From Mycobacterium dioxanotrophicus (GTDB lineage: Bacteria > Actinomycetota > Actinomycetes > Mycobacteriales > Mycobacteriaceae), in assembly GCF_002157835.1 (NCBI RefSeq), contig NZ_CP020809.1:1054001-1118000 (forward strand): a stretch of DNA of 64,000 nt, in the 5' to 3' direction. Position numbers and translations under genes: made by a program. Below, in pieces: positions 1-64,000 of the stretch (positions are counted from its first letter, which is position 1; the number at the start of each line of letters is the position of its first letter). The notes beneath the pieces were generated by a model. The model ran no database searches and was not told the DNA's origin. It saw only the letters and a list, made by a program, of their open reading frames with translations.

Positions 1-268
1 CACCGCGGCGGGTTTAAGACAGCTCATAGCTTTCATCTCTAGGATGACGGCGGCAGACCGTGCCGAACTGGAAGGGGTGAGTGCCGAGCGGGCGCCACAG
101 ATCGTGGCCGGAGCTTTGGTAGCTGAGGCCAGCATGCGAGCCCTCGAAGTCGAATCAGTCGATATTTGCCCCTGGGCGTTGCGGGAGGGGCTGATTCTGC
201 GGAAACTCGACAGCGAGGCCGATGGCACCGCCCTGGTGCAGACATCGACGCGGGATGCTGCACGGTAG
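1..268 (+). CDS. ppx1: Exopolyphosphatase Ppx1 (Ppx/GppA family), 3' end only
   Basis: Only the C-terminal part is present; the reading frame is open from base 2 and ends at 266-268. The visible protein contains GLRQLIAFISR before an internal ATG at 44, then ERAPQIVAGALVAEASMRAL and ICPWALREGLILRKLDS. These match my memory of the C-terminus of mycobacterial Ppx/GppA proteins (Rv0496 in M. tuberculosis), which hydrolyse polyphosphate and related phosphate anhydrides. The catalytic ASKHA core lies outside the window. The ATG at 44 is internal, since family-like sequence continues upstream of it. The Rv0497-like gene follows 30 bp later on the same strand, as in M. tuberculosis. Confidence 0.9.
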   Translation, partial: TAAGLRQLIAFISRMTAADRAELEGVSAERAPQIVAGALVAEASMRALEVESVDICPWALREGLILRKLDSEADGTALVQTSTRDAAR

Positions 269-298
269 GAATAGCTAGCCCCAAAGGCAATACAGGAC

Positions 299-1342
299 AT
301 GACTGGACCAGAAGATAGCCACGCCGCCACCCGGCCGATCTCGGTTGCGGAACTGCTGGCAAAGAACGGCACCATCGGCGCCCCTCCCGTCGGCGGTCGC
401 CGGAGGCGGCGCCGGGGCAACAGCGACGCGGTGACCGTCGCCGAACTCACCGGCGAGATCCCGATCGTCTCCGACCATGCCGACGAGCCGGAGGAAGCGC
501 CCGCCGAGAAGGCCGAGAAGCCGGCCGCGCCGGCGCGCCCGACCCGGCCGGATGACACCGACGTCGTGGTACCGGCCGCGCCGACCAACGGCGCACCGGT
601 GACCGACGACACAACCGAGGCCGAAGCCGAGGACACCGCCGGGGACGTCACCGACGCGGAAGCCGATTACCAGGCCCACCTGGATGCCCGTGACGCCGAC
701 CCGGAGCCGGTCGAATTCAAGCCGAGCGCCCGCCGTCCGCAGTACACCCGACCGCTGCGCGACTACCAGCCGTCGGGTACCGGGGCCGAGCGCATGAGCC
801 CGGACCTGCTGGAGGACACCGACGACGACGAGTCCGCGGCCGACGACGAGCGTCCGGCGTACCTGGGCTCGACGCTCGGACCGCTGTTCGGTGGCCAGTC
901 GGTGGCCGACGACGTGGCCCGCCGACGTGGCAGGCCCGGGCCCGAGGACATCGACCTCGAAGACCGGGACCCCGACGAGCACGATGAGCACACCGACCGC
1001 GACGAAGCCGACGAGGTCGACCAGGCCGACGAGCTCGACGAGCACGAGAAAGCCGCCGGATCCGGCGCCCGCGTCGGCGGTACCTCGCTGATGCACGGCC
1101 TGTGGGTGGTCGGGCAGTGCGTCATCGCCGTCGCCTTCGGGGCGGGCCTGTTCATCGCCTTCGACCAGCTGTGGAAGTGGAACACCATCGTCGCGTTGAT
1201 CCTCGGTGTCCTGGTCATCCTCGGCCTGGCCGGGGGAGTGCGGGTGGTCCGCAAGACCGAGGACATCGGCAGCACCCTGACCGCGGTGGCCGTGGGTGCG
1301 CTGGTGACGTTCGGGCCGTTGGCTCTACTGCAGGCGAGCTGA
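299..1342 (+). CDS. Rv0497-like conserved membrane protein with long disordered N-terminus
   Basis: The 347-residue protein starts at an ATG (MTGPEDSHAATRPISVAELL). The first 260 residues are rich in Asp, Glu, Pro and Arg, with a short basic patch (GGRRRRRRG, residues 33-41), and look disordered. Two hydrophobic segments at about residues 265-285 and 290-310, and a third stretch near 325-345, form the membrane part. Position after ppx1 and before a sugar-isomerase gene matches Rv0497. No enzymatic motif is visible and the function is unknown. The N-terminal ISVAELLAKNG segment is the most conserved-looking soluble part and could bind a partner. Confidence 0.85.
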   Translation: MTGPEDSHAATRPISVAELLAKNGTIGAPPVGGRRRRRRGNSDAVTVAELTGEIPIVSDHADEPEEAPAEKAEKPAAPARPTRPDDTDVVVPAAPTNGAPVTDDTTEAEAEDTAGDVTDAEADYQAHLDARDADPEPVEFKPSARRPQYTRPLRDYQPSGTGAERMSPDLLEDTDDDESAADDERPAYLGSTLGPLFGGQSVADDVARRRGRPGPEDIDLEDRDPDEHDEHTDRDEADEVDQADELDEHEKAAGSGARVGGTSLMHGLWVVGQCVIAVAFGAGLFIAFDQLWKWNTIVALILGVLVILGLAGGVRVVRKTEDIGSTLTAVAVGALVTFGPLALLQAS

Positions 1343-1364
1343 TTACGCGGTAGACAGTTACCTC

Positions 1365-2210
1365 GTGCGCCCAGCCATCAAGGTCGGCCTGTCCACTGCC
1401 TCGGTCTATCCGCTGAGGACCGAGGCCGCCTTCGAACACGCGGCCCGGCTCGGCTACGACGGCGTCGAGCTCATGGTGTGGGCGGAGTCGGTCAGCCAGG
1501 ACATCGATGCTGTCGCGGCGATGTCGAAGCGCTACAACATGCCCGTGCTGTCGGTGCACGCGCCGTGCCTGCTGATCTCGCAGCGGGTGTGGGGCGCCAA
1601 CCCGATTCCCAAGCTGGAACGCAGCGTGCGGGCCGCCGAACAGCTGGGCGCCCAGACGGTCGTGGTGCATCCGCCGTTCCGGTGGCAGCGCCGCTACGCC
1701 GAAGGATTCGGCGAGCAGGTGGCCGAGCTCGAGGCCGGTAGCGACGTGCTGGTCGCGGTCGAGAACATGTTCCCGTTCCGCGCCGACCGCTTCTTCGGCG
1801 CGGGCGAGACATCCATCGAGAGGATGCGAAAGCGCGGCGGTAGGCCAGGACCCGGCATATCCGCGTTCGCGCCGTCCTACGACCCGCTGGACGGCAATCA
1901 CGCCCACTACACGCTCGACCTCAGCCACACCGCGACCGCGGGCACCGACGCACTGGACATGGCCCGCCGGATGGGCGACGGGCTGGCGCATCTGCACCTG
2001 TGCGACGGCAACGGTGCGTCCACCGACGAGCACCTGGTGCCCGGCCGTGGCACCCAGCCCACCGCCCAGGTGTGCCAGATGCTGGCGGCCGGGAACTTCT
2101 CGGGCCACGTCATCCTGGAGATCACCACGTCGAGCGCCCGGACGGCCACCGAGCGCGACGCGCTGCTGACCGAAGCGCTGAAGTTTGCCAGGGCGCACCT
2201 GATGCGCTGA
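1365..2210 (+). CDS. Sugar phosphate isomerase/epimerase-like TIM-barrel protein (Rv0498 type)
   Basis: A 281-residue protein starting at GTG (MRPAIKVGLSTASVYPL). It has the xylose-isomerase-like (AP endonuclease family 2) pattern: YDGVELMVWAES near residue 30, VLSVHAPCLL near 60, VVVHPPFRWQ near 100, VAVENMFPF near 130, YTLDLSHTATAG near 185 and LAHLHLCDGNG near 207. The His, Glu and Asp residues in these segments are typical metal ligands of the fold. The substrate is unknown. It sits 22 bp after the Rv0497-like gene and 33 bp before proC, in conserved order, so the three are probably co-transcribed. Confidence 0.85.
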   Translation: MRPAIKVGLSTASVYPLRTEAAFEHAARLGYDGVELMVWAESVSQDIDAVAAMSKRYNMPVLSVHAPCLLISQRVWGANPIPKLERSVRAAEQLGAQTVVVHPPFRWQRRYAEGFGEQVAELEAGSDVLVAVENMFPFRADRFFGAGETSIERMRKRGGRPGPGISAFAPSYDPLDGNHAHYTLDLSHTATAGTDALDMARRMGDGLAHLHLCDGNGASTDEHLVPGRGTQPTAQVCQMLAAGNFSGHVILEITTSSARTATERDALLTEALKFARAHLMR

Positions 2211-2243
2211 GGCGCCGGTTCGGTCCCCGCGCCGGCTCGTGCA

Positions 2244-3113
2244 ATGCTGTGGCGCATGTCGAGAATCGCGATCATCGGTGGCGGAAGCATGGGCGAGGCC
2301 CTGCTGTCCGGCTTGTTACGGGCCGGCAGGCAGGTCAAGGATTTGGTGGTCGCCGAGAAGCACCCTGATCGGGCCAAATACCTGGCGGAGAAGTACTCCG
2401 TGCTGGTCACGTCGGTCGCCGACGCCGCGGACAATGCGGCCTACGTCATCGTCGCGGTGAAGCCCAGCGACGTGGAGTACGTCGTCGACGAGGTCGCCGG
2501 TGCCGCGGCGGCCGCCGACAGCGACACCGAGCAGGTGTTCGTCTCCATCGCCGCGGGTGTCAGCACCGCGTACTACGAGGCCAAGCTGCCGGCCGGGGCG
2601 CCGGTGATCCGCGTCATGCCCAACACCCCGATCCTCGTCGGTGGTGGCATCAGCGCGGTGGCCCCGGGCCGGTTCGCGACCCCCGAACAGCTCAAGGAGG
2701 TCTCGGGGATCTTCGATGCCGTCGGCGGTGTCATCACGGTCGCCGAGGCGCAACTGGACGCCGTCACGGCCGTCTCGGGTTCCGGGCCCGCGTACTTCTT
2801 CCTGATGGTCGAGGCCCTCGTGGATGCGGCCGTGGCGGCCGGATTGTCGCGTTCTGTGGCCACCGATCTGGTGGTGCAGACGATGGCCGGGTCGGCCGCG
2901 ATGCTGCTGGAACGCCTCGATGAGGTGACCGCCGCGGGCGACGCCGCGCTGGACACCACCGCTGCGGCGCTGCGCGCCATGGTGACCTCTCCGGCCGGTA
3001 CCACCGCCGCTGGGCTGCGCGAACTGGAGCGTGGCGGATTCCGGGCCGCGCTCGGCAACGCCGTCGAGGCTGCGAAAACGCGGTCTGAGCAGCTAGGAAT
3101 CACATCAGAGTAA
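2244..3113 (+). CDS. proC: Pyrroline-5-carboxylate reductase
   Basis: ProC reduces pyrroline-5-carboxylate to proline with NAD(P)H in the cytoplasm. The 289-residue protein has the Rossmann motif IAIIGGGSMGEALLSG at the N-terminus, VAVKPSDVE near residue 72, VIRVMPNTP near 122 and the C-terminal dimerisation region VTAVSGSGPAYFFLMVEAL and VTSPAGTTAAGL, all typical of the family. Two ATGs compete: 2244 (MLWRMSRIAI) and 2256 (MSRIAI). No clear ribosome binding site decides between them. The M. tuberculosis protein, as I recall it, is also annotated with a four-residue lead before the second Met, so the longer form is given. Confidence 0.95.
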   Translation: MLWRMSRIAIIGGGSMGEALLSGLLRAGRQVKDLVVAEKHPDRAKYLAEKYSVLVTSVADAADNAAYVIVAVKPSDVEYVVDEVAGAAAAADSDTEQVFVSIAAGVSTAYYEAKLPAGAPVIRVMPNTPILVGGGISAVAPGRFATPEQLKEVSGIFDAVGGVITVAEAQLDAVTAVSGSGPAYFFLMVEALVDAAVAAGLSRSVATDLVVQTMAGSAAMLLERLDEVTAAGDAALDTTAAALRAMVTSPAGTTAAGLRELERGGFRAALGNAVEAAKTRSEQLGITSE

Positions 3114-3251
3114 TTAGATAATTTCTGACCGATTAGCCCACACCCGTCGCAGTAACCCCACCCGCCACGCTATTCTCCCTTTGTATGCGCGGATCGGTGC
3201 CAGCGGTGGGGAAGCCGCTGGAACTGTCCGTGCCTGATTGATTGGGTTGCG

Positions 3252-3482
3252 ATGACGTCTATGAACGGGCCATCGGCGCGGGATTCGGCTGGCGACGGCC
3301 AGCCCCGAGCTCAATTTCTCACAGTCGCCGAGGTGGCGAACCTGATGAGGGTGTCGAAGATGACGGTGTACCGGTTGGTGCACAACGGCGAGTTGCCCGC
3401 CGTTCGGGTGGGTCGCTCGTTCCGCGTGCACGCCAAGGCCGTGCACGATCTGCTGGAGACCTCCTACTTCGACGCGGGCTAA
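3252..3482 (+). CDS. BldC/excisionase-type helix-turn-helix DNA-binding protein (Rv0500A type)
   Basis: A 76-residue protein. Residues 20-70 form a MerR-like winged helix: FLTVAEVANLMRVSKMTVYR is the helix-turn-helix, and VHNGELPAVRVGRSFRVHA is the wing of the excisionase/BldC family. It has no effector domain, so it probably acts as a small architectural or developmental-type transcription factor. The N-terminal 18 residues are low complexity. The gene stands alone between proC and the bS22 gene, with 138 bp upstream. This order is conserved in mycobacteria. Targets cannot be told from the sequence. Confidence 0.88.
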   Translation: MTSMNGPSARDSAGDGQPRAQFLTVAEVANLMRVSKMTVYRLVHNGELPAVRVGRSFRVHAKAVHDLLETSYFDAG

Positions 3483-3571
3483 GCGGCAGCCGTTTTCCGT
3501 TTCACTGGCGGGCCCGGGTAAAGTGACCGGGTCAACCAATTGCTGTCTAGGTAGCGGAGTCACCGGGATTC

Positions 3572-3673
3572 ATGGGTTCAGTCATCAAGAAGCGTCGTAA
3601 GCGCATGTCGAAGAAGAAGCACCGTAAGCTGCTTCGACGCACCCGGGTGCAGCGTAGAAAGCTCGGCAAGTAG
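3572..3673 (+). CDS. Small ribosomal subunit protein bS22 (33 aa)
   Basis: A 33-codon gene reading [19 protein letters not shown] and ending RRKLGK; 19 of the residues are Lys or Arg. This composition and sequence match the short basic protein seen in the small subunit of the M. smegmatis ribosome and named bS22 (established knowledge). Such proteins sit in rRNA helices near the decoding site. The gene lies 89 bp after the helix-turn-helix gene and 29 bp before the galE2-like gene, as in other mycobacteria. It is easily missed because of its length. Confidence 0.93.
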
Positions 3674-3702
3674 CTTTCAGCCCCGGCCGTTAGGCTTGCC
3701 AG

Positions 3703-4824
3703 ATGGATTCTGATGGTCGTTCTCCAGGGCGCTCGCCAGGCAGCACCGGTGATTCAGGTGGCTCAGAATCCACCGACGCGGCGCCCTACCCCAAAGTGGT
3801 ACTGGTCACGGGGGCCTGCCGGTTCCTGGGCGGTTACCTGACCGCTCGGCTGGCGCAGAACCCCCTGATCAACCATGTGATCGCGGTTGACGCGATCACG
3901 CCGAGCAAGGATCTGCTCCGTCGGATGGGCCGGGCCGAGTTCGTTCGGGCCGATATACGCAACCCGTTCATCGCCAAGGTGATCCGGAACGGGGACGTCG
4001 ACACCGTGGTGCATGCCGCCGCCGCGTCGTACGCGCCCCGCTCCGGCGGGCGGGCCACGTTGAAGGAACTCAACGTGATGGGCGCCATCCAGCTGTTCGC
4101 GGCATGTCAGAAGACGCCGTCAGTACGCCGGGTGGTGCTCAAGTCCACCTCCGAGGTGTACGGCGCCAGCTCGCGTGACCCGGTGATGTTCACCGAGGAC
4201 AGCAGCGCGCGCCGACCCCCGGGCGAAGGATTCGCCCGGGACAGTATCGACATCGAGGGCTACGCCCGCGGCTTGGCGCGGCGTCGTCCCGACATCGCGG
4301 TGACCATCCTGCGGCTGGCCAACATGATCGGCCCCGCGATGGACACCGCGCTCTCGCGGTACCTGGCGGGCCCTGTGGTGCCCTCGGTGGTCGGGCACGA
4401 CGCGCGACTGCAGTTGCTGCATGAGCAGGACGCCCTGGGCGCGTTGGAACGCGCGACCGTCGCCGGCAAACCCGGCACCTTCAACATCGGTGGCTCGGGC
4501 ATCATCATGATGAGCCAGGCCATCCGTCGATCGGGCCGGCTGCGGCTACCCGTACCACGTTCGGCGCTGGCCGCCGTGGATTCGCTGAGCCGGGCCACCC
4601 GCTCCACCGAACTCGATCGCGAACAGCTGAACTATCTCAGTTACGGCCGCGTCATGGACACCACGCGCATGCACAGGGATCTGGGCTACAGTCCAAAGTG
4701 GACGACTGCCGAGGCATTCGACGACTACGTCCGGGGTCGTGGTTTGACGCCGATCCTCGATCCGCGATGGGTACGCTCAATGGAGAGCAGCGCCGTGGCG
4801 ATGGCGCAGCGTTGGGGACGATAA
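3703..4824 (+). CDS. NAD-dependent epimerase/dehydratase-like protein (Rv0501, annotated galE2)
   Basis: A 373-residue extended short-chain dehydrogenase-like protein. The nucleotide-binding segment VVLVTGACRFLGGYLTARL starts near residue 30, followed by RADIRNP near 85 and VVHAAAASYAPRSGG near 103. Two departures from active epimerases are visible. The central Gly of TGxxGxxG is Arg (TGACRFLG), and the expected YxxxK position reads GYARGLARR, with no Lys four residues after the Tyr. The M. tuberculosis orthologue, as I recall it, shares both. UDP-galactose epimerase activity is therefore doubtful. It precedes the acyltransferase gene by 36 bp, suggesting co-expression. Confidence 0.82.
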   Translation: MDSDGRSPGRSPGSTGDSGGSESTDAAPYPKVVLVTGACRFLGGYLTARLAQNPLINHVIAVDAITPSKDLLRRMGRAEFVRADIRNPFIAKVIRNGDVDTVVHAAAASYAPRSGGRATLKELNVMGAIQLFAACQKTPSVRRVVLKSTSEVYGASSRDPVMFTEDSSARRPPGEGFARDSIDIEGYARGLARRRPDIAVTILRLANMIGPAMDTALSRYLAGPVVPSVVGHDARLQLLHEQDALGALERATVAGKPGTFNIGGSGIIMMSQAIRRSGRLRLPVPRSALAAVDSLSRATRSTELDREQLNYLSYGRVMDTTRMHRDLGYSPKWTTAEAFDDYVRGRGLTPILDPRWVRSMESSAVAMAQRWGR

Positions 4825-4860
4825 GAATCAGCTTTACCGGGGTGGGGAGAAGGTATCGAC

Positions 4861-5928
4861 GTGGCGGGCGAACCTAAAGCCAAAGTCATTCCGCTACATG
4901 GCAATTCGAATCGCGCAACATCAGCGCGGCGGGCAGCCCAACGCTCCGAGAGCGCACGGCGGCACCCGTCGCTGCTGGCCGATCCGGGTACCCGCGCATC
5001 CGCGGAACAGATCGCGGCGGTGGTGCGCGAAATCGACGAGCGGCGCGGTGCCGTATCGGGGTCCGCGACCGTCGACAACACCCCCACGGAGCTTGCCAAG
5101 CAGATCGCCGCGGCGAGTGAATTCCTTCGCAAACGGATGGCCGGCGACTACTCGGTCGACGAGTTCGGGTTCGACGAGCACCTCAACAACGCTATCTTCC
5201 TGCCTTTGCTGAGAATGCTCTTCCGGTCATGGTTCCGGGTCGAGGTTTCCGGCATCGAGAACCTGCCCGAGACCGGTGCGGCGCTCGTCGTCGCCAACCA
5301 CGCGGGCACCCTGCCCTTCGACGGGTTGATGACCCAGGTGGCCGTCCACGATCACACCCCGGCACACCGCGACCTGCGCCTGCTGGCCGCCCACCTGGTC
5401 TTCGACCTGCCCATGGTCGGGCAGCTCGCCCGCAAGGCCGGCCATACCGTCGCCTGCACCACCGACGCGCACCGCCTGCTGGCCAACGGCGAGCTCACCG
5501 CGGTGTTCCCCGAAGGCTTCAAGGGCCTGGGCAAGAACTTCAAAGACCGCTACAAGCTGCAGAGATTCGGCCGCGGCGGCTTCGTTTCCGCAGCGCTGCG
5601 GGCCAAAGCACCCATCGTGCCGTGCTCGATCGTGGGGTCCGAGGAGATCTATCCCATGGTCGCCGACGTCAAACTGCTGGCCCGGCTGCTGGGTCTGCCG
5701 TACTTCCCGATCACGCCGCTGTTCCCGTTGGCCGGCCCGGCCGGGCTGGTCCCGCTGCCGTCCAAGTGGCACATCCAGTTCGGGGAACCGATCGACACCG
5801 CGGACTACGACGAGACCGCGGCCGACGACCCGATGGTCACCTTCGAGTTGACCGACCAGGTCCGCGAGACCATCCAGCAGACGCTCTACCAGCTGCTGGC
5901 GGGCCGCCGGAACATGTTCTTCGGCTGA
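4861..5928 (+). CDS. Lysophospholipid acyltransferase-family protein (Rv0502 type)
   Basis: A 355-residue protein starting at GTG (MAGEPKAKVIPLHG). Residues 1-110 are variable; the acyltransferase (PlsC-like) domain spans about 115-330. Visible motifs are ALVVANHAGTLPFDGLM near 142, AVFPEGFKGLGKNF near 217 and APIVPCSIVGSEEIYP near 252. The first catalytic block has six residues between His and Asp rather than the usual four, while the FPEG block is standard. It probably acylates a lipid or glycolipid at the membrane; the acceptor is unknown. In M. tuberculosis cmaA2 follows this gene. Here a palindromic repeat lies in its place. Confidence 0.85.
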   Translation: MAGEPKAKVIPLHGNSNRATSARRAAQRSESARRHPSLLADPGTRASAEQIAAVVREIDERRGAVSGSATVDNTPTELAKQIAAASEFLRKRMAGDYSVDEFGFDEHLNNAIFLPLLRMLFRSWFRVEVSGIENLPETGAALVVANHAGTLPFDGLMTQVAVHDHTPAHRDLRLLAAHLVFDLPMVGQLARKAGHTVACTTDAHRLLANGELTAVFPEGFKGLGKNFKDRYKLQRFGRGGFVSAALRAKAPIVPCSIVGSEEIYPMVADVKLLARLLGLPYFPITPLFPLAGPAGLVPLPSKWHIQFGEPIDTADYDETAADDPMVTFELTDQVRETIQQTLYQLLAGRRNMFFG

Positions 5929-5936
5929 GTTTTCGC

Positions 5937-6030
5937 TCGCTGAGCAGACATAGCGGTACCGGAAAACCGGCGTGTCGCGTACTCAAGTTGGGGGCCCCTC
6001 CCGCTTGCGGGGGACTGTTCGCGCAAAGAA
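5937..6030. repeat. Interspersed palindromic repeat, copy A
   Basis: The stretch begins GAGCAGACATAGCGGTACCG (5942 on), continues GGCGTGTCGCG, and ends CTGTTCGCGCAAAGAA. The same blocks occur at 53471-53538, inverted at 52404-52470, and inside resB at 42792-42856. In copy A the right arm is altered by an insertion of GC-rich sequence (GGGGGCCCCTCCCGC near 5990-6004). It fills the space between the convergent acyltransferase and HadA-like genes. Confidence 0.75.
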
Positions 6031-6040
6031 ACCGGCGCGC

Positions 6041-6571
6041 TCAGGCGTTTTGCCCAGCAATCATCTTGGCGATCGCGGCATCGCGCGCCGCAGCGATCTG
6101 CGAGCTGATCTCGCCCGCCTCTTCGGGGTGCGCGGCCTCGCCGAGCATGGTGACGATGCTGGTGGCCACAGGTTTGCCGTCGTCGTCGGTGACCTCGGCC
6201 CGGACCTCGCAGATCACCGTGCCGTGCGACTCGATGACCGAGTCCAGGTACGAGTCGAACCACAGGCGGTCGCCCACCATGATTGGGCGGTGGAAGATCA
6301 GCTTCTGATCGCGGTGCAGCACGCGCTCCAGGTTGATCGGCACGTCGAACTTGTCGAACAGCTCCAGCTGGACCCGCCGCCCGGCAACTGCCAGGAAGGT
6401 CACAGACGCCACCACCGCGTCGTGCCCGTGCTCCTCGGCCGCCTCCTGGCTGTAGTGAGCGGGATGGTCGTCCTTCACCGCTTTGGCGAACTCACGGACC
6501 TTCTCCCGGCCGACCTCGAAATAGTCGGGGTACCGGAAATGGGTCCCGATGATGTCGCTGGCGATGCTCAT
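6041..6571 (-). CDS. HadA/MaoC-like hot-dog dehydratase subunit (UPF0336, Rv0504c type)
   Basis: A 176-residue protein starting [20 protein letters not shown] at the ATG 6571-6569. It resembles the FAS-II 3-hydroxyacyl-ACP dehydratase subunits HadA and HadC: a single hot-dog fold with [15 protein letters not shown] near residue 25, [10 protein letters not shown] near 54 and [20 protein letters not shown] near 90. This class often lacks the catalytic His/Asp pair and works with a HadB-type partner, which is not encoded nearby. The reading frame continues upstream to about 6844, but that extension lies inside the SerB1-like gene and is not family sequence. It lies 64 bp downstream of the SerB1-like gene. 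Confidence 0.87.
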
Positions 6572-6635
6572 GTATCTGCGCTCTCCGCTCAAACGTGCCT
6601 GGCGGGTGAGAAGCCTATCAGCGCGTCCGGGTTGC

Positions 6636-7541
6636 TCAGCGAATGTCGTGACGCCGGGAGGCGACCGCGGCCAGGGCACCGCCGAGGGCGCCGAGGGCCA
6701 GTGCGGACGGCACCCCGATCCGGGCGGCCTTGCGCGCGGTGCGGAAATCGCGGATCTCCCAGCCCCGTTCGCGGGCCACGTCGCGCAGCGCGGCATCGGG
6801 ATTGATGGCCACCGCGGTGCCCACCAGCGACAGCATCGGCACATCGTTGAAGCTGTCCGAATACGCCGTGCAGCGACGCAGGTTCAGACCCTCCCGGATG
6901 GCCAGCGACCGCACCGCGTGGGCCTTGCCCGTGCCGTGCAGGATGTCGCCGACCAGCCTGCCGGTGAACACCCCGTCGACCGACTCCGCGACGGTGCCCA
7001 ACGCGCCGGTGAGCCCCAGGCGTTTGGCGATCGTGGCGGCCAGCTCATAGGGCGTCGCGGTGACCAGCCAGACCTGCTGGCCCGCGTCGAGGTGCATCTG
7101 CGCCAGCGCACGGGTGCCGGGCCAGATCTTGTCGGCGATGATCTCGTCGTAGATCTCCTCGCCCAGCTCGGTCAGCTCGGCGGTGGACCTGCCCTCGATG
7201 AACGCCAGCGCCTTCTGCTTGCCCTCCGCGACGTCGTCGCTGTTCTCCTTGCCGGTGAACTGGAACTTGGCCTGCGCATAGACGATCCCGAGGATGTCGG
7301 TGTAGGTGAAGTACTTGCGTGCGGCCAGCCCGCGGGCGAAGTGCACCAGCGACGAACCGTGCACCAAGGTGTTGTCGACGTCGAAGAACGCCGCCGCGGT
7401 CAGGTCGGGCGGAGGCGGGGCAGGTGTGGCGCCCGTGCCGGATTCGGCTGCTTCGGCCTGCAGGCCGGCGACCGCCACCTCGGCGCTGGCCTCGGCGGCA
7501 AGCTCCTGATCTGGCGCATCGGCACTACCGGTTTCGGACAC
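6636..7541 (-). CDS. serB1: HAD-IB family hydrolase (SerB1-like, Rv0505c type)
   Basis: A 301-residue HAD phosphatase. After about 45 Ala/Glu/Pro-rich residues, motif [21 protein letters not shown] gives the nucleophile and acid Asp residues. Motif II is [13 protein letters not shown] near residue 155, and motif IV is [12 protein letters not shown] near 217, supplying the Mg-binding Asp residues. Mycobacterial homologues are annotated as phosphoserine phosphatase SerB1, but HAD-IB proteins act on varied phosphomonoesters and the substrate is unproven. The C-terminus has a short hydrophobic stretch ([17 protein letters not shown]). It is divergent from the glutaredoxin-like gene, with 38 bp between starts. 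Confidence 0.88.
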
Positions 7542-7579
7542 GGATTCACCCTAGGTCACCGCGCCCGGATACTGGCGGT

Positions 7580-7864
7580 GTGGAGCATCCGCAGCCCGGC
7601 GCAGGCAGCCGGCACACCGTGACGTTGCTGACCCGGGCCGGCTGCGGCCTGTGCGCGCGGGCCGCCGAACAGCTGGCCGCGTTGCGCGACGAGCTCGGCT
7701 TCACGCTGCTGACCACCGACGTCGACAGCGAGGCCGCCGCGGGCAACACCGCCCTGCGGGCCCAGTACGGGGACCTGCTGCCGGTGGTCTTGCTCAACGG
7801 CGTCGAGCACGGCTACTGGGAGGTCGACGAGGCGCAGCTGCGCGACGACCTCGCCACCCTGTGA
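7580..7864 (+). CDS. Glutaredoxin-family thiol protein (Rv0508 type)
   Basis: A protein of about 94 residues starting at GTG 7580 (MEHPQPGAGSRHTVTLLTRAG). The redox centre is CGLC at about residues 22-25, followed by a thioredoxin fold: FTLLTTDVDSEA, then the cis-Pro region GDLLPVVLLNG and EHGYWEVDEAQL. It probably reduces disulfides or buffers thiols in the cytoplasm. A second GTG at 7619 gives a start closer to the fold, so the true start is uncertain. It lies just upstream of hemA; in M. tuberculosis mmpS2 and mmpL2 lie between the SerB1-like gene and this one and are absent here. Confidence 0.8.
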   Translation: MEHPQPGAGSRHTVTLLTRAGCGLCARAAEQLAALRDELGFTLLTTDVDSEAAAGNTALRAQYGDLLPVVLLNGVEHGYWEVDEAQLRDDLATL

Positions 7865-7925
7865 GTCTCCGGTGAGTCGGCGCACGGCGGAACCGGCCAG
7901 CAGTGCGCTGACTAGGAGAAATTTG

Positions 7926-7976
7926 GTGGCCAGAGGTAAAACGTTTACCTTAGATGACGTGGTGATGAAGCCGTGA
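7926..7976 (+). CDS. Possible 16-residue leader peptide overlapping the hemA start
   Basis: A short frame reads [16 protein letters not shown] from GTG 7926 to TGA 7974-7976. It is preceded by AGGAG (7914-7918) at ribosome-binding distance. Its stop overlaps the hemA start in the sequence GTGA (7973-7976), the same coupling used between many genes in this window. hemA itself has no comparable AGGAG upstream, so leader translation could feed hemA translation. A near-palindrome GGTAAA..TTTACC lies inside it. This is inference from layout only. Confidence 0.4.
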
Positions 7977-9328
7977 GCGTGTTGCTGTTCGGAGTTTCGC
8001 ACCGCAGCGCGCCGGTGTCCGTCCTGGAGCAATTGAGCACGGACGAGGCTGAGCAGGCCAAGATCATCGACCAGATCCTTCAGTCGTCGCTGGTGACCGA
8101 GGCCATGGTGCTCTCCACCTGTAACCGCGTCGAGGTCTATGCGGTGGTGGAGGCCTTCCACGGTGGTCTGTCGGTGATCGGTCAGGTGCTCTCCGAGCAT
8201 TCCGGGATGGGTCTCGGGGACCTCACCAAGTACGCCTATGTGCGCTACGCCGAGGCCGCCGTCGAGCATCTGTTCGCCGTGACCAGCGGCCTGGACTCGG
8301 CCGTCATCGGTGAACAGCAGGTGCTCGGCCAGGTACGCCGCGCGTATGCCTCTGCCGAGGCCAATCACACCGCAGGCCGCACGCTGCACGAGCTGGCGCA
8401 ACGGGCGCTGTCCGTCGGCAAGCGGGTGCATTCCGAGACCGGGATCGACGCCGCAGGCGCGTCGGTGGTCTCGGTGGCACTCGACATGGCCGAGACGAAA
8501 CTCGCAGGCGGATTGACGGGCCGCACCGCGGCCGTCGTCGGCGCCGGATCGATGGGTGCGCTGGCCGGCGCCCACCTGGTGCGCGCGGGCATCGACCGCG
8601 TGCACGTGGTCAACCGGTCGTTGCCGCGCGCCCAGCGGCTGGCCAAGAAACTGATCGAACAGGGTGTCCAGGCCCGTGCCTTCACCCTCGACCACGTGTC
8701 CGGGGCACTGGCCGACGTGGACGTCGTCATCAGCAGCACCGGCGCCGTGCGTCCGGTGGTGTCGCTGGCCGACGTGCACCACGCGCTCGCCCAGCGCAAT
8801 GCTGCGGGGCCCGAACACCAGCTGGTGATCTGTGACCTCGGCATGCCCCGCGACGTCGATCCCGCGGTCGCCGGGCTGCCCGGCGTCTGGGTGGTCGACA
8901 TGGACCGCATCCAGCGCGAACCCACCGCGCGGGCCGCGGCGACCGACGCCGACGCGGCCCGCAACATCGTCGCCACCGAGGTTGCCAACTACCTGGCCGG
9001 CCAGCGGATGGCCGAGGTCACCCCGACCGTCACGGCACTGCGGCAACGCGCCGCCGACGTGGTGGAGGCGGAGTTGCTGCGGCTGGACAACCGGCTGCCG
9101 GGCCTGGAGGCGGCTCACCGCGACGAGGTGGCCAAAACCGTGCGCCGCGTCGTCGACAAGCTGCTGCACGCCCCCACGGTGCGGGTCAAACAGCTGGCCA
9201 GCGCCCCCGGCGGAGACAGTTACGCCGAGGCGCTGCGTGAGCTCTTCGAGCTCGACCCGCAGGCTGTCGACGCCGTCGCAGCCAGTGAACTGCCCTTTAT
9301 GACAACAGAACTCGATAAGTCTGAGTAA
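7973..9328 (+). CDS. hemA: Glutamyl-tRNA reductase
   Basis: HemA reduces glutamyl-tRNA(Glu) to glutamate-1-semialdehyde with NADPH, the first committed step of C5-pathway tetrapyrrole synthesis. The 451-residue protein starts at GTG ([20 protein letters not shown]). The catalytic Cys lies in [14 protein letters not shown] (about residues 45-58). [19 protein letters not shown], the NADPH domain [12 protein letters not shown] near 188, [10 protein letters not shown] near 289, and the C-terminal dimerisation helices ending LRELFELD complete the family pattern. hemC follows after 3 bp. The start overlaps a possible leader ORF. Confidence 0.97.
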
Positions 9329-9331
9329 AGC

Positions 9332-10297
9332 TTGCCCATCTCTCCTGAAGCTCGCGACACAGTAATCCGGATCGGCACCCGCGGTAGCCTGCTGGCCACC
9401 ACCCAGGCCGGACACGTCAGAGACGCTCTACTGGCCGCAGGTCATCCCTGCGAGTTGGTGATCATCTCCACCGACGGGGACCGCTCCAGTGCCCCCATTG
9501 CCGAGATCGGCGTCGGCGTGTTCACCGCAGCACTGCGTGAAGCCATCCACGACGGCAGGGTCGACATGGCCGTCCACTCCTACAAAGATTTGCCGACCGC
9601 GGCCGACGAGCGTTTCGTCATTGCCGCGATACCGCCCCGTGAGGACCCCCGCGACGCGCTCGTGGCCCGCGACGGACTGGTGCTCGGAGAGTTGCCGGCC
9701 GGCTCGGTGATCGGCACCTCGAGCCCGCGGCGGGAGGCGCAGCTTAGAGCACTGGGTCTCGGTTTGGAAATCCGCCCCCTACGAGGCAACCTAGATACCA
9801 GGTTGAACAGGGTTACGAGCGGTGATCTCGACGGCATCGTGGTCGCCCGGGCGGGTCTCTCCCGCATCGGACGGCTAGGCGTTGTCACCGAGACGCTCGA
9901 GCCGGTGCAGATGTTGCCAGCGCCGGCTCAAGGTGCGCTTGCGGTGGAATGCCGCGCCGGCGACACCGAGCTGATCGCGGTGCTTGCGCAGTTGGATGAC
10001 GCCGACACGCGTGCCGCGGTCACCGCCGAACGGGTCCTGCTCGCCGAACTGGAGGCGGGTTGTTCCGCACCGGTGGGCGCGATCGCTGAGGTGGTCGAGT
10101 CGATCGATGAGGACGGCAATGTCTTCGAGGAGCTGTCGTTGCGCGGCTGCGTGGCGACGCTGGACGGATCCGACGTGATCCGTGCGTCCGGCATCGGGAC
10201 TCCGGAACGGGCCGCCGACCTCGGCGTCTCGGTGGCTACGGAGCTTTTCGAACTGGGGGCACGCGAGCTGTTGGTAGAGCGCGGGAGTGAAACATGA
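9332..10297 (+). CDS. hemC: Porphobilinogen deaminase (hydroxymethylbilane synthase)
   Basis: HemC joins four porphobilinogens into hydroxymethylbilane on a dipyrromethane cofactor. The 321-residue protein appears to start at TTG 9332 ([20 protein letters not shown]). Family blocks are [28 protein letters not shown] (residues 84-96), [12 protein letters not shown] and RGNLDTRL; the cofactor-binding Cys is in [11 protein letters not shown] near residue 247. hemD follows with a 4-bp ATGA overlap. Confidence 0.96.
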
Positions 10298-11982
10298 CCA
10301 TGCGAGGCCGCAAGGCAAAGCCCGGCCGCATCACCTTCGTGGGTTCGGGCCCCGGGGATCCAGGTTTGTTGACGGCGCGGGCGCAGTCCGTGCTGGCGCA
10401 CGCCGAGATGGTCTTCACCGACCCCGATGTGCCCGAAGCCGTGCTGGCGATGGTCGGCACCGATCTGCCGCCGGCCTCCGGTCCGGCTCCGGCCGCACCG
10501 GCCAAATCCGCTGACGGTGCCGATGCTGACGCCGCGAGCGCCGACGCCGGCCAGGCTGACGCCGCATCGGCCGTCATCCCCGGCGGCCCCGAGATCCGGC
10601 CCGCCCTCGGCGACCCGGCCGAGGTGGCCAAGACGCTGGCCGCGGAGGCACGCCACGGGTTCGACGTGGTGCGACTCGTCGCGGGTGATCCGCTGTCGGT
10701 CGATGCTGTGATCACCGAGATCGGTGCGCTGGCCAAGACCCACCTGAACTTCGAGATCGTGCCGGGCCTGCCCGACACCACGGCGGTGCCGACCTACGCC
10801 GGCCTGCCGCTCGGCTCGTCGCACACCGTCGCCGATGTGCGTGGCGACGTCGACTGGGCCGCGCTGGCGGCCGCACCGGGCCCGCTGATCCTGCACGCGA
10901 CCACGTCGCACCTGCCGGACGCCGCCCGCACGCTGATCGAGTACGGCCTGGCCGATTCCACCCCCGCGGTGGTGACCGCCAACGGCACCACGTGCCAGCA
11001 GCGCTCGGTCGAGACGACCCTGGGCGGGCTGATCGACAAGGGCATGCTGGAAAAGCACGCCGCCTCGGACCCGGCCGGTCCGCTGGCAGGCCCGCTGGTG
11101 GTCACCATCGGCAAGACCGTCGCCAACCGGGCCAAGCTGAACTGGTGGGAGAGCCGCGCCCTGTACGGCTGGACCGTGCTGGTGCCGCGCACCAAGGACC
11201 AGGCCGGCGAGATGAGCGAGAAGCTGGTGGGCCACGGCGCCCTGCCGATCGAGGTGCCGACCATCGCGGTCGAGCCGCCACGCAGCCCCGCGCAGATGGA
11301 GCGTGCGGTCAAGGGTCTGGTCGACGGCCGGTTCCAGTGGGTCGTGTTCACCTCCACCAACGCGGTGCGTGCGGTGTGGGAGAAGTTCAGCGAGTTCGGC
11401 CTCGACGCCCGCGCGTTCTCCGGCGTGAAGATCGCCTGCGTCGGTCAGGCCACCGCGGACAAGGTGCGTGCGTTCGGTATCAACCCCGAGCTGGTGCCGT
11501 CGGGTGAGCAGTCCTCACTCGGCCTGCTCGACGAATTCCCGCCCTACGACGAGATTTTCGATCCGGTGAACCGCGTGCTGCTTCCGCGCGCCGACATCGC
11601 CACCGAGACGCTGGCCGAGGGGCTGCGCGAACGTGGCTGGGAGATCGAGGATGTCACCGCCTACCGCACGGTGCGCGCGGCCCCGCCGCCTGCGCACACC
11701 CGCGAGATGATCAAGACCGGCGGTTTCGACGCGGTCTGCTTCACCTCGAGCTCGACGGTGCGCAACTTGGTCGGTATCGCGGGCAAGCCGCACGCCCGCA
11801 CCATCGTCGCCTGCATCGGGCCGAAAACCGCTGAGACCGCCGCCGAATTCGGGTTGCGCGTGGACGTGCAGCCCGAGACCGCCGCGGTGGGACCGCTGGT
11901 CGAGGCGCTCGCCGAGCACGCCGCCCGGCTGCGTGCCGAGGGGGCGCTGCCCCCGCCGCGCAAGAAGAGCCGCCGGCGTTAG
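10294..11982 (+). CDS. hemD: Uroporphyrinogen-III synthase fused to a SUMT-like domain
   Basis: A 562-residue two-domain protein. The N-terminal half starts like a precorrin methyltransferase ([20 protein letters not shown]) but carries an Ala/Asp-rich insertion of about 30 residues near 65-95. The usual GDPFVFGRG motif reads GDPLSVDAV, and the proline loop reads [13 protein letters not shown]. The C-terminal half (from about 280) is a HemD domain: [46 protein letters not shown] and [14 protein letters not shown]. HemD cyclises hydroxymethylbilane to uroporphyrinogen III. The methyltransferase half may be inactive. The gene couples to hemC by ATGA and to hemB with no gap. Confidence 0.93.
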
Positions 11983-12963
11983 ATGGGGTACCCCAGGCAC
12001 CGGCCCCGCAGGCTGCGCACCACGCCGGCGATGCGCCGGCTGGTGGCGCAAACCTCGCTGGAGCCAAGGCATTTGGTTCTGCCGATGTTCGTCGCCGACG
12101 GTCTTTCGGAGCCGCGGCCCATCTCGTCGATGCCGGGCGTGGTGCAGCACACCCGGGACTCGCTGCGCCGCGCCGCCGCCGCCGCGGTCGCCGCGGGCGT
12201 GGGTGGTCTGATGCTGTTCGGGGTACCGCGTGACGAGTCCAAGGATGCCGTCGGCTCGGTCGGCACCGATCCGGACGGCATCCTCAACGTCGCGTTGCGC
12301 GACCTCGCCAAGGATCTCGGCGACGCCACGGTGCTGATGGCCGATACCTGCCTCGACGAGTTCACCGATCACGGCCACTGCGGCGTGCTTGACTCCGCGG
12401 GCCGGGTGGACAATGACGCCACCAACCTCCGGTATGTGGAACTTGCTGTGGCGCAAGCTAATTCGGGTGCGCAGGTGGTGGGGCCGAGCGGCATGATGGA
12501 CGGGCAGGTGGCCGCGATCCGCGACGGACTCGACGCGGCGGGGCACACAGATGTCGCGATCCTGGCCTATGCGGCGAAGTTCGCCTCGGCGTTCTACGGC
12601 CCGTTCCGCGAGGCGGTGTCCTCCAGCCTCAGCGGCGATCGCCGTACCTACCAACAGGATTCGGGCAACATCCGCGAAGCTGTGCACGAGATCGAGCTCG
12701 ACATCGACGAGGGCGCCGACATGGTGATGGTCAAGCCCGCGATGAGCTACCTCGACGTGGTCCGCGCGGCCGCCGACATCTCGCCGGTGCCCGTTGCGGC
12801 CTATCAGATCTCCGGCGAGTACGCGATGATCAGTGCCGCGGCCGCCAACGGCTGGATCGACCTGGAGGCCGCCGCGCTGGAATCGCTGGTCGGCATCCGG
12901 CGCGCCGGTGCGGACATCGTGCTCACCTACTGGGCGGCCGACGTGGCCGGATGGCTGGCCTGA
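11983..12963 (+). CDS. hemB: Delta-aminolevulinic acid dehydratase (porphobilinogen synthase)
   Basis: HemB condenses two 5-aminolevulinates to porphobilinogen. The 326-residue protein begins directly after the hemD stop. Typical blocks are LVLPMFVADGLSEPRPISSM near residue 28, VLMADTCLDEFTDHGHCGVL near 116 (metal-site Cys and catalytic region), ILAYAAKFASAFYGPFREA near 193 with the first active-site Lys, and MVKPAMSYLDVV near 248 with the Schiff-base Lys. PVAAYQISGEYAM follows. It is the last gene of the hemA-hemC-hemD-hemB block; hemL lies 26.5 kb away. Confidence 0.96.
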   Translation: MGYPRHRPRRLRTTPAMRRLVAQTSLEPRHLVLPMFVADGLSEPRPISSMPGVVQHTRDSLRRAAAAAVAAGVGGLMLFGVPRDESKDAVGSVGTDPDGILNVALRDLAKDLGDATVLMADTCLDEFTDHGHCGVLDSAGRVDNDATNLRYVELAVAQANSGAQVVGPSGMMDGQVAAIRDGLDAAGHTDVAILAYAAKFASAFYGPFREAVSSSLSGDRRTYQQDSGNIREAVHEIELDIDEGADMVMVKPAMSYLDVVRAAADISPVPVAAYQISGEYAMISAAAANGWIDLEAAALESLVGIRRAGADIVLTYWAADVAGWLA

Positions 12964-12989
12964 CCCGCGACCCTCTAGGCTTCCCGGCA

Positions 12990-13393
12990 ATGCCTGCACC
13001 GTCGTCGCCGTCCGAAAAGCAGCCGTCGCCGCGGTCGCTGCGCGCCACCATCGCCTTCAGTTGCTGGTTGGCCGCGTCCGTGTTGTTGATCGTCGGTGGC
13101 CTGATCGCCGCGACGGTGTCCTGGCCCGGCACCGTCAACACCCTGTACCGCGGTTCGGGGTGCTGACCGTGATCGTGGGGGTCGTGATGGCGTTCCTGGC
13201 CGGTCGCAGCCGCGGCGGTGACCCGAGATTTCGCCGGGCCGCGATGGCGTTGGCGCTCGCCGCTGCCGTGCTGATCGCCATAGCGGCGGCGTTCAGCCTC
13301 GTTCCGGTGCACATGCTGACGCTGGCCGGGGTGATCCTGTTGATCGCCGGGACCGTGCTGAACGCACAGATCGCCAGGGGGGCCGGTGACTGA
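12990..13393 (+). pseudogene. Small membrane protein gene with an apparent one-base frameshift
   Basis: Frame 1 starts at ATG 12990 (MPAPSSPSEKQPSPR), has a hydrophobic segment WLAASVLLIVGGLIAATVSW, and runs LYRGSGC into a stop at 13164-13166. The neighbouring frame continues naturally as GVLTVIVGVVMAFLAGRSRGG, followed by two more hydrophobic helices and ending QIARGAGD at 13391-13393. Adding one G to the four-G run at 13157-13160 would join them as LYRGSGVLTVIV. So this is either a disrupted gene or a sequencing error in a homopolymer. The joined protein would be about 134 residues with four membrane helices. I do not recognise its family. Confidence 0.7.
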
Positions 13394-13859
13394 CGAATCC
13401 ACGCCGCAGCGGTTGTTCTACGAACCGGGCGGCAGGTGGCTGTGGTTACTGCTCGGGCCGTTCGCCGGCATCGGCATGGCGCTGCTGCAGATGACCGGCG
13501 GCTACGGACGTGACCCGTGGATCCCGCTGCTGTTCCTGGTCCTGGTGTCGGGTTTCGTCGCCATCCAGATCAAGGCCGCCAGGATTCACACCTCGGTGGA
13601 GCTGACGAGGGACACGCTGCGGCAGGGCACCGAGAAGCTCGACCTGGACGATGTCGTCAAGCTCTATCCCGAGGCCAGCGGCGCCGACATGCCGAGATGG
13701 CAGTCCGCCCGGGCGCTCGGTGAGCTGACCGGGGTGCCCCGCGGCCGGACCGGTATCGGCCTCAAACTCAAGGGCGACCGCACCGTGCAGGCGTGGGCCC
13801 GCAGGCATCGGCAGCTGCGCGAGCAGTTGGATGCGTTGATCGAGGAGCGCACACCATGA
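13386..13859 (+). CDS. Conserved membrane-anchored protein downstream of hemB (Rv0513-like position)
   Basis: A 157-residue protein starting at GTG (MTDESTPQRLFYEPGGRWLW). Two membrane helices (WLWLLLGPFAGIGMALLQM and IPLLFLVLVSGFVAIQI) form the first 60 residues. A cytoplasmic domain follows with RIHTSVELTRDTLRQG, LTGVPRGRTGIGLKL and RTVQAWARRHRQLREQL. This membrane-plus-PH-like layout is common in actinobacterial DUF3093-type proteins; the family assignment is tentative. The start overlaps the upstream frame by 8 bp, and the stop couples to the next gene by ATGA. Confidence 0.75.
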   Translation: MTDESTPQRLFYEPGGRWLWLLLGPFAGIGMALLQMTGGYGRDPWIPLLFLVLVSGFVAIQIKAARIHTSVELTRDTLRQGTEKLDLDDVVKLYPEASGADMPRWQSARALGELTGVPRGRTGIGLKLKGDRTVQAWARRHRQLREQLDALIEERTP

Positions 13860-14086
13860 AGATCCGTGCCGTGATCGAGCTGGTGCTGGCCGTCTGCGCG
13901 GCTGCGGGGTGTGTGGTGAGCTGGCTGGCCGCCAGTACCACCGTGGACGTCGCGCCGATCCTGCCCGGTGAACCGTCGACCACGTCGGTCGTGCATTCCG
14001 CCCCGTTGCTGGTGCTGTCGTTGCTGCTGGCGACCGTCGCCGGGGTGCTCGCCGTGCTGGGCATCGCGCGGTTGCGCCGCGGCTAA
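13856..14086 (+). CDS. Small two-helix membrane protein (Rv0514-like position)
   Basis: A 76-residue protein from ATG 13856, overlapping the previous stop as ATGA. Helix one is VIELVLAVCAAAGCVVSWLA and helix two is APLLVLSLLLATVAGVLAVL, separated by a Thr/Pro/Ser loop likely outside the cell. The C-terminus is LRRG. A longer in-frame start at 13793 would lie inside the upstream gene and is unlikely. The TAA stop overlaps by three bases the stop of the convergent FAD oxidoreductase. Function unknown. Confidence 0.75.
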   Translation: MKIRAVIELVLAVCAAAGCVVSWLAASTTVDVAPILPGEPSTTSVVHSAPLLVLSLLLATVAGVLAVLGIARLRRG

Positions 14087-16893
14087 CGCTGCGGGTCGAG
14101 CCAGTCCGGCTCGGTGATCTCCGGATACGCCGACGGCGCTGCCCCAGGTTCGGGCGTCCTGGCGTAGAGCGAGCGGGGCGCAGGCGTGGACGGCGGCGCA
14201 TTCTCGGTCTCGGTGAACCGGCGATGAGCCGAACCTGCCGGTTGTCGCGGTGGCGGTGGTGGGGAGGCCGGCTCCTGCTTGGGCCGGTCCGGCTGCGGTT
14301 CGCGCCGCGGCCGAGCCCCCGCGGTGGTCTGGATTCCGTAGTCGTCGGCGGGTGCGATGACCTCCTCCCCGGGATAAGGCGGCCGGCCCGGCGGTCCGTC
14401 GCCCTCACTGGGTCGGCCCGTCGCCTCGCCCACGGTCTGCTCCAGGTAGTGCCGCCACGCCTGCAGATAGGTGAGCAGCTGCTCGGCGTAGTCGGTGGGC
14501 GCGGTCGTCACCGGGGTGCCCGGCGGGGTCAGCAGTGCACCACCCAGGCCCCCGAGCCCCGCCTGCTGCAGGTACTGCCGCCAGGACTGCAGGTAGGTCA
14601 GCAGCTGCAGGCCGGGTTCGGGCGGCATGATCGGCTGGGTCATGGATAGGCCTCCTCCGGCGGTGAGCAGCAGCGGGGCCGCGGTGTCCAGTGGGTGGGG
14701 CAGCGCCTCCCGGCAGTACTGGCCGTCGAGCGTGCGCAGGGGACGGGCGTCGGCGGGTTCGCGGTTCTCGATGTCGAAGACGTAGCAGTAGTCCCCGGCC
14801 GGGGACGGCATCCGAACGGGGCTGGAGTAGCCCTGGTCGAGGAAGTCGTAGGGGAAGCGCCAGTCCAGCGTGGTGTTCTCGCGGTGATCGGTGCCTCCCG
14901 AGGCCACCCAGATGTAGTGGTCCAGGATCGCGTTGACCGCATGGCGGGCCGATTCGCAGGCCGCCTCCATCGACGTCATGCGGGTGAACGTCTTGGTCCA
15001 GGTGCCCGCGAACACCACCGAGTTGTGGTGCACCTGGTAGCCGCCGTGCCGGGCCTGCCAGACGTTGCGCTGCCGCAGGTCCTGCAGCCAGGTCTCCTCG
15101 GTCGGCCGGGTGCCCCAGGATCCGCCGTGTGGATTCCACGGGTCCGGGCCGGGCCGGTTCTCCCAGTCGCCGACGATCGGGACCAGGTAGGGCGTCTCGT
15201 TGCGGACGGCCTTGCCGTGCCCCTGGCCGGGGCCGTCGCCCATGACCAGCCCCCGGTCGAGCGCATACCAGGTGGGCCACGGCATGAGCGCTTCGGCGAC
15301 GTTGTCGACGTCGCTGGTCAGGGCCCACACGATCTGGCGCCACACCTCGGTGGCGATCTCGTCGGCCGTGCAGTCGCGGGCCGCCTTGCCGCGCCCGGAC
15401 TCGTCGAGCAGGTACCGCGAGGGCGTGTTGAAGTCGCCGATGTCGACCGACAGCACCGAGACGTGGCCGTCGCGGGCCAGGGTCGGACGGCGTTCCCACA
15501 GCCCGTGCTGGTTGATCGACGACAGCGCCCACTCGGTGCCCGAGTAGTACATGTGGCCGCGCAGCAGCTGGAATTCGGTGTCGAAGTAGTACTGGATGCC
15601 GCCGAGTGTCTGGAACCGGTCCCACGGCACCCGACCCATCTCGTCCATGGCGTACGGGTCGCGCCGGGTCTGCGGGCGGGTGTGGCCCGGTTCCAGAGGG
15701 CCGTCGTTCGGCGGGGCCGATGTGGTGAACCCGTCGAGCTCGGCCACGGTGCCGCCCGTGCCCGCCGCGCGCAACGCCGCGGTGATCTGTTCGGCCGCCG
15801 GGGCGTCGACCGCGACGACGGTGTAGTCGGGGGTGAGCCGGGTGCCGTCGGCCAGCGTCACCTGCACCCGCGGCCGCAGGTGCGGCTGCTGTCCCGGATC
15901 CGACGCGGGCGGTTCGAGGCGGCCCGCGCCGGCCCGGACGAAGCGGACGCCGAGCTCGACGAGGTGGCGGTGCCAATGGTCGAACCACGATTCGGTGGTG
16001 GGGCCGTTGAGCACCCCGTCGGCCTTGTTGTCGCGGCGGTCCATCTGCAGTTGCAGTTGCAGGTAGGTGGTCAGGTTGGTGCGGGCGTCGCCCCAGCGGG
16101 TGTCGAAGGCGGCCAGGACGCGGGGCATCTCCAGCAGCAGGGAGTCGAACCGCGGCGAGTAGGCGAACCGGGGCTGTTCGGCCGTGTCGTCGCGGCCGAC
16201 GAAGAAGTCGTAGGCCGACAGGTTCTGCAGTTCGCTGGCCCGGCGCAGCGGGCTCGTGACGAGGTAACGCAGGAGCCTGCTGACGAACCGGTCGATGTCC
16301 GACGCCGTGAAACCCAGCTGGGTCAACTGGCCGGCGATGGTGAGGAATTCAGCCGGGGTGCGCGGCGCTTCGCGCGGGAAGACCAGCGACGGCTTGCCGT
16401 CCACGGTGGTGCCCTGGGTGACCACGCGCCGGACGTTGTCCATGATGGTCCGGGCGGTGGGCACCCAGTCGACTGTGCCGCCGGGGCCGTCGATGCGCTG
16501 GTAGACGGGGATCCGTTGGAACAGATCCCAGGTGTGCAGGTAGTACGCGGGGAAGAAGCGGAAGCCGTGCTCACCGGCGACGGCCCGCGCGGGTGGACGC
16601 GGGTCGCCGCGGCGGCCGGGGAAGGGCCGCAGCTCGGCGGCGCTGCCGTCGTGCGTGCCCACGGTCGAGTACTGCGAGGCGGCCAGCCCGCCGAGCTTGA
16701 CGGGCGGGTAGGTGTCGGCTGGTGCCGTGCCGAGTCCGGCGCGTTCGTCGACGTGGGGCTCGTACACCGTGACGTCGAAACCGCGCTGCGCCAGTTCGTG
16801 CGCGGCGGTCAGGCCCGCGATGCCTGCGCCCAAGACCGCGACCGTCGGGCGACGTGGGCACGACGCGGGTGTGGTGATGACCTCGCTCGTCAC
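14083..16893 (-). CDS. FAD-dependent oxidoreductase (phytoene desaturase/HpnE-like) with repeat-bearing disordered tail
   Basis: A 936-residue protein starting at GTG, overlapping the upstream stop as GTGA. The FAD-binding motif is VAVLGAGIAGLTAAHELAQR (residues 19-38), then VTVYEPH. The body to about 745 resembles amine-oxidase/phytoene-desaturase-type flavoproteins, with GEHGFRFFPAYYLHTWDLFQ near 110 and HNSVVFAGTWTKTF in the C-terminal FAD region. From about 749 the tail is Pro-rich and disordered, but holds two near-identical 15-residue amphipathic segments: LLTYLQSWRQYLQQA (764-778) and LLTYLQAWRHYLEQT (806-820). It ends EITEPDWLDPQR. Context suggests oxidation of a polyprenyl or carotenoid-like substrate; the tail could tether it to the shell-like protein. 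Confidence 0.82.
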   Translation of the reverse strand: MTSEVITTPASCPRRPTVAVLGAGIAGLTAAHELAQRGFDVTVYEPHVDERAGLGTAPADTYPPVKLGGLAASQYSTVGTHDGSAAELRPFPGRRGDPRPPARAVAGEHGFRFFPAYYLHTWDLFQRIPVYQRIDGPGGTVDWVPTARTIMDNVRRVVTQGTTVDGKPSLVFPREAPRTPAEFLTIAGQLTQLGFTASDIDRFVSRLLRYLVTSPLRRASELQNLSAYDFFVGRDDTAEQPRFAYSPRFDSLLLEMPRVLAAFDTRWGDARTNLTTYLQLQLQMDRRDNKADGVLNGPTTESWFDHWHRHLVELGVRFVRAGAGRLEPPASDPGQQPHLRPRVQVTLADGTRLTPDYTVVAVDAPAAEQITAALRAAGTGGTVAELDGFTTSAPPNDGPLEPGHTRPQTRRDPYAMDEMGRVPWDRFQTLGGIQYYFDTEFQLLRGHMYYSGTEWALSSINQHGLWERRPTLARDGHVSVLSVDIGDFNTPSRYLLDESGRGKAARDCTADEIATEVWRQIVWALTSDVDNVAEALMPWPTWYALDRGLVMGDGPGQGHGKAVRNETPYLVPIVGDWENRPGPDPWNPHGGSWGTRPTEETWLQDLRQRNVWQARHGGYQVHHNSVVFAGTWTKTFTRMTSMEAACESARHAVNAILDHYIWVASGGTDHRENTTLDWRFPYDFLDQGYSSPVRMPSPAGDYCYVFDIENREPADARPLRTLDGQYCREALPHPLDTAAPLLLTAGGGLSMTQPIMPPEPGLQLLTYLQSWRQYLQQAGLGGLGGALLTPPGTPVTTAPTDYAEQLLTYLQAWRHYLEQTVGEATGRPSEGDGPPGRPPYPGEEVIAPADDYGIQTTAGARPRREPQPDRPKQEPASPPPPPRQPAGSAHRRFTETENAPPSTPAPRSLYARTPEPGAAPSAYPEITEPDWLDPQR

Positions 16894-17291
16894 GGCACCG
16901 CCTCCCTCAGCGCGGAGAGCAGCCCCGGCAGTGCCGGTGCCCGGACGGCGGCGTGCACGTAGGCCAGCAGGGTGTCGTGCACCTGCAGGATGTCGTCGAG
17001 CGAGCCGTCGACGGTCACCGTGCCCGCCTGCACGGCGTCGTGCAGCCCGATGCGGGCGTCGAGCACGTCGAGGATCGCGCCGCGCGACGTGGTGATCCGC
17101 GGGCCGCCGGACACCGGGCCGTCGGCCACCTCGAGGCGGGGCCCACCGCGCAGCACGAACTGTTCGCCGTCGACGTCGAGTGCGACCACCAGCGCCCCGA
17201 GCCGGTCGAGCACCAGGCGGTAGCTCTCGGGTACCTCGTCCGCGAGATGCCCGACCGACCGGCGCAGCAGCGCCGCCACCGGCTCAGCCAT
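16890..17291 (-). CDS. SCP2-like lipid-binding domain protein
   Basis: A 133-residue protein (MAEPVAALLRRSVGHLADEV). The middle reads VVALDVDGEQFVLRGGPRLEV, RITTSRGAILDVLDARIGLHDAV and GTVTVDGSLDDILQVHDTL. This order of strand, long helix and strand ending in a VDGSLDDIL segment is the pattern of SCP2/sterol-transfer-like domains in bacterial operons. It could hold or present a hydrophobic substrate for the adjacent enzymes. It overlaps the CrtC-like stop by 8 bp and the oxidoreductase start by 4 bp. The assignment is by eye. Confidence 0.65.
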   Translation of the reverse strand: MAEPVAALLRRSVGHLADEVPESYRLVLDRLGALVVALDVDGEQFVLRGGPRLEVADGPVSGGPRITTSRGAILDVLDARIGLHDAVQAGTVTVDGSLDDILQVHDTLLAYVHAAVRAPALPGLLSALREAVP

Positions 17292-18294
17292 GAAGAAACT
17301 CGAATACGCCGGTGCCGGTGAAGTCGATGGCTTCGCCGTTGACGGACCCGGTCATCCGGGTGGTGCCGCTCGCCTCGCACAGCACGGTCGAGCTCTCCAG
17401 GCTGACCTCGCTGGGGTGGGCCAGCCGGGCGTAGGACTGGGGTCGGAACTCGGCGTGGATGGTGTCGCCCGCCCGGGTGGCGCCGAGTTCGACCTGCTCG
17501 GGGACGCCCGGCACGTCACCGTCGATCAGCAGCCGCATCGGCGGGGGCAGGGTGCAGTCGGGCGCCCGGCCCAGCCGCCCCGACGTGCGGATGCGCACCT
17601 CCGCATGCCGGAAGATCACGGCGGGCTCGTCATGGCGCCACACGTAGAGCGCCTGCGACAGGAACCGCAACCGGTGCCGGTCGGTCATCTGCAGCAACAC
17701 CGCCGACCACGGGTCGCCGGGCTCGACCGGCAGGATGGTGCCCCACGTCCAGCCGAAGTCGTCGCCCCACCGGAACCGGCCCCAATTGTGGTCGTGATAC
17801 GCCAGGTCGGAATCCAGCCGATGCTCCCGGCCAGCGATGTGCAGCCACCCGTCGGCCCGCAGCCTTGGCACGAACAGCCACGACATCCGGCCCTGCCCGA
17901 CGGGCTGGTTGTTCACGGCGAACGGTCGGCTGACCGGGGTGAGACGCACCTCCCCGCTGACACCGGGCAGGTCGACGAGCACCTCGTAGCCGTCGGGCCG
18001 CACGGTCATGCGGTTGGCGCCGATGGCGCACGCCCCGAGATCGGCGGAGATGTCCAGGTCCGTCTCGGCGAAGCGTTCGACGGCCCCGGTCCACTGGCGG
18101 TCGTGGGCGATGACGATGACGCGCGGCACCATGCGGGTGCACCCGTTCGGGGTTTCTTCGCAGGTCAAGCTGAAGTTGATCAGGAAGCGGCCGGTGCGTC
18201 CGTGGACCACGAAGTGGTGCCACTCCTTGAAGCCTGTGGGCTGGGCGGCGGCCAGCACCGGGGCCCGCAGGAAATCACTGGCCGCCAGCGTCAT
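17284..18294 (-). CDS. CrtC/AttH-type lipocalin-like enzyme (carotenoid 1,2-hydratase-like)
   Basis: A 336-residue protein from ATG 18294 (MTLAASDFLRAPVLAAAQPT), which overlaps the upstream stop as ATGA. A GTG three codons upstream is possible. Residues EWHHFVVHGRTGRFLINFSL open the fold. The segment LAYHDHNWGRFRWGDDFGWT near residue 170 is the His-rich signature of the CrtC/AttH superfamily, whose members hydrate or cyclise unsaturated isoprenoids. A second lipocalin-like domain ends in the sequence GVFEFLHG. Together with the polyprenyl synthase and FAD enzyme it suggests terpenoid tailoring. The exact reaction is unknown. Confidence 0.75.
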   Translation of the reverse strand: MTLAASDFLRAPVLAAAQPTGFKEWHHFVVHGRTGRFLINFSLTCEETPNGCTRMVPRVIVIAHDRQWTGAVERFAETDLDISADLGACAIGANRMTVRPDGYEVLVDLPGVSGEVRLTPVSRPFAVNNQPVGQGRMSWLFVPRLRADGWLHIAGREHRLDSDLAYHDHNWGRFRWGDDFGWTWGTILPVEPGDPWSAVLLQMTDRHRLRFLSQALYVWRHDEPAVIFRHAEVRIRTSGRLGRAPDCTLPPPMRLLIDGDVPGVPEQVELGATRAGDTIHAEFRPQSYARLAHPSEVSLESSTVLCEASGTTRMTGSVNGEAIDFTGTGVFEFLHG

Positions 18295-18548
18295 CGCAGC
18301 CACCTCGCTGAGGAGTCGGGTGCCGCACCGGCCCGCGCCGGCGGCAGGGGCGGGGCGAGCCGTTCCACCCGAGCGCCCAGGGCTGCCAATCCGAGTAGCA
18401 CGTGCACGAAGTCGTCGGCGTCCCGCCGTTCGCTGCCGCCGGTGCCCAGCGTGCGGACGAGTCGGCCCAGGCCCGCCAGGCCTACCAGATAGTCGATCAG
18501 GCCGGCGTTCTCGGCCAGTGCGGGACGCGCATCGTCCAGCCTCGTCAT
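18291..18548 (-). CDS. Unrecognised 85-residue helical protein
   Basis: The protein starts MTRLDDARPALAENAGLIDY at ATG 18548, coupled by ATGA to the upstream gene, and its stop overlaps the next start the same way. Its middle, YLVGLAGLGRLVRTLG and DDFVHVLLGLAALGARVERL, is two amphipathic helices; the end is Pro/Ala-rich. I do not recognise a family. Tight coupling on both sides argues that it is translated and belongs to the operon, perhaps as a small accessory or assembly factor. Confidence 0.6.
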   Translation of the reverse strand: MTRLDDARPALAENAGLIDYLVGLAGLGRLVRTLGTGGSERRDADDFVHVLLGLAALGARVERLAPPLPPARAGAAPDSSARWLR

Positions 18549-19006
18549 GCGAACCCCTCGGGGCGCAAGCGGGCCAGCACCGGATCGTCGGCGCGCGAGG
18601 CCCCGATGATCGCGTCGGCGAGCAGCTCGATCCAGGCGGTCGGCGCGGCGGCAGGTGACGCCGGACCGTCGAGCACGTTGAGGCTCACGGTCTCCCATAC
18701 CCGCCGCAGGTTCTCGACGGCCGCGGACGTGGTCAGTGCGTCACGCAGCCGCGCCCCTTCCGGCGTCTGCGCGTAACGAACCCCCTCGGCCACCAGCAGG
18801 TCGTGCACACCGCGGGCGGCGGCGGGGTTGCCGAGCACCGCACGCCGCGCCCCGAGCAGCAGCTCGTACACCGCCCGCTCGTGCCCGCAGGCGTTCTGCG
18901 GCGGGGCGGGCAGCAGCTGCGGAGCGCTGCGCTCGACGAGGTCCAGCGTCAGGGCCCGGATCCGGTCCAACTCGGCAAGCATGCCGACCAGGGTTTCGGG
19001 CGTCAT
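18545..19006 (-). CDS. Unrecognised 153-residue helical protein
   Basis: From ATG 19006 (MTPETLVGMLAELDRIRALT), overlapping the polyprenyl synthase stop as ATGA. The sequence is mostly helical and Ala/Leu-rich: LVERSAPQLLPAPP, ERAVYELLLGARRAVLG, LVAEGVRYAQTPEGARL and AVENLRRVWETVSLNVL. No catalytic motif or membrane segment is visible. A longer in-frame start reaching 19177 would run antisense-free through the synthase gene and is not supported. Position between the synthase and the CrtC-like gene suggests a role in the same pathway or particle. Confidence 0.6.
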   Translation of the reverse strand: MTPETLVGMLAELDRIRALTLDLVERSAPQLLPAPPQNACGHERAVYELLLGARRAVLGNPAAARGVHDLLVAEGVRYAQTPEGARLRDALTTSAAVENLRRVWETVSLNVLDGPASPAAAPTAWIELLADAIIGASRADDPVLARLRPEGFA

Positions 19007-20175
19007 CGCGTGCGCCCGTGCACGTAGGCGACCAGGTCCGTGAGCATGTCGCGGTGCTGACTCGGCGGCAACCAGTCGAGGCCGGCCAGCACGGCCGCGG
19101 CGTCGCGCGCGTGGCCTGCCGCGACGTCGCGGGCGTGGGCGAGTGACCCGGTCTGGTGTAGCAGGCGGTACAGCCACCGGATGTCGTCGAGCGTCTTGGC
19201 CTCTGCATCGCGGCGGCCCAGCACTTGCGCCGCGATCGCGTCACGCCCGAAGCGGGACAGCTCGCCGCGGGCGGTGAGCCGGTCGAGCAGTTCGGCCAGC
19301 CCCAGCTCACCCCCGGCGGCGCTCGGGCGGCGCTTGAACAGGATGGCCACGGCGCGTTCGCGGTCCTCGGCGTCGGCGCGACGCAACGCGTGCAGCACCA
19401 TCAACGTCCGCTTGCCCTCCCACAGGTCGCCGCCGATCTCCTTGCCATAGTCCTGCGGATCGGCCCGCAGGTTCAGCAGATCGTCGGTGATCTGGAATGC
19501 CGCACCGAGATGGCGGCCCAGGACTTCCAGCGGTGCCAGCCGGTCGCCACCGCCGCCTGCGGCGATCACCCCGGCCTGCAGCGGGGTGATGAACGAGTAC
19601 CAGCTGGTCTTGAGCTCCACCATGCGCAGGTAGTCGGCGTCGTCCAAGCGCCAGACGTTGGACCGTACCCATTCCAGCTCGATGGCCTGGCCCTCGACGG
19701 TCTGGCGGGTCATGTGGGCGACGGCCCGCAGGACCCGCAGCGCCGGGCCGAGCCCGATGCGTTCCACATTGTCGAGGAGCGGTTGCAGTGACAGTGACAG
19801 CATGGCGTCGCCGACGTTGACGGCGATGGGGATGCCGTGGTCGATGTGCAGGGTGGGACGGCCGCGCCGGCGCCACGAATCGTCCTCGATGTCGTCGTGG
19901 ATGAGGAAGGCGTTGTGGTAGAGCTCCAAGGTCGCGGCGGTCGGCAGGACGGCATCGAGATGGCCGCCGAGCCCGAGACACGTCGCGATGCTCAGGGCAG
20001 GCCGCAGGGCCTTGCCACCGCGCAACGGGTAGTCGAGGATCAGCTCCCGCAGTCCGCTCGTGCCGTGATCGCTTGGGCCGTACAGTCTTTCGATCTCTCC
20101 GTCGCACGCCTGCTTGCACCGGGCGAGGTAGTCGTCGAGTCCCGATGTCTGCGGCAGTTCAGCGACGGCAGGCAT
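19003..20175 (-). CDS. Polyprenyl diphosphate synthase (trans-isoprenyl type)
   Basis: A 390-residue protein from ATG 20175 (MPAVAELPQTSGLDDYLARC). LRGGKALRPALSIATCLG near residue 52 binds diphosphate. The first Asp-rich motif is IHDDIEDDSWRRRGRPTLH (DDxxD at 94-98). The second reads FQITDDLLNLRAD (231 on), DDxxN rather than DDxxD, as in some geranylgeranyl diphosphate synthases; KRTLMVLHAL follows. It elongates allylic diphosphates with isopentenyl diphosphate; chain length cannot be told by eye. It starts 7 bp after the shell-like gene stop, so the two are co-translated neighbours. A longer frame to 20289 runs into that gene and is rejected. Confidence 0.9.
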   Translation of the reverse strand: MPAVAELPQTSGLDDYLARCKQACDGEIERLYGPSDHGTSGLRELILDYPLRGGKALRPALSIATCLGLGGHLDAVLPTAATLELYHNAFLIHDDIEDDSWRRRGRPTLHIDHGIPIAVNVGDAMLSLSLQPLLDNVERIGLGPALRVLRAVAHMTRQTVEGQAIELEWVRSNVWRLDDADYLRMVELKTSWYSFITPLQAGVIAAGGGGDRLAPLEVLGRHLGAAFQITDDLLNLRADPQDYGKEIGGDLWEGKRTLMVLHALRRADAEDRERAVAILFKRRPSAAGGELGLAELLDRLTARGELSRFGRDAIAAQVLGRRDAEAKTLDDIRWLYRLLHQTGSLAHARDVAAGHARDAAAVLAGLDWLPPSQHRDMLTDLVAYVHGRTR

Positions 20176-20182
20176 GGGCGGA

Positions 20183-20926
20183 TCAGAAAGCGATGCCGAC
20201 GACGCCGCGCGGATCCTTGATCCGCAGCACGTACCGGATCCGCACCGCCAGTTCGATCGCGCCGTCTGCGTTCTCGCCGATGACCTCAAGGCTGGGCGCG
20301 ACGGCGACGGCGAGGTCCACCGGCTCCTCGCCAGGAGACGCCGTCGCGGCCGCCCCCTGTGCGATGCGTTGCCGACGGCCCAGCATGATCATCCTGGTTC
20401 CGTCGACGCGGTAGACGCCGGTGACAGCGGCCGCCTTGAGCACGGCCTCGGCGATGTCCTCTCCGCTCTCGATGTGGTTGAGCCGCTTGAGGCCGTCGGT
20501 GCTGAGGAACAAGCACGACGGTGCCCGGTACCCGGCCGTCTCGACTTTGGCCCGGGCGTCGACGAGGGTGTCCAACAAGTCCTGCGTGGTGGTGCCTGCC
20601 GTCTTCAGCGGTTTGGGGTTCTCGGCTCGTAGCTTTGCCAGGACCGCGGTGTCGATCCTCGCGGCGAGCTCGACGGTCTTCGCCATCAGGACCGCCAGCA
20701 GCGGATCCGGCGTCGGCGCGCCCGCCTGCGCGAGTGTCACCGCGAACTTCTCGTTGAGGGTGTCGACCTCGAGAAAGCCCGGCGGAATGGTGTCGCTGCG
20801 GACCCAGGTCTGCCCGGGATCGCCGGTGTCCCAGTGCGGGATCGCCTGCCAGGCAACGCTGGTCTGTTCGAACGTCTCGCGTACGGCCCGGTCGGCCACG
20901 GCCAACCGCTCGGCGCTCAGGTACAT
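20183..20926 (-). CDS. Encapsulin-like HK97-fold shell protein (candidate)
   Basis: A 247-residue protein starting MYLSAERLAVADRAVRETFE. By eye its order of elements parallels family 1 encapsulins and HK97 capsid proteins. An N-terminal helix (1-25) and extended loop come first, then a spine helix PDPLLAVLMAKTVELAARID (73-92), the helix DLLDTLVDARAKVETAG (116-132), the strand YRAPSCLFLSTDGLKRL (133-149) like the capsid A-domain, VTGVYRVDGTRMIMLG (168-183), and the C-terminal beta segments VDLAVAVAPSLEVIG and AVRIRYVLRIKDPRG. No portal, terminase or protease gene is near, so this is not a prophage. It would form a compartment for the downstream terpenoid enzymes. Structure prediction is needed to confirm it. 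Confidence 0.6.
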   Translation of the reverse strand: MYLSAERLAVADRAVRETFEQTSVAWQAIPHWDTGDPGQTWVRSDTIPPGFLEVDTLNEKFAVTLAQAGAPTPDPLLAVLMAKTVELAARIDTAVLAKLRAENPKPLKTAGTTTQDLLDTLVDARAKVETAGYRAPSCLFLSTDGLKRLNHIESGEDIAEAVLKAAAVTGVYRVDGTRMIMLGRRQRIAQGAAATASPGEEPVDLAVAVAPSLEVIGENADGAIELAVRIRYVLRIKDPRGVVGIAF

Positions 20927-21001
20927 GGGCTGCGACCCCCTCGACGAGTGTGGTCCAAATCATGGCAGAGGACCCGGGCCGTCGAGGGCCGATTGACGCA
21001 G

Positions 21002-24000
21002 CTACTTCTGCGCGAGTGCGACGTCCTGACCAGGGGACATGTCGCCGCGGGCGACGGCATCGCAGTGCGCGAGGTGCAGCGTGGCGACGGTGTCCTCGGG
21101 CAGCAGCAGGCGGCATTTTTCGAACGCGGCCCGCGCCCGCGCCGCGTCGCCCGCGTCGAACAGGCCGAACGCCTCGTCGAACATCGGTGCCGCCGCGCGT
21201 TTCGCGTCCCGCAGCGGGGCCGGATCCTCGTCGTACACCTCGTAGATGGTCACCGGCCGGCGCCGGTTGACCACCATCACGCGCTCCATCCGGCGGATCG
21301 CGAACTGGCCTCGCGCGGCGAGGCGCGCGTAGGTCGCGTCGGAGATGAGCAGCGCGGTGCCGTAACGCTTGTTGGTGCTCTCGATACGTGCGGCGACGTT
21401 CACGGCGTCGCCGATGATGGTCAGGACCATGCGGTTGACGCCGCCGACCAGGCCCACCCCGACCGGCCCGGTGTTGATGCCGATGCCGACCTGCAGCTCT
21501 TCCGATCCGTGCGCGAGCCGGTCGCGGTTGTGCTCACGCAGCGACCGCAGCATCGCCAGGCCGCCTCGGACGGCGTCGGTTTCGGATTCGAACACCGCGA
21601 CGATCTCGTCACCGCGGACGTCCTGGATCATGCCGTTGCAGCTGATGATCGGCAGCTCGACGGCGCGCAGGAACCCCATCGCCAGATTGCTGGCGTCGGA
21701 GACGTTCATGTCCTCCAAAAGGGTTGTGTAGCCTCGGATGTCGGAGATCAGCACGGTCATCTCCCGCTCGACGCGGTAGCCGCTGTGCACGCGGCGCAGA
21801 TCGTCGATGTCGAGGATGCGCAGCAGCTCGTTGGGCACGAACTTGGACTGCGCATCCATCAGGGAACGGCGGTATTCGTCGGCGGCCTGCAGCTGCGCCT
21901 CGAGCTGGAAGTTCCACATGGGCGCGGCGGCCTGGTCGCACACGAACGAGACGGCTTCTTCGTGATGTGCGCCGAAATGTTGTGCTGGGTCGCCATGTTC
22001 GGCATAGACCATGCCGATGATGTTGTCCTGCAGGCGAATCGGTGCGGCCAGTGCCGACGGCACCGGGCGGCGCATGCCGTTCGGCCCGGGCCGCCGGCTC
22101 GAGTCGGCGGCCACGATCAGCGGCGTGCCGCAGTCGACGACGCGGCGCACCAGGGTGCGGTCGTAGGCCACTTCGGTCCATGGCCCGTCGACGGTCGTGA
22201 TCTCGCCGCCGTCGAGCACGGTCCGCACACTGAGATGCTCCGGCTCACCGGTGAGCAGCAGGACGCGGTGGGCACCGGTGGTGTCGGCGACGGTCCGAAG
22301 CACGATATCGGCCAGACTGTCCGCGCTGCGCGCCGCGGACAGGGCCCGTGCCAGATGGTGGGCGCCGGCCGGATCGATTCCTGCCGAATCCGGCGTGACG
22401 AGGTCGCGGCTGAGCAGCCACGGATGGGCGTGGGCCAGCCGCTCGGTGCGCAGCGTGAGCCCCAGAGTCGAGAACCGCTGATATGCCGTGCGCAGCATGT
22501 GCTCGCTGAGCCGGTTGCGGCCGGTGTCGGCGTAGAGGATGGCGGCTTCCTCGTGGGCCGCCGCGGCGATCAGCGGCAGCTGGTGCTCGTCGGCCAGTTC
22601 CATGGCGCGGTGCAGGGCGAGTTCGGCGGTCTGGTGCCTGCCGCGGGCGTGTGCCCAGGTGCCTTCGATCAGCGCGCAGGGCGCCGCGTAGTTGGCGGGG
22701 GATTCGGCCGCCCACTTGCGATGCAGTGCCAGGGCGCGGTGTGCGCAGCTGCGGGTCGACCGGGCGTTCGGTGCGACGTGGATGCGGCTCAGCGCGCTCG
22801 TCAGGTGTACGAGCTGCATGATGGCGGTGCCCTCCATGCCTGCGATGTGTGCCAGTGCGTCGTCGGCGACCTCGACGGCCCCGGCGTAGTCACCGGCCCA
22901 GAAGTGCAGGCCGAGGCGCATCGTCGCGGCCGCCCCGAGGGCCACCTCGTCGCCTTCGCGGCGGGCCGCGGGTAGGGCCACCCGCTCGTCGTAACCACTC
23001 TCGCCGGCCAGCAGGAACGGATCCTCGCTGCGCCCCATCATGTTCAGGCAGATCTGCTGGACGGCTTGGCACAGGCCACGGGGGACCGGCTGCGACCAGA
23101 TCTCGGGGATCAGGGTCTGGGCGAGTTCGTCGATCTCCGCCAGTGGCCGGCCGATCCAGAAGTACTGCGAAAGTAGTACGGCGCCAAGGAATCCCGCGTA
23201 TTCCTGGTCGCCGTGGTCGAGTGCCTCGGTCACCGCGTCGCGTAGTTGACCGAAGCCGTCGCGCAGTGGGTGGCGCCAGTGCCGGATGAAGTTCAGGTGC
23301 ATGAACAACGTCTCCGGCCGGGCGTCGCGGAACTCGGGTCTTTCGGTGAGCAGCAGTGCGGTCTCACCGAACCGTTGCGCGCCTGCGCGGTCCCCGGTCA
23401 GCACCAGCAGCACTCCGTAGCTGACGAGCACCAGGGGCAGTGACGGGGTGTGGCCGTGCGCGAGGGTCAGGTCCAGTTGCTTGCGCACGATGAGGGGAAA
23501 CAGGTTGGGCCGCGCGATGTAGGACAGGCTGCGCAGTTCGGCGAGGATGCGCTGGATCTCCACCACCCGCCGGTCCGCACACCGGGGCAACTGCAGCAGC
23601 TGGTCGGTGCTCCAGTGCCGCACCGTGAAGCGCATCCGCAAGAGCGCGTTGGCCATTCGTGGTTTGCCCGCGTCACGCGGCAGCGGCTCACCCAGCTCGT
23701 CGAGTGCCTGCAACCCGGTGTCGAGCGCCTCCTGCAGCCTGTTCTGCGCCATCCGTCCCTTGAGCCGCAGGTAGGCCAGCCGGCTGCGATCGGCCGGTTC
23801 GCGCAAGGCGGTCTCGGCCTCGTCGAGCAGTGTGTGCAGCGCTGCCACGTCGCCGACCAGCAGCGCGGCCTCGGCCGCCTCGAGCTGCAGTTCCCGCGCG
23901 ATGTCGAAGTGCCGGGTCCAACGCTCGTCGCCCAGGAGATCGAGCCCGTTGCGGCAGTACGTCAACGCCAAGGGGAATGACGCCTGCGCCCGGGCCTTGC

Positions 24001-25381
24001 GCGCTGCGCGCCGCAGCACGTCGACGAACCGGATGCGCTCGGCGTCGTCGGCCAGCGCGTGTCCGCCGATGCCGAGGTGCCGGGCGGCCTCGAACAGGCG
24101 CGCGTCGCCCAGCTCGACGAGTTGCCTACCGATCCGCAGGTGCGTCTCGCGTGCGACATCGTCGGAGAGGTTTTCGCGGGCCGCCTCGGCAACGCGGTCG
24201 TGGCTGAACCGGTAGCGGGCGTCGTGGCTGATCGTGTTGGCGATCCGCTGACCGCGGCTGTCGACGGCTTCGAGCAGTCTCAGCTCCAGGGCCGACCACA
24301 GTGCCTGCGCGACGACGTCGGTGGGCTGCGCGGCTGCCGTCGTCGCGTCGGCGAGGTCGAACTCACCCCCGATGCAGGTCAGCGTGCTCAGCACGGCGCG
24401 GTCTGCCGGGCGCAGCTGGTCGAGGTAGCGGTTGAGGAACTCGGCGGCGGAGTCGGTCACCTCGATCGAGGACAACACCCGCAGGTCCCAGCTCGGTCGC
24501 CCGCTCGCGCCGACCGGGGTGAGCGCACCTTCGCGCTGGGCGCGATACAGCAGCTGGCGCACCTGCAGCGGATTGCCGCCGGTGCGGTGATGGAATTCGG
24601 CGGCCACGTCGCCGAGTTCGACGCCGCGGCCGCAGACGGCGGCCAGCAGCTCTTCGACGGTGTCGCGGGACAGCGGCGCGAGCCGGATGCTGGACAACCC
24701 GGCCGTGGGCAGGCCGGCGCCGTTGGGATCGAATTCGCCGGCCCGGTGCGCGCCGAGCACCAGCACGTTGCGCAACGACACCGCGAGTAGCTCGGAGAGC
24801 ATCAGCAGCGAATCGTGGTCGGCCCATTGCAGATCGTCGACCGCGAGCACCACCGGCCGGTAGGAGGCGGTTTCGGAGATCAACCTGATGGCGGCGCGGT
24901 GCAGCCGGCGGCGAGGATCGGAGGGCTCGCGGTCGCCGGTTGCCGGCGGCTGCCCGAGCACCTGCCCCAGGTCGGGGACGAGCTCGGACAGGACGCCGGA
25001 CAGCGCGGCCATTCCGTTGGCGAGGTCGGCCCGCCAGCTGTCCCGTTCGGCCGGGCCGGTGGTCTCCATGGTGTGCACGATGGAGCTGAAGGCGTCTCCC
25101 AGTGCCGCATAGGGCGCCGGGGCGCCGTCGCGGCACCGGCCGTAGGCGAAGACACAGTTGCGGTCGGCAAGCTCGACACCGAAGGCCTGTATGAGGGTCG
25201 ATTTGCCCACCCCGGGGGCACCGCTGACCAGGACACACCGGCCGCCGTTGCGTTCGGCGTCGGTGATGGCGGCGCGCAGCGCGGTCGACTCCGCGGCCCG
25301 TCCGACGACGCGGCCGTCGAGGTCGAGTACCGGAGCGGTCACGGCCACCGTTCCTTCCGCCCCCCGCAAACGTGCACTCAT
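21002..25381 (-). CDS. Large AAA ATPase-TPR-GAF protein with C-terminal class III nucleotide cyclase
   Basis: A 1459-residue protein if it starts at ATG 25381 (MSARLRGAEGTVAVTAPVLD); a TTG at 25465 gives a longer, less likely form. Near residue 50 the AAA_16-type ATPase begins, with Walker A SGAPGVGKSTLIQ and Walker B VVLAVDDLQWAD. A long helical repeat region follows, then a GAF-like segment. The C-terminal cyclase domain has ISDIRGYTTLLEDM and QDVRGDEIVAVF for the two metal Asp residues, and IIGDAVNVAARIE for the transition-state Asn and Arg. Thr in place of the substrate-specifying Asp (LTIIGDAVN) is a class IIIb feature. It ends 75 bp upstream of the shell-like gene on the same strand. 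Confidence 0.88.
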   Translation of the reverse strand: MSARLRGAEGTVAVTAPVLDLDGRVVGRAAESTALRAAITDAERNGGRCVLVSGAPGVGKSTLIQAFGVELADRNCVFAYGRCRDGAPAPYAALGDAFSSIVHTMETTGPAERDSWRADLANGMAALSGVLSELVPDLGQVLGQPPATGDREPSDPRRRLHRAAIRLISETASYRPVVLAVDDLQWADHDSLLMLSELLAVSLRNVLVLGAHRAGEFDPNGAGLPTAGLSSIRLAPLSRDTVEELLAAVCGRGVELGDVAAEFHHRTGGNPLQVRQLLYRAQREGALTPVGASGRPSWDLRVLSSIEVTDSAAEFLNRYLDQLRPADRAVLSTLTCIGGEFDLADATTAAAQPTDVVAQALWSALELRLLEAVDSRGQRIANTISHDARYRFSHDRVAEAARENLSDDVARETHLRIGRQLVELGDARLFEAARHLGIGGHALADDAERIRFVDVLRRAARKARAQASFPLALTYCRNGLDLLGDERWTRHFDIARELQLEAAEAALLVGDVAALHTLLDEAETALREPADRSRLAYLRLKGRMAQNRLQEALDTGLQALDELGEPLPRDAGKPRMANALLRMRFTVRHWSTDQLLQLPRCADRRVVEIQRILAELRSLSYIARPNLFPLIVRKQLDLTLAHGHTPSLPLVLVSYGVLLVLTGDRAGAQRFGETALLLTERPEFRDARPETLFMHLNFIRHWRHPLRDGFGQLRDAVTEALDHGDQEYAGFLGAVLLSQYFWIGRPLAEIDELAQTLIPEIWSQPVPRGLCQAVQQICLNMMGRSEDPFLLAGESGYDERVALPAARREGDEVALGAAATMRLGLHFWAGDYAGAVEVADDALAHIAGMEGTAIMQLVHLTSALSRIHVAPNARSTRSCAHRALALHRKWAAESPANYAAPCALIEGTWAHARGRHQTAELALHRAMELADEHQLPLIAAAAHEEAAILYADTGRNRLSEHMLRTAYQRFSTLGLTLRTERLAHAHPWLLSRDLVTPDSAGIDPAGAHHLARALSAARSADSLADIVLRTVADTTGAHRVLLLTGEPEHLSVRTVLDGGEITTVDGPWTEVAYDRTLVRRVVDCGTPLIVAADSSRRPGPNGMRRPVPSALAAPIRLQDNIIGMVYAEHGDPAQHFGAHHEEAVSFVCDQAAAPMWNFQLEAQLQAADEYRRSLMDAQSKFVPNELLRILDIDDLRRVHSGYRVEREMTVLISDIRGYTTLLEDMNVSDASNLAMGFLRAVELPIISCNGMIQDVRGDEIVAVFESETDAVRGGLAMLRSLREHNRDRLAHGSEELQVGIGINTGPVGVGLVGGVNRMVLTIIGDAVNVAARIESTNKRYGTALLISDATYARLAARGQFAIRRMERVMVVNRRRPVTIYEVYDEDPAPLRDAKRAAAPMFDEAFGLFDAGDAARARAAFEKCRLLLPEDTVATLHLAHCDAVARGDMSPGQDVALAQK

Positions 25382-25458
25382 CGTAGTGAGCCAGGCCCGC
25401 TGGAGTGCGGCGATGAGAAACCTCGTGGAAGCCTGCCGTGAGTTGCACCACACGCCTT

Positions 25459-25490
25459 GGAACAAAGTTCAAAATTTGTAACACTGTTCC
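25459..25490. promoter_or_regulatory. Nested inverted repeat directly upstream of the mpaB-like start
   Basis: GGAACA (25459-25464) and TGTTCC (25485-25490) form the outer arms, and ACAAA (25462-25466) and TTTGT (25475-25479) the inner arms. The outer right arm ends one base before the ATG at 25492. The site is a candidate operator for the TetR protein encoded two genes downstream, and lies in the divergent gap shared with the cyclase gene. Confidence 0.4.
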
Positions 25491-25491
25491 T

Positions 25492-26346
25492 ATGACCGAA
25501 CTGGCCGAACCGTCGCAGCGGGCCGACGCCCTGCCGCTGGGCCCGCAATCGCTGGTGTGGAAGTACTTCGGCGACAACCGGATGTACCTGATCGGTCCTC
25601 GGCCCGCGGTGTTGCAGAACATGCTCGCCGAGCTCGGCCAGGGCGTGCTGGATCATTCGACGTTCTTCTCCGATACCGCAGAGCGGCTCAAACGCACTGT
25701 GCCGCCGATCTTCCGGACCGTGTACGGGGCCGAGGACGATAACGCGGGCACCCAGGTCCGCGACTTTCACCACCACGTCAAGGGCGATATGCCCGACGGT
25801 TCGCGCTACCACGCGCTGGACCCCGAGACCTACTTCTGGGCGCACGCGACATTCGTCGAGCAGGTGCTGTACTTCGCCGACACCTTCGTCAAGCGACTGA
25901 CCCGCGAGGAGAAGGAACAGATCTACCTGGAATCGAAGACCTGGTATCGCCGCTACGGCGTCAGCGACCGGCCGATGCCCGCCGACTATGCCGAGTTCGA
26001 ACGGTACTGGGACCGGATGATGAACGAGGTCGCCGTCGCCCACAAGAGCGCGCGCTACGGCGTCGGCTACGTCACCAAGGGGTTCCCGTGCCCCAAGGCG
26101 GTGCACCCGGTCGTGTGGCGGGTGGTGGCGACGGTGTTCGATCCGGTCGCGGCCTTCCTGACCACCGGTGGCCTGCCGCCCCGCGCCCGGGAGCTGCTGC
26201 AGCTGCCGTGGTCGGAGCGTCAGGAGCGCAACTATCAGCGGTTCGCCGCGTTCTGGCGGTCGGCCCCGGTCAACTGGGTGTGGGACCATCTGCCGATGAG
26301 CGTGCGCTACAACCGGTTCGCGCAGAGGGGCTATGCCCGCGGCTGA
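25492..26346 (+). CDS. MpaB-family oxygenase (DUF2236)
   Basis: A 284-residue protein starting [20 protein letters not shown]. The DUF2236/latex-clearing-protein-like core shows [20 protein letters not shown] near residue 18, [20 protein letters not shown] near 88 and [20 protein letters not shown] near 112. The His residues in these segments fit the haem b ligands of the family. Members oxidise diverse substrates; the substrate here is unknown. The upstream frame (from 25438) lacks family sequence, so ATG 25492 is chosen. The TetR gene overlaps its 3' end by 14 bp, indicating one transcript. Confidence 0.85.
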
Positions 26347-26938
26347 CGCGACGGGGTCTTCTTCGACGCGGCGGATCCTGGACGCGGCCCTGGTCGAATT
26401 CGAACGGCACGGTTTCCGCCGCGTCGCGCTGGACGACGTGGCCCGCCGCGCCGGCGTCAGCCGCACCACCATCTACCGCAGGTTCGCCAACCGTGACGAG
26501 TTGGTGGCCGCCGTCATCGAGCGGGAGAACGTGGCACTGTTCGCCGACATCGCGCGCGAACTCAAAGATGCTGGGCCGCAATCGAACTACTATGTCGAAG
26601 CGTTCACGCTGTCGATCCTGAGATTCCGTAAACACCACGTGCTCAACCAGATGATCGTCGACGAGCCCGCGCTGGTGCTGGAGTTGATGCACCGGCATTA
26701 CGGTGCGGCCATCGAGCGGATGGCCGCCGCGCTGCGGGTGATCTTCCCGGACGGATTCGCCGACCGCATCGGGCCGCAGGCAGTCAACGACCTGGCGGAC
26801 ACCATCCTGCGCTACGCGGCGATGGTGTTGTTGCTACCCGGCGTCCAACCGGTGCAGACCGCCGAGGAGATCCGGGCGTTCGCGGCCCGGCATTTCCTGC
26901 CCAGCCTGCCCGCCGCGGTGCGTACCGTCTCGGCCTGA
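26333..26938 (+). CDS. TetR-family transcriptional regulator
   Basis: A 201-residue protein. Residues 12-60 are the TetR DNA-binding domain: [37 protein letters not shown] and [12 protein letters not shown]. The remaining 140 residues are the helical ligand-binding domain. It overlaps the mpaB-like gene, so it probably autoregulates the pair; an inverted repeat just before the first gene is a candidate operator. The ligand is unknown. Confidence 0.9.
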
Positions 26939-26977
26939 GCCGTTTGGTTATCGGCTTTTGCGGGCAGCCGTTACCCC

Positions 26978-27214
26978 ATGACTACCGAGAAAAAGCTCCA
27001 CATCACCGAGGAGAACCACAGACAGGCCGAAGAGGTCATGAAGTCGTATGACGACACCCGGCCCACCGTCACCATGCCCGGAACCGGGGGCACGGTCTCA
27101 GGTACTGCGGTCAACGACTGGCTCGACGATGAGGGCAAGCCCATCTACGGCCAAGCCGACAAGGAGACGGACAAGGAGGCCGGTAAAGACGCCGACAAGG
27201 GCGACGACGGGTAA
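26978..27214 (+). CDS. Small hydrophilic conserved hypothetical protein
   Basis: A 78-residue protein (MTTEKKLHITEENHRQAEEV). It is strongly charged, with a middle segment TVTMPGTGGTVSGTAVNDWL and a Lys/Asp-rich repeat-like end (KETDKEAGKDADKGDDG). No membrane segment or catalytic motif is visible and it looks largely disordered. It lies 39 bp after the TetR gene and 13 bp before the next gene, probably in one transcript. I do not recognise its function. Confidence 0.65.
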   Translation: MTTEKKLHITEENHRQAEEVMKSYDDTRPTVTMPGTGGTVSGTAVNDWLDDEGKPIYGQADKETDKEAGKDADKGDDG

Positions 27215-27227
27215 TAACCTCGCTCGT

Positions 27228-27707
27228 GTGACCTCACTGGAGCGCATCGCGCCTGCCTTCGTCGAGATGGCCCATTCGATCGTGTGGGCGTCGGCCGCCA
27301 CTGTCGACGCCGACGGGCGCCCGCGCAGCCGCATCCTGCATCCGATCTGGGAATGGGACGGCACCGACCTGTTCGGCTGGATCGCCACCGGGCCGACACC
27401 GGTCAAGAAGGCCGATCTCGCCGCGCATCCGTATCTCTCGGTGAGCTACTGGACCGCCAGCCATGACACCTGCTCGGCGGACTGCCTGGTCGAGTGGTAC
27501 CTCGACGACGACACCCGCCGCCAGGTGTGGGACCGCTTCGCCACCGCACCCGCGCCGGTCGGTTACGACCCGTCGATCATTCCGGGGTGGGACGGGCCGA
27601 CCTCGCCCGGGTTTGCGGCGCTGCGGCTGAGCCCGTACCGGCTGCGCGTCATGCCCGGGACGGTGTTGACCGCCGGTGCCGGGGAAGCGCTGAATTGGCG
27701 GGCCTGA
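27228..27707 (+). CDS. Pyridoxamine 5'-phosphate oxidase-family flavin-binding protein
   Basis: A 159-residue protein from GTG 27228 (MTSLERIAPAFVEMAHSIVW). The split-barrel flavin fold is indicated by ASAATVDADGRPRSRILHPI near residue 20, DLFGWIATGPTPVKKADLA near 46 and HPYLSVSYWTASHD near 66. Such proteins bind FMN or F420 and reduce or sense small molecules. The long upstream frame from 27048 runs through the previous gene and is not used. A perfect 26-bp hairpin follows the stop. Confidence 0.82.
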   Translation: MTSLERIAPAFVEMAHSIVWASAATVDADGRPRSRILHPIWEWDGTDLFGWIATGPTPVKKADLAAHPYLSVSYWTASHDTCSADCLVEWYLDDDTRRQVWDRFATAPAPVGYDPSIIPGWDGPTSPGFAALRLSPYRLRVMPGTVLTAGAGEALNWRA

Positions 27708-27733
27708 ACGCCGCTTATCTTCGGCAGAGTTCG

Positions 27734-27797
27734 ACATCGAGATTCACACCAGGGACAAAAGCCACGCGGAATTTGTCCCTGGTGTGAATCTCGATGT
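27734..27797. terminator. Perfect 26-bp hairpin between convergent genes
   Basis: The left arm (27734-27759) begins ACATCGAGATTCACACC, and the right arm (27772-27797) is its exact reverse complement, ending GAATCTCGATGT. The loop is 12 bases (27760-27771). It lies after the flavin-protein gene on the plus strand and after the small gene at 27929-28063 on the minus strand, so it could end both transcripts. A perfect stem this long is unusual for a plain terminator. Confidence 0.65.
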
Positions 27798-27928
27798 TGG
27801 ATGTACCAGACGATTTGATTGTGTTTTGGCCGTGAAATTACCTCTACGAAATCCGCAAATCGTTGTCGAACTTCGCAGCGGGACGGAATTCGACACCCGA
27901 CGCAGGTAAAACGTTGTGCGGCAGGAGC

Positions 27929-28063
27929 TTACGAGCGGTCAGGGCGCTTCCTCTTGGGAATTAGTTCCTCGGATGCTGCGGCCTTGCTGCGTTTTGCGGC
28001 CCGCCGCTCTTTGATGGTCATCGCCGGTTTCTTCGGCGTGCGACCCTGGGATTTGTCAGCCAT
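27929..28063 (-). CDS. Small basic protein, 44 residues
   Basis: Read from ATG 28063 to TAA 27931-27929: MADKSQGRTPKKPAMTIKER at the N-terminus and PKRKRPDRS at the end. A strong ribosome binding site (AAAAGGAG, five bases before the ATG) supports translation. The protein is rich in Lys, Arg and Ala with a likely helix IKERRAAKRSKAAASEEL, suggesting RNA or DNA binding. It has the look of conserved small mycobacterial proteins, but I cannot name it. The overlapping plus-strand frame at 27819-28145 lacks such a signal and is a shadow. Confidence 0.7.
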   Translation of the reverse strand: MADKSQGRTPKKPAMTIKERRAAKRSKAAASEELIPKRKRPDRS

Positions 28064-28141
28064 CGTTGCTCCTTTTATTCGCAAACAATCACTGAGCCCG
28101 ACCATACCCGAGAAAAAATTAAAAGCCAGTCGCGTTTATGG

Positions 28142-29032
28142 CTAGCCGTCGGCGCGTATGGCGTCGACCAGAGCGTCGGCGGCGAGAAGGCCGAGACTGT
28201 TCGAGGCGAGTGGGCTGTCACCCGTGAGCAGTTTGCGGTCCCGGTGCACCTGGCCGGTCATCTGATCGTTGACGACCGTGAGCCCCTGCTTGCCGAGCAG
28301 GTCGGCCACCAGCCACTGCAAATGCCCTGGCAGGTAACCGATCTCGATGTTCGGGCCCTGGTCGAGGGCGTCCGGGAAGACGCACACCGAGTAACCCTTG
28401 AACGGCGATTCCTGCTTACCGAGCGCACCGGCCAGCAACGCGGCCGGGCCGTGGCACAGCGTGATGATGAACTTGTCGTTGGCCAGTGCCCAATCGAGCG
28501 TCTGCTCCACGTCCGTGCTCGCCGGCAGCCCGACCACGGCGCCATGGCCACCCGGGATGAACACCGCGATGTAGTCGGAGTCCGGGCCGAGATCATCGGC
28601 GATCACATCGGCAAGTTTCTTGGGCTGCTTGAGCTTTGGCTTGAGCGCCTGGTAGGTCGACAGGACCGCCTCGTCCTCGCGCGGCATCGCCCACAGTTCC
28701 AGTTTGGCCGGGTAGCCCGACAGCGTGGCGATGTCGATCTCGAAGCCGGCCTCCATGAGGTGGTGCAGCGGGAGCAGCATCTCGATCGGATGGTTGCCGG
28801 TCGAGAACATCTTGCCGTTCTCCAGCAGGACGTAGCGTTCTTCGGCGGCGATCATGAGCACCTTCCACCTGCCGCCGGTGTAGGCGTCCTTGTACTTGAC
28901 GCCGGCGAAGTCGGTCTTGGCGGTGGTGTACTGGCTCAGCGAGTACGGCGACGGGAAGTAGGCGTTGTCTTCGGCCGGGTCCGGCGTCGGTTCCCTGCTC
29001 AGATCGTCTGCATTGGCTGCCACGGCGTCCAC
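28142..29032 (-). CDS. hchA: DJ-1/PfpI-superfamily protein, HchA/glyoxalase III-like
   Basis: A 296-residue protein from GTG 29032. The fold markers are [20 protein letters not shown] near residue 57, [20 protein letters not shown] near 80, [14 protein letters not shown] near 155 and the nucleophile elbow [17 protein letters not shown] near 190, with Cys in CHGP. This matches Hsp31/HchA proteins, which act as glyoxalase III and deglycase-type enzymes in the cytoplasm. Length fits the family. It is followed downstream by the 44-residue basic protein gene. Confidence 0.87.
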
Positions 29033-29128
29033 CTGCTTTCGTCTCGGTTGTCGGTCTGTCTCTATCGTGGTTGTCGCGGGCTTCCCCGTCGATGGTGTGG
29101 CGGAACAACGCCGGCCTGATGCCGTGAG

Positions 29129-30334
29129 CTATCCGACGTACGGGCGTTCACGGCGCAACTCGTTGCGGGCCACCGTGCGCCGGTGAACGGCGTCGGGACC
29201 GTCGACGATCCGCAGCACCCGCGCCCAGCTGTAGAAGTACGCGAGCGGGTAATCGTCACTGACACCGCCGCCGCCGAACACCTCGATGGCGCGGTCGATC
29301 ACGCGGGTGGCCATGTTCGGCGCCGCCACCTTGATGGCGGCGATCTCGGTCGCAGCCCCTCGTGCGCCGTGCTGATCGATCAGCCATGCCGTGTGCAGCA
29401 CCAACAGGCGTGCTTGGTCGATCTCGATCCGGGACTGGGCGATGAGGTCACGCACCACACCCTGTTCGGCGAGCGGCCCGCCGAAGGCCTCGCGGTTCTG
29501 GGCCCGATCGACCATGAGCGCCAATGCACGTTCGGCCATTCCGACGGCCCGCATGGCGTGGTGGATGCGACCGGGGCCCAGGCGCGCCTGCGCGATCATG
29601 AACCCGTCGCCCTCGGCCGAGAGCACGTTGGTCACCGGGACGCGGACGTTCTCGAACACGATCTCGGAATGCCCGTGCTGATCCTGATATCCGAAAATCG
29701 GTAGGTGGCGGACGATCTCGAGTCCCGGGGTGTCGCGGGGGACCAGCACCATGGACTGTTGCCGGTGCGGCGCCGCGTCGGGATCGGTCTTGCCCATCAC
29801 GATGAAGATCTGGCACGCCTCGTCGGCGACGCCGGTGATCCACCACTTGCGGCCGTTGATGACGTACTCGTCGCCGTCACGGGTGATCGAGGTGGTGATG
29901 TTGCGGGCGTCGGAGCTGGCCACCGCCGGCTCGGTCATCGCGAACGCGGACCGGATCTCGCCTGCCAGCAGGGGTTCGAGCCACTGCGTCTTCTGCTCGT
30001 CGGTGCCGAACATCAACAGCGTTTCCATGTTGCCGGTGTCGGGGGCGTTGCAGTTCATCACCTCGGGGGCGATGACGGGCGACCATCCGGTGATCTCGGC
30101 GATCGCGGCGTATTCGGTGTTGGTCAGCCCGGATTCCTGAGGCAGGAACAGGTTCCACAGTCCCCGTCGCTTGGCTTCTTCCTTGAGTTCTTCGAGGATG
30201 GGCGGCCGGGCGTGCGCGGAGTTCGCCGCACGCCAGTCCCGGTACACCGATTCGGCGGGAAACACCTTCTCGCGCATGAAGTTCCACACTTTGTCGGTGA
30301 GCTCGGCGGTACGTGGTGACGCGCTGAAGTCCAT
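29129..30334 (-). CDS. Acyl-CoA dehydrogenase, ACAD10/11-like
   Basis: A 401-residue flavoprotein. Family blocks are AIAEITGWSPVIAPEVMNCN near residue 78, SAFAMTEPAVASSDARN near 128, EYVINGRKWWITGVADEACQ near 155, LGPGRIHHAMRAVGMAERAL near 252 and IEVFGGGGVSDDYPLAYFYS near 353. The segments ASSDARN and GRIHH resemble ACAD10/ACAD11-type enzymes. In animals those are fused to a kinase-like domain and process 4-hydroxyacyl-CoA after phosphorylation (established knowledge). Here a matching kinase-like protein is encoded two genes upstream in the same operon. Substrate not shown by sequence. Confidence 0.9.
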   Translation of the reverse strand: MDFSASPRTAELTDKVWNFMREKVFPAESVYRDWRAANSAHARPPILEELKEEAKRRGLWNLFLPQESGLTNTEYAAIAEITGWSPVIAPEVMNCNAPDTGNMETLLMFGTDEQKTQWLEPLLAGEIRSAFAMTEPAVASSDARNITTSITRDGDEYVINGRKWWITGVADEACQIFIVMGKTDPDAAPHRQQSMVLVPRDTPGLEIVRHLPIFGYQDQHGHSEIVFENVRVPVTNVLSAEGDGFMIAQARLGPGRIHHAMRAVGMAERALALMVDRAQNREAFGGPLAEQGVVRDLIAQSRIEIDQARLLVLHTAWLIDQHGARGAATEIAAIKVAAPNMATRVIDRAIEVFGGGGVSDDYPLAYFYSWARVLRIVDGPDAVHRRTVARNELRRERPYVG

Positions 30335-30357
30335 GATGTGCTCCTGTGCCTGGGGGA

Positions 30358-31119
30358 TCAGTGGCCGGACATGCCGCCGTCGACGGGCAGCGTGACTCCG
30401 GTGATGTAGGTCGAGGCGTCGCTGGCCAGAAAGATCAGGGCGGTGTCGAGTTCGTGTTGGCAGCCGAGGCGTTTGAGTGTCGCGGTCTGCTCGACGAATG
30501 CGGCGAGTTGGTCACCGGGGATCGTCGCGGTCATCTCGCTCTCGAAGTACCCGGGCGCGATGGCGTTGACCCTGATGCCTTTACGCCCCGACCACTGCTG
30601 GGACAGATCCCGCGTGAGGCCGACGACGGCGGCTTTGCTGGACGCGTACGCCGCTTGCGGCGCATAGGATTTGATCAGCCCGAGCACGCTGGCGATGTTG
30701 ACGATGCTCGACCCCGGTTGCATCACCCGGGCCGCGGCCTGGGCCATCCAGTACGTCCCCATGAGGTTGACGTCGATGACGCCGCGGAATTCGTCGGGGG
30801 TTTCCCGCAGGGCGGGTACCGCGGTGCCGACCCCGGCGTTGTTGACCAGGATGTCGAGGCGGCCGAACTCGGTGATCGCCAGTTCGGCCAGCGCCGCGCA
30901 GTCCTGTGGATCGGTGACGTCGGTGCGACGGGTGCGGACCAAATCGGTAGCGAATTCGCTTGCCAGAGCGTGCAGTTGCTCCTCGCGTCGGGCTCCCAGG
31001 ACAACTCGCGCGCCGGCGTCGACCAGTGCGCGAGCGAATCCGACTCCCAGTCCTGAGCTCGCCCCGGTTACCACCGCAACCCGCCCGTTCAACCGGAACC
31101 GGTCGATGATGCCGCTCAT
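30358..31119 (-). CDS. Short-chain dehydrogenase/reductase
   Basis: A 253-residue classical SDR from ATG 31119 (MSGIIDRFRLNGRVAVVTGA), overlapping the kinase-like gene stop. The cofactor motif is TGASSGLGVGFA, then ILVNNAGVGT near residue 95, the catalytic Ser in IVNIASVLG near 142 and the YASSK pair near 158. Arg residues after the second strand (GARREEQL) favour NADP. The C-terminus TGVTLPVDGGMSGH is typical. It sits between the kinase-like protein and the acyl-CoA dehydrogenase and probably acts on a hydroxy or keto acyl intermediate. Confidence 0.9.
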   Translation of the reverse strand: MSGIIDRFRLNGRVAVVTGASSGLGVGFARALVDAGARVVLGARREEQLHALASEFATDLVRTRRTDVTDPQDCAALAELAITEFGRLDILVNNAGVGTAVPALRETPDEFRGVIDVNLMGTYWMAQAAARVMQPGSSIVNIASVLGLIKSYAPQAAYASSKAAVVGLTRDLSQQWSGRKGIRVNAIAPGYFESEMTATIPGDQLAAFVEQTATLKRLGCQHELDTALIFLASDASTYITGVTLPVDGGMSGH

Positions 31120-32150
31120 CACGCCGCCCCCAACGCGTCCAGACCGGCCTCGGCGAGCATTATCACGTCGCTCTCCACCTCGCCGAAATCCTGGCCGGCC
31201 ATCATTCCCGCAGCCGAGCGAGCCGCGACGCCTTGGATGATGACGGCGAACTTGAACCGTGCGAACGCTTCGTAGAACGGCACCGCCGAGACGTCGCGCC
31301 CGGTGCGTTCGGCGTAGCGGGACAACAGATGTGACCGCGGCGGGAATCCCTCCTGTGTGGTGACCGTCGGCACCAGCGGAATGTTGGGTTCACCGTGCTG
31401 CGGCCAGTAGAACAGCAAGAGCCCGAGGTCGGTGAGAGGATCGCCGACCGTCGACAGCTCCCAGTCCAGGACCGCGGCGACGCGGCCCGGGTGCGCCGGA
31501 TCCATCAGGCAGTTGTCCAGCCGGAAGTCGCCGTGCACGATGCCCGGTGGCGGGCTGGCCGGCAGGTCGGCCGCCAAGGCGGTCGCCAGGGCATCAAGGG
31601 CAGGCACATCGCGAGAACGGCTGGCCAGCGACTGCTTTCGCCAGCGGGCGACCTGCCGGGCCAGGAAACCCTCCGGCCTGCCGTAGTCGTCGAGGCCGAT
31701 GGCTGCGGGCTGGATGCTGTGTAGATCGGCCAGTGTGTCGATGAGGGCGTCGGCGATCTTGTGCCGATCCGCCGGTGCCGTCGCGTAACCCGTCGGCATG
31801 GTGTCGCGGATGGCGTGGCCGGCTACCTTCTCCATCGCATAGAACGGGGTGTCGAGGGTCTGCGCGGCGGTCTCGGCGTAGACCACCGATGCGACCGGCA
31901 CGGATGTCTGTGCCAGTGCTCGCTGCACGCGCGCCTCGCGGGCCATGTCGTGCGCACTCGGTAGCAGAGGCCCCTGCGGTGGTCGACGGAGAATCAATTC
32001 GCCTGCGGCAGAGGTTAGTTCGAAGGTCAGGTTCGACTTGCCGCCGGCGATGAGCCGGGCGTCGAACGTGGCCCAGCGATGGTCGGCGGTGGCCGTGGCC
32101 AAGGCGGGGCCCAGTCGGGCCGGGTGCAGCAGTGATTCGACGTCGGTCAT
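31119..32150 (-). CDS. Phosphotransferase (APH)-family protein, ACAD10/11 kinase-domain-like
   Basis: A 343-residue protein from ATG 32150 (MTDVESLLHPARLGPALATA). Kinase-like motifs are IAGGKSNLTFEL near residue 37, ELILRRPPQGPLLPSAHDM near 53, the catalytic loop PGIVHGDFRLDNCLMDP near 200 and AVLDWELSTVGDPLTDLGLL near 222, with all key Asp residues. This is the pattern of the N-terminal domain of ACAD10/11, which phosphorylates 4-hydroxyacyl-CoA. A longer frame to 32186 has no support. It is the first gene of a three-gene operon, with operator-like sites upstream. Confidence 0.88.
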   Translation of the reverse strand: MTDVESLLHPARLGPALATATADHRWATFDARLIAGGKSNLTFELTSAAGELILRRPPQGPLLPSAHDMAREARVQRALAQTSVPVASVVYAETAAQTLDTPFYAMEKVAGHAIRDTMPTGYATAPADRHKIADALIDTLADLHSIQPAAIGLDDYGRPEGFLARQVARWRKQSLASRSRDVPALDALATALAADLPASPPPGIVHGDFRLDNCLMDPAHPGRVAAVLDWELSTVGDPLTDLGLLLFYWPQHGEPNIPLVPTVTTQEGFPPRSHLLSRYAERTGRDVSAVPFYEAFARFKFAVIIQGVAARSAAGMMAGQDFGEVESDVIMLAEAGLDALGAA

Positions 32151-32196
32151 GAGGTGTTCCGTTCTGAGGCGGTGGGACGCGTTCACGATCCCCGAC

Positions 32197-32297
32197 CGAA
32201 CGTTCGATAACGTCCGGTATCCCCATGGTGGGGTCAGTGCAGCTTGTTTGTCAACACTGCTGGGAGCCGCAGGGGAAAATGTTCAGTAAAGCTGAAC
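32197..32297. promoter_or_regulatory. Promoter region of the ACAD operon with operator GTTCAG-N5-CTGAAC
   Basis: GTTCAG (32281-32286) and CTGAAC (32292-32297) form an inverted repeat with a five-base centre. The same site overlaps the start of the regulator gene (33134-33154). A separate perfect palindrome CGAACGTTCG lies at 32197-32206 and CCCCATGGTGGGG at 32221-32233, closer to the kinase-like gene start at 32150. Shared half-sites point to control of this operon by the XRE-TetR protein. Confidence 0.6.
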
Positions 32298-32305
32298 GCT
32301 GAACG

Positions 32306-33154
32306 TTAGCCGGCACGCATGATGTCGACGGCGAACCGGGCGTACTCCCCCGCGATCTCGGACGCCGACGTCGGCCCGGACGGCTGGAACCACGACGGCA
32401 GCGACGTGCACATGGTGGATATCGCCCGGGTGGCGTCGTGGGCGTGTGGCGTGCGGAACTCGCCTGTCGCGATCGCGGCTTCGGCCTCGTCGTCGAGCAT
32501 GTACTGAATGTCGTTGCGCAGCGCGGAGATCCGCTCGTGATCGGGTGGCAGGATGCTGCGCATCTCGCTCGCGCCGATGAAGGCCAGGTCCCTGCGGTGG
32601 GTATGAAACAACGCGAGCGCCTCGACCATGTTGCTGAATCGCTCGGTGGGCGTGGATCCTTCGGATCTGGCTGCCGGGATGAGCCAGTGCAACTCGCTCA
32701 TCGCGACGTCGAGAATGGCCACCAGCAGGCGCTGCTTGCTCGGGTAGTGGTGGTAGACGCCGGGGACACTCATGTGTGCGGCGGTGGCGATGGTCCGCAT
32801 GGTGGCCCCGTGGTAGCCGGTGCGGACGAACACCGAGATCGCAGCCATCAGCACCGGGTCCAGGTTCAGGGCGGGGAACGCGCGCCAGTCTGCGCCGGGG
32901 GCGTTGTCGTCGTGGGCCCCGGCCCGGGGGGCATGGTGCGGCTCGGGCGTCCGCAACATCTCGGTGGCCGACGTGCCCAGCGCCTCGGCGATCGCGTAGA
33001 GCCGGTCCACGCTGAGGCCGGCCTTGTCGTTCTCGATCGCGCTCATCGTCGCGGGGCTCACGCCGATGCGGGTGGCCAGTTGGCGTAACGAGACCCCGGT
33101 ACGCACGCGGGCAGACCGCACGAGCGCGCCGGTATGTTCAGCCATGCTGAACAT
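32306..33154 (-). CDS. XRE-TetR fusion transcriptional regulator
   Basis: A 282-residue protein (MFSMAEHTGALVRSARVRTG) with two DNA-binding domains. Residues 10-65 are an HTH_3/XRE domain: SLRQLATRIGVSPATMSAIE and SVDRLYAIAEALGTSATEML. After a linker, about residues 95-145 are a TetR domain: VLMAAISVFVRTGYHGATMR, TIATAAHMSVPGVYHHYPSK, QRLLVAILD. The rest is a TetR-type ligand-binding helical domain. A second Met at codon 4 (33145) is an alternative start. The start region overlaps the palindrome ATGTTCAG-N5-CTGAACAT, implying autoregulation. It lies upstream of the ACAD operon on the same strand. Confidence 0.88.
   Translation of the reverse strand: MFSMAEHTGALVRSARVRTGVSLRQLATRIGVSPATMSAIENDKAGLSVDRLYAIAEALGTSATEMLRTPEPHHAPRAGAHDDNAPGADWRAFPALNLDPVLMAAISVFVRTGYHGATMRTIATAAHMSVPGVYHHYPSKQRLLVAILDVAMSELHWLIPAARSEGSTPTERFSNMVEALALFHTHRRDLAFIGASEMRSILPPDHERISALRNDIQYMLDDEAEAAIATGEFRTPHAHDATRAISTMCTSLPSWFQPSGPTSASEIAGEYARFAVDIMRAG
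33134..33154. promoter_or_regulatory. Perfect operator palindrome at the regulator start
   Basis: ATGTTCAG (33134-33141), centre CCATG, CTGAACAT (33147-33154): eight-base arms with no mismatch. It covers the first codons of the XRE-TetR gene on the minus strand. The six-base core recurs at 32281-32297 with the same five-base spacing. Confidence 0.65.
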
Positions 33155-33196
33155 GATAGGAGCCGTCTAGCTGGTTGTCCCGGCCCAGCTGCCGAA

Positions 33197-33245
33197 TGGC
33201 CAGTTATCGCACGCTTTTTCGCTCAAGGCGTGCATCAACTGGCCA
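33197..33245. terminator. Hairpin downstream of the desaturase gene
   Basis: TGGCCAGTT (33197-33205) pairs with AACTGGCCA (33237-33245), and GCACGC (33209-33214) with GCGTGC (33228-33233), separated by matching three-base bulges. The loop contains a T-run (33215-33219). It lies 13 bp after the desaturase stop on the minus strand and before the XRE-TetR gene, fitting transcription termination. Confidence 0.55.
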
Positions 33246-33257
33246 CTGGGCGCGCGG

Positions 33258-34223
33258 TTACGCCGAGCGCTCGGCCTTGGCGGCCTCGCGTGCGAGCATC
33301 CGGTCGCGCTGCTCCTCGAACCTGACGACCTGCTTCTGCAGGTCCTCCAGGTAGTCGGCGAGCTGCTCGCGGCGCTTCTCGCCGATCGCGGTCACGTCGG
33401 TGCGTTCGAAGATCCGCCACTTCTTGACGTTGGGCATGACGACCTCTTCGAGGTGCTGGCGCAGATCGTAGATGCCGTGCTTGGCCATGATCACGCTGTT
33501 GCGGCGCCAGTTCGGCATGCCGCGTCCGGGCATCCGGAACCCTTCGATGATCGCGCACACCGCCTCCATCGCCTGGTCGGGGGCGAGGTCGAAACCGGCC
33601 GAGAACATGTTGCGGTAGAAGACCATGTGCAGGTTCTCGTCGGTCGCGACGCGCTGCAGCATCGACTCGGCGATCGGGTCGTCGCAGATCTTGCCGGTGT
33701 TGCGGTGGCTGACGCGGGTGGCGAGCTCCTGCAGCGTGGCGTACGCCGAAATCATCAGCGGGCCGGGCTCATGGATGTCGCGTTCTTCTTCGTCGGGGTC
33801 ATAGCCGTTGCGCATGTGCTCCATGCGCATGCGCTCCAGCGCCACGGGGTCCACTCCGCGGGTGACGACGAGGTAGTCGCGGATGACGATGCCGTGCCGG
33901 TTTTCCTCGGCGGTCCACTGGTTGACCCAGTGTCCCCAGGCGCCGTCGAGGGAGAAGTGATTGGCCGCGCCCCGGTGATAGGACGGCAGGTTGTCCTCGG
34001 TGAGCAGATTGGTGACCATCGCGACCTTGGCGACTTCGGAAAGCCGAGATTGCTCAGGGTCCCAATCCTCGCCGCCAAGGGCTGCGAAGTTACGGCCGAG
34101 GTCCCACGGCACGTAGTCGTGCGGGTGCCACTCCTTGGCGACTTTGAGGTGGTGATTGAGACCTGCCTCAGCAACCGGCTCGAGCTCCTTGAGAATCTCG
34201 ACGTCGGTCAAATGTCTCTGCAA
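33258..34223 (-). CDS. Acyl-[acyl-carrier-protein] desaturase, DesA1-like
   Basis: A diiron desaturase of about 321 residues if it starts at TTG 34223 (MQRHLTDVEILKELEPVAEA), which has AAGGGG upstream. A longer ATG start at 34331 adds sequence unlike the family. Iron-ligand motifs are LLTEDNLPSYHRG, QWTAEENRHGIVIRDYLVV and RVATDENLHMVFYRNM, the two EENRH/DENLH-type blocks of plant-like stearoyl-ACP desaturases; EELATRVSHRNTG-like sequence (LQELATRVSHRNTG) precedes the latter. Mycobacterial DesA proteins introduce double bonds into meromycolate precursors or other ACP-bound chains. Confidence 0.85.
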   Translation of the reverse strand: MQRHLTDVEILKELEPVAEAGLNHHLKVAKEWHPHDYVPWDLGRNFAALGGEDWDPEQSRLSEVAKVAMVTNLLTEDNLPSYHRGAANHFSLDGAWGHWVNQWTAEENRHGIVIRDYLVVTRGVDPVALERMRMEHMRNGYDPDEEERDIHEPGPLMISAYATLQELATRVSHRNTGKICDDPIAESMLQRVATDENLHMVFYRNMFSAGFDLAPDQAMEAVCAIIEGFRMPGRGMPNWRRNSVIMAKHGIYDLRQHLEEVVMPNVKKWRIFERTDVTAIGEKRREQLADYLEDLQKQVVRFEEQRDRMLAREAAKAERSA

Positions 34224-34526
34224 CAGGGTCCCCTTCTGTGTTAGCCCGACCGGCGCGTGTCCGCGATGTCTGCCTAGATAGCCCCATGCAACGTACCCGG
34301 TATTGCAGCCAAAACCGATTTGCCGTCCCACTCATGGGACATGCCGGCGCCTGCCCGATCTGGCAAGTGCGTTCCTGCCTACGTCAACAAGATCAGCGTT
34401 TTCGCAGTTGGACGCATTTTTTTGAACTATGAACTAGATCCCATGGGCACATCGTCACTGTGGAGGGCTGCGGCCGGCTGTTCAGCGCACGGTGAGCGCC
34501 TGTGCCACGGCGGTCTCGACGCGCGA
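34224..34526. other. Intergenic region upstream of the desaturase gene
   Basis: About 300 bp between the desaturase start and the cold-shock gene terminator. An AT-richer stretch (CGCATTTTTTTGAACTATG near 34413-34431) contrasts with the surroundings and may include the desaturase promoter on the minus strand. No convincing open frame is present; the plus-strand frames here lack start signals and family sequence. Confidence 0.4.
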
Positions 34527-34570
34527 AACCCCGGGACGGCGCGCTTTGCCGCGGCTGCAGTCCCGGGGTT
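34527..34570. terminator. Strong hairpin downstream of the cold-shock gene
   Basis: AACCCCGGGAC (34527-34537) and GTCCCGGGGTT (34560-34570) form a perfect 11-bp stem with a 22-base loop. It starts about 11 bp past the cold-shock gene stop on the minus strand. There is no long T-run, as is usual for mycobacterial terminators. Confidence 0.65.
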
Positions 34571-34580
34571 CCGGAGGTGA

Positions 34581-34784
34581 TCAGAGGGCGGTCACGGCCA
34601 CGGCTTGTGGGCCTTTGTTGCCCTGAGTGATGTCGAACTTCACCCGCTGGTTCTCTTCGAGCGAGCGGAAGCCGCTGCCCTGGATCTCGGAGTGGTGAAC
34701 GAACACGTCTGGCGCACCGCCATCCGGGGCGATGAAGCCAAAGCCCTTGTCGTTGTTAAACCACTTCACGGTTCCTTCGGTCAT
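34581..34784 (-). CDS. Cold-shock protein (CspA family)
   Basis: A 67-residue protein: [20 protein letters not shown] at the N-terminus, containing RNP1 (KGFGFI), then DVFVHHSEI as RNP2, NQRVKFDIT and PQAVAVTAL. It is a single-stranded nucleic acid chaperone. A decayed copy with the same gene length minus one base lies at 36292-36494. A long leader (over 100 bp) typical of cold-shock genes may be present on the minus strand. Confidence 0.95.
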
Positions 34785-35214
34785 GCTGTTACTACTTTCT
34801 CTTTTTTCCATGAACGCATGTCGATGCGTCCAAATCTGGTGCCCAACGGATAACTCGTCGGTGGGCTGCGCGCAGACCAGGAAGGCTGTCGAGCACTTCC
34901 CGGGCCGGGCAGCGCTCATGAGCGCGGAATGGCCAACCGCGCGGGTGTCGTACGTTGCTTCCGGACCGTGCTGCTGTCATGTTGCGGCGTCAGCGCGACG
35001 CTCCCGCCTTGACCGCGACCGGCCACATTCTTCGAATCGGCGACGGCGTGACTTTGACCAGTCAGGCGACGAAGTACCGCCGAGTTGCTTGTAGTGTACG
35101 TGGTGCAGGCAAATCGGCCGAAGGCGGCCCTCGGCCGGAGCCCGCCGACGCCGCCTGCGTCGGGATCACCGGGTGCGGTGGCGTCTGCCGAGCCGGTCGC
35201 CGCCAGCACATGCG
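34785..35214. other. Cold-shock gene upstream region with a block repeated near the pseudogene
   Basis: No gene is seen. The segment CATTCTTCGAATCGGCGACG (about 35027-35046) and the sequence on either side resemble CATTCTTCGAACCGGCGACG at about 36569-36588, upstream of the cold-shock pseudogene. The shared block (about 60 bp) presumably came with the same duplication and may hold the promoter of the cold-shock gene, which reads towards lower coordinates. Confidence 0.5.
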
Positions 35215-36018
35215 TCAGCCGATCGAGACCAGCTGTTCGAGCGAATCCCTGGGGAGTTCCCCGTCGACGACGGCGAACACCCTCATGTCGCACAGTGTGA
35301 CCGAACCCCCGTGGTTATCGAGAAATGCGGTGTCTGCGGAGTCGCGGCCGGTGGCAATCCGCACCAGGCTCTGCCTCGGAGCCAGCCGAGTACCGTCGAC
35401 CACGCGCCATGAGCCGTCGACGTGCGCCTCGGCGACCGCATGAAAATCCATGGGCTGCAATCCCGGTGCGTACACCGACACCATCCGCGCGGGTACGTTG
35501 ACTGCCCGCAGCAGCGCCACCGCCAGGTGGGCGAAGTCGCGGCATACCCCGGCGCCCGCCAGCAGGGTGTCGACGGCTCCGTCGATCGGATCGCTCGAAC
35601 CTGGCACATAGCTCAGCCTGCTGCCCACCCACGACGAGACTTTCTCCAGTAGCGTCGCCGAGTCCCGGTAGCCGCCGAATTCCGTTGCGGCGAAGCCGAA
35701 GAACTTGTCCGACTCGGCGTAGCGACTGGGGCGGAGATACACCGAGAGGTCGTAGTCCGTCACGGGGGCGGGGTCGGCACGGCCGACAACCGTGGCTGTG
35801 TAGTCGACCGTGAGCCGCCCTTGCCGGGCATCTAGTTTGTGGATCCGGCTGCCGTGCGCGCCGATAACCTCGGTCGGCTGTAGTTGCTCACCGTTCATAT
35901 CGAAGGAAAGTGATTCGAACACTTCGGTATTGGCCTGCCGGGCAACAGCGATCTGAAACTCCAGCGATGTCGGTTCGATGATGTCGACGCCGAGGTGGAC
36001 GCCCACGTCGCGTTTCAT
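35215..36018 (-). CDS. Transglutaminase-like cysteine protease-fold protein
   Basis: A 267-residue protein from ATG 36018 (MKRDVGVHLGVDIIEPTSLE). Residues 1-130 form the beta-rich N-terminal domain of bacterial transglutaminase-like proteins. The catalytic triad follows: Cys in LAGAGVCRDFAHLAVALLRA (about 155-174), His in MDFHAVAEAHVDG and Asp in WRVVDGTRLAP. Such proteins may cleave or crosslink peptide amides in the cytoplasm; the substrate is unknown. The frame continues to 36165 without supporting sequence. The gene stands between the cold-shock gene and its decayed copy. Confidence 0.85.
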   Translation of the reverse strand: MKRDVGVHLGVDIIEPTSLEFQIAVARQANTEVFESLSFDMNGEQLQPTEVIGAHGSRIHKLDARQGRLTVDYTATVVGRADPAPVTDYDLSVYLRPSRYAESDKFFGFAATEFGGYRDSATLLEKVSSWVGSRLSYVPGSSDPIDGAVDTLLAGAGVCRDFAHLAVALLRAVNVPARMVSVYAPGLQPMDFHAVAEAHVDGSWRVVDGTRLAPRQSLVRIATGRDSADTAFLDNHGGSVTLCDMRVFAVVDGELPRDSLEQLVSIG

Positions 36019-36291
36019 GATGCCGTGGCGCTGTCGGCCACAGTCCGCGTGGCGTGCGTCATGGCTGTCCTTCTGTCGTCCGCCGCAGGGGCCTGGGGCG
36101 GCGGCGACGATACCCGTCGATCGGATTCCGAAATACCGCAGCGCAGCCACGGAGGCTCCAGTCAACGCGACGCTACAGACCTTGTCAACACGGTTGGCCT
36201 ACAACACTATCGCCTGAATGGGGGTCTACTGAAAGAGTTCTGCCTCCCAGGAAGCGCCCACTTCGCGCGCACCGAACTGTTCTGTGGAGCG

Positions 36292-36494
36292 TCAACGGAT
36301 CGTAAAACACACGGCCCGAGGTTCTTTGGCGCTTCGAGGAACATCGAACGTCACCCGCTGGTGAACTTTCAATGTGCTCAGCACGCCGCTCTGAAGATCG
36401 GTGTGGTGACCGAATACGTCTGGCGCGCCGTCATCTTGAGTGCTGAAGCCGAACCCTTGTTGTCGTCGTGCCGCTTCACGGTGCCTTCGCCCAT
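36292..36494 (-). pseudogene. Decayed cold-shock protein gene with a single-base deletion
   Basis: Starting at ATG 36494 the frame reads MGEGTVKRHDDNKG and then shifts; one missing base in the KGFGF region breaks it. In the restored frame it continues FSTQDDGAPDVFGHHTDLQS, then HQRVTFDV, and ends EPRAVCFTIR with TGA at 36294-36292. Each part lines up with the intact gene at 34581-34784. The length is 203 bp against 204. The RNP motifs are also damaged (FGFI to FGFS; VFVHH to VFGHH), so decay has continued at the protein level. Confidence 0.85.
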
Positions 36495-37026
36495 GCTGGT
36501 TCTACCGTCGACGCGCACTCGCCGTCCGCCGGTGGCGAGTTTGGCGGGCTTGGCCGTGAACCGGTCGCATTCTTCGAACCGGCGACGACGCGACATCGGC
36601 CGGTCACGTGACGACGTACGGGCGACGGCCCTCCCGCGTGCGCGGTATGCCCGATGTGGTCCGGCTCGGTAGCCGGTATGGGACGTTGGCGAGCGCGAGC
36701 GATGATGGGAGTGGGTGTAGGTTGGTGCAGGTAGGCGTCACATCTCTCAGCGGGGTAACCGACGGCGTCAGCCGTTCGGATCCTTCCATTGTCGACGCGA
36801 TCAGCCTGCAATCACGCATCGATTGGTGGTTCCCACCGCCTCATCATTGGCGTAAGCGGCCGGACCCACACCGACCTAGGAGCGGGCTTATGGAGTCTTC
36901 CGTCGTCTTTTCCCATTCTCGTCCGCCCGTCGATCCCCGCGACGATGCCAGCGCCGCCATACCCGTTCAGGCACCGCTGTTTTCAGATGTCCCCGACAGT
37001 CAGTCGCTGGCCGGTCCTACGACGTC
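36495..37026. other. Intergenic region upstream of the cold-shock pseudogene
   Basis: About 530 bp with no convincing gene. The first 130 bp hold the duplicated cold-shock upstream block (CATTCTTCGAACCGGCGACG near 36569). The rest, up to the DUF5994-type gene at 37027, has lower coding bias; short frames here have no recognisable sequence. Confidence 0.4.
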
Positions 37027-37524
37027 ATGAACGGCTTGGAAGGCCCCCGACGCTCAGCGCGACCGGTACGGGTCGTGTTGGCGAAGCAATTGGGAGCCGA
37101 CATCGACGGGGCGTGGTGGCCCTATTCCGGGTCGCTGGCCACCGAACTGCCCAACCTGGTTGCCGCTCTGCAGCAGCAGCTGGGCGAGATCGTCGAGATC
37201 TGTCTGAATTGGTCGGAGACCGACGGGCAGGTCGACCTGGACGCAATGGTCGTCGGCAACCGGTGGGCAACCGTGATGCGTCCCAAGCGTCTCCGCCTGA
37301 TCAGGGTGACCGGACGCAATGCGGACATCACGTTGCTGGTGGTGCCCCCTAGAACATCGCTGGCGCTGGGAGCCCTGGTGATGCGTTGTGCGGCGGTGCT
37401 ACCGATCGCCGATGCCGATCGCAACACACCGCTGTTCGCGACCGCCGACTCTGTGGTGGACGCGGCACTGGCCGAATCCGCCAGGTGGGCCCGCCGGGTG
37501 CACAACGAGGTGGCCGAGGGCTGA
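37027..37524 (+). CDS. DUF5994-family protein
   Basis: A 165-residue protein (MNGLEGPRRSARPVRVVLAK). The core includes LGADIDGAWWPYSGSLATEL near residue 22, LPNLVAALQQQLGEIVEICL, RLIRVTGRNADITLLVVPPR and LGALVMRCAAVLPIADADRN. This matches my memory of the mycobacterial DUF5994 family, of unknown function, usually small soluble proteins present in several copies per genome. It is a single gene convergent with the deazaflavin-type oxidoreductase gene. Confidence 0.75.
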   Translation: MNGLEGPRRSARPVRVVLAKQLGADIDGAWWPYSGSLATELPNLVAALQQQLGEIVEICLNWSETDGQVDLDAMVVGNRWATVMRPKRLRLIRVTGRNADITLLVVPPRTSLALGALVMRCAAVLPIADADRNTPLFATADSVVDAALAESARWARRVHNEVAEG

Positions 37525-37547
37525 CGCGAGCGGGGGAGAGCCTGCGG

Positions 37548-37928
37548 CTACACCTTGGTCAGCAGGACGGCCTGCTCGAACGGCAGCCGCGCGAACGGGC
37601 GATGCATCACCCCGGTCACATGCTCGGCGGCCTCTTCCTTGGTCACCACCCGCGGGTCCTGAACCTCGATGGTCTTGCCGTGGCGGCGGATCCGAGCGTG
37701 ACCGGCGGCGGTGAGGTTCTTGAGCCAGTCCCGATCCGGGCCGTAGGTCAGCATGATCGCCACGCCCTCGTCAGTGCTGAACACGCTCAGCGGGGTGCGG
37801 TAGGTCTTGCCCGATTTGCGGCCGACGTGCTCAAGGATTCCGAAGGTCGGGGCCCAGCCGGCCCACAGGCGCTGGATGGGATTGGTCACGTGGCGATTGA
37901 AGCGAGCCAACGATTGCGGTAACTGCAT
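37548..37928 (-). CDS. Deazaflavin (F420)-dependent nitroreductase-family protein
   Basis: A 126-residue protein from ATG 37928 (MQLPQSLARFNRHVTNPIQR); an ATG at 37952 is possible. The DDN/DUF385 pattern is present: FGILEHVGRKSGKTYRTPLS near residue 27, VAIMLTYGPDRDWLKNLTAA near 52, and GHARIRRHGKTIEVQDPRVV. These proteins bind F420 and reduce quinones or nitro compounds. It is convergent with the DUF5994 gene (23 bp between stops) and divergent from the P450 gene. Confidence 0.87.
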   Translation of the reverse strand: MQLPQSLARFNRHVTNPIQRLWAGWAPTFGILEHVGRKSGKTYRTPLSVFSTDEGVAIMLTYGPDRDWLKNLTAAGHARIRRHGKTIEVQDPRVVTKEEAAEHVTGVMHRPFARLPFEQAVLLTKV

Positions 37929-38072
37929 GCTCCCATCAAACTCGTGCGTCATGGCCCACCTCAAGCCTGGACGGATTGTTCGCACAGTGTTCAATCAGAT
38001 CGCGTTCAACCTCACTGTCACCGCGCGGTGTTCGCGCTGACCCCGACTGGGTGACACGTTCGGCTACAACTG

Positions 38073-39443
38073 ATGGTGATGAACGCCGCAGCGAAGGCCG
38101 ATGACGTCAGCGCCTTGCCCCTTGCACCTCGCAATCCGCTGTCCATCCGGCAACTGGCAAACGCCGTGCGGGAACTCGACACCGGGCAGTTGCTCCTGCG
38201 TGCCGCGGGCGGGCCCGTCACCCGAGTGCAGTTCGGGCCGGCGTGGCTCATGCCCCCGCTCGTCGCGGTGTTCTCCCCGGACGGGATCCGCGACGTGCTT
38301 AGGCGCAACGACGCGTTCGCCGAGCGGTGCATCGTGCACGACGAGGTGCGGCACGCCGCCGGTGACAGCCTGTTCGTGCTGCCGAACGAGCAGTGGCGGC
38401 CCCGTAAACGCGCCCTGCAGCCGGTGTTCACCAGGCAGAACGTGCAGGCCTTCGGCGGTCACATGTCGCGGGCTGCACAGACCGCGGTCGACAGCTGGGG
38501 CGACGGCGGCGAGATCGACCTCGATGCCGAATGCCGCCGGGTCACCATGCAGTCGCTGGGCCGTTCGGTGTTGGGTGTCGACCTCAACGAGCGCGCCGGC
38601 GTCATCGTCGAGCACATGCATGTCGCGTCGTCGTACACCACCGACCGGGCACTGCGGCCGGTTCGCGCGCCCAGGTGGCTCCCCACCCCGGCGCGCGCCC
38701 GCGCGTGGGCCGCGGTCGCGGCGATGCGTGCGGTGACCAATGAGATCCTGCGGGCGTGTCGCTCCGATCCGGAGCGGGACGCCCCGCTGGTGCAGGCGTT
38801 GATCGCGGCCACCGACCCGGAGACCGGCCGGCCGCTGTCCGATGAGGACATCAGCAACGACCTGCTGATCTTCATGCTGGCCGGGCACGACACGACCGCG
38901 ACCGCTCTGACCTACGCCCTGTGGCAATTGGGCCGCCATCCCGAGATTCAGGAGCGGGTGGCCGCCGAGGCCGCCGCGCTCGGAGACCGTGAATTGACCC
39001 CGGCCGACGTGCCGAGCCTCGGCTACACCGTGCAGGTGCTCAACGAGGCGCTGCGACTGTGCCCGCCGGCCGCAGGGGTGGGCCGCCTGGCGCTGCGCGA
39101 CATTGCCGTGGACGGATACCGGGTCCAGGCGGGCAGCCTGGTGGCGTTGGGTATCTACGCCGTACACCACGACCCGCAACTGTGGCCGGATCCGCAGGTG
39201 TTCGACCCCGACCGGTTCAGCCCGCAGAACACCCGGGAGCGGGACCGCTGGTGTTTCATCCCGTTCGCCGGTGGTGCGCGCTCGTGCATCGGCGAGCATT
39301 TCGCGCGGCTCGAGACGACGCTGGCGCTGGCCACCATCGTGCGAGCGGTCGAGGTCGTCGCGACCTGCGCCCGGTTCCCGGTCGAAGTGCCGTTCACCAC
39401 GGTGGCCAAGGGTCCGATCCCGGCCGCGGTTCGCCCGCGATGA
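38073..39443 (+). CDS. Cytochrome P450
   Basis: A 456-residue P450. The I-helix oxygen-binding motif is [19 protein letters not shown] near residue 270, the K-helix ExxR is [15 protein letters not shown] near 327, and the haem-binding loop is [20 protein letters not shown] near 392 with the thiolate Cys. [15 protein letters not shown] precedes it. Length and motifs fit a soluble bacterial P450 needing ferredoxin partners, which are not encoded nearby. The start may be ATG 38073 or 38079. The substrate is unknown. hemL follows after 58 bp. Confidence 0.92.
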
Positions 39444-39501
39444 CGGGCCACTATTACACCCTGTAGTTGACGGGTTTGCACCGGCTGGGACACTGGTGGC
39501 C

Positions 39502-40800
39502 ATGCCTGTCACCCAGCGCTCGGCCGAACTGTTCGCCGATGCCTGCGCCGTCATCCCCGGGGGAGTGAATTCCCCGGTCCGGGCCTTCAACTCTGTGGGC
39601 GGTACGCCGAGGTTCATCACCTCGGCGCAGGGCTACTGGCTGACCGACGCCGACGACAACCGCTACGTCGACCTCGTCTGCTCGTGGGGCCCGGCGCTGC
39701 TCGGCCATGCCCACCCGGCCGTCGTCGAGGCGGTTCAGAAGACCGCGACGCACGGGCTCAGCTTCGGCGCCCCGACGCCGTCGGAGACCGAGCTGGCCGC
39801 CGAGATCATCGGCCGGGTCGCGCCGGTCGAGAAGCTGCGGTTGGTGAACTCCGGGACCGAGGCCACCATGAGCGCCATCCGGCTGGCGCGTGGCTACACC
39901 GGGCGCGCCAAGATCATCAAGTTCTCGGGTTGCTACCACGGCCACAGCGACGCACTGCTGGCCGATGCCGGTTCCGGCGTCGCGACCCTGGGCCTGCCGT
40001 CCTCGCCCGGCGTCACCGGTGCCGCGGCGGCCGACACCATCGTGCTGCCGTACAACAACGTCGAAGCCGTCGAGGACGTGTTCAAGCGCTTCGGTGACGA
40101 GATCGCGTGCGTCATCAGCGAGGCCAGCCCCGGGAACATGGGCACGGTGCCGCCGCTGCCGGGCTTCAACGCCGCGCTGCGCCGCATCACCGCCGCCCAC
40201 GGTGCGGTCCTGATCCTCGACGAGGTGATGACGGGCTTCCGCGTCAGCAAGGCCGGCTGGTACGGGCTCGATCCCGTGGACGCGGATCTCTTCACGTTCG
40301 GCAAGGTCATGAGCGGCGGGCTGCCCGCCGCGGCGTTCGGCGGCAGCGCCGAGGTGATGGGGCGGCTGGCGCCGCTGGGCCCCGTCTATCAAGCGGGCAC
40401 GCTGTCGGGAAATCCGGTGGCGATGGCTGCCGGGCTGGCGACGCTGCGCAACGCCGACGACGCGGCCTACGCCCGGCTCGACGCCAACGCCGACACGTTG
40501 GCGGGCCTGCTGACCTCCGCGCTGACCGACGCCGGCGTCGCGCACCAGGTGCAGCGGGCGGGGAACATGCTCAGCGTGTTCTTCTCCGACGAGCCGGTGC
40601 ACGATTTCGCCGCCGCGAAGGCCACGCAGACCTGGCGCTTCCCGCCGTTCTTCCATGCGCTGCTGGAGGCCGGCGTCTACCCGCCGTGTAGCGCGTTCGA
40701 AACCTGGTTTGTCTCAAGCATTTTGGATGATGCGGCGTTCGAGCGCATCGCCGACGCCCTGCCCGGTGCGGCACGTGCCGCCGCGGAGGCCACGCCGTGA
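39502..40800 (+). CDS. hemL: Glutamate-1-semialdehyde 2,1-aminomutase
   Basis: HemL converts glutamate-1-semialdehyde to 5-aminolevulinate, feeding HemB. The 432-residue protein starts at ATG 39502 ([20 protein letters not shown]). Class III aminotransferase blocks are [37 protein letters not shown] near residue 110, [13 protein letters not shown] near 137, [12 protein letters not shown] near 235 and [16 protein letters not shown] near 260 with the PLP Lys. The frame is open upstream to 39103, but only through the P450 gene. The next start overlaps the stop as GTGA. Confidence 0.97.
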
Positions 40801-41411
40801 CAGTTCGGACGACCGTGCACGTCATGCGTCACGGTGAGGTGTTCAACCCGGAGAAGGTGCTCTACGGGCGCCTGCCGGGCTATCACCTGTCCGACCGGGG
40901 CCGGGCGCAGGCTCAGGCCGCGGCGGATTGGTTGGCGCACAACGACATCGTGTACGTGGTGGCCTCGCCGTTGGAGCGGGCCCAGGAGACCGCGACACCC
41001 ATCGCCGAACGTCACGGCCTGCCCATCAACGTCGACGACGATCTCATCGAATCGTGGAATCAGTTCGAGGGGCAGCGGGTGTCGCCCGGTGACGGTGCGC
41101 TGCGCGATCCGCGGAACTGGCCTCGGCTGCGCAACCCGATGAAGCCGTCATGGGGCGAGCCCTACGACCAGATCGCCCCACGAATGATGGCTGCGCTCAA
41201 TCGGGCTCGCGAGAAGGCTGCCGGTCACGAGGCGGTGTGTGTGAGCCACCAACTCCCGGTCGAGACGCTGCGCCGCGCGATGACGGGCCGCAAACTCGCG
41301 CATCTGCCGCTGCCGCACAGCCGGTTGTGCAACCTGTCCTCCCTCACGTCGTTCACGTTCGACGACGACCGTCTGGTCCGCTGGGGATATTCGGAGCCCT
41401 GGGGAATCTAG
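40797..41411 (+). CDS. Histidine phosphatase-superfamily protein (Rv0525 type)
   Basis: A 204-residue protein starting at GTG ([20 protein letters not shown]). The catalytic RHGE motif is at residues 11-14. [19 protein letters not shown] near 57 has the second Arg, and [17 protein letters not shown] near 145 the second His. These mark the phosphoglycerate-mutase-like phosphatase fold; the substrate is unknown. It is coupled to hemL upstream by GTGA and overlaps the TlpA-like gene by one base, so hemL and the cytochrome c maturation genes form one run. Confidence 0.9.
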
Positions 41412-42004
41412 TGAAGTGGTTGGTCGCGCTGCTTGCGGCGGTGCTGTTGGTCTCCGGTTGTTCGACCGGTGACGACGCCGTCGCGCAGGGCGGCACGTTC
41501 GAGTTCGTCGCCCCGGGCGGCAAGACCGACATCTTCTACGATCCACCCGAAAAGCGCGGCACCCCAGGCAAACTGAGCGGGCCGGAGCTCACCGATCCGA
41601 ACAAGACGCTGGCGCTCGACGATTTTGCGGGCAAGGTCGTGGTGATCAACGTGTGGGGTCAGTGGTGTGGCCCGTGCCGTGCCGAGATCAGCCAGTTGCA
41701 GAAGGTCTACGAGGCCACCCGCGACAAGGGCGTGGCATTCCTCGGCATCGACGTGCGGGACAACAACCGTGATGCCGCAGTCGATTTCGTCACCGACCGC
41801 AAGGTCACGTTCCCGTCGATCTATGACCCGGCGATGCGCACCATGATCGCCTTCGGCGGCAAGTACCCGACGACGGTGATCCCCTCGACGGTGGTGCTCG
41901 ACCGTCAGCACCGCGTCGCGGCGGTGTTCCTGCGGGAGTTGCTGGCCGAGGATCTGCAGCCGGTCGTGGAGAAGCTGGCAGCCGAGCCGGAGCCCAAGGC
42001 ATGA
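41411..42004 (+). CDS. TlpA/ResA-like thiol-disulfide lipoprotein (Rv0526 type)
   Basis: A 197-residue lipoprotein from GTG 41411. The signal MKWLVALLAAVLLVSGC ends in a lipobox (VSGC, Cys 17), so it is anchored outside the membrane. The thioredoxin-like domain has VVVINVWGQWCGPCRAEISQ with CGPC near residues 87-90, GIDVRDNNRDAAVDFV and the cis-Pro region YPTTVIPSTVVLD. It likely keeps apocytochrome c haem-binding cysteines reduced, receiving electrons from CcdA encoded next. The ccdA start overlaps its stop as ATGA. Confidence 0.92.
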   Translation: MKWLVALLAAVLLVSGCSTGDDAVAQGGTFEFVAPGGKTDIFYDPPEKRGTPGKLSGPELTDPNKTLALDDFAGKVVVINVWGQWCGPCRAEISQLQKVYEATRDKGVAFLGIDVRDNNRDAAVDFVTDRKVTFPSIYDPAMRTMIAFGGKYPTTVIPSTVVLDRQHRVAAVFLRELLAEDLQPVVEKLAAEPEPKA

Positions 42005-42780
42005 CCGGATTCGCCGAGATCGCGGCCGCAGGCCCCGTGCTGCTGGCCCTGGGGGTCAGCGTGCTGGCCGGCGTCGTGTCGTTCGCGTCGCCGTGCGTCG
42101 TGCCGCTGGTTCCGGGCTATCTCTCGTACCTGGCCGCGGTCGTCGGGGTCGACGAGGCCGATGCCGCGGCAGGCACGGTCGGCGTGAAGACCGCGCGCCT
42201 GCGGGTGGCCGGGGCGGCGGCATTGTTTGTCGCCGGGTTCACCGTGGTGTTCCTGCTGGGCGCCGTCGCGGTCCTCGGCATGACCACCACGCTGATCGCC
42301 AACCAGCTGCTGCTGCAACGCATCGGTGGCGTCGTCACCATCGTGATGGGTCTGGTGTTCGTCGGGTTCGTGCCGATGCTTCAGCGGCAAGCGCGGTTCA
42401 CGCCGCGGCAATGGTCGACGCTGGCGGGTGCTCCGCTGCTGGGCGCGGTGTTCGCGCTGGGCTGGACCCCGTGCCTGGGGCCGACTCTGACCGGCGTGAT
42501 CGCGGTCGCGTCGGCGACCGACGGCGCCAGCGTCGCGCGCGGCGTGACCCTGGTGCTGGCGTACTGCCTGGGATTGGGCATCCCGTTCGTGTTGCTGGCC
42601 CTCGGCTCGGCGCGCGCCGTACAGGGGCTGGGCTGGTTGCGGCGCCACACCCGCGCCATCCAGATCTTCGGCGGGATCCTGCTGATCCTGGTCGGTACCG
42701 CCCTCGTCACGGGCCTGTGGAACGACTTCGTGTCTTGGGTGCGCGACGCCTTCGTCAGTGACGTGAGGTTGCCGATATGA
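42001..42780 (+). CDS. ccdA: Cytochrome c biogenesis protein CcdA
   Basis: A 259-residue membrane protein with six hydrophobic segments. SFASPCVVPLVPGYLSYLAA (about residues 27-46) contains the first Cys and FALGWTPCLGPTLTGVIAVA (about 150-169) the second, each in the Pro-Cys context typical of CcdA/DsbD. It carries electrons from cytoplasmic thioredoxin across the membrane to the TlpA-like lipoprotein. Coupled on both sides by ATGA overlaps. As in M. tuberculosis (Rv0527), it sits between the TlpA-like gene and resB. Confidence 0.95.
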   Translation: MTGFAEIAAAGPVLLALGVSVLAGVVSFASPCVVPLVPGYLSYLAAVVGVDEADAAAGTVGVKTARLRVAGAAALFVAGFTVVFLLGAVAVLGMTTTLIANQLLLQRIGGVVTIVMGLVFVGFVPMLQRQARFTPRQWSTLAGAPLLGAVFALGWTPCLGPTLTGVIAVASATDGASVARGVTLVLAYCLGLGIPFVLLALGSARAVQGLGWLRRHTRAIQIFGGILLILVGTALVTGLWNDFVSWVRDAFVSDVRLPI

Positions 42781-44375
42781 CCGACACCGAATCGCGAGCA
42801 GACATGAACGTCCCCGAAACGCGGCGTGTCGGGGTACCGCAGCGTCTGTTCGCGCTGGTTCGGAACACCTGGCGGACGCTGACGTCGATGGGCACGGCGC
42901 TGGTGCTGCTGTTCCTGCTGGCGCTCGGCGCCATCCCGGGTGCTCTGTTGCCGCAGCGCAGCCTCAACTCGTCGAAGGTCGACGAATACCTCACCAAGCA
43001 CTCGACCATCGGCCCGTGGCTGGACCGGGTGCAGGCCTTCGACGTCTTTTCCAGCTTCTGGTTCACCGCTATCTATGTGCTGCTGTTCATCTCGCTGGTC
43101 GGGTGCCTGACCCCGCGGATGCTCGAGCATGTCCGCACCTTGCGGGCCGTTCCGGTGGCCGCGCCGCGCAACCTGGCCCGGCTGCCGAAGTATCACGCCG
43201 AGCAGGTCAGCGGCGATCCGGAGAAGCTGGCCGAGCGGGTGACGCAGCGGCTCAAGGGCTGGCGCACGGTCACCCGCACCGAAGACGGCGTCACCGAGGT
43301 CTCGGCCGAAAAAGGCTATCTGCGCGAGTTCGGCAACATCGTCTTCCACTTCTCGCTGCTCGGGCTGCTGGTCGCGGTCGCCGCGGGAAAGCTGTTCGGC
43401 TACGAAGGCAACGTCATCGTCATCGCCGACGGTGGCCCGGGCTTCTGCTCGGCGTCCCCGGCGGCGTTCGATTCGTTCCGCGCAGGCAACACCGTCGACG
43501 GCACCTCGTTGGACCCCATCTGCCTGCGAGTCAACGATTTCGACGCGCACTATCTGCCGTCGGGCCAGGCTTTGTCGTTCGCCGCCAACATCGACTATCA
43601 GGCCGGCCACGATCTTGCTGCCAACACCTGGCGGCCCTACCGGCTCGAGGTCAACCACCCGCTGCGCATCGGCGGCAACCGCATCTACCTGCAGGGACAC
43701 GGGTACGCGCCGTCGTTCACCGTCACCTTCCCGGACGGGAAGACCCGCAGCCAGACCGTGCAGTGGAAGCCTGAGGAGCCGCTGACCCTGCTGTCCTCCG
43801 GCGTCGTCCGGATCGATCCGCCGGGCGGCAGCTACCCCGACGCCGACGAGCGCCGCAAACATCAGATCGCCATCCAGGGCTTGTTCGCCCCGACCAAACA
43901 GCTCGAGGGCACGCTGCTGTCGTCCAGCTTCCCGGCGCTCAACGATCCTGCGGTCGCCGTCGACATCTACCGCGGCGACACGGGCTTGGACACCGGCAGG
44001 CCACAGTCGCTGTTCTCCCTGGATCCGCGTCTCATCGACCAGAAGCGGCTCACGAAGGTGGCGCGGGTCAACCTGGTCAAGGGGCAGGTCACCCGCCTCG
44101 ACGACGGCACCACGGTTCGGTTCGACGGGGCGGTGCCGTTCATCAACCTGCAGGTGTCGCACGATCCCGCGCAGGTGTGGGTGCTGGTGTTCGCCATGTC
44201 GATGATGGCCGGGTTGCTGGTGTCGTTGGTGGTGCGCAGGCGCCGGGTCTGGGTTCGGATCCAACCCGCTCAGGCGGGTACCGTGAGCGTCGAGCTGGGC
44301 GGACTGGCGCGCACCGACAACTCCGGGTGGGGCGACGAGTTCGAGCGATTGACGCAACGGCTGCTGGGAGAGTGA
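42777..44375 (+). CDS. resB: Cytochrome c biogenesis protein ResB
   Basis: A 532-residue membrane protein of System II. TM1 is MGTALVLLFLLALGAIPGAL (about residues 40-59), TM2 SSFWFTAIYVLLFISLVGCL (about 95-114), TM3 VFHFSLLGLLVAVAAGKLFG (about 195-214), then a large extracytoplasmic domain with ADGGPGFCSASPAAF and NHPLRIGGNRIYLQGHGYA, and TM4 WVLVFAMSMMAGLLVSLVV. It works with CcsB to deliver haem to apocytochrome c. The first 30 codons contain an in-frame copy of the palindromic repeat seen elsewhere in this window, giving the peptide SRADMNVPETRRVGVPQRLF. Coupled to ccdA by ATGA; ccsB follows after 7 bp. Confidence 0.95.
   Translation: MTDTESRADMNVPETRRVGVPQRLFALVRNTWRTLTSMGTALVLLFLLALGAIPGALLPQRSLNSSKVDEYLTKHSTIGPWLDRVQAFDVFSSFWFTAIYVLLFISLVGCLTPRMLEHVRTLRAVPVAAPRNLARLPKYHAEQVSGDPEKLAERVTQRLKGWRTVTRTEDGVTEVSAEKGYLREFGNIVFHFSLLGLLVAVAAGKLFGYEGNVIVIADGGPGFCSASPAAFDSFRAGNTVDGTSLDPICLRVNDFDAHYLPSGQALSFAANIDYQAGHDLAANTWRPYRLEVNHPLRIGGNRIYLQGHGYAPSFTVTFPDGKTRSQTVQWKPEEPLTLLSSGVVRIDPPGGSYPDADERRKHQIAIQGLFAPTKQLEGTLLSSSFPALNDPAVAVDIYRGDTGLDTGRPQSLFSLDPRLIDQKRLTKVARVNLVKGQVTRLDDGTTVRFDGAVPFINLQVSHDPAQVWVLVFAMSMMAGLLVSLVVRRRRVWVRIQPAQAGTVSVELGGLARTDNSGWGDEFERLTQRLLGE
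42792..42856. repeat. Interspersed palindromic repeat, copy D, inside resB
   Basis: GCGAGCAGACATG (42794 on) and ACGCGGCGTGTCG, then ACCGCAGCGTCTGTTCGCGC (about 42837-42856), match copy B at 53471-53538 almost base for base over its right two thirds. The inverted arms GCGAGCAGAC and GTCTGTTCGC are both kept. The reading frame of resB runs through it without a stop. Confidence 0.8.
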
Positions 44376-44382
44376 CGCGCGT

Positions 44383-45381
44383 ATGAATACAGAGCACATC
44401 GATATCGGGTTGGCCCGGTACTCGGACTGGGCTTTCACCTCGTCGGTGGTGGTTCTGGTTGGTGCCCTGCTGTTGCTGGCGGTCGAGCTCGCCTACAGCC
44501 GCGGCCGCAAGGTCGATGAGCGCTCGCGCGAAGAGCAAATGGTTGGGGCGGTCGTCCGCATCGGCGCCACGGTCGGAGCCGACAGCACCACCCCCGGCGT
44601 CATCGCCGACGTCCCCGCCCGATCCACCGACGAGCGGATCGGCCGCGCCGGCCTGGCCCTGGTCTACGTCGGCATCGCGCTGTTGTTCGGCTGCATCGTG
44701 CTGCGTGGTCTGGCCACCTCGCGGGTGCCGTGGGGCAACATGTACGAGTTCATCAACCTGACCTGCTTCGCGGGGCTGATCGCGTCGGCGATCGTGCTGC
44801 GCCGGCCGCAGTACCGCGCGTTGTGGGTGTTCGTGCTGGTGCCGGTGCTGATCCTGCTGGCGGTGTCGGGTCACTGGCTCTACACCAACGCCGCACCGGT
44901 GATGCCCGCGCTGCAGTCGTACTGGCTGCCGATCCACGTGTCTGTGGTCAGCCTGGGCTCCGGGGTGTTCCTGGTGGCCGGTGTCGCGAGCATCCTGTTC
45001 CTGGTCAAGATGTCGCCCCTGGCCGAACGCGAGAATGCGTTCGGGCGGATCATCCAGCGTCTGCCCGACGCACAGACCCTCGACCGCATCGCCTACCGGA
45101 CGACCATCTTCGCGTTCCCCATCTTCGGCTTCGGGGTGATCTTCGGCGCCATCTGGGCCGAGGAGGCGTGGGGCCGCTACTGGGGCTGGGACCCCAAGGA
45201 GACGGTGTCGTTCATCGCGTGGGTGGTGTACGCCGCGTACCTGCACGCCCGTTCGACCGCCGGTTGGCGCGACCGCAAGGCCGCGTGGATCAATGTGGTG
45301 GGCTTCGTTGCGATGGTGTTCAACCTGTTTTTCATCAATCTGGTTACCGTCGGGCTGCACTCGTACGCCGGCGTTGGTTAG
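44383..45381 (+). CDS. ccsB: Cytochrome c biogenesis protein CcsB/CcsA (haem handling)
   Basis: A 332-residue multi-spanning protein (MNTEHIDIGLARYSDWAFTS). The haem-handling tryptophan-rich motif is WAEEAWGRYWGWDPKETVSF near residue 262. Conserved His residues are in SGHWLYTNAAPV, YWLPIHVSVVSLGSG and VVYAAYLHARS. With ResB it exports and attaches haem to c-type cytochromes of the respiratory chain. About 65 residues after TM1 are charged and lengthen the protein compared with short family members. It closes the cytochrome c maturation operon that begins after hemL. Confidence 0.95.
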   Translation: MNTEHIDIGLARYSDWAFTSSVVVLVGALLLLAVELAYSRGRKVDERSREEQMVGAVVRIGATVGADSTTPGVIADVPARSTDERIGRAGLALVYVGIALLFGCIVLRGLATSRVPWGNMYEFINLTCFAGLIASAIVLRRPQYRALWVFVLVPVLILLAVSGHWLYTNAAPVMPALQSYWLPIHVSVVSLGSGVFLVAGVASILFLVKMSPLAERENAFGRIIQRLPDAQTLDRIAYRTTIFAFPIFGFGVIFGAIWAEEAWGRYWGWDPKETVSFIAWVVYAAYLHARSTAGWRDRKAAWINVVGFVAMVFNLFFINLVTVGLHSYAGVG

Positions 45382-45431
45382 GTGATGTGGTGCGCTGGTA
45401 GCGCATCGCGCCCGTATGGAGGGGAGATTCC

Positions 45432-46676
45432 ATGTCCGAGTCAACTGAGCACGGCACGGTGGATGTGTCCACGACCGCACCCGACGAGCCGACGGTCAGT
45501 CACGCCGGGGCCCCTCCGGCACAGGTAGTCGAGCAACCGGCGTCGTCCGTGTCCGGTTTCCGCGGGCAGCAGCGGTTCAGCGATCCGGCCACCAGTGCGG
45601 CACCGCCACCGGAGTGGACGGCCCCGACCCCGCCGCACGGAGTTCCCGTGGTCGAGTCCCCGCACGCGGTGCCCGTGGCGCCTGCCCAGCCCGCACAGGC
45701 TGCCCAGGCTGCCCAGCCCGATTTCTCGTCCCCGTACCGCGACCTGTCGACCACGGCGCTGCTCGGGCAGCGCAAGAACCCGCCGTCGTCCGGCTGGCGC
45801 AAGCTGCTGTACCTGTCGACGTTCAAGCTGGTCAACGTGGGGGAGAGCCCCAAGGTCAATCACCACAACGACCTGCTGGCGCAGGTGCGTCAACCGCTGC
45901 AGGGCTGCTACCGCATCGCGCTGCTGTCGCTCAAGGGCGGTGTCGGCAAGACCACCATCACCGCGACGCTGGGCGCCACGTTCGCGTCCATCCGCGGTGA
46001 CCGGGTCGTGGCCGTGGACGCCAACCCGGATCGGGGCACGCTCAGCCAGAAGGTTCCGCTGGAGACCGCCGCGACGGTGCGCCACCTGCTGCGCGACGCC
46101 GAGGGCATCGAGCGGTACAGCGATGTGCGGGCCTACACCTCGCAGGGGCCCAGCCGGCTCGAGGTGCTGGCCTCGGAAAGCGATCCCGCGGTGTCGGAGG
46201 CGTTCAGCTCCGACGACTATGTGCGCACCCTGGAGGTGCTGGAGCGGTTCTACAGCCTGGTGCTGACCGACTGCGGCACCGGCCTGATGCATTCGGCGAT
46301 GTCCGCGGTGTTGTCCAAGGCCGACGTGCTGGTCGTGATCAGCTCCGGCTCGGTCGATGGGGCGCGCAGTGCCTCGGCCACGCTGGACTGGCTCGACGCG
46401 CACGGGCATCAGGATCTGGTGCGCAATTCGATCGCGGTGGTCAACGCGGTGCGGCCGCGGTCGGGGAAGGTGGATCTGTCGAAGGTGGTGGATCACTTCT
46501 CGCGGCGGTGCCGCGCGGTGCGGTTGGTGCCGTTCGATCCGCATCTGGAAGAAGGCGCCGAGATCAGCTTGGAGCGGCTCAAGCCGAAGACGCGGGAAGC
46601 GTTGATCGAGTTGGCTGCGGTGGTCGCCAGTGACTTTGCCAAGCCGCGGCAGCGCCGCAGTGAGCTGCGCGGCTGA
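45432..46676 (+). CDS. ParA/MinD-like ATPase with disordered N-terminus (Rv0530 type)
   Basis: A 414-residue protein. The first 130 residues are Pro/Ala-rich and disordered. The deviant Walker A motif is IALLSLKGGVGKTTITATLG near 160, with the signature Lys of ParA/MinD ATPases. VVAVDANPDRGTLSQKV near 189 and SLVLTDCGTGLMHSAMSAVL near 272 follow. The architecture resembles ESX-associated EspI-type ATPases, but no ESX gene is near. It probably oligomerises on ATP at the membrane; its partner is unknown. A GGAGGGGAG-like ribosome site precedes the ATG. Confidence 0.88.
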   Translation: MSESTEHGTVDVSTTAPDEPTVSHAGAPPAQVVEQPASSVSGFRGQQRFSDPATSAAPPPEWTAPTPPHGVPVVESPHAVPVAPAQPAQAAQAAQPDFSSPYRDLSTTALLGQRKNPPSSGWRKLLYLSTFKLVNVGESPKVNHHNDLLAQVRQPLQGCYRIALLSLKGGVGKTTITATLGATFASIRGDRVVAVDANPDRGTLSQKVPLETAATVRHLLRDAEGIERYSDVRAYTSQGPSRLEVLASESDPAVSEAFSSDDYVRTLEVLERFYSLVLTDCGTGLMHSAMSAVLSKADVLVVISSGSVDGARSASATLDWLDAHGHQDLVRNSIAVVNAVRPRSGKVDLSKVVDHFSRRCRAVRLVPFDPHLEEGAEISLERLKPKTREALIELAAVVASDFAKPRQRRSELRG

Positions 46677-46687
46677 CGTGCTGCACG

Positions 46688-46715
46688 AACCCGCGGCCGG
46701 TCAGGGTCGCGGGTT
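46688..46715. terminator. Hairpin between the ParA-like gene and the 53-residue membrane protein gene
   Basis: AACCCGCG (46688-46695) pairs with CGCGGGTT (46708-46715) around a 12-base loop. It lies 12 bp after the ParA-like stop and overlaps the end of the convergent small gene, so it may serve as a two-way terminator. Confidence 0.5.
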
Positions 46716-46862
46716 GTCGCCGTGTCCGAGCCGACGCAAGAATTCGGGATCGTCGTCGGGGCCGATCACGCGAGTCTTGGGTTTGGTCGCCGTCGCCCGC
46801 GCCAGCCGCCATCCGACATAAACCAGGCAGCCCAAGACGAGCAACAGGAGTAGGTAAGCCAC
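46701..46862 (-). CDS. Small single-span membrane protein, 53 residues (Rv0530A-like)
   Basis: Read from GTG 46862 to TGA 46703-46701: MAYLLLLLVLGCLVYVGWRL is a single membrane helix, then a basic stretch ATKPKTRVIGPDDDPEFLRR and the end GHGDNPRP. The upstream AAAGGAGG, seven bases before the start, is the best ribosome binding site in this part of the window. M. tuberculosis has an annotated small gene in the same place (Rv0530A, from memory). Function unknown. It is divergent from the DUF4229 gene, with about 45 bp between starts. Confidence 0.8.
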   Translation of the reverse strand: MAYLLLLLVLGCLVYVGWRLARATATKPKTRVIGPDDDPEFLRRLGHGDNPRP

Positions 46863-46907
46863 TCGAAACCTCCTTTACCTGAATATACGCGTCGTCGGTA
46901 GGCTCAG

Positions 46908-47216
46908 GTGGTGTCAGGAAGTCGTCCGGTGGCCCGGTTGGTCGCCGATGTGTTGGTTTACGTCGCGGCCCGATTGGTCCTCGTCGCGGTGCTGGCGGGA
47001 GTGATCTTCGCCGGCGGCCACCTGCTCGGTGTGCGTGAGTTCCCGATCGTGGTGGCGTTGTTGTTCGCGTTGGTGATCGCGCTGCCGCTGGGGATTTGGT
47101 TGTTCCGCCCGTTGCGGGAGCGCGCCACGGCGTCCGTCGCGGCGCTCGATGAGCGTCGGCGCGAGGACCGAGAACAACTTCAGGCGCGGCTGCGCGGTGA
47201 GGACCCGAAGTCGTGA
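46908..47216 (+). CDS. DUF4229 membrane protein (Rv0531 type)
   Basis: A protein of about 102 residues starting at GTG 46908 or 46911. Two membrane helices, VADVLVYVAARLVLVAVLAG and VVALLFALVIALPLGIWLF, are followed by a charged coiled-coil-like tail LRERATASVAALDERRRE. This is the actinobacterial DUF4229 layout, often found near menaquinone and cytochrome genes; function unknown. Its stop overlaps the next GTG start as GTGA. Confidence 0.85.
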   Translation: MVSGSRPVARLVADVLVYVAARLVLVAVLAGVIFAGGHLLGVREFPIVVALLFALVIALPLGIWLFRPLRERATASVAALDERRREDREQLQARLRGEDPKS

Positions 47217-48247
47217 GAACTGCCTTCGGTGCCGAATTCGCCGGTGCCGAAGGGTTTCTCAACACGCCCACGTACGGGCTGCCGCCACAGTTCCTGCTCG
47301 ACGCCCTGCAGGGCTGTCTCGCCGACTGGCAGGCCGGGACCATGCAAGCCGCATCGTTCGACGAACCCGTGGGCGCGGGACGGGCCGGGTATGCGCGGCT
47401 GGCCGGGGTTCCTGTCGAGTCGGTGGCGATGGCCGGGAACGTGTCGGCGGCACTGGGTCTGGTGGCCGCCGCCATTCCCGACGGTAGCCGCGTCGCGGTG
47501 CTCGCGGGCGAATTCACCAGCACCACCTTCCCGTTCGCCGCGCAGGGCCGCGGCATCACCGTCACCGAGCTGACGCCCACCGAGCTGATCGATCGTGCCG
47601 CGGACTTCGATGTGGTGTCGGTCAGTCTCGTACAGTCGGCCAACGGTGCCGCGCTTGATCTCGCGGCATTGCGTGCGGCCGTGCAGGGCGCCGACACGCT
47701 CACGATCGTCGACCTGACGCAGGCCCTCGGCTGGGCGTGCCCCGATGTGAGCTGGGTGGACGTCACGGTGGCCGCGGTGTACAAATGGCTGCTGTCGCCG
47801 CGCGGCACCGCGTGGATGTCGTTGAGCGAGCGGGTGGCTGCGACCATGACGCCGCACGCGGCCAACTGGTATGCCGGTGAGCAGCCCTGGCAGTCGATCT
47901 ACGGGCTGCCGCTGCGGTTGGCGGCCGACGCCCGCCGGTTCGACACCTCGCCGGCCTGGTTCAGCGTGCTGGGTGCGGGGCTGACGCTGCCGTGGCTCGC
48001 GTCGCTGGATCAGGTGGCGGTCAAGCAGCACGCCGTCGGGCTGGCCAATCGGCTGAGAGCCGAGATCGAGCTGCCCCAACAGGATTCGGCGATCGTGTCG
48101 ATTCCGATCGCCGATGCGGCAGAGCGGTTGCAGCGGGCTGGGATTCGCGCGTCGATGCGGGCGGGGGCCGTCCGCGTGGGTTTTCATCTGTACAACACCG
48201 AGGACGATCTCGACCGGTTGCTCGCCGCACTGGGGATCAGCCGGTAG
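47213..48247 (+). CDS. Class V aminotransferase-fold PLP enzyme
   Basis: A 344-residue protein starting at GTG (MRTAFGAEFAGAEGFLNTPT). The fold-type I pattern includes FLNTPTYGLPPQFLLDAL, MAGNVSAALGLVAAAIPDG near residue 80, TIVDLTQALGWACPDVSW near 163 with the PLP-contacting Asp, and VTVAAVYKWLLSPRGTAWM near 183 with the PLP Lys. Such enzymes include kynureninase- and IscS/EgtE-like lyases; the substrate is not evident. It is co-translated with the DUF4229 gene. The stop is only 3 bp from the convergent sensor kinase stop. Confidence 0.85.
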   Translation: MRTAFGAEFAGAEGFLNTPTYGLPPQFLLDALQGCLADWQAGTMQAASFDEPVGAGRAGYARLAGVPVESVAMAGNVSAALGLVAAAIPDGSRVAVLAGEFTSTTFPFAAQGRGITVTELTPTELIDRAADFDVVSVSLVQSANGAALDLAALRAAVQGADTLTIVDLTQALGWACPDVSWVDVTVAAVYKWLLSPRGTAWMSLSERVAATMTPHAANWYAGEQPWQSIYGLPLRLAADARRFDTSPAWFSVLGAGLTLPWLASLDQVAVKQHAVGLANRLRAEIELPQQDSAIVSIPIADAAERLQRAGIRASMRAGAVRVGFHLYNTEDDLDRLLAALGISR

Positions 48248-48250
48248 CCG

Positions 48251-49849
48251 CTATCCCGCCAGCTGTGGACTGCGAGGCTCGATGCAGCTCAGCGGAATCC
48301 GTGCCGTCAGCGTGGTACCGATGTCGCGTGGGCTGATCACGGTCAGCTGCCCGCTCAATGCCTCGACACGGTCGGTGAGCCCGGTCAACCCGGACCCGGC
48401 ACCGGTTGTGGCGCCGCCGATCCCGTCGTCGCTGATCGAGAGCGCCAGTTCGGCTCCCTCAGTGACCGCCCGCACGTCGACACCGGAGGCTTCGGCATGT
48501 TTGGCGGCGTTGGTCAACGCCTCGGCGACGACGTAATAGGCTGCCACGCCGACGGATTCAGGCACGGGTCGGGTGATGTCGAGGTCGAGGTCCACCGGGA
48601 TGGGAGAGCGCCGGGCCAGTGAACGCAGCGCCGGGCCCAGCCCGCCCTTGGACAGGATCGCCGGGTGGATACCTCGCGAAACATCCTGCAACTCAGTGGA
48701 CAACGCGGACAAACCAGAGGCAAGCCGGGCGATGTCGCGGCGCAGCGTGGGCTGATCGGCCGGCACCGACGCCTCGACGGCCCGCACGGCCAGGCCCAGC
48801 GACACGACCCGCTGCTGGGCGCCGTCGTGCAGATCGCGTTCGAACCCGCGCCGCGCCTGATCGGCCGCGGTCACGATTCTGGCCCGCGACGCGGTGAGCG
48901 CGGCCCGGGTCTCGGCGTTGCTGATCGCGGTGGCGACCAGGTCGGCGAAATCCCCGACGTGGGCCTCGGTCTCGGCCCCGAACGCGTGCCGTTGCGTCGA
49001 ACCGGCCACCAGCACGCCGCGCAGTTGTCCGCCGACGATGATCGGCGCGCCCACCGCCGAGCGGATCCCGATGGCGCGGATGCGGGCTGCCGTGGCACCG
49101 TCGACCTCGTCGTAGTCGTCGATGCGCGCCGCGGCCCCGGTTGCCGCGACTTCACCGGCCACGCTGCAGCCGTAGAGCCAGAAACGTTCGCCCACAGCCA
49201 GTTTCGGTGCCCCGATCGGGTCGCGCGAGGCCAGCACCACCGGCGCTGCGGCGTCGTCGCCGAACTGCAACAGCGCCACGTGATCCATGCCCAACCCACC
49301 GGCCAGTTCCGTCACCGCCGCCGGGTACACCTCCTCCGGACCGGATCCGCGGGCCACCAAGGTGGCGACCCGGCGTAGCGCGGCCTGCTGGCCGGCGACC
49401 AGATCGGCCGCGCGTCTGCCCGCTCTGGCCTCGATGGTGCGCAGCCGCGCCTGCCCCACCAGCACATTGATCAAGAACGCCAGCGGCAGGAAGATCGTCA
49501 GCGCCACCACGTCCTCGGCGTGGGCAGGCAGCATCCCGCCGGTGGTCTGCATGTGGAAGTGCACGTAGGTCGCGGCGCTCGCCAGCGATGTCGCCGCCGC
49601 CAACCGGATACCCCAGCCTGCCGAGATGACCAGCACCCCGAACAGGAACAGCGCCCCGCATGCGCTGCCCGGGGCCAGTTGCCGCACCACGAAGGACAGC
49701 AGCGTCTCGGCGGTGATGAACGCCGCCGCCACCGCGACACCCACCATCATCGGTGGGGCGCTGGGCCGCAGCAGCAGCCCGAGCATCCGTGCACCCACGG
49801 CACGGGAGTGCGCAGGGGACAGCACGGGTAATGCGGTGGCCACACTCAC
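48251..49849 (-). CDS. NarL-type sensor histidine kinase with membrane sensor and GAF domain
   Basis: A 532-residue protein from GTG 49849. Four hydrophobic segments within residues 25-135 form a DUF4118-like membrane unit. A GAF domain follows (about 155-310), with LGMDHVALLQFG and AVGAPIIVGGQLRGVLVAG. The HisKA_3 phospho-acceptor is in FERDLHDGAQQRVVSLGLAV near 337. The ATPase has EALTNAAKHAEASGVDVRA, SISDDGIGGA and GSGLTGLTDRVEALSG. It should phosphorylate the LuxR-type regulator at 50319-50972 and perhaps the receiver-only protein encoded divergently 120 bp away. Confidence 0.92.
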   Translation of the reverse strand: MSVATALPVLSPAHSRAVGARMLGLLLRPSAPPMMVGVAVAAAFITAETLLSFVVRQLAPGSACGALFLFGVLVISAGWGIRLAAATSLASAATYVHFHMQTTGGMLPAHAEDVVALTIFLPLAFLINVLVGQARLRTIEARAGRRAADLVAGQQAALRRVATLVARGSGPEEVYPAAVTELAGGLGMDHVALLQFGDDAAAPVVLASRDPIGAPKLAVGERFWLYGCSVAGEVAATGAAARIDDYDEVDGATAARIRAIGIRSAVGAPIIVGGQLRGVLVAGSTQRHAFGAETEAHVGDFADLVATAISNAETRAALTASRARIVTAADQARRGFERDLHDGAQQRVVSLGLAVRAVEASVPADQPTLRRDIARLASGLSALSTELQDVSRGIHPAILSKGGLGPALRSLARRSPIPVDLDLDITRPVPESVGVAAYYVVAEALTNAAKHAEASGVDVRAVTEGAELALSISDDGIGGATTGAGSGLTGLTDRVEALSGQLTVISPRDIGTTLTARIPLSCIEPRSPQLAG

Positions 49850-49853
49850 CTAC

Positions 49854-49919
49854 GTAATGACGTGCGGCCACCGCCGATGGTTCAGTGTCGACGGGAATTC
49901 CCGCTAGCGGTAATGACGT
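49854..49919. promoter_or_regulatory. Divergent promoter with direct repeats and stacked palindromes
   Basis: GTAATGACGT occurs at 49854-49863 and again at 49910-49919. Between them lie two adjacent perfect palindromes, CGGGAATTCCCG (49892-49903) and CCGCTAGCGG (49901-49910). This 120-bp gap separates the sensor kinase gene from the receiver-only gene, so these are candidate binding sites for a regulator controlling both. Confidence 0.5.
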
Positions 49920-49969
49920 CGAGGTCCACCGATGCGAGGCTGGAAGCATGATTGGCCCCCGGAGACACC

Positions 49970-50341
49970 ATGCGCTGCCTCATCGTCGATGACAGCGCCG
50001 GTTTCCGCGACGCCGCGTGCCGCATGCTGGCCCGCGGCGGCGTCGAGGTCGTCGCGTCCGCGACCAACAGCCGCGACGCGGTGAGGCTGTGCCGCGAATT
50101 GCAGCCCGACGTCGCCGTCGTCGACGTCATGCTCGGCGCGGAAAGCGGGTTCGACCTGGCAGAACAGTTGCAGAGCAGCGACTTGCCGCGCCGGCCCGCG
50201 GTGGTGCTGGTCTCCACTTACGCCGAGCAGGACCTGACTGAGATGATCGAGACCAGCCCGGCGGTCGGCTTCCTGCCGAAGTTCGCGCTGTCGGTCGCGG
50301 CGATCGAGAATCTGGTGGCTAGCGCGCTTCCAGGTAGGTGA
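49970..50341 (+). CDS. Receiver-only response regulator
   Basis: A 123-residue protein from ATG 49970 (MRCLIVDDSAGFRDAACRML), with GGAG five bases upstream. It is a complete receiver domain: acidic pair DD at 7-8, phospho-acceptor Asp in DVAVVDVMLGAESGFDLAEQ near 51, Ser/Thr in VVLVSTY and Lys in VGFLPKFALS. No output domain is encoded. It probably modulates phosphoryl flow from the neighbouring kinase or acts by protein contact. Its last 23 bp overlap the end of the convergent LuxR-type gene. Confidence 0.88.
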   Translation: MRCLIVDDSAGFRDAACRMLARGGVEVVASATNSRDAVRLCRELQPDVAVVDVMLGAESGFDLAEQLQSSDLPRRPAVVLVSTYAEQDLTEMIETSPAVGFLPKFALSVAAIENLVASALPGR

Positions 50342-50972
50342 TCACGGCGCGGACCCGACGGTGATCGTCGGCAGTCTCGGCCAGGTTCAGTTTGGTCAGG
50401 ATGCTGCGGACGTGCTTTTCCACGGTGCCCTCGGTGACCCACAGCCGGCGCGCGATGCCCGCGTTGGAGCGGCCCTCGGCCATCAGCATGAGCACCTCCT
50501 GTTCGCGGGCGCTGAGCGCCGCGAGCGGATCGTTGCGCCGCCGCGCGGACACCAGTTCGGACACCAGTGCCGGGTCCACCACGGATGCGCCCTTGGCGAT
50601 GCGTTCCAGGGTCTCCACGAAATCGGTGACGTCGGTGACCCTGGATTTGAGCAGGTACCCGATACCGTGGCCGCTGGCCAGCAGCTCGGTGGCGTGTTCG
50701 ACGTCGACGTGCGCCGAGAGCACGAGAATGCCGGTGTCGGGGCATTCGTCGCGGATGACTTTCGCGGCGTCGAGCCCTTCGGTGGTGTGCGTCGGGGGCA
50801 TCCTGATGTCCACCACGGCCAGCTGTGGTTTCTGATCCCGAACCAGGGCAAGCAGTTCCGTCGCATCGCCGGCTTGGCCCACCACGTCGAATCCGGACCG
50901 GTCGAGCAGGCTCGCGAGGCCTTCCCGGAGCAACACATCGTCGTCGGCAACGACGACCCGCAGCGCACTCAT
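50319..50972 (-). CDS. NarL/LuxR-family response regulator
   Basis: A 217-residue protein from ATG 50972 (MSALRVVVADDDVLLREGLA). The receiver domain has the acidic cluster DDD near residue 10, Asp in LAVVDIRMPPTHTTEGLDAA near 54, Ser in VLSAHVD and Lys in GYLLKSRV. The DNA-binding domain is LSAREQEVLMLMAEGRSNAG and IARRLWVTEGTVEKHVRSIL (GerE-type). Its start overlaps the MFS stop as ATGA, so transporter and regulator are co-transcribed. The transporter may be one of its targets or supply the signal. Confidence 0.92.
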   Translation of the reverse strand: MSALRVVVADDDVLLREGLASLLDRSGFDVVGQAGDATELLALVRDQKPQLAVVDIRMPPTHTTEGLDAAKVIRDECPDTGILVLSAHVDVEHATELLASGHGIGYLLKSRVTDVTDFVETLERIAKGASVVDPALVSELVSARRRNDPLAALSAREQEVLMLMAEGRSNAGIARRLWVTEGTVEKHVRSILTKLNLAETADDHRRVRAVITYLEAR

Positions 50973-52327
50973 CTCATTGATTCTGCCGTGCCGAACGCCG
51001 AGCCCTTCTCGCGGTCCAGATAGGTGTCCGCCTTGTTCTTCAGGAAGAACAGGTACACCACCAGTGAGATCGCGATGCACAACGTCACGTAGGCGATGAA
51101 CAGCGGAACCTGATGCTGTTCCTTGAGCGCCTGGTAGATCACCGGCGCGGTGCCGCCGAATATCGAATTGGCCAGTGCGTAGCCAACTCCCACGCCCAGC
51201 GCGCGCACATGCGCCGGGAACAGTTCGGATTTCACCAGCGCGTTGATCGAGGTATAGCCGGTCAGCAACACATAGCTGACCGCGACGAGCAGGAACGACA
51301 TGATGGGCGAACGGGTTTGAGGCAGGTAGGTGAAGAGCACGTAGGTGTAGACCACGCCGCCGAACCCGAAGAACAGCAACAGCGGTTTGCGCCCCACCTT
51401 GTCACTGATGAGCCCGCCGACCGGTTGCAGCGCCATCAGGAAGATCAGCCCGATGAGGTTGATCCAGGTGGCCGTCATCGCCTGGTCTTTGTAGGTGGCC
51501 TTGACGATCGCGGGCGCGTTGACGCTGTAGGCGTAGAACGCCAGCGTGCCGCCCATGGTGATCAGGAAGCACAGCAGCAGCGGCTTCCAGTAGCTGGTGA
51601 GCAGTTCTCTCATCGACCCGGAGCTGCTGTCCTGCCCCGCCTTGACCGCCGCGAGCTGTTCCTCCGACAGCGATTCGTCCATCGTCCGGCGCAGCCAGAA
51701 CACCACGACGGCGGCCACGCCACCGACGGCAAATGCGATGCGCCAACCGAATTCGCCGACCTGCGTCGGGCTGAGCGCGGTCAGGATGATCAGCAGCGTG
51801 AACTGGGCCAGCACGTGTCCGCCGACCAGCGTGACGTACTGGAACGACGAGAAGAAGCCGCGGCGTTCCCGGGTGGCGGCCTCGGACATGTAGGTGGCCG
51901 ATGTGCCGTATTCACCGCCGGTGGCGAAGCCCTGCACCAGCCGGCACAGCACCAGGACGATCGGGGCTGCCACGCCGATGCTGTCGCGGGCCGGCACCAG
52001 CGCGATGACGAGCGAACACAACGCCATCAGCGACACGCTGAAGGTCAGTGCCGCGCGCCGGCCGCGGCGGTCGGCGAACCGGCCGAAGAACCACGAGCCG
52101 ATGGGCCGGGTGACGAAGGTGACGGCGAAGATCGCGTAGATGTAGACCGTCGAGTTCTGGTCGGCGGGGTCGAAGAACTGCTTCTCGAAGTACGTCGCGA
52201 ACACCGTGTAGACGTAGACGTCGTACCACTCGACGAGATTGCCCGACGAGCCGCGGATCGTGTTCCAGATGGCCCTGCGAGTCGCCGCCGAGCCCGATGG
52301 CGGCGGGTGTGCGGTCGAAACGGTCAT
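50969..52327 (-). CDS. MHS-family MFS transporter (metabolite:H+ symporter)
   Basis: A 452-residue protein with 12 hydrophobic segments, from ATG 52327 (MTVSTAHPPPSGSAATRRAI). IRGSSGNLVEWYDVYVYTVF opens TM1, a hallmark of KgtP/ShiA/ProP-type MHS proteins. RPIGSWFFGRFADRRGRRAAL is the loop 2-3 motif, and GFATGGEYGTSATYMSEAA follows in TM4-5. The solute may be a dicarboxylate, citrate-like acid or other small organic acid; it cannot be told here. The frame continues to 52396 without support. Palindromic repeat C lies 77 bp upstream. Confidence 0.9.
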   Translation of the reverse strand: MTVSTAHPPPSGSAATRRAIWNTIRGSSGNLVEWYDVYVYTVFATYFEKQFFDPADQNSTVYIYAIFAVTFVTRPIGSWFFGRFADRRGRRAALTFSVSLMALCSLVIALVPARDSIGVAAPIVLVLCRLVQGFATGGEYGTSATYMSEAATRERRGFFSSFQYVTLVGGHVLAQFTLLIILTALSPTQVGEFGWRIAFAVGGVAAVVVFWLRRTMDESLSEEQLAAVKAGQDSSSGSMRELLTSYWKPLLLCFLITMGGTLAFYAYSVNAPAIVKATYKDQAMTATWINLIGLIFLMALQPVGGLISDKVGRKPLLLFFGFGGVVYTYVLFTYLPQTRSPIMSFLLVAVSYVLLTGYTSINALVKSELFPAHVRALGVGVGYALANSIFGGTAPVIYQALKEQHQVPLFIAYVTLCIAISLVVYLFFLKNKADTYLDREKGSAFGTAESMR

Positions 52328-52403
52328 GCGCGTCTCCAGACGGTCGGCCGGTCTGGGGAGCAACGTTAGTGGAATGCGGTGTCGCCGTGGGCCCACTTCT
52401 CCC

Positions 52404-52470
52404 GGCGAGCAGACGCTGCGGTCCGCAACACGCCGCAGTTCCGGTACCGCAGTGACTGCTCGCGGAGAAA
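52404..52470. repeat. Interspersed palindromic repeat, copy C (inverted)
   Basis: GCGAGCAGACGCTGCGGTCC (52405 on) and GGTACCGCAGTGACTGCTCG (ending about 52462) form a hairpin of about 20 bp with a few mismatches. Its reverse complement matches copy B. It lies between the MHS transporter start and the AbiEi-like stop. Confidence 0.8.
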
Positions 52471-52495
52471 CTCAGCGGGGAAACTCAGCGGGAAC

Positions 52496-53392
52496 TCAGC
52501 CCGCAAGTGCCGCGCCGTCGAGGTGCGACATAACCCGGCGCACCAATTCCTCGGGACGCCTGCGGATGTCATCGGCCGTCGCGGAGACAGTGCGCCAGCC
52601 GCACTCCTGCAGCCGGGCGGCCTTCAGTCGGTCATGTTTGAAGCCTTCGGGTGTGGCGTGCCATGCCACGCTGTCGTATTCGGCGGCCAGTTTCGCGTCG
52701 GGCCAGGCAAAGTCCACGCGCCAGCGCTCGCCGTGGCGGTCGATGATCTCGTATTGCAACTCCGGCGTCGGCACGCACCAGTCGATGAACACCAGCCGCA
52801 TCTCACTCTCCATCGGCGACTCGGCGCGAGCGTCGGCGTGAATCAACAGATCCCGCACCGCAACGATGCCCCGACGGCCCTTTTGTTCTCGCACCGCGGA
52901 CTCCAATTCCTCGGTGCTGCAAGCTCCGACGTGCAGCGCGGCATCAAGGACGGCTAGCGCCCGCGGTCGGCGCAGGACGCGAGCGAGTTCGACGGCCGTC
53001 CACGCCGGGCCCGTCGCCAGCCGGCCGGAGACTCTTTTCAACGGTGCGCCGACCCGCTGATGGACCATCAGCCCGTCGGTGGGGCGAATCCGCAGGCCGG
53101 GGTCGAGGATGTGAATGCGGTCGTCGTGCTCGGTGTCGAATCCATAGAGTGCGGCAGCGGTGTTCATGCACGCCACGATCGGCATCGAGGTCAGAATGTC
53201 CAAGGCCGCAAGTCGATCGATCACGCCGGGGACATGGTCGGAGTACACGCCGCGACAGACCCGCAGGATCTGGCCTGAGCGGACCATCGCGGCAAGCGTC
53301 TTGCGCGACATGATCGATCTCAATTGCGCCGTGCTGGCCACACCGCCGTTGGTGGCAAAGAAGTTCTCGAGATCGAATGCAGCTCTGGGCAC
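52496..53392 (-). CDS. AbiEi-like wHTH protein with C-terminal DUF559 (PD-(D/E)XK-like) domain
   Basis: A 298-residue protein (MPRAAFDLENFFATNGGVAS). The N-terminal 45 residues, TAQLRSIMSRKTLAAMVRSG then GQILRVCRGVYS, are the winged helix of type IV antitoxin AbiEi-family proteins. The middle resembles the AbiEi body. The C-terminus is a Vsr/DUF559-type nuclease-like fold: SPMESEMRLVFIDWCVPTPE, WRVDFAWPDAKLAAEYDSVA and LQECGWRTVSATADDI, with Glu, Asp and Glu at the expected metal positions. No AbiEii toxin gene is adjacent. It is bracketed by inverted copies of the palindromic repeat, suggesting acquisition or defence-island origin. Confidence 0.82.
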   Translation of the reverse strand: MPRAAFDLENFFATNGGVASTAQLRSIMSRKTLAAMVRSGQILRVCRGVYSDHVPGVIDRLAALDILTSMPIVACMNTAAALYGFDTEHDDRIHILDPGLRIRPTDGLMVHQRVGAPLKRVSGRLATGPAWTAVELARVLRRPRALAVLDAALHVGACSTEELESAVREQKGRRGIVAVRDLLIHADARAESPMESEMRLVFIDWCVPTPELQYEIIDRHGERWRVDFAWPDAKLAAEYDSVAWHATPEGFKHDRLKAARLQECGWRTVSATADDIRRRPEELVRRVMSHLDGAALAG

Positions 53393-53470
53393 CCCTCGAT
53401 GCTGGCCGTTTTGCCGGCTGCGATTGAAGAGGCCATCACCAATCTGTGGATAACCCCGTCGCCTTTTCCT

Positions 53471-53538
53471 GCCGAGCAGACACTGAGGTACCGGAAACGC
53501 GGCGTGTCGCGGACCGCAGCGTCTGTTCGCGCAAAGAA
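53471..53538. repeat. Interspersed palindromic repeat, copy B
   Basis: GAGCAGACACTGAGGTACCG (53474 on), GGCGTGTCGCGGACCGCAGC and GTCTGTTCGCGCAAAGAA (53521 on). The two arms are imperfect inverted repeats. It lies between the AbiEi-like start and the menA stop, 8 bp from the latter. Confidence 0.8.
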
Positions 53539-53545
53539 GTTCGCG

Positions 53546-54421
53546 CTAGAAAACCAAGGCCAGCGAAACGGCGACGGCCCACACCAGCATGGTGAGCCCG
53601 GTGTCGCGCAGCACGGGAATCAGCCCGGCGCCCCCGCTGCCTCCGCGCACGGGCCGGGCCGCGCGCACCGCGAGCGGCGCGGCCAGCAGACCCACCAGAC
53701 ACCACGGGGTGGCGGCGGTCAGCGCCAGCGTCCCGACCAGCGCCACGCCCAGCAACACCTGGTAGAGCACCCGTGTGCGGGCATCACCCAGCCGCACGGC
53801 CAGCGTGATCTTGCCGGACTCCGCGTCGGTCGGGATGTCGCGCAGGTTGTTGGCGACCAGCACGGCCGACGACAACGAGCCCATCACCACGGCCATCACC
53901 ACGCCGACCCAATCGATCCGCAGGGCCTGCGTGTACTGCGTGCCCAGCACGGCCACCAGACCGAAGAAGATGAAGACCGCGATCTCACCCAGCCCGAGGT
54001 AGCCGTAGGGCTTCTTGCCGCCGGTGTAGAGCCACGCTCCGGCGATACACACCGCGCCCACGGCGATCAGCCACGGCGCGCTCACCGCGGCAAGCGCCAG
54101 GCCCGCGACGGCACCCACCGCCAAACTCGACAGCGCGGCGGTCAGCACTGCGCGGGGCGATGCCAACCGGGAGCCGACCAGTCGCAGCGGGCCCGATCGC
54201 ACGTCGTCGGTGCCGCGGATGCCGTCGGAGTAGTCGTTGGCGTAGTTGACGCCGATGATCAGGGCCACCGCGACGGCCAGGGCCAGCAGCGCCTTCCACC
54301 ACACCGCCGCGCCGAGCCACGCCGCCGCGCCGGTCCCGGCGATCACGGGGGAGACGGCGTTGGGCAAGGTGCGGGGCCGGGCGCCCTCGATCCATTGAGC
54401 GAAACTGGCCACGGCCGCCAT
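53546..54421 (-). CDS. menA: 1,4-dihydroxy-2-naphthoate polyprenyltransferase
   Basis: MenA attaches the polyprenyl chain to dihydroxynaphthoate in menaquinone synthesis, in the membrane. The 291-residue protein begins [20 protein letters not shown]. The first Asp-rich motif is [20 protein letters not shown] (about residues 58-77). The second region, [20 protein letters not shown] near 190, carries the other Asp cluster. Eight or nine hydrophobic segments follow the UbiA pattern. Position next to the phosphorylase and galE3-like genes matches Rv0534c. Confidence 0.95.
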
Positions 54422-54459
54422 CGTATGAGTACTCCAGAAACCGGACCTACACTGGCGGC

Positions 54460-54774
54460 ATGAATGACCGGCTCAGCAAGACTGAGATCAGCAAGGATGT
54501 GCTGCAGGAATCCGTCGAGGCCGTGGCGTCGACCGTGGGCGAGGTGACCCACATCATCACGACTGCGGTCAAGGACGTGGCGGCGGCGATCGGCGGCCTG
54601 GCCACCGATGCGTTCGAGATCCGCGACAGTGCGCGCAAGGCCCGGGCCCAGCTCGACGACGACCTCGATGTGGACGCCGACGTCGACGCCCCCGCGGACG
54701 TCGAAGAAGCCGTCGACGAGGTCAAGCCCACCGACGTTCCCGGATCCCAGGACCTCGGCGACAAGACCGACTAG
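54460..54774 (+). CDS. Acidic hypothetical protein, 104 residues
   Basis: The protein starts [20 protein letters not shown] and continues with a probable amphipathic helix ([20 protein letters not shown]). The last 40 residues are very acidic ([20 protein letters not shown]). No motif is recognised. It is divergent from menA, with 38 bp between starts. The phosphorylase gene begins on its last stop base (TAGTG), so the two are translated in series. I know of no gene at this position in M. tuberculosis. Confidence 0.7.
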
Positions 54775-55550
54775 TGCTCGGAGTCGTCGGCGGTAGCGGC
54801 TTTTACACATTTTTCGGGCCGGACGCGCGCAGCGTCAGCGTGGACACGCCGTACGGCGCCCCCAGCGCTCCCATCACGGTCGGCACCGTCGGCCAGCATG
54901 AGGTGGCGTTCCTCCCCAGACACGGCGTGAATCATGAGTACTCGCCGCATACCGTGCCGTACCGGGCGAACATGTGGGCACTGCGCGCGCTGGGGGTGCG
55001 ACGCGTCTTCGGGCCGTGCGCGGTCGGCAGCTTGACCCCCGACCTCGGTCCGGGGTCGATGGTGGTGCCCGATCAACTGGTCGACCGCACCAGCGCACGC
55101 CCCGACACCTATTTCGATTCCGGCGGCATCCATGTGAGTTTCGCCGACCCCTACTGTCCGACGCTGCGCGCTGCAGCGGCCGGGCTGCCCGGTGTGGTCG
55201 ACGGCGGCACCATGGTGGTGATCCAGGGGCCGCGCTTCTCCACGCGTGCGGAGAGTCGCTGGTTCGCGGACCAGGGCTTCCGGCTGGTCAACATGACCGG
55301 CTACCCGGAGGCGGTGCTGGCTCGTGAACTCGAAATATGTTATGCCGCAATCGCTTTGGTGACCGATCTGGACGCGGGTATCGAAGCCGGCGCGGGAGTG
55401 CGCACGGTCGACGTGTTCGCCGAGTTCGAGCGGAACATCGTGCCGTTCAAGAAGTTGGCGCACGAGGCGCTGGAGGCTGTCGACGTCGAGCGCACCTGCA
55501 CGCACTGCCTGGCTCATGACGGGGTGAAACTGCCTTTCGAGTTGCCGTGA
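54774..55550 (+). CDS. mtnP: S-methyl-5'-thioadenosine phosphorylase-type purine phosphorylase
   Basis: A 258-residue protein from GTG 54774 (MLGVVGGSGFYTFFGPDARS). PNP/MTAP-family blocks are VVGGSGFY, LPRHGVNHEYSPHTVPYRAN near residue 48, VFGPCAVGSLTPDLGPGSMV near 80, VVIQGPRFSTRAESRWFA near 150 and LVNMTGYPEAVLARELEICY near 172. It cleaves methylthioadenosine (or related purine nucleosides) with phosphate, recycling methionine and purine. It corresponds to Rv0535. The galE3-like gene overlaps its stop as GTGA. Confidence 0.92.
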   Translation: MLGVVGGSGFYTFFGPDARSVSVDTPYGAPSAPITVGTVGQHEVAFLPRHGVNHEYSPHTVPYRANMWALRALGVRRVFGPCAVGSLTPDLGPGSMVVPDQLVDRTSARPDTYFDSGGIHVSFADPYCPTLRAAAAGLPGVVDGGTMVVIQGPRFSTRAESRWFADQGFRLVNMTGYPEAVLARELEICYAAIALVTDLDAGIEAGAGVRTVDVFAEFERNIVPFKKLAHEALEAVDVERTCTHCLAHDGVKLPFELP

Positions 55551-56590
55551 GGGTCCTGCTCACCGGCGCTGCAGGTTTCATCGGGTCTCGGATCGCGGTC
55601 GCGCTGCGGTCGGCGGGCCACGAGGTCGTCGCCGTCGACACCATGCTGCCCGCCGCGCACGGCCCCGCCGCCGAACCGCCGCCGCAGTGCCACCTTGTGG
55701 ACATCCGCGACCGCGATGCGCTGAAACCCCTGCTCGAGGGCGTCGACGTGGTGTGCCACCAGGCTGCCGTGGTGGGAGCCGGGGTCGATGCGGCCGACGC
55801 GCCGTCATACGCCGGACACAACGACTTCGGCACGGCGGTGCTGCTCGCCGAGATGTATGCCGCACGCTGCACGCGGTTGGTGCTCGCGTCGTCGATGGTG
55901 GTGTACGGGCAGGGCGGCTACGACTGCCCGGAGCACGGCCCGGTTGACCCGGCGGCGCGCACCCGCGCGGATCTGGACGCGGGAGTGTTCGAGCACCGCT
56001 GCCCGATCGGCGGAGAACGGTTGCGGTGGCACCTCGTCGTCGAGGATGCGCCGTTACGCCCCCGCAGTCTGTATGCCGCCAGCAAGGCCGCGCAGGAGCA
56101 TTTCGCCCTGGCGTGGGTGGAGTCCGGCGCCGGGTCGGTGGTCGCGCTGCGCTATCACAACGTCTACGGCCCCAACATGCCGCGCGACACCCCGTACTCG
56201 GGCGTCGCGGCCATCTTCCGCTCGCAGCTCGAATCCGGGCAACGGCCAAGGGTTTTCGAGGATGGCGGGCAGATGCGCGATTTCGTCCACGTGGACGACG
56301 TCGCGGCCGCCAACCTGGCCGCGGTGGGCGCCGGTCTGGACGGTTTCAACGCGTTCAACGTCTGCTCGGGGCGACCCGTCTCGATCATGGAGGTGGCGAC
56401 CCGGCTGTGCGAGGCCCGCGGGGCGGGAGAGCCGGTCGTCACCGGCCAGTACCGCAGTGGCGACGTTCGGCACATCGTGGCCTCGCCGGAGCATGCGGCG
56501 CAGGCATTGGGTTTTAGGGCGGCCATCGATCCGCGCGACGGTTTGGCCGAGTTCGCGTTCGCGCCGTTGCGGCAACCATCCCACACTTGA
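55547..56590 (+). CDS. galE3: NAD-dependent sugar nucleotide epimerase/dehydratase (Rv0536/GalE3-like)
   Basis: A 347-residue extended SDR. Motifs are intact: RVLLTGAAGFIGSRIAVALR at the N-terminus, VVCHQAAVVGAGVDAADAPS near residue 68, VLASSMVVYGQGGY near 108 and the catalytic SLYAASKAAQEHFALAW near 172 with YxxxK. RYHNVYGPNMPRDTPYSGVA follows. Probably a UDP- or GDP-sugar epimerase or dehydratase; the substrate is uncertain despite the gene name. Unlike the galE2-like protein at 3703-4824 it keeps all catalytic residues. Coupled to the phosphorylase gene by GTGA. Confidence 0.88.
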   Translation: MRVLLTGAAGFIGSRIAVALRSAGHEVVAVDTMLPAAHGPAAEPPPQCHLVDIRDRDALKPLLEGVDVVCHQAAVVGAGVDAADAPSYAGHNDFGTAVLLAEMYAARCTRLVLASSMVVYGQGGYDCPEHGPVDPAARTRADLDAGVFEHRCPIGGERLRWHLVVEDAPLRPRSLYAASKAAQEHFALAWVESGAGSVVALRYHNVYGPNMPRDTPYSGVAAIFRSQLESGQRPRVFEDGGQMRDFVHVDDVAAANLAAVGAGLDGFNAFNVCSGRPVSIMEVATRLCEARGAGEPVVTGQYRSGDVRHIVASPEHAAQALGFRAAIDPRDGLAEFAFAPLRQPSHT

Positions 56591-56620
56591 CACCCGTCAA
56601 CTCCACGTGGCAATACTGAC

Positions 56621-57751
56621 GTGGTGAAACCTGCCATCTGTGAGCAGTTCGGGATCGACTTCCCGCTCTTCGCCTTCAGCCACTGCCGCGACGTGGTGGC
56701 CGCGGTGACCAATGCCGGCGGCTTCGGCGTCCTCGGCGCCACCGCCTACACGCCCGAGCAACTGGACCGCGAGCTCACCTGGATCGACCAGCAGGTCGGC
56801 GGAAAACCGTATGGCGCCGACATCATAGTCCCGGCGAAATTCGAGGGCAAGGGTGAACACCTGTCCCGCAGCCAGCTGGCGGACCGGATCCCCGGTGAAT
56901 ACCGGGATTTCGTAACCCAACCGCTCGCCGAGCACGGCATCGAGCCTGACCCCAACCCGCGGCTGGGCGGTTCGTCGTTGTCGGGGGACACCGGACAGGA
57001 ACTGCTCGAGGTCGCGCTGAGCTATCCGATCAAGCTCATCGCCAACGCGCTCGGCGTTCCGCCCGATTACATGATCGACGCGGGCCGCGAGCGCGGCGTT
57101 CCGGTCGCGGCCCTGGTGGGGGCGCGTGAGCACGCCGTCAAACAGGTGCACGCCGGCGTGGACATGATCATCGCGCAGGGCACCGAGGCCGGCGGCCACT
57201 GCGGTGAGGTGTCGACACTGGTGCTGGTGCCCGAAGTCCTGGCAGCGCTGGCCGAAACCGGCAGCAAGATTCCCGTGTTGGCCGCAGGCGGCATCGTGAC
57301 CGGCAGGCAGATGGCCGCCGCCGTGGCGATGGGTGCCGACGGTGCCTGGACCGGATCGGTGTGGCTGACCACCGAGGAGGCCGAGACGGCGCCGCACACC
57401 GTGCAGAAGATGCTCGCCGCCACCTCTCGCGACACGGTGCGGTCGACGGGCCGCACCGGTAAGCCTGCGCGTCAGCTGGTCTCCGAATGGACCGATGCAT
57501 GGCAGCCGAATCCCGCTGGGCACCAGACACTTCCGTTGCCGCTGCAGAACATGCTGGCCGAACCCGTCATCCGGCGCATCGATGTGCTTGCCGCCCAAGG
57601 ACATCCGGGCGCGCAAGCACTGGCGACCTACTTCGTCGGGCAGGGCGTCGGGCTGATGAACAAGGTGAAGCCGGCCCGCGAGGTCGTCCGCGAGTTCATC
57701 GAGGACTATGTGGCGGCGACAGAGCGGCTGAGCAACAGCCTGCCTGACTAG
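56621..57751 (+). CDS. Nitronate monooxygenase-family FMN enzyme
   Basis: A 376-residue TIM-barrel flavoprotein starting at GTG 56621 or 56624. Family blocks are LFAFSHCRDVVAAVTNAGGF near residue 16, AGVDMIIAQGTEAGGHCGEV near 183 (the GTEAGGH block near the active site), IPVLAAGGIVTGRQMAAAVA near 223 and MGADGAWTGSVWLTTEEAE, which bind FMN phosphate. Such enzymes oxidise nitronates or reduce quinones or enoyl groups; the true substrate is unknown. The stop shares CTAG with the stop of the convergent lipoprotein gene. Confidence 0.88.
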   Translation: MVKPAICEQFGIDFPLFAFSHCRDVVAAVTNAGGFGVLGATAYTPEQLDRELTWIDQQVGGKPYGADIIVPAKFEGKGEHLSRSQLADRIPGEYRDFVTQPLAEHGIEPDPNPRLGGSSLSGDTGQELLEVALSYPIKLIANALGVPPDYMIDAGRERGVPVAALVGAREHAVKQVHAGVDMIIAQGTEAGGHCGEVSTLVLVPEVLAALAETGSKIPVLAAGGIVTGRQMAAAVAMGADGAWTGSVWLTTEEAETAPHTVQKMLAATSRDTVRSTGRTGKPARQLVSEWTDAWQPNPAGHQTLPLPLQNMLAEPVIRRIDVLAAQGHPGAQALATYFVGQGVGLMNKVKPAREVVREFIEDYVAATERLSNSLPD

Positions 57752-58455
57752 TGTTGCGGGCGCCCGCCGCCACAGTTGCCGTTAGTGGCCGGCCGCACCG
57801 TCGCACCTGTGGCTTGCAGGACGCCACTGCTGTCCTTGGTGCCGTGGGCCGCCAGGCATACGCCGGTGGTGATCGCTGAAGCGTTGGCGTCGGAACGCTT
57901 TTCGTACCGGGTGTTGGCGGTCACGGTCACCGTGGCCGTGCTGTTGTCCGCCGCAGTCACCACGATCGAGTTGCCGTTCACCGATGTGACGGTTCCGGCG
58001 ACGCCGTGTTGCTGATTGCCGCCCTTGGGTCCGCACTGGTTCCCGGCTCGTTGACCGACGAGGACTGCGGCGGCCGTGACGGCGGGAGCGCCGCCGCTGT
58101 CCTTCGTGGGATGGACCTGGATGCACTCGCCCGGAGTGATGTCGGTGAGCTGTGCGGAACTGAGTTGGGCGATGTGCGTCGATCCGGTGATGTTCACGGT
58201 GGCCGGGCCCTGCCGTCCCGTCACGTTCACCGTGCCACCGGATACCGCACTGACCAGCCCGTCCACCCGGTCCTTGCCGTTGTGGCCGCCGGGTCCGGGG
58301 GTCGGGCCGGCGGCGGCCGACGGTGCCGTCGAGCCGCTGGTCGTGGAGCTGGGAGCCGACGACGTAGTCGACGAGCCGCATGCGGCCAGCGAGAGCGCGG
58401 CGAATCCGGCGAGGGCGACGACGGCGTAGCGCGAAGGGCGAGATGTGATGACCAT
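57748..58455 (-). CDS. DUF5666-type lipoprotein
   Basis: A 235-residue secreted lipoprotein. The signal RYAVVALAGFAALSLAAC ends in the lipobox LAAC. A Ser/Thr/Pro/Ala linker (about 28-60) precedes two repeated beta modules: VDGLVSAVSGGTVNVTGRQG then VNITGSTHIAQLSSAQLTDI, and VAGTVTSVNGNSIVVTAADN then VTVTANTRYEKRSDANASAI. Each ends in a GECIQVH or GVCLAAHG segment with a Cys. This is the DUF5666 layout; function unknown. It lies 66 bp downstream of a sensor kinase gene on the same strand. Confidence 0.8.
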   Translation of the reverse strand: MVITSRPSRYAVVALAGFAALSLAACGSSTTSSAPSSTTSGSTAPSAAAGPTPGPGGHNGKDRVDGLVSAVSGGTVNVTGRQGPATVNITGSTHIAQLSSAQLTDITPGECIQVHPTKDSGGAPAVTAAAVLVGQRAGNQCGPKGGNQQHGVAGTVTSVNGNSIVVTAADNSTATVTVTANTRYEKRSDANASAITTGVCLAAHGTKDSSGVLQATGATVRPATNGNCGGGRPQH

Positions 58456-58521
58456 GTGGCCACGGTCCGCGTCGCAGCTGTCGATGAGCTCAGCCGTGGA
58501 TATGAATCCGATGAGTGTGCG

Positions 58522-59550
58522 CTAGTCGACGGTGTCGAGCGCCAACGGCAAGCGCACCTCGAAGCGCGCCCCGGTGTCCAGATTGCGGGCCGACAGCGTG
58601 CCGCCATGCGCCTGTACCAGGCCCGCCGCGATGGTCAGCCCCAGCCCCGATCCGCTGGGAAGCGACGAATCCGTGCGTGGCACACGGCCGTTGGAACCTC
58701 GGTACGCGACATCGAAGACCCGGGGCAGGTCGGCCTCGTCGATGCCCACGCCGGTGTCGTCGACGTGCGCCCATGCGCCGTCGGCGTCCGCGCCGAGGGT
58801 CAGCGTCACGGCCCCGCCGTCGGGTGTGTGCGCGATGGCGTTGGCCACCAGATTCGACAGCACCCGCACCAGGGCACGGTCGCTGCCCAATACCCGCACG
58901 GGCTGCGGCGGCAGTTCGGCCGTCAACCGCACGCCCGCGTTGCGAGCTGCTATCCGGTGGGTCGAGATCACGTCGGCCACCACCTCGTCGAGCGCCACCT
59001 GCTCGCGTACCGGTTGCACCGAACCCGCGTTGATCTTCGACATCTCGAACAGGTCGTCGACCATCTCGGAGAGCCGGATCGATTCCTGCTCAATGTGTTT
59101 GGCCTGGGTTCTGACCTCGTCGTCGGTGACCACACCGTCGGCGATGGCCTCGGATACCGCGCGGATACCGGCCAGCGGGGTACGTAGGTCGTGGCTGACG
59201 AACGCCACCAACTGGCGGCGCGAATGTTCGGCCGCTCGTTCGGAATCGCGGATCTCCTGTTCCCACACCGTGCGCCGGGCCTGGTAGCGGGCCAGCATGA
59301 CGGCCGCGGGGATGGTCACCACCGACACGATCACCAGCACGACCGCGGTCTGCTCGAAGGTCGCGGTGATCATGAATCCGCTGGCGCCCAGCACCCCGGT
59401 GAACGTGGCCAGCGTCGGGATCAGCACCAGCACCACCATGCTCACCGCCAGTGACCACGACCGTGCGAACCGGATGATGATCGCCCCGGCCAGCACCACC
59501 GGCAGTGAGCAGGCCAGCGCCCATCCGATGATCTCAGCGAGGTTCTGCAC
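58522..59550 (-). CDS. Membrane sensor histidine kinase (HisKA type)
   Basis: A 342-residue protein from GTG 59550. Three or four hydrophobic segments (residues 8-108) are joined by very short loops, so sensing is probably within the membrane. The HisKA box is QLVAFVSHDLRTPLAGIRAV near 133. The ATPase domain has VLSNLVANAIAHTPDGGAVT, VDDTGVGIDEADLPRVFDVA and GSGLGLTIAAGLVQAHGG. Its start overlaps the regulator gene stop by 17 bp. The pair may control the adjacent lipoprotein gene and the divergent glycosyltransferase operon. Confidence 0.92.
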   Translation of the reverse strand: MQNLAEIIGWALACSLPVVLAGAIIIRFARSWSLAVSMVVLVLIPTLATFTGVLGASGFMITATFEQTAVVLVIVSVVTIPAAVMLARYQARRTVWEQEIRDSERAAEHSRRQLVAFVSHDLRTPLAGIRAVSEAIADGVVTDDEVRTQAKHIEQESIRLSEMVDDLFEMSKINAGSVQPVREQVALDEVVADVISTHRIAARNAGVRLTAELPPQPVRVLGSDRALVRVLSNLVANAIAHTPDGGAVTLTLGADADGAWAHVDDTGVGIDEADLPRVFDVAYRGSNGRVPRTDSSLPSGSGLGLTIAAGLVQAHGGTLSARNLDTGARFEVRLPLALDTVD

Positions 59551-60220
59551 CGGTACTCCACAGGTAGCCGCGTCCCCACACCGTCTGGATCCGGTGTTGA
59601 TCGCCGAGCTTGGACCGTAACCGCTTGATGTGCACTGTCACGGTGGACAGGTCGCCGAAGTCCCACCGCCACACCCGTTTGAGCAGATCCTCGCGAGAGA
59701 ACACGGTGTCGCTGTTGGTCAACAGGAACACCAGCAGATCGAACTCGCGGTTGGTCAGGCTGACCGGCCGCCCCGCCAGCGTGACCGAGCGCGCCGCGGT
59801 CGATACGTGCAGATCGTCGACGGCGATTTCCGCGGGCACCGACCCGACTGGCCCGGAGCTGCGCCGCAGCAGCGAGCGCACCCGCAAAGCCAGCTCGCGG
59901 GGACTGAACGGCTTGGTCAGATAGTCGTCGGCGCCGGCCTCCAGCCCGGCGATGCGATCGTCCTCCTCGCCGAGCGCGGTCAGCAGGATCACCGGCATGC
60001 TGTAGTCGCCGTCGCGGCGCAGATCTCGGCACAGCGACAGGCCGTCGGAACCGGGCATCATCACGTCGAGTACGGCGACGTCGATCTGCATGGTGTCCAG
60101 CAGCCGCAGGGCTTCGGTGCCGTCGTGCGCCACCGAGACGTCGAGTCCGTCGCGTTCCAGATAGCGCCGCACCACGTCGCGCACCACGGTGTCATCGTCG
60201 GCGATGAGTACCCGGGTCAT
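59534..60220 (-). CDS. OmpR/PhoB-family response regulator
   Basis: A 228-residue protein (MTRVLIADDDTVVRDVVRRY). The receiver domain has DDD at residues 8-10, phospho-acceptor Asp in VAVLDVMMPGSDGLSL near 52, Thr in ILLTALGE and Lys in DYLTKPFSPREL. The winged-helix output has VSLTNREFDLLVFLLTNSDT, REDLLKRVWRW and VTVHIKRLRSKLG. It is encoded upstream of its kinase partner and divergent from the glycosyltransferase operon (103 bp apart), which is a likely target. Confidence 0.94.
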   Translation of the reverse strand: MTRVLIADDDTVVRDVVRRYLERDGLDVSVAHDGTEALRLLDTMQIDVAVLDVMMPGSDGLSLCRDLRRDGDYSMPVILLTALGEEDDRIAGLEAGADDYLTKPFSPRELALRVRSLLRRSSGPVGSVPAEIAVDDLHVSTAARSVTLAGRPVSLTNREFDLLVFLLTNSDTVFSREDLLKRVWRWDFGDLSTVTVHIKRLRSKLGDQHRIQTVWGRGYLWSTGAEPR

Positions 60221-60323
60221 CGTTCGAGGTTACTGCTGCAGGGCCGCGACCTGCGGCTATGTCACGATTTCGTCATGGTTGGCCGCTGGCCACGGGGACC
60301 GGGGCGGCCTACCGTCGGAGAAC

Positions 60324-60986
60324 ATGGCCCCTGAACCGGCGCTGGTCACCGTGGTGCTGCCGTGTCTGGACGAGGAGCAGTCGCTGCCCGGTGTCCTGGC
60401 CGCGCTGCCGGACGGGTACCGCCCGTTGGTCGTCGACAACAACAGCACCGACCGGACGGCCGAGGTGGCCCGGGAGCTGGGCGCGACGGTGGTGGCCGAG
60501 CCGCGACCCGGGTACGGCTCGGCGGTGCACGCCGGGGTGGTCGCCGCCGTAACACCGATCGTGGCTGTCCTCGACGCCGACGGCTCGCTCGACCCGCAGC
60601 AGCTACCCGAGCTGATCGCAGAACTGGATCGCGGTGCCGATCTGGTGATCGGCCGGCGCAGGCCGGTCGCCGGGTTGCGCTGGCCTTGGCATGCCCGGCT
60701 CGGCACGGCGGCGGTGTGCTGGCGGTTGCGGCGGCGGTACCAGCTGCCGGTACACGACATCGCGCCGATGCGGGTGGCGCGCCGGGACGCCCTGATCGGG
60801 CTCGGGGTGACGGACCGCCGGTCGGGTTATCCGCTGGAGTTGTTGGTCCGCGCGGCGCAGGCCGGTTGGCGCGTGGTCGAACGCGACGTGACCTACGGGC
60901 CGCGTACCGGAGGCCAGTCCAAGGTGAGTGGCTCGGTGCGGGGCAGTGCCGTTGCCGCACTGGACTTCTGGCGGGTGATCAGATGA
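60324..60986 (+). CDS. Family 2 glycosyltransferase
   Basis: A 220-residue GT-A enzyme from ATG 60324 (MAPEPALVTVVLPCLDEEQS), with GGAG just upstream. LVVDNNSTDRTAEVARELGA near residue 37, VVAEPRPGYGSAVHAGVVAA and the DxD-like AVLDADGSLDPQQLPEL near 80 are typical of DPM1/GT2 proteins. There is no C-terminal membrane segment, so it is a soluble or peripheral transferase. Donor and acceptor are unknown. The frame continues to 60189 without family sequence. It starts a five-gene overlapping operon. Confidence 0.88.
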   Translation: MAPEPALVTVVLPCLDEEQSLPGVLAALPDGYRPLVVDNNSTDRTAEVARELGATVVAEPRPGYGSAVHAGVVAAVTPIVAVLDADGSLDPQQLPELIAELDRGADLVIGRRRPVAGLRWPWHARLGTAAVCWRLRRRYQLPVHDIAPMRVARRDALIGLGVTDRRSGYPLELLVRAAQAGWRVVERDVTYGPRTGGQSKVSGSVRGSAVAALDFWRVIR

Positions 60987-61639
60987 AACCCGTTGCAGTG
61001 CTGGTGGTTGCCAAGGCACCGGTTCCCGGGCTGGCCAAGACCCGGCTGGCCGCGAGTATCGGTGCCGAGGCGGCCGCTGACATCGCTGCCGCGGCGCTGC
61101 TGGACACCCTGGACGCGGCGGTCGCTGCCGCAGTCGAGGCCCGCGTGGTGGCGCTGACCGGCGACCTCCAGCAGGCCCGCCGCGGCCACGAGATATGCGA
61201 CCGGCTGGCGGATTTCATCGTCGTACCCCAGCGCGGAGAGAATTTCGCCGAACGGCTCGCCAACGCGCACGCCGACGCCGCCGCGGCGACGGGGCTGCCG
61301 GTCCTGCAGATCGGGATGGACACGCCACAGGTGAGTGGCGCCCTGCTCGACGAGTGTGCGAATGCGCTGTCCGGCGCCGACGCGGTGCTGGGAATGGCGC
61401 GCGACGGCGGTTGGTGGATTCTCGGGGTGCGGCACTGCCGGACGGCGGCGTGCCTGGCCGACGTCGAGATGTCGACATCGCGAACTGGCGTGGAAACCCT
61501 TGCTGCCCTTCGTAGTACCGGTGCGACGGTAGCGCTGGCCACCGAACTGGCCGACTTCGACACGGTCGACGACGTCGACGACGTGCGACGGGTCTGTCCT
61601 GCCGGCAGTCGTTTCGTCCGGGCGACCCGGGGGTTATGA
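60983..61639 (+). CDS. DUF2064 (TIGR04282-type) nucleotidyl/glycosyltransferase-like protein
   Basis: A 218-residue protein from ATG 60983 (MKPVAVLVVAKAPVPGLAKT), overlapping the GT2 stop as ATGA. The N-terminal KAPVPGLAKTRL loop resembles nucleotide-sugar pyrophosphorylase-type GT-A folds. VLQIGMDTPQVSGALLDECA near residue 110 and MARDGGWWILGVR near 138 are DUF2064 markers. This family commonly accompanies a GT2 gene, as here, and probably handles a nucleotide-activated sugar. The exact product is unknown. Confidence 0.85.
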   Translation: MKPVAVLVVAKAPVPGLAKTRLAASIGAEAAADIAAAALLDTLDAAVAAAVEARVVALTGDLQQARRGHEICDRLADFIVVPQRGENFAERLANAHADAAAATGLPVLQIGMDTPQVSGALLDECANALSGADAVLGMARDGGWWILGVRHCRTAACLADVEMSTSRTGVETLAALRSTGATVALATELADFDTVDDVDDVRRVCPAGSRFVRATRGL

Positions 61640-61640
61640 C

Positions 61641-62279
61641 GTGCACGGACAGCTCTACGACCAGGCACTTGACGGGGAGCAGTGTTGGATCCGGCGCGGC
61701 GACGGCAGCATGCGGCATCTGCCGGTGTACAGCTGGCTGGGCGGGGCCAGAGCAAGCAGGTGTGACAGCAGGTTTGACGAAACCATCGTGAACCTGTGTT
61801 CCGGACCGACGCTCGATCTCGGCTGCGGACCGGGGCGGTTGGTCGCGGGCGTGGTGCGGCGGGGGCTGCCCGCCCTCGGCGTGGACCTGTCCCGCACCGC
61901 CGTCGAATTGGCCCGCAGCAGTGGCGCGCCGGTGCTGTGCCGGGATCTGTTCGCGCCGCTGCCCGGTACCGGCCGCTGGCATACGGTGCTGCTGGCCGAC
62001 GGTAACGTCGGGCTCGGTGGTGACCCCTGGCGGGTGCTGCAGCGGGCCGGTGAGCTGCTCGGCCGGGGTGGCCGGTGTCTGGTCGAATTCGATACGGCGG
62101 CAGAGGGAGTCGACGCGGCGTGGGTCCGGTTGGAGTCGGTGCGCAGCATTGGCCCCTGGTTCCGTTGGGCGACAGTCGGGTTGGACTGTGCGGCGCGGCT
62201 CGCCGGTGATGTCGGCCTGACGGTGACCGCCACCCATCCGGTCGGCACCCGGGTGATCGCAGCCTTGGAAGCGGCATGA
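61641..62279 (+). CDS. Class I SAM-dependent methyltransferase
   Basis: A 212-residue protein starting at GTG (MHGQLYDQALDGEQCWIRRG). The SAM-binding motif I is TLDLGCGPGRLVAGVVRRGL near residue 57, followed by LGVDLSRTAVELARSSGAPV and VLLADGNVGLGGDPWRVLQR near 115. This last stretch is characteristic of methyltransferases found in these GT2/DUF2064/Moco clusters. It begins one base after the previous stop, and its own stop overlaps the next start. The substrate is unknown. Confidence 0.88.
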   Translation: MHGQLYDQALDGEQCWIRRGDGSMRHLPVYSWLGGARASRCDSRFDETIVNLCSGPTLDLGCGPGRLVAGVVRRGLPALGVDLSRTAVELARSSGAPVLCRDLFAPLPGTGRWHTVLLADGNVGLGGDPWRVLQRAGELLGRGGRCLVEFDTAAEGVDAAWVRLESVRSIGPWFRWATVGLDCAARLAGDVGLTVTATHPVGTRVIAALEAA

Positions 62280-63382
62280 GAGGCGTCGTGACGCTGCGGG
62301 GAACCGCCGTGACCGTCCGCGTCGGGGCGGCGCTCGGTGTCGCGGTGGCGGTCTGCTTCGTGACGGGACTGATCAGCCACTTCATCCAGCATCCGCAACC
62401 CTGGTTCTTCTGGCCCACCCGGCCGGTGTGGCTGTACCGGCTGACCCAGGGGCTGCATGTGATCTCGGGCATCGCCGCCATCCCGCTGCTGGTGGTCAAA
62501 CTGTGGTCGGTGTGGCCGAAGCTGTTCGAGCGCCCCCTGATCGGCGGAGTGGCCCGCCAGCTGGAGCGGTTCTCGATCCTGGTCCTGGTCGGCGCCATGC
62601 TGTTTCAGCTGTCCACCGGCCTGATGAACATCGCGCAGTGGTACGCCTTCAAGTTCTTCTTCACCACGGCCCACTACGCCATGGCTTATGTTGCTGCCGG
62701 TGCCGTGCTCGTCCATCTGGCGGTCAAACTGCCGGTGATCCGCAAGGCACTGGACGAGCCGCTCGAGCCATTCGGTCAGGCACCGGAAGGGCCCACCCGG
62801 CGCACCGTCCTGCGCGGTACCTGGCTGGCGGTGGCGCTGGCGACACTCGCCACAGCGGGACAGACAGTGCCGTTGCTGCGCCGCGTGTCGGTTCTCGCGC
62901 CGCGCTCCGGGCAAGGGCCGCAAGCGGTTCCGGTGAACCGCTCGGCGGTTGCGGCCGGCGTGTTACAGCGTGCGACCTCATCCGACTACCGGCTGACGGT
63001 GACGAAGGGCGCCGTGGTTCGTACCTTCACCCGTGCCGAACTCGCGGCGCTGCCGCAGGCCACCCGGACGCTGCCGATCGCGTGTGTCGAGGGATGGAGT
63101 GTCGACGCGGTCTGGACCGGGGTGGTTCTGGCCGATCTGATCGCCACGGTCGGCGGCGTCCCGGATTCCGATGTGCGGATGATCTCGCTGGAACCACCGG
63201 GTCCGTACTCCCGCACGGTGTTGCCGGCTCGGCATGCCCGCGACAGCGCGACCCTGATCGCGTTGCGGCTGAACGGCGAACCCCTTGACCTCGACCACGG
63301 CTATCCGTGCCGGCTGATCGCCCCGAGCAGACCGGGTGTGCTGCAGACGAAATGGTTGTCACGGATCGAGGTGGTGGGATGA
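62276..63382 (+). CDS. Molybdopterin-dependent oxidoreductase with membrane cytochrome-b-like N-terminus
   Basis: A 368-residue protein. Residues 15-155 hold four hydrophobic helices with His residues (LISHFIQHPQPWFFWP, GLHVISGIAAIPLLV, AHYAMAYVAAGAVLVHLAVK), resembling a di-haem cytochrome b561-like module. PTRRTVLRGTWLAVALATLA (about 178-197) looks like an internal twin-Arg-type segment and fifth helix. The C-terminal domain is sulfite-oxidase-like, with LPIACVEGWSVDAVWTGVVL near 265, whose Cys should bind molybdenum, and LIAPSRPGVLQTKWLSRIEV at the end. It could take electrons from a periplasmic substrate. Confidence 0.87.
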   Translation: MRGVVTLRGTAVTVRVGAALGVAVAVCFVTGLISHFIQHPQPWFFWPTRPVWLYRLTQGLHVISGIAAIPLLVVKLWSVWPKLFERPLIGGVARQLERFSILVLVGAMLFQLSTGLMNIAQWYAFKFFFTTAHYAMAYVAAGAVLVHLAVKLPVIRKALDEPLEPFGQAPEGPTRRTVLRGTWLAVALATLATAGQTVPLLRRVSVLAPRSGQGPQAVPVNRSAVAAGVLQRATSSDYRLTVTKGAVVRTFTRAELAALPQATRTLPIACVEGWSVDAVWTGVVLADLIATVGGVPDSDVRMISLEPPGPYSRTVLPARHARDSATLIALRLNGEPLDLDHGYPCRLIAPSRPGVLQTKWLSRIEVVG

Positions 63383-63846
63383 CGGCGACGCGGGTGCTGT
63401 TGGCGGTGGCCGGGATCGCACTGGGCGGCTACGGTGCGCTGCTGGTGTGGCAGAACCCGCCGGTGATCATCGTCCGGATCGTGGTGTGGGCGCTCGTCGC
63501 GGTGGTGGTACATGATTTTGTCTTCGCCCCGCTGTGCGCGGCGGCGGGGTGGGTGGGTCACCGGCTGATCCCGGCCGGTTCCCGATCACCCATCGCCGTG
63601 GCGGTGTTGTGCAGCGTGATGCTGGTGCTGCTCGCGGTGCCGGTGTACGGCAGGCCCGGCATGCGGCCCGACAACATGACGGTGTTGGACCGCGATTATC
63701 CACTGGGGCTGGCGGTTTCACTGGGCGTGGTATGGCTGAGTGTGCTGGTGTACGGGTTGTGCAAGCGGCTCTCACCAGTTGGTCAGGATGACATGGTTGA
63801 GCACGAGCGCGCCGATCACGTTGACCGCCAACCAGAGCCGCGCTGA
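63379..63846 (+). CDS. Multi-span membrane protein of the glycosyltransferase operon
   Basis: A 155-residue protein from ATG 63379 (MTATRVLLAVAGIALGGYGA), overlapping the oxidoreductase stop as ATGA. Four hydrophobic segments are visible: ALLVWQNP-flanked helix 1, VRIVVWALVAVVVHDFVFAP, IAVAVLCSVMLVLLAVPVYG, and GLAVSLGVVWLSVLVYGLCK. The last 25 residues are hydrophilic and lie over the end of a convergent gene (63772 onward), so the end of this frame may be dispensable. It may partner the Moco membrane protein; function unknown. Confidence 0.72.
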   Translation: MTATRVLLAVAGIALGGYGALLVWQNPPVIIVRIVVWALVAVVVHDFVFAPLCAAAGWVGHRLIPAGSRSPIAVAVLCSVMLVLLAVPVYGRPGMRPDNMTVLDRDYPLGLAVSLGVVWLSVLVYGLCKRLSPVGQDDMVEHERADHVDRQPEPR

Positions 63847-64000
63847 GCGCGGCGGCAGGAACGCGCCCGCGGCTGTGAGCCACACCGTGAACGGCAGCCA
63901 GATGCGTTCGGTCTCGGCCTTGCTCAACATGCTCAGATCGGCGAAGAGGATCGAAACCAGCGCGGCGATCAGTACCAGCCGCAGTCCTGGTTGCCGACGG
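63772..64000 (-). CDS. Membrane protein, C-terminal part (glycosyltransferase-like multi-span protein)
   Basis: The gene runs in from beyond the window's right edge; only the last 75 codons are visible, ending at TGA 63774-63772. Two or three hydrophobic stretches occur: LVLIAALVSILFADLSML, LPFTVWLTAAGAFLPP and WLAVNVIGALVLNHVIL. The segment LSKAETERIWLPF is a signature I associate with actinobacterial multi-span mannosyltransferase-like proteins. Its end overlaps the convergent gene by 75 bp. Identity cannot be settled without the rest. Confidence 0.7.
   Translation of the reverse strand, partial: RRQPGLRLVLIAALVSILFADLSMLSKAETERIWLPFTVWLTAAGAFLPPRSARLWLAVNVIGALVLNHVILTNW

What the first reader, a model, noticed from the sequence alone, without database searches (positions are those of the whole stretch)
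14083..20926. Candidate encapsulated terpenoid-modifying system
Seven minus-strand genes overlap or nearly touch. They encode a 247-residue protein whose secondary-structure order parallels encapsulins/HK97 capsids, a polyprenyl diphosphate synthase 7 bp later, two unknown helical proteins, a CrtC/AttH-like enzyme, an SCP2-like protein and a FAD oxidoreductase. No phage portal, terminase or protease is present. Family 2B encapsulins are known to associate with polyprenyl synthases and terpene cyclases; this shell-like protein is short and lacks the cNMP-binding insertion of that group, so it may be a distinct type. Seen: operon layout and enzyme motifs. Inferred: shell fold and compartment.
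Basis: partly seen in the sequence, partly recalled or inferred. Interest (0 to 1): 0.9.

Follow-up and report, generated by a model that had tools for sequence, protein, structure and literature searches.

The report
Encapsulin-like shell in a terpenoid operon
A mycobacterial operon pairs a predicted virus-like shell protein with enzymes that make and modify terpenoids, which suggests a small protein compartment for that chemistry; no shell has yet been seen in the laboratory.

The parts
21002..25465 (-). cyc: AAA_16 + GAF + class III cyclase protein (1487 aa from the TTG listed; true start unsure)
   Evidence: Pfam; next to cap in the fetched loci, inverted at the far side in Pseudonocardia
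20183..20926 (-). cap: 247-aa shell protein, encapsulin/HK97 fold, Family-1-like
20810..20926 (-). cap residues 1-39: N-helix and WQAIPHWDTGDPGQ segment, where Family 1 shells form part of the targeting-peptide pocket
   Evidence: conservation 0.93 (1-4), 0.79 (5-22), 0.92 (24-39) in 120 homologues; Family 1 role from PMC8346489 section 12
20393..20407 (-). cap residues 174-178: loop that holds insertions of up to about 100 residues in homologues
   Evidence: alignment A1; conservation 0.41
19003..20175 (-). pps: trans-polyprenyl diphosphate synthase, 390 aa
   Evidence: polyprenyl_synt 194.8 bits; nearest PDB chain a geranylgeranyl diphosphate synthetase; both acidic motifs in 43 of 43 by loose patterns
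18545..19006 (-). h153: 153-aa protein of unknown family
   Evidence: no Pfam/NCBIfam match; found with cap
18291..18548 (-). h85: 85-aa protein of unknown family
   Evidence: no Pfam/NCBIfam match; conserved in loci
18294..18305 (-). h85 C-terminal RWLR, candidate docking peptide behind a variable linker
   Evidence: W[LIM]R at the end in 37 of 42, FLR in 3 more
17284..18303 (-). CrtC/AttH-type enzyme, 339 aa
16890..17291 (-). SCP2-like protein, 133 aa
   Evidence: SCP2 in 7 of 10 members, best E 0.0032; none in the window's own protein at E 1
14083..16893 (-). fad: FAD-dependent oxidoreductase, 936 aa, with C-terminal tail
   Evidence: NAD_binding_8, Amino_oxidase, DAO over cut-off; homologues
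14086..14706 (-). tail module of fad (207 aa), a separate downstream gene in other genomes
   Evidence: 22% proline beyond its first 60 residues
14566..14595 (-). tail repeat 1, YLQSWRQYLQ
14440..14469 (-). tail repeat 2, YLQAWRHYLE
   Evidence: YLQ.W[RQ]..LE in 36 of 40 genomes, none in 300 shuffles
14161..14181 (-). APRSLYA, candidate shell-docking peptide
   Evidence: SL[FY] in the last 110 residues in 32 of 40

Best explanation
The operon encodes an encapsulin-type nanocompartment of a new sequence family, with a fold closest to Family 1, given over to isoprenoid chemistry. Shown by computation: the fold and the conserved gene block. Inferred: Cap subunits assemble into an icosahedral shell; the polyprenyl diphosphate synthase makes a prenyl diphosphate (by homology); the FAD oxidoreductase and the AttH/CrtC-type enzyme oxidise and hydrate, eliminate or cyclise the prenyl product or a compound that bears it; the SCP2-like protein carries the hydrophobic intermediate (weakest call). 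The FAD enzyme is held at the shell by a proline-rich tail with amphipathic YLQAWR helices and a short APKSLFS-type peptide, in cis where fused and in trans where it is a separate protein; the 85-residue protein may dock by its terminal RWLR. The cyclase next door probably regulates the system.
For: Encapsulin fold: with a gap to phage capsids. Eight-gene block in 41 of 43 loci. h153 matched strongly only in Cap-bearing genomes, 7 of 150; CrtC-like close matches only in 6 Cap-bearing of 150. Gene distances correlate, r 0.64-0.77, shuffled maximum 0.30. Purifying selection on cap, dN/dS 0.25-0.42 in 4 comparisons. No relatives found in phages, plasmids or IMG/VR at the sensitivity used. Tail motifs and at least 7 fusion/split changes. 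Terminal [W/F]LR of h85 in 40 of 42. AttH fold of the CrtC-like protein.
Against: No assembly or cargo data. The tails share only the SL core with the Family 1 targeting peptides read in PMC10960027, 8 of 40 genomes lack SL[FY] in the last 110 residues, and one clade of 7 has another end motif. pps has no obvious tag. The Family 1 profile is weak in 1 of 29 members (E 0.13) and absent in the rest; profile-profile comparison failed. Genomes of one genus are not independent, and correlated distances show co-inheritance, not contact.
Confidence: 0.68

Rival explanations
1. Cap forms a shell, but the enzymes work outside it, on its surface or on a membrane or lipid body, with the particle as scaffold or product store; the tails bind the outside or a lipid surface.
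For: Tail helices look amphipathic; the tail can be a separate protein; an SCP2-like carrier and prenyl products suit lipid surfaces.
Against: The most conserved parts of Cap, residues 1-4 and 24-39, fall where Family 1 shells bind cargo peptides inside (PMC8346489); h85 and the tail have the linker-plus-peptide layout of cargo.
Confidence: 0.17
2. It is a strongly diverged Family 2B system that lost the cyclic-nucleotide domain, its cyclase gene being the relic of that link.
For: Polyprenyl synthase partner; the Family 2 cargo model scores it 172 bits; a cyclase gene adjoins.
Confidence: 0.08
3. Cap is a domesticated HK97-fold protein that no longer makes a closed shell and acts as an oligomeric scaffold or in some other role.
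For: Cap diverges fastest of the genes compared (mean pairwise identity 0.51 against 0.65-0.77).
Against: The full fold is predicted over 1-247 and the gene is under purifying selection.
Confidence: 0.05
4. It is the major capsid gene of a decayed prophage that happens to lie in the operon.
For: HK97 fold; weak PHROG 283 match, E 0.006; viral capsid models match from E 3.9e-11.
Against: Same context in 41 of 43 loci; no phage relatives found; portal and terminase matches only elsewhere in the genome; selection; higher Z to encapsulins than to the phage capsids listed.
Confidence: 0.02

Closest known systems
Family 1 (classical) encapsulins, PF04454, such as M. xanthus EncA
   Different: 18% identity; PF04454 reached only E 0.13 in 1 of 29 members; partners are terpenoid-type enzymes, not the peroxidases and ferritin-like proteins listed for Family 1 in PMC8346489 section 7.
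Family 2B encapsulins with polyprenyl transferase or terpene cyclase cargo
   Same: Polyprenyl synthase and tailoring enzymes in the operon; a cyclic-nucleotide connection of some kind.
Family 3 (natural product) encapsulins
   Same: Shell gene among biosynthetic genes.
   Different: No PF05065 match to Cap at E 1 in 29 members; no NRPS, PKS or sulfotransferase among the operon proteins; membership by sequence to the Myxococcus seed was not tested.
AttH/CrtC superfamily (AttH, CghA, Phm7, kievitone hydratase, 25-phosphosteroid lyase)
   Different: 10-14% identity; reaction and substrate unknown.

Membership tests
Encapsulins in general | HK97-fold shell protein | tested here: met
   Predicted model; encapsulins fill the top of two PDB comparisons
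Encapsulins in general | Self-assembly into icosahedral shells | not testable with these tools
   Needs expression and microscopy
Encapsulins in general | Dedicated cargo loading | tested here: inconclusive
   Conserved candidate tails, binding untested
Encapsulins in general | Not part of a phage | tested here: met
   No phage relatives found; portal and terminase families only elsewhere in the genome
Family 1 encapsulin | Match to PF04454, the model used to collect Family 1 in PMC8346489 (section 15) | tested here: not met
   No match in the window's protein; 1 of 29 members at E 0.13
Family 1 encapsulin | Elongated N-terminal helix, no extended N-arm | tested here: met
   Helices 5-22 and 24-28, no arm before them; aligned from residue 1 in most Family 1 rows
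Family 1 encapsulin | Known cargo class (DyP, ferritin-like) | tested here: not met
   None among the operon proteins in Pfam
Family 2B encapsulin | cNMP-binding domain in the shell protein | tested here: not met
   No such Pfam match; 247 residues fully spanned by the HK97 fold
Family 2B encapsulin | Polyprenyl transferase cargo above the NCBIfam f2_encap_cargo4 cut-off | tested here: not met
   172.4 bits against 450
Family 2 encapsulin | Match to PF19307 (SrpI-like) | tested here: not met
   No match at E 1 in 29 members
Family 3 encapsulin | Relation to the Myxococcus seed or PF05065 | tested here: inconclusive
   No PF05065 match at E 1 in 29 members; seed not compared
AttH/CrtC superfamily (for the 339-aa enzyme) | Two-domain beta fold of AttH and relatives | tested here: met

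The most novel reading that the evidence does not exclude
This is a further encapsulin family in which the targeting signal is a detachable subunit: a tail of two amphipathic YLQAWR helices plus a shell-binding peptide brings a terpenoid-modifying FAD enzyme into the shell, and evolution has repeatedly switched between fusing it to the enzyme and making it as a separate protein. A nucleotide cyclase encoded next door sets the system by signal, where Family 2B carries the nucleotide sensor in the shell itself.
Probability: 0.35. Interest if true: 0.85.

Novelty: new variant of a known kind. Interest (0 to 1): 0.74.

Why it matters
If true, terpenoid compartments exist with two quite different shell types, one of them with the Family 1 fold, so far described as a peroxidase and ferritin-like cargo class (PMC8346489, section 7). 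The shell escapes the family models used here; at least 640 relatives scored E 0.01 or better, and names among the 120 listed are mostly 'hypothetical protein'. The natural split between fused and separate tails makes cargo recruitment directly testable, and a separate tail protein would be a handy tool for loading enzymes. The product could be an undescribed isoprenoid.

Tried and rejected
Profile-profile comparison (hhalign) of Cap with Family 1, 2A, 2B and phage-capsid alignments gave probabilities of 0.1-0.4%. In the same call Family 1 against 2A and 2B also failed (0.4%, 0.7%), while Family 1 against phage capsids reached 63%; ORFs were untrimmed and alignments shallow, so I count it neither way, though the Cap/Family 1 alignment ran in the expected register. 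PDB sequence searches with Cap and its profile found no encapsulin.

A weak Cap match in genome G369 (E 6.9e-4) falls in a small frame beside hemB and was dropped as chance: 8, not 9, of 397 genomes count. A weak h153 match in G122 (E 6.6e-4, a stop inside) was dropped from the 8. Distant CrtC-like matches in two genomes without Cap (26-27% identity) show that the enzyme family also exists outside the system. Clustering all ORFs around the loci was spoiled by antisense frames and supports nothing here. A genome search with FAD gave no usable answer and was replaced by a protein search (1090 at E 1e-10 or better, 120 listed). FAD substrate could not be assigned; PDB matches cover only its first 100 residues or fewer.

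Counts drop rows as follows. Motif counts: 40 genomes, L059 left out, L024 added by its last 250 residues. Tree: 40 genomes, L035, L049 and L059 left out; three of the 20 'separate' (L039, L052, L056) were called by a looser rule, and L033 holds a masked stretch.

Literature: nine searches listed no paper that I could see describing this shell or operon; I saw listings and abstract starts. In PMC8346489 I read sections 7, 9, 12, 15, part 1 of section 8, the abstract and passages; in PMC10960027 and PMC12407261 passages only. Supplements could not be read.

Full report
What was checked. The seven genes exist as described at 14083-20926 on the minus strand. The window lies at 1.054-1.118 Mb of an 8.08 Mb genome; by Cap the nearest named records are Mycobacterium aquaticum (93%), Mycolicibacterium brisbanense (89%) and kin. 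75 bp upstream of cap stands a gene for an AAA_16, GAF and class III cyclase protein, read the same way.

Not a phage remnant. No relative was found in 50,697 phage or 72,556 plasmid records at E 1, nor confirmed among 16 pattern matches in IMG/VR. Portal and terminase matches in this genome lie at 2.37 and 6.25 Mb, beside other capsid genes. Cap is under purifying selection, dN/dS 0.25-0.42 in 4 comparisons, looser than pps (0.07-0.19) and FAD (0.12-0.15). Its mean pairwise identity over 40 genomes is 0.51, against 0.77 for pps and 0.75 for the FAD core.

The system. Of 43 loci fetched by Cap from named records, 41 hold matches to all eight genes; L035 and L060 end within the block, and in L059 (M. 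lepraemurium) several matches are partial. In Pseudonocardia eucalypti the cyclase gene is inverted beyond the FAD gene. The hemB flank is seen in five near relatives only, so the block sits elsewhere in others. Cap was found in 8 credible of 397 genomes of the order, own included, and in 6 of 396 of the phylum, all one genus. h153 was matched strongly in 7 of 150 genomes, all Cap-bearing. Distances of cap and six other genes correlate, r 0.64-0.77, shuffled maximum 0.30; this shows shared descent. The genome also has a Linocin_M18 (Family 1) and an SrpI-like (Family 2) encapsulin gene, so this is a third shell gene.

The tail module. After its core the window's FAD enzyme has 207 residues with repeats YLQSWRQYLQ and YLQAWRHYLE, a stretch with 22% proline, and APRSLYA near the end. 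In other genomes the module is its own gene just downstream. Of 40 genomes 20 are fused and 20 separate; a FastTree tree needs at least 7 changes. YLQ.W[RQ]..LE occurs in 36 of 40, in no shuffle; SL[FY] in the last 110 residues in 32 of 40, against a shuffled mean of 0.96 and maximum of 5 in 300. Seven genomes, one clade in the tree, carry [FY][KRA][GA]LxxR instead, and one of them SLY as well. The Pseudonocardia protein keeps YLQAWRQYLEQ, GSAF and SLYS. Near relatives are not independent, so the counts overstate the evidence. h85 ends in W[LIM]R in 37 of 42 and FLR in three more. Family 1 targeting peptides quoted in PMC10960027 (passages) are SGSLNIGSLK, GGDLGIRK, GSLGIGSLR, SHPLTVGSLRR and TVGSLIQ; open frames beside the Family 1 genes of two relatives, presumably DyP, end near GSLAIGSLK and GSLGIGSLK after proline-rich linkers. 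The layout is alike; the letters share only the SL core. That our tails dock to the shell is inference.

Relation to the known. It has the Family 1 fold without the Family 1 sequence model or cargo, and a 2B type of partner without the 2B shell. PMC8346489 collected Family 1 by PF04454, Family 4 by a Pfam model, and Families 2 and 3 from sequence seeds (section 15); such searches may have missed this family, but its supplementary list could not be read. So I file it as an encapsulin-type shell of a new sequence family, not as Family 1 or 2B.

Certainty. Fold about 0.95; dedicated gene block about 0.97; closed shell about 0.8; isoprenoid enzymes inside about 0.65; tails as docking signal about 0.5; separate tail as trans-acting adaptor about 0.35. 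The best-explanation confidence of 0.68 covers a shell serving these enzymes, not every inferred step.

Noticed in passing
21002-25465: In the cyclase domain the usual purine-site lysine (recalled: K-x-x-G-D) is aspartate in all 36 of 43 sequences that the pattern could read, and the second purine-site residue is T or S; metal-site and transition-state motifs remain. Product nucleotide is therefore unclear.
   Followed up: partly
25438-26346: Divergent plus-strand gene beside cyc looks like a DUF2236/MpaB-type oxygenase (recalled from sequence, not searched); whether it belongs to the system was not tested.
   Followed up: no
L059 10001-15411: In Mycobacterium lepraemurium best matches cover only parts of cap, CrtC-like, fad and cyc, as if the operon were decaying there; stops and shifts were not examined.
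   Followed up: no
G000:C1:6506944-6507259: Two short adjacent Linocin_M18 pieces in different frames, apart from the intact Family 1 gene at 6306057, look like a second, broken encapsulin gene.
   Followed up: no
20393-20407: Low-complexity inserts of varied length at Cap residues 174-178 in homologues, about 100 residues in P0118; role unknown.
   Followed up: partly
18545-19006: h153 has an almost fixed C-terminus, RPEGF[AV] or the like, in 38 of 43 and RPEGFT in 3 more; function unknown.
   Followed up: no
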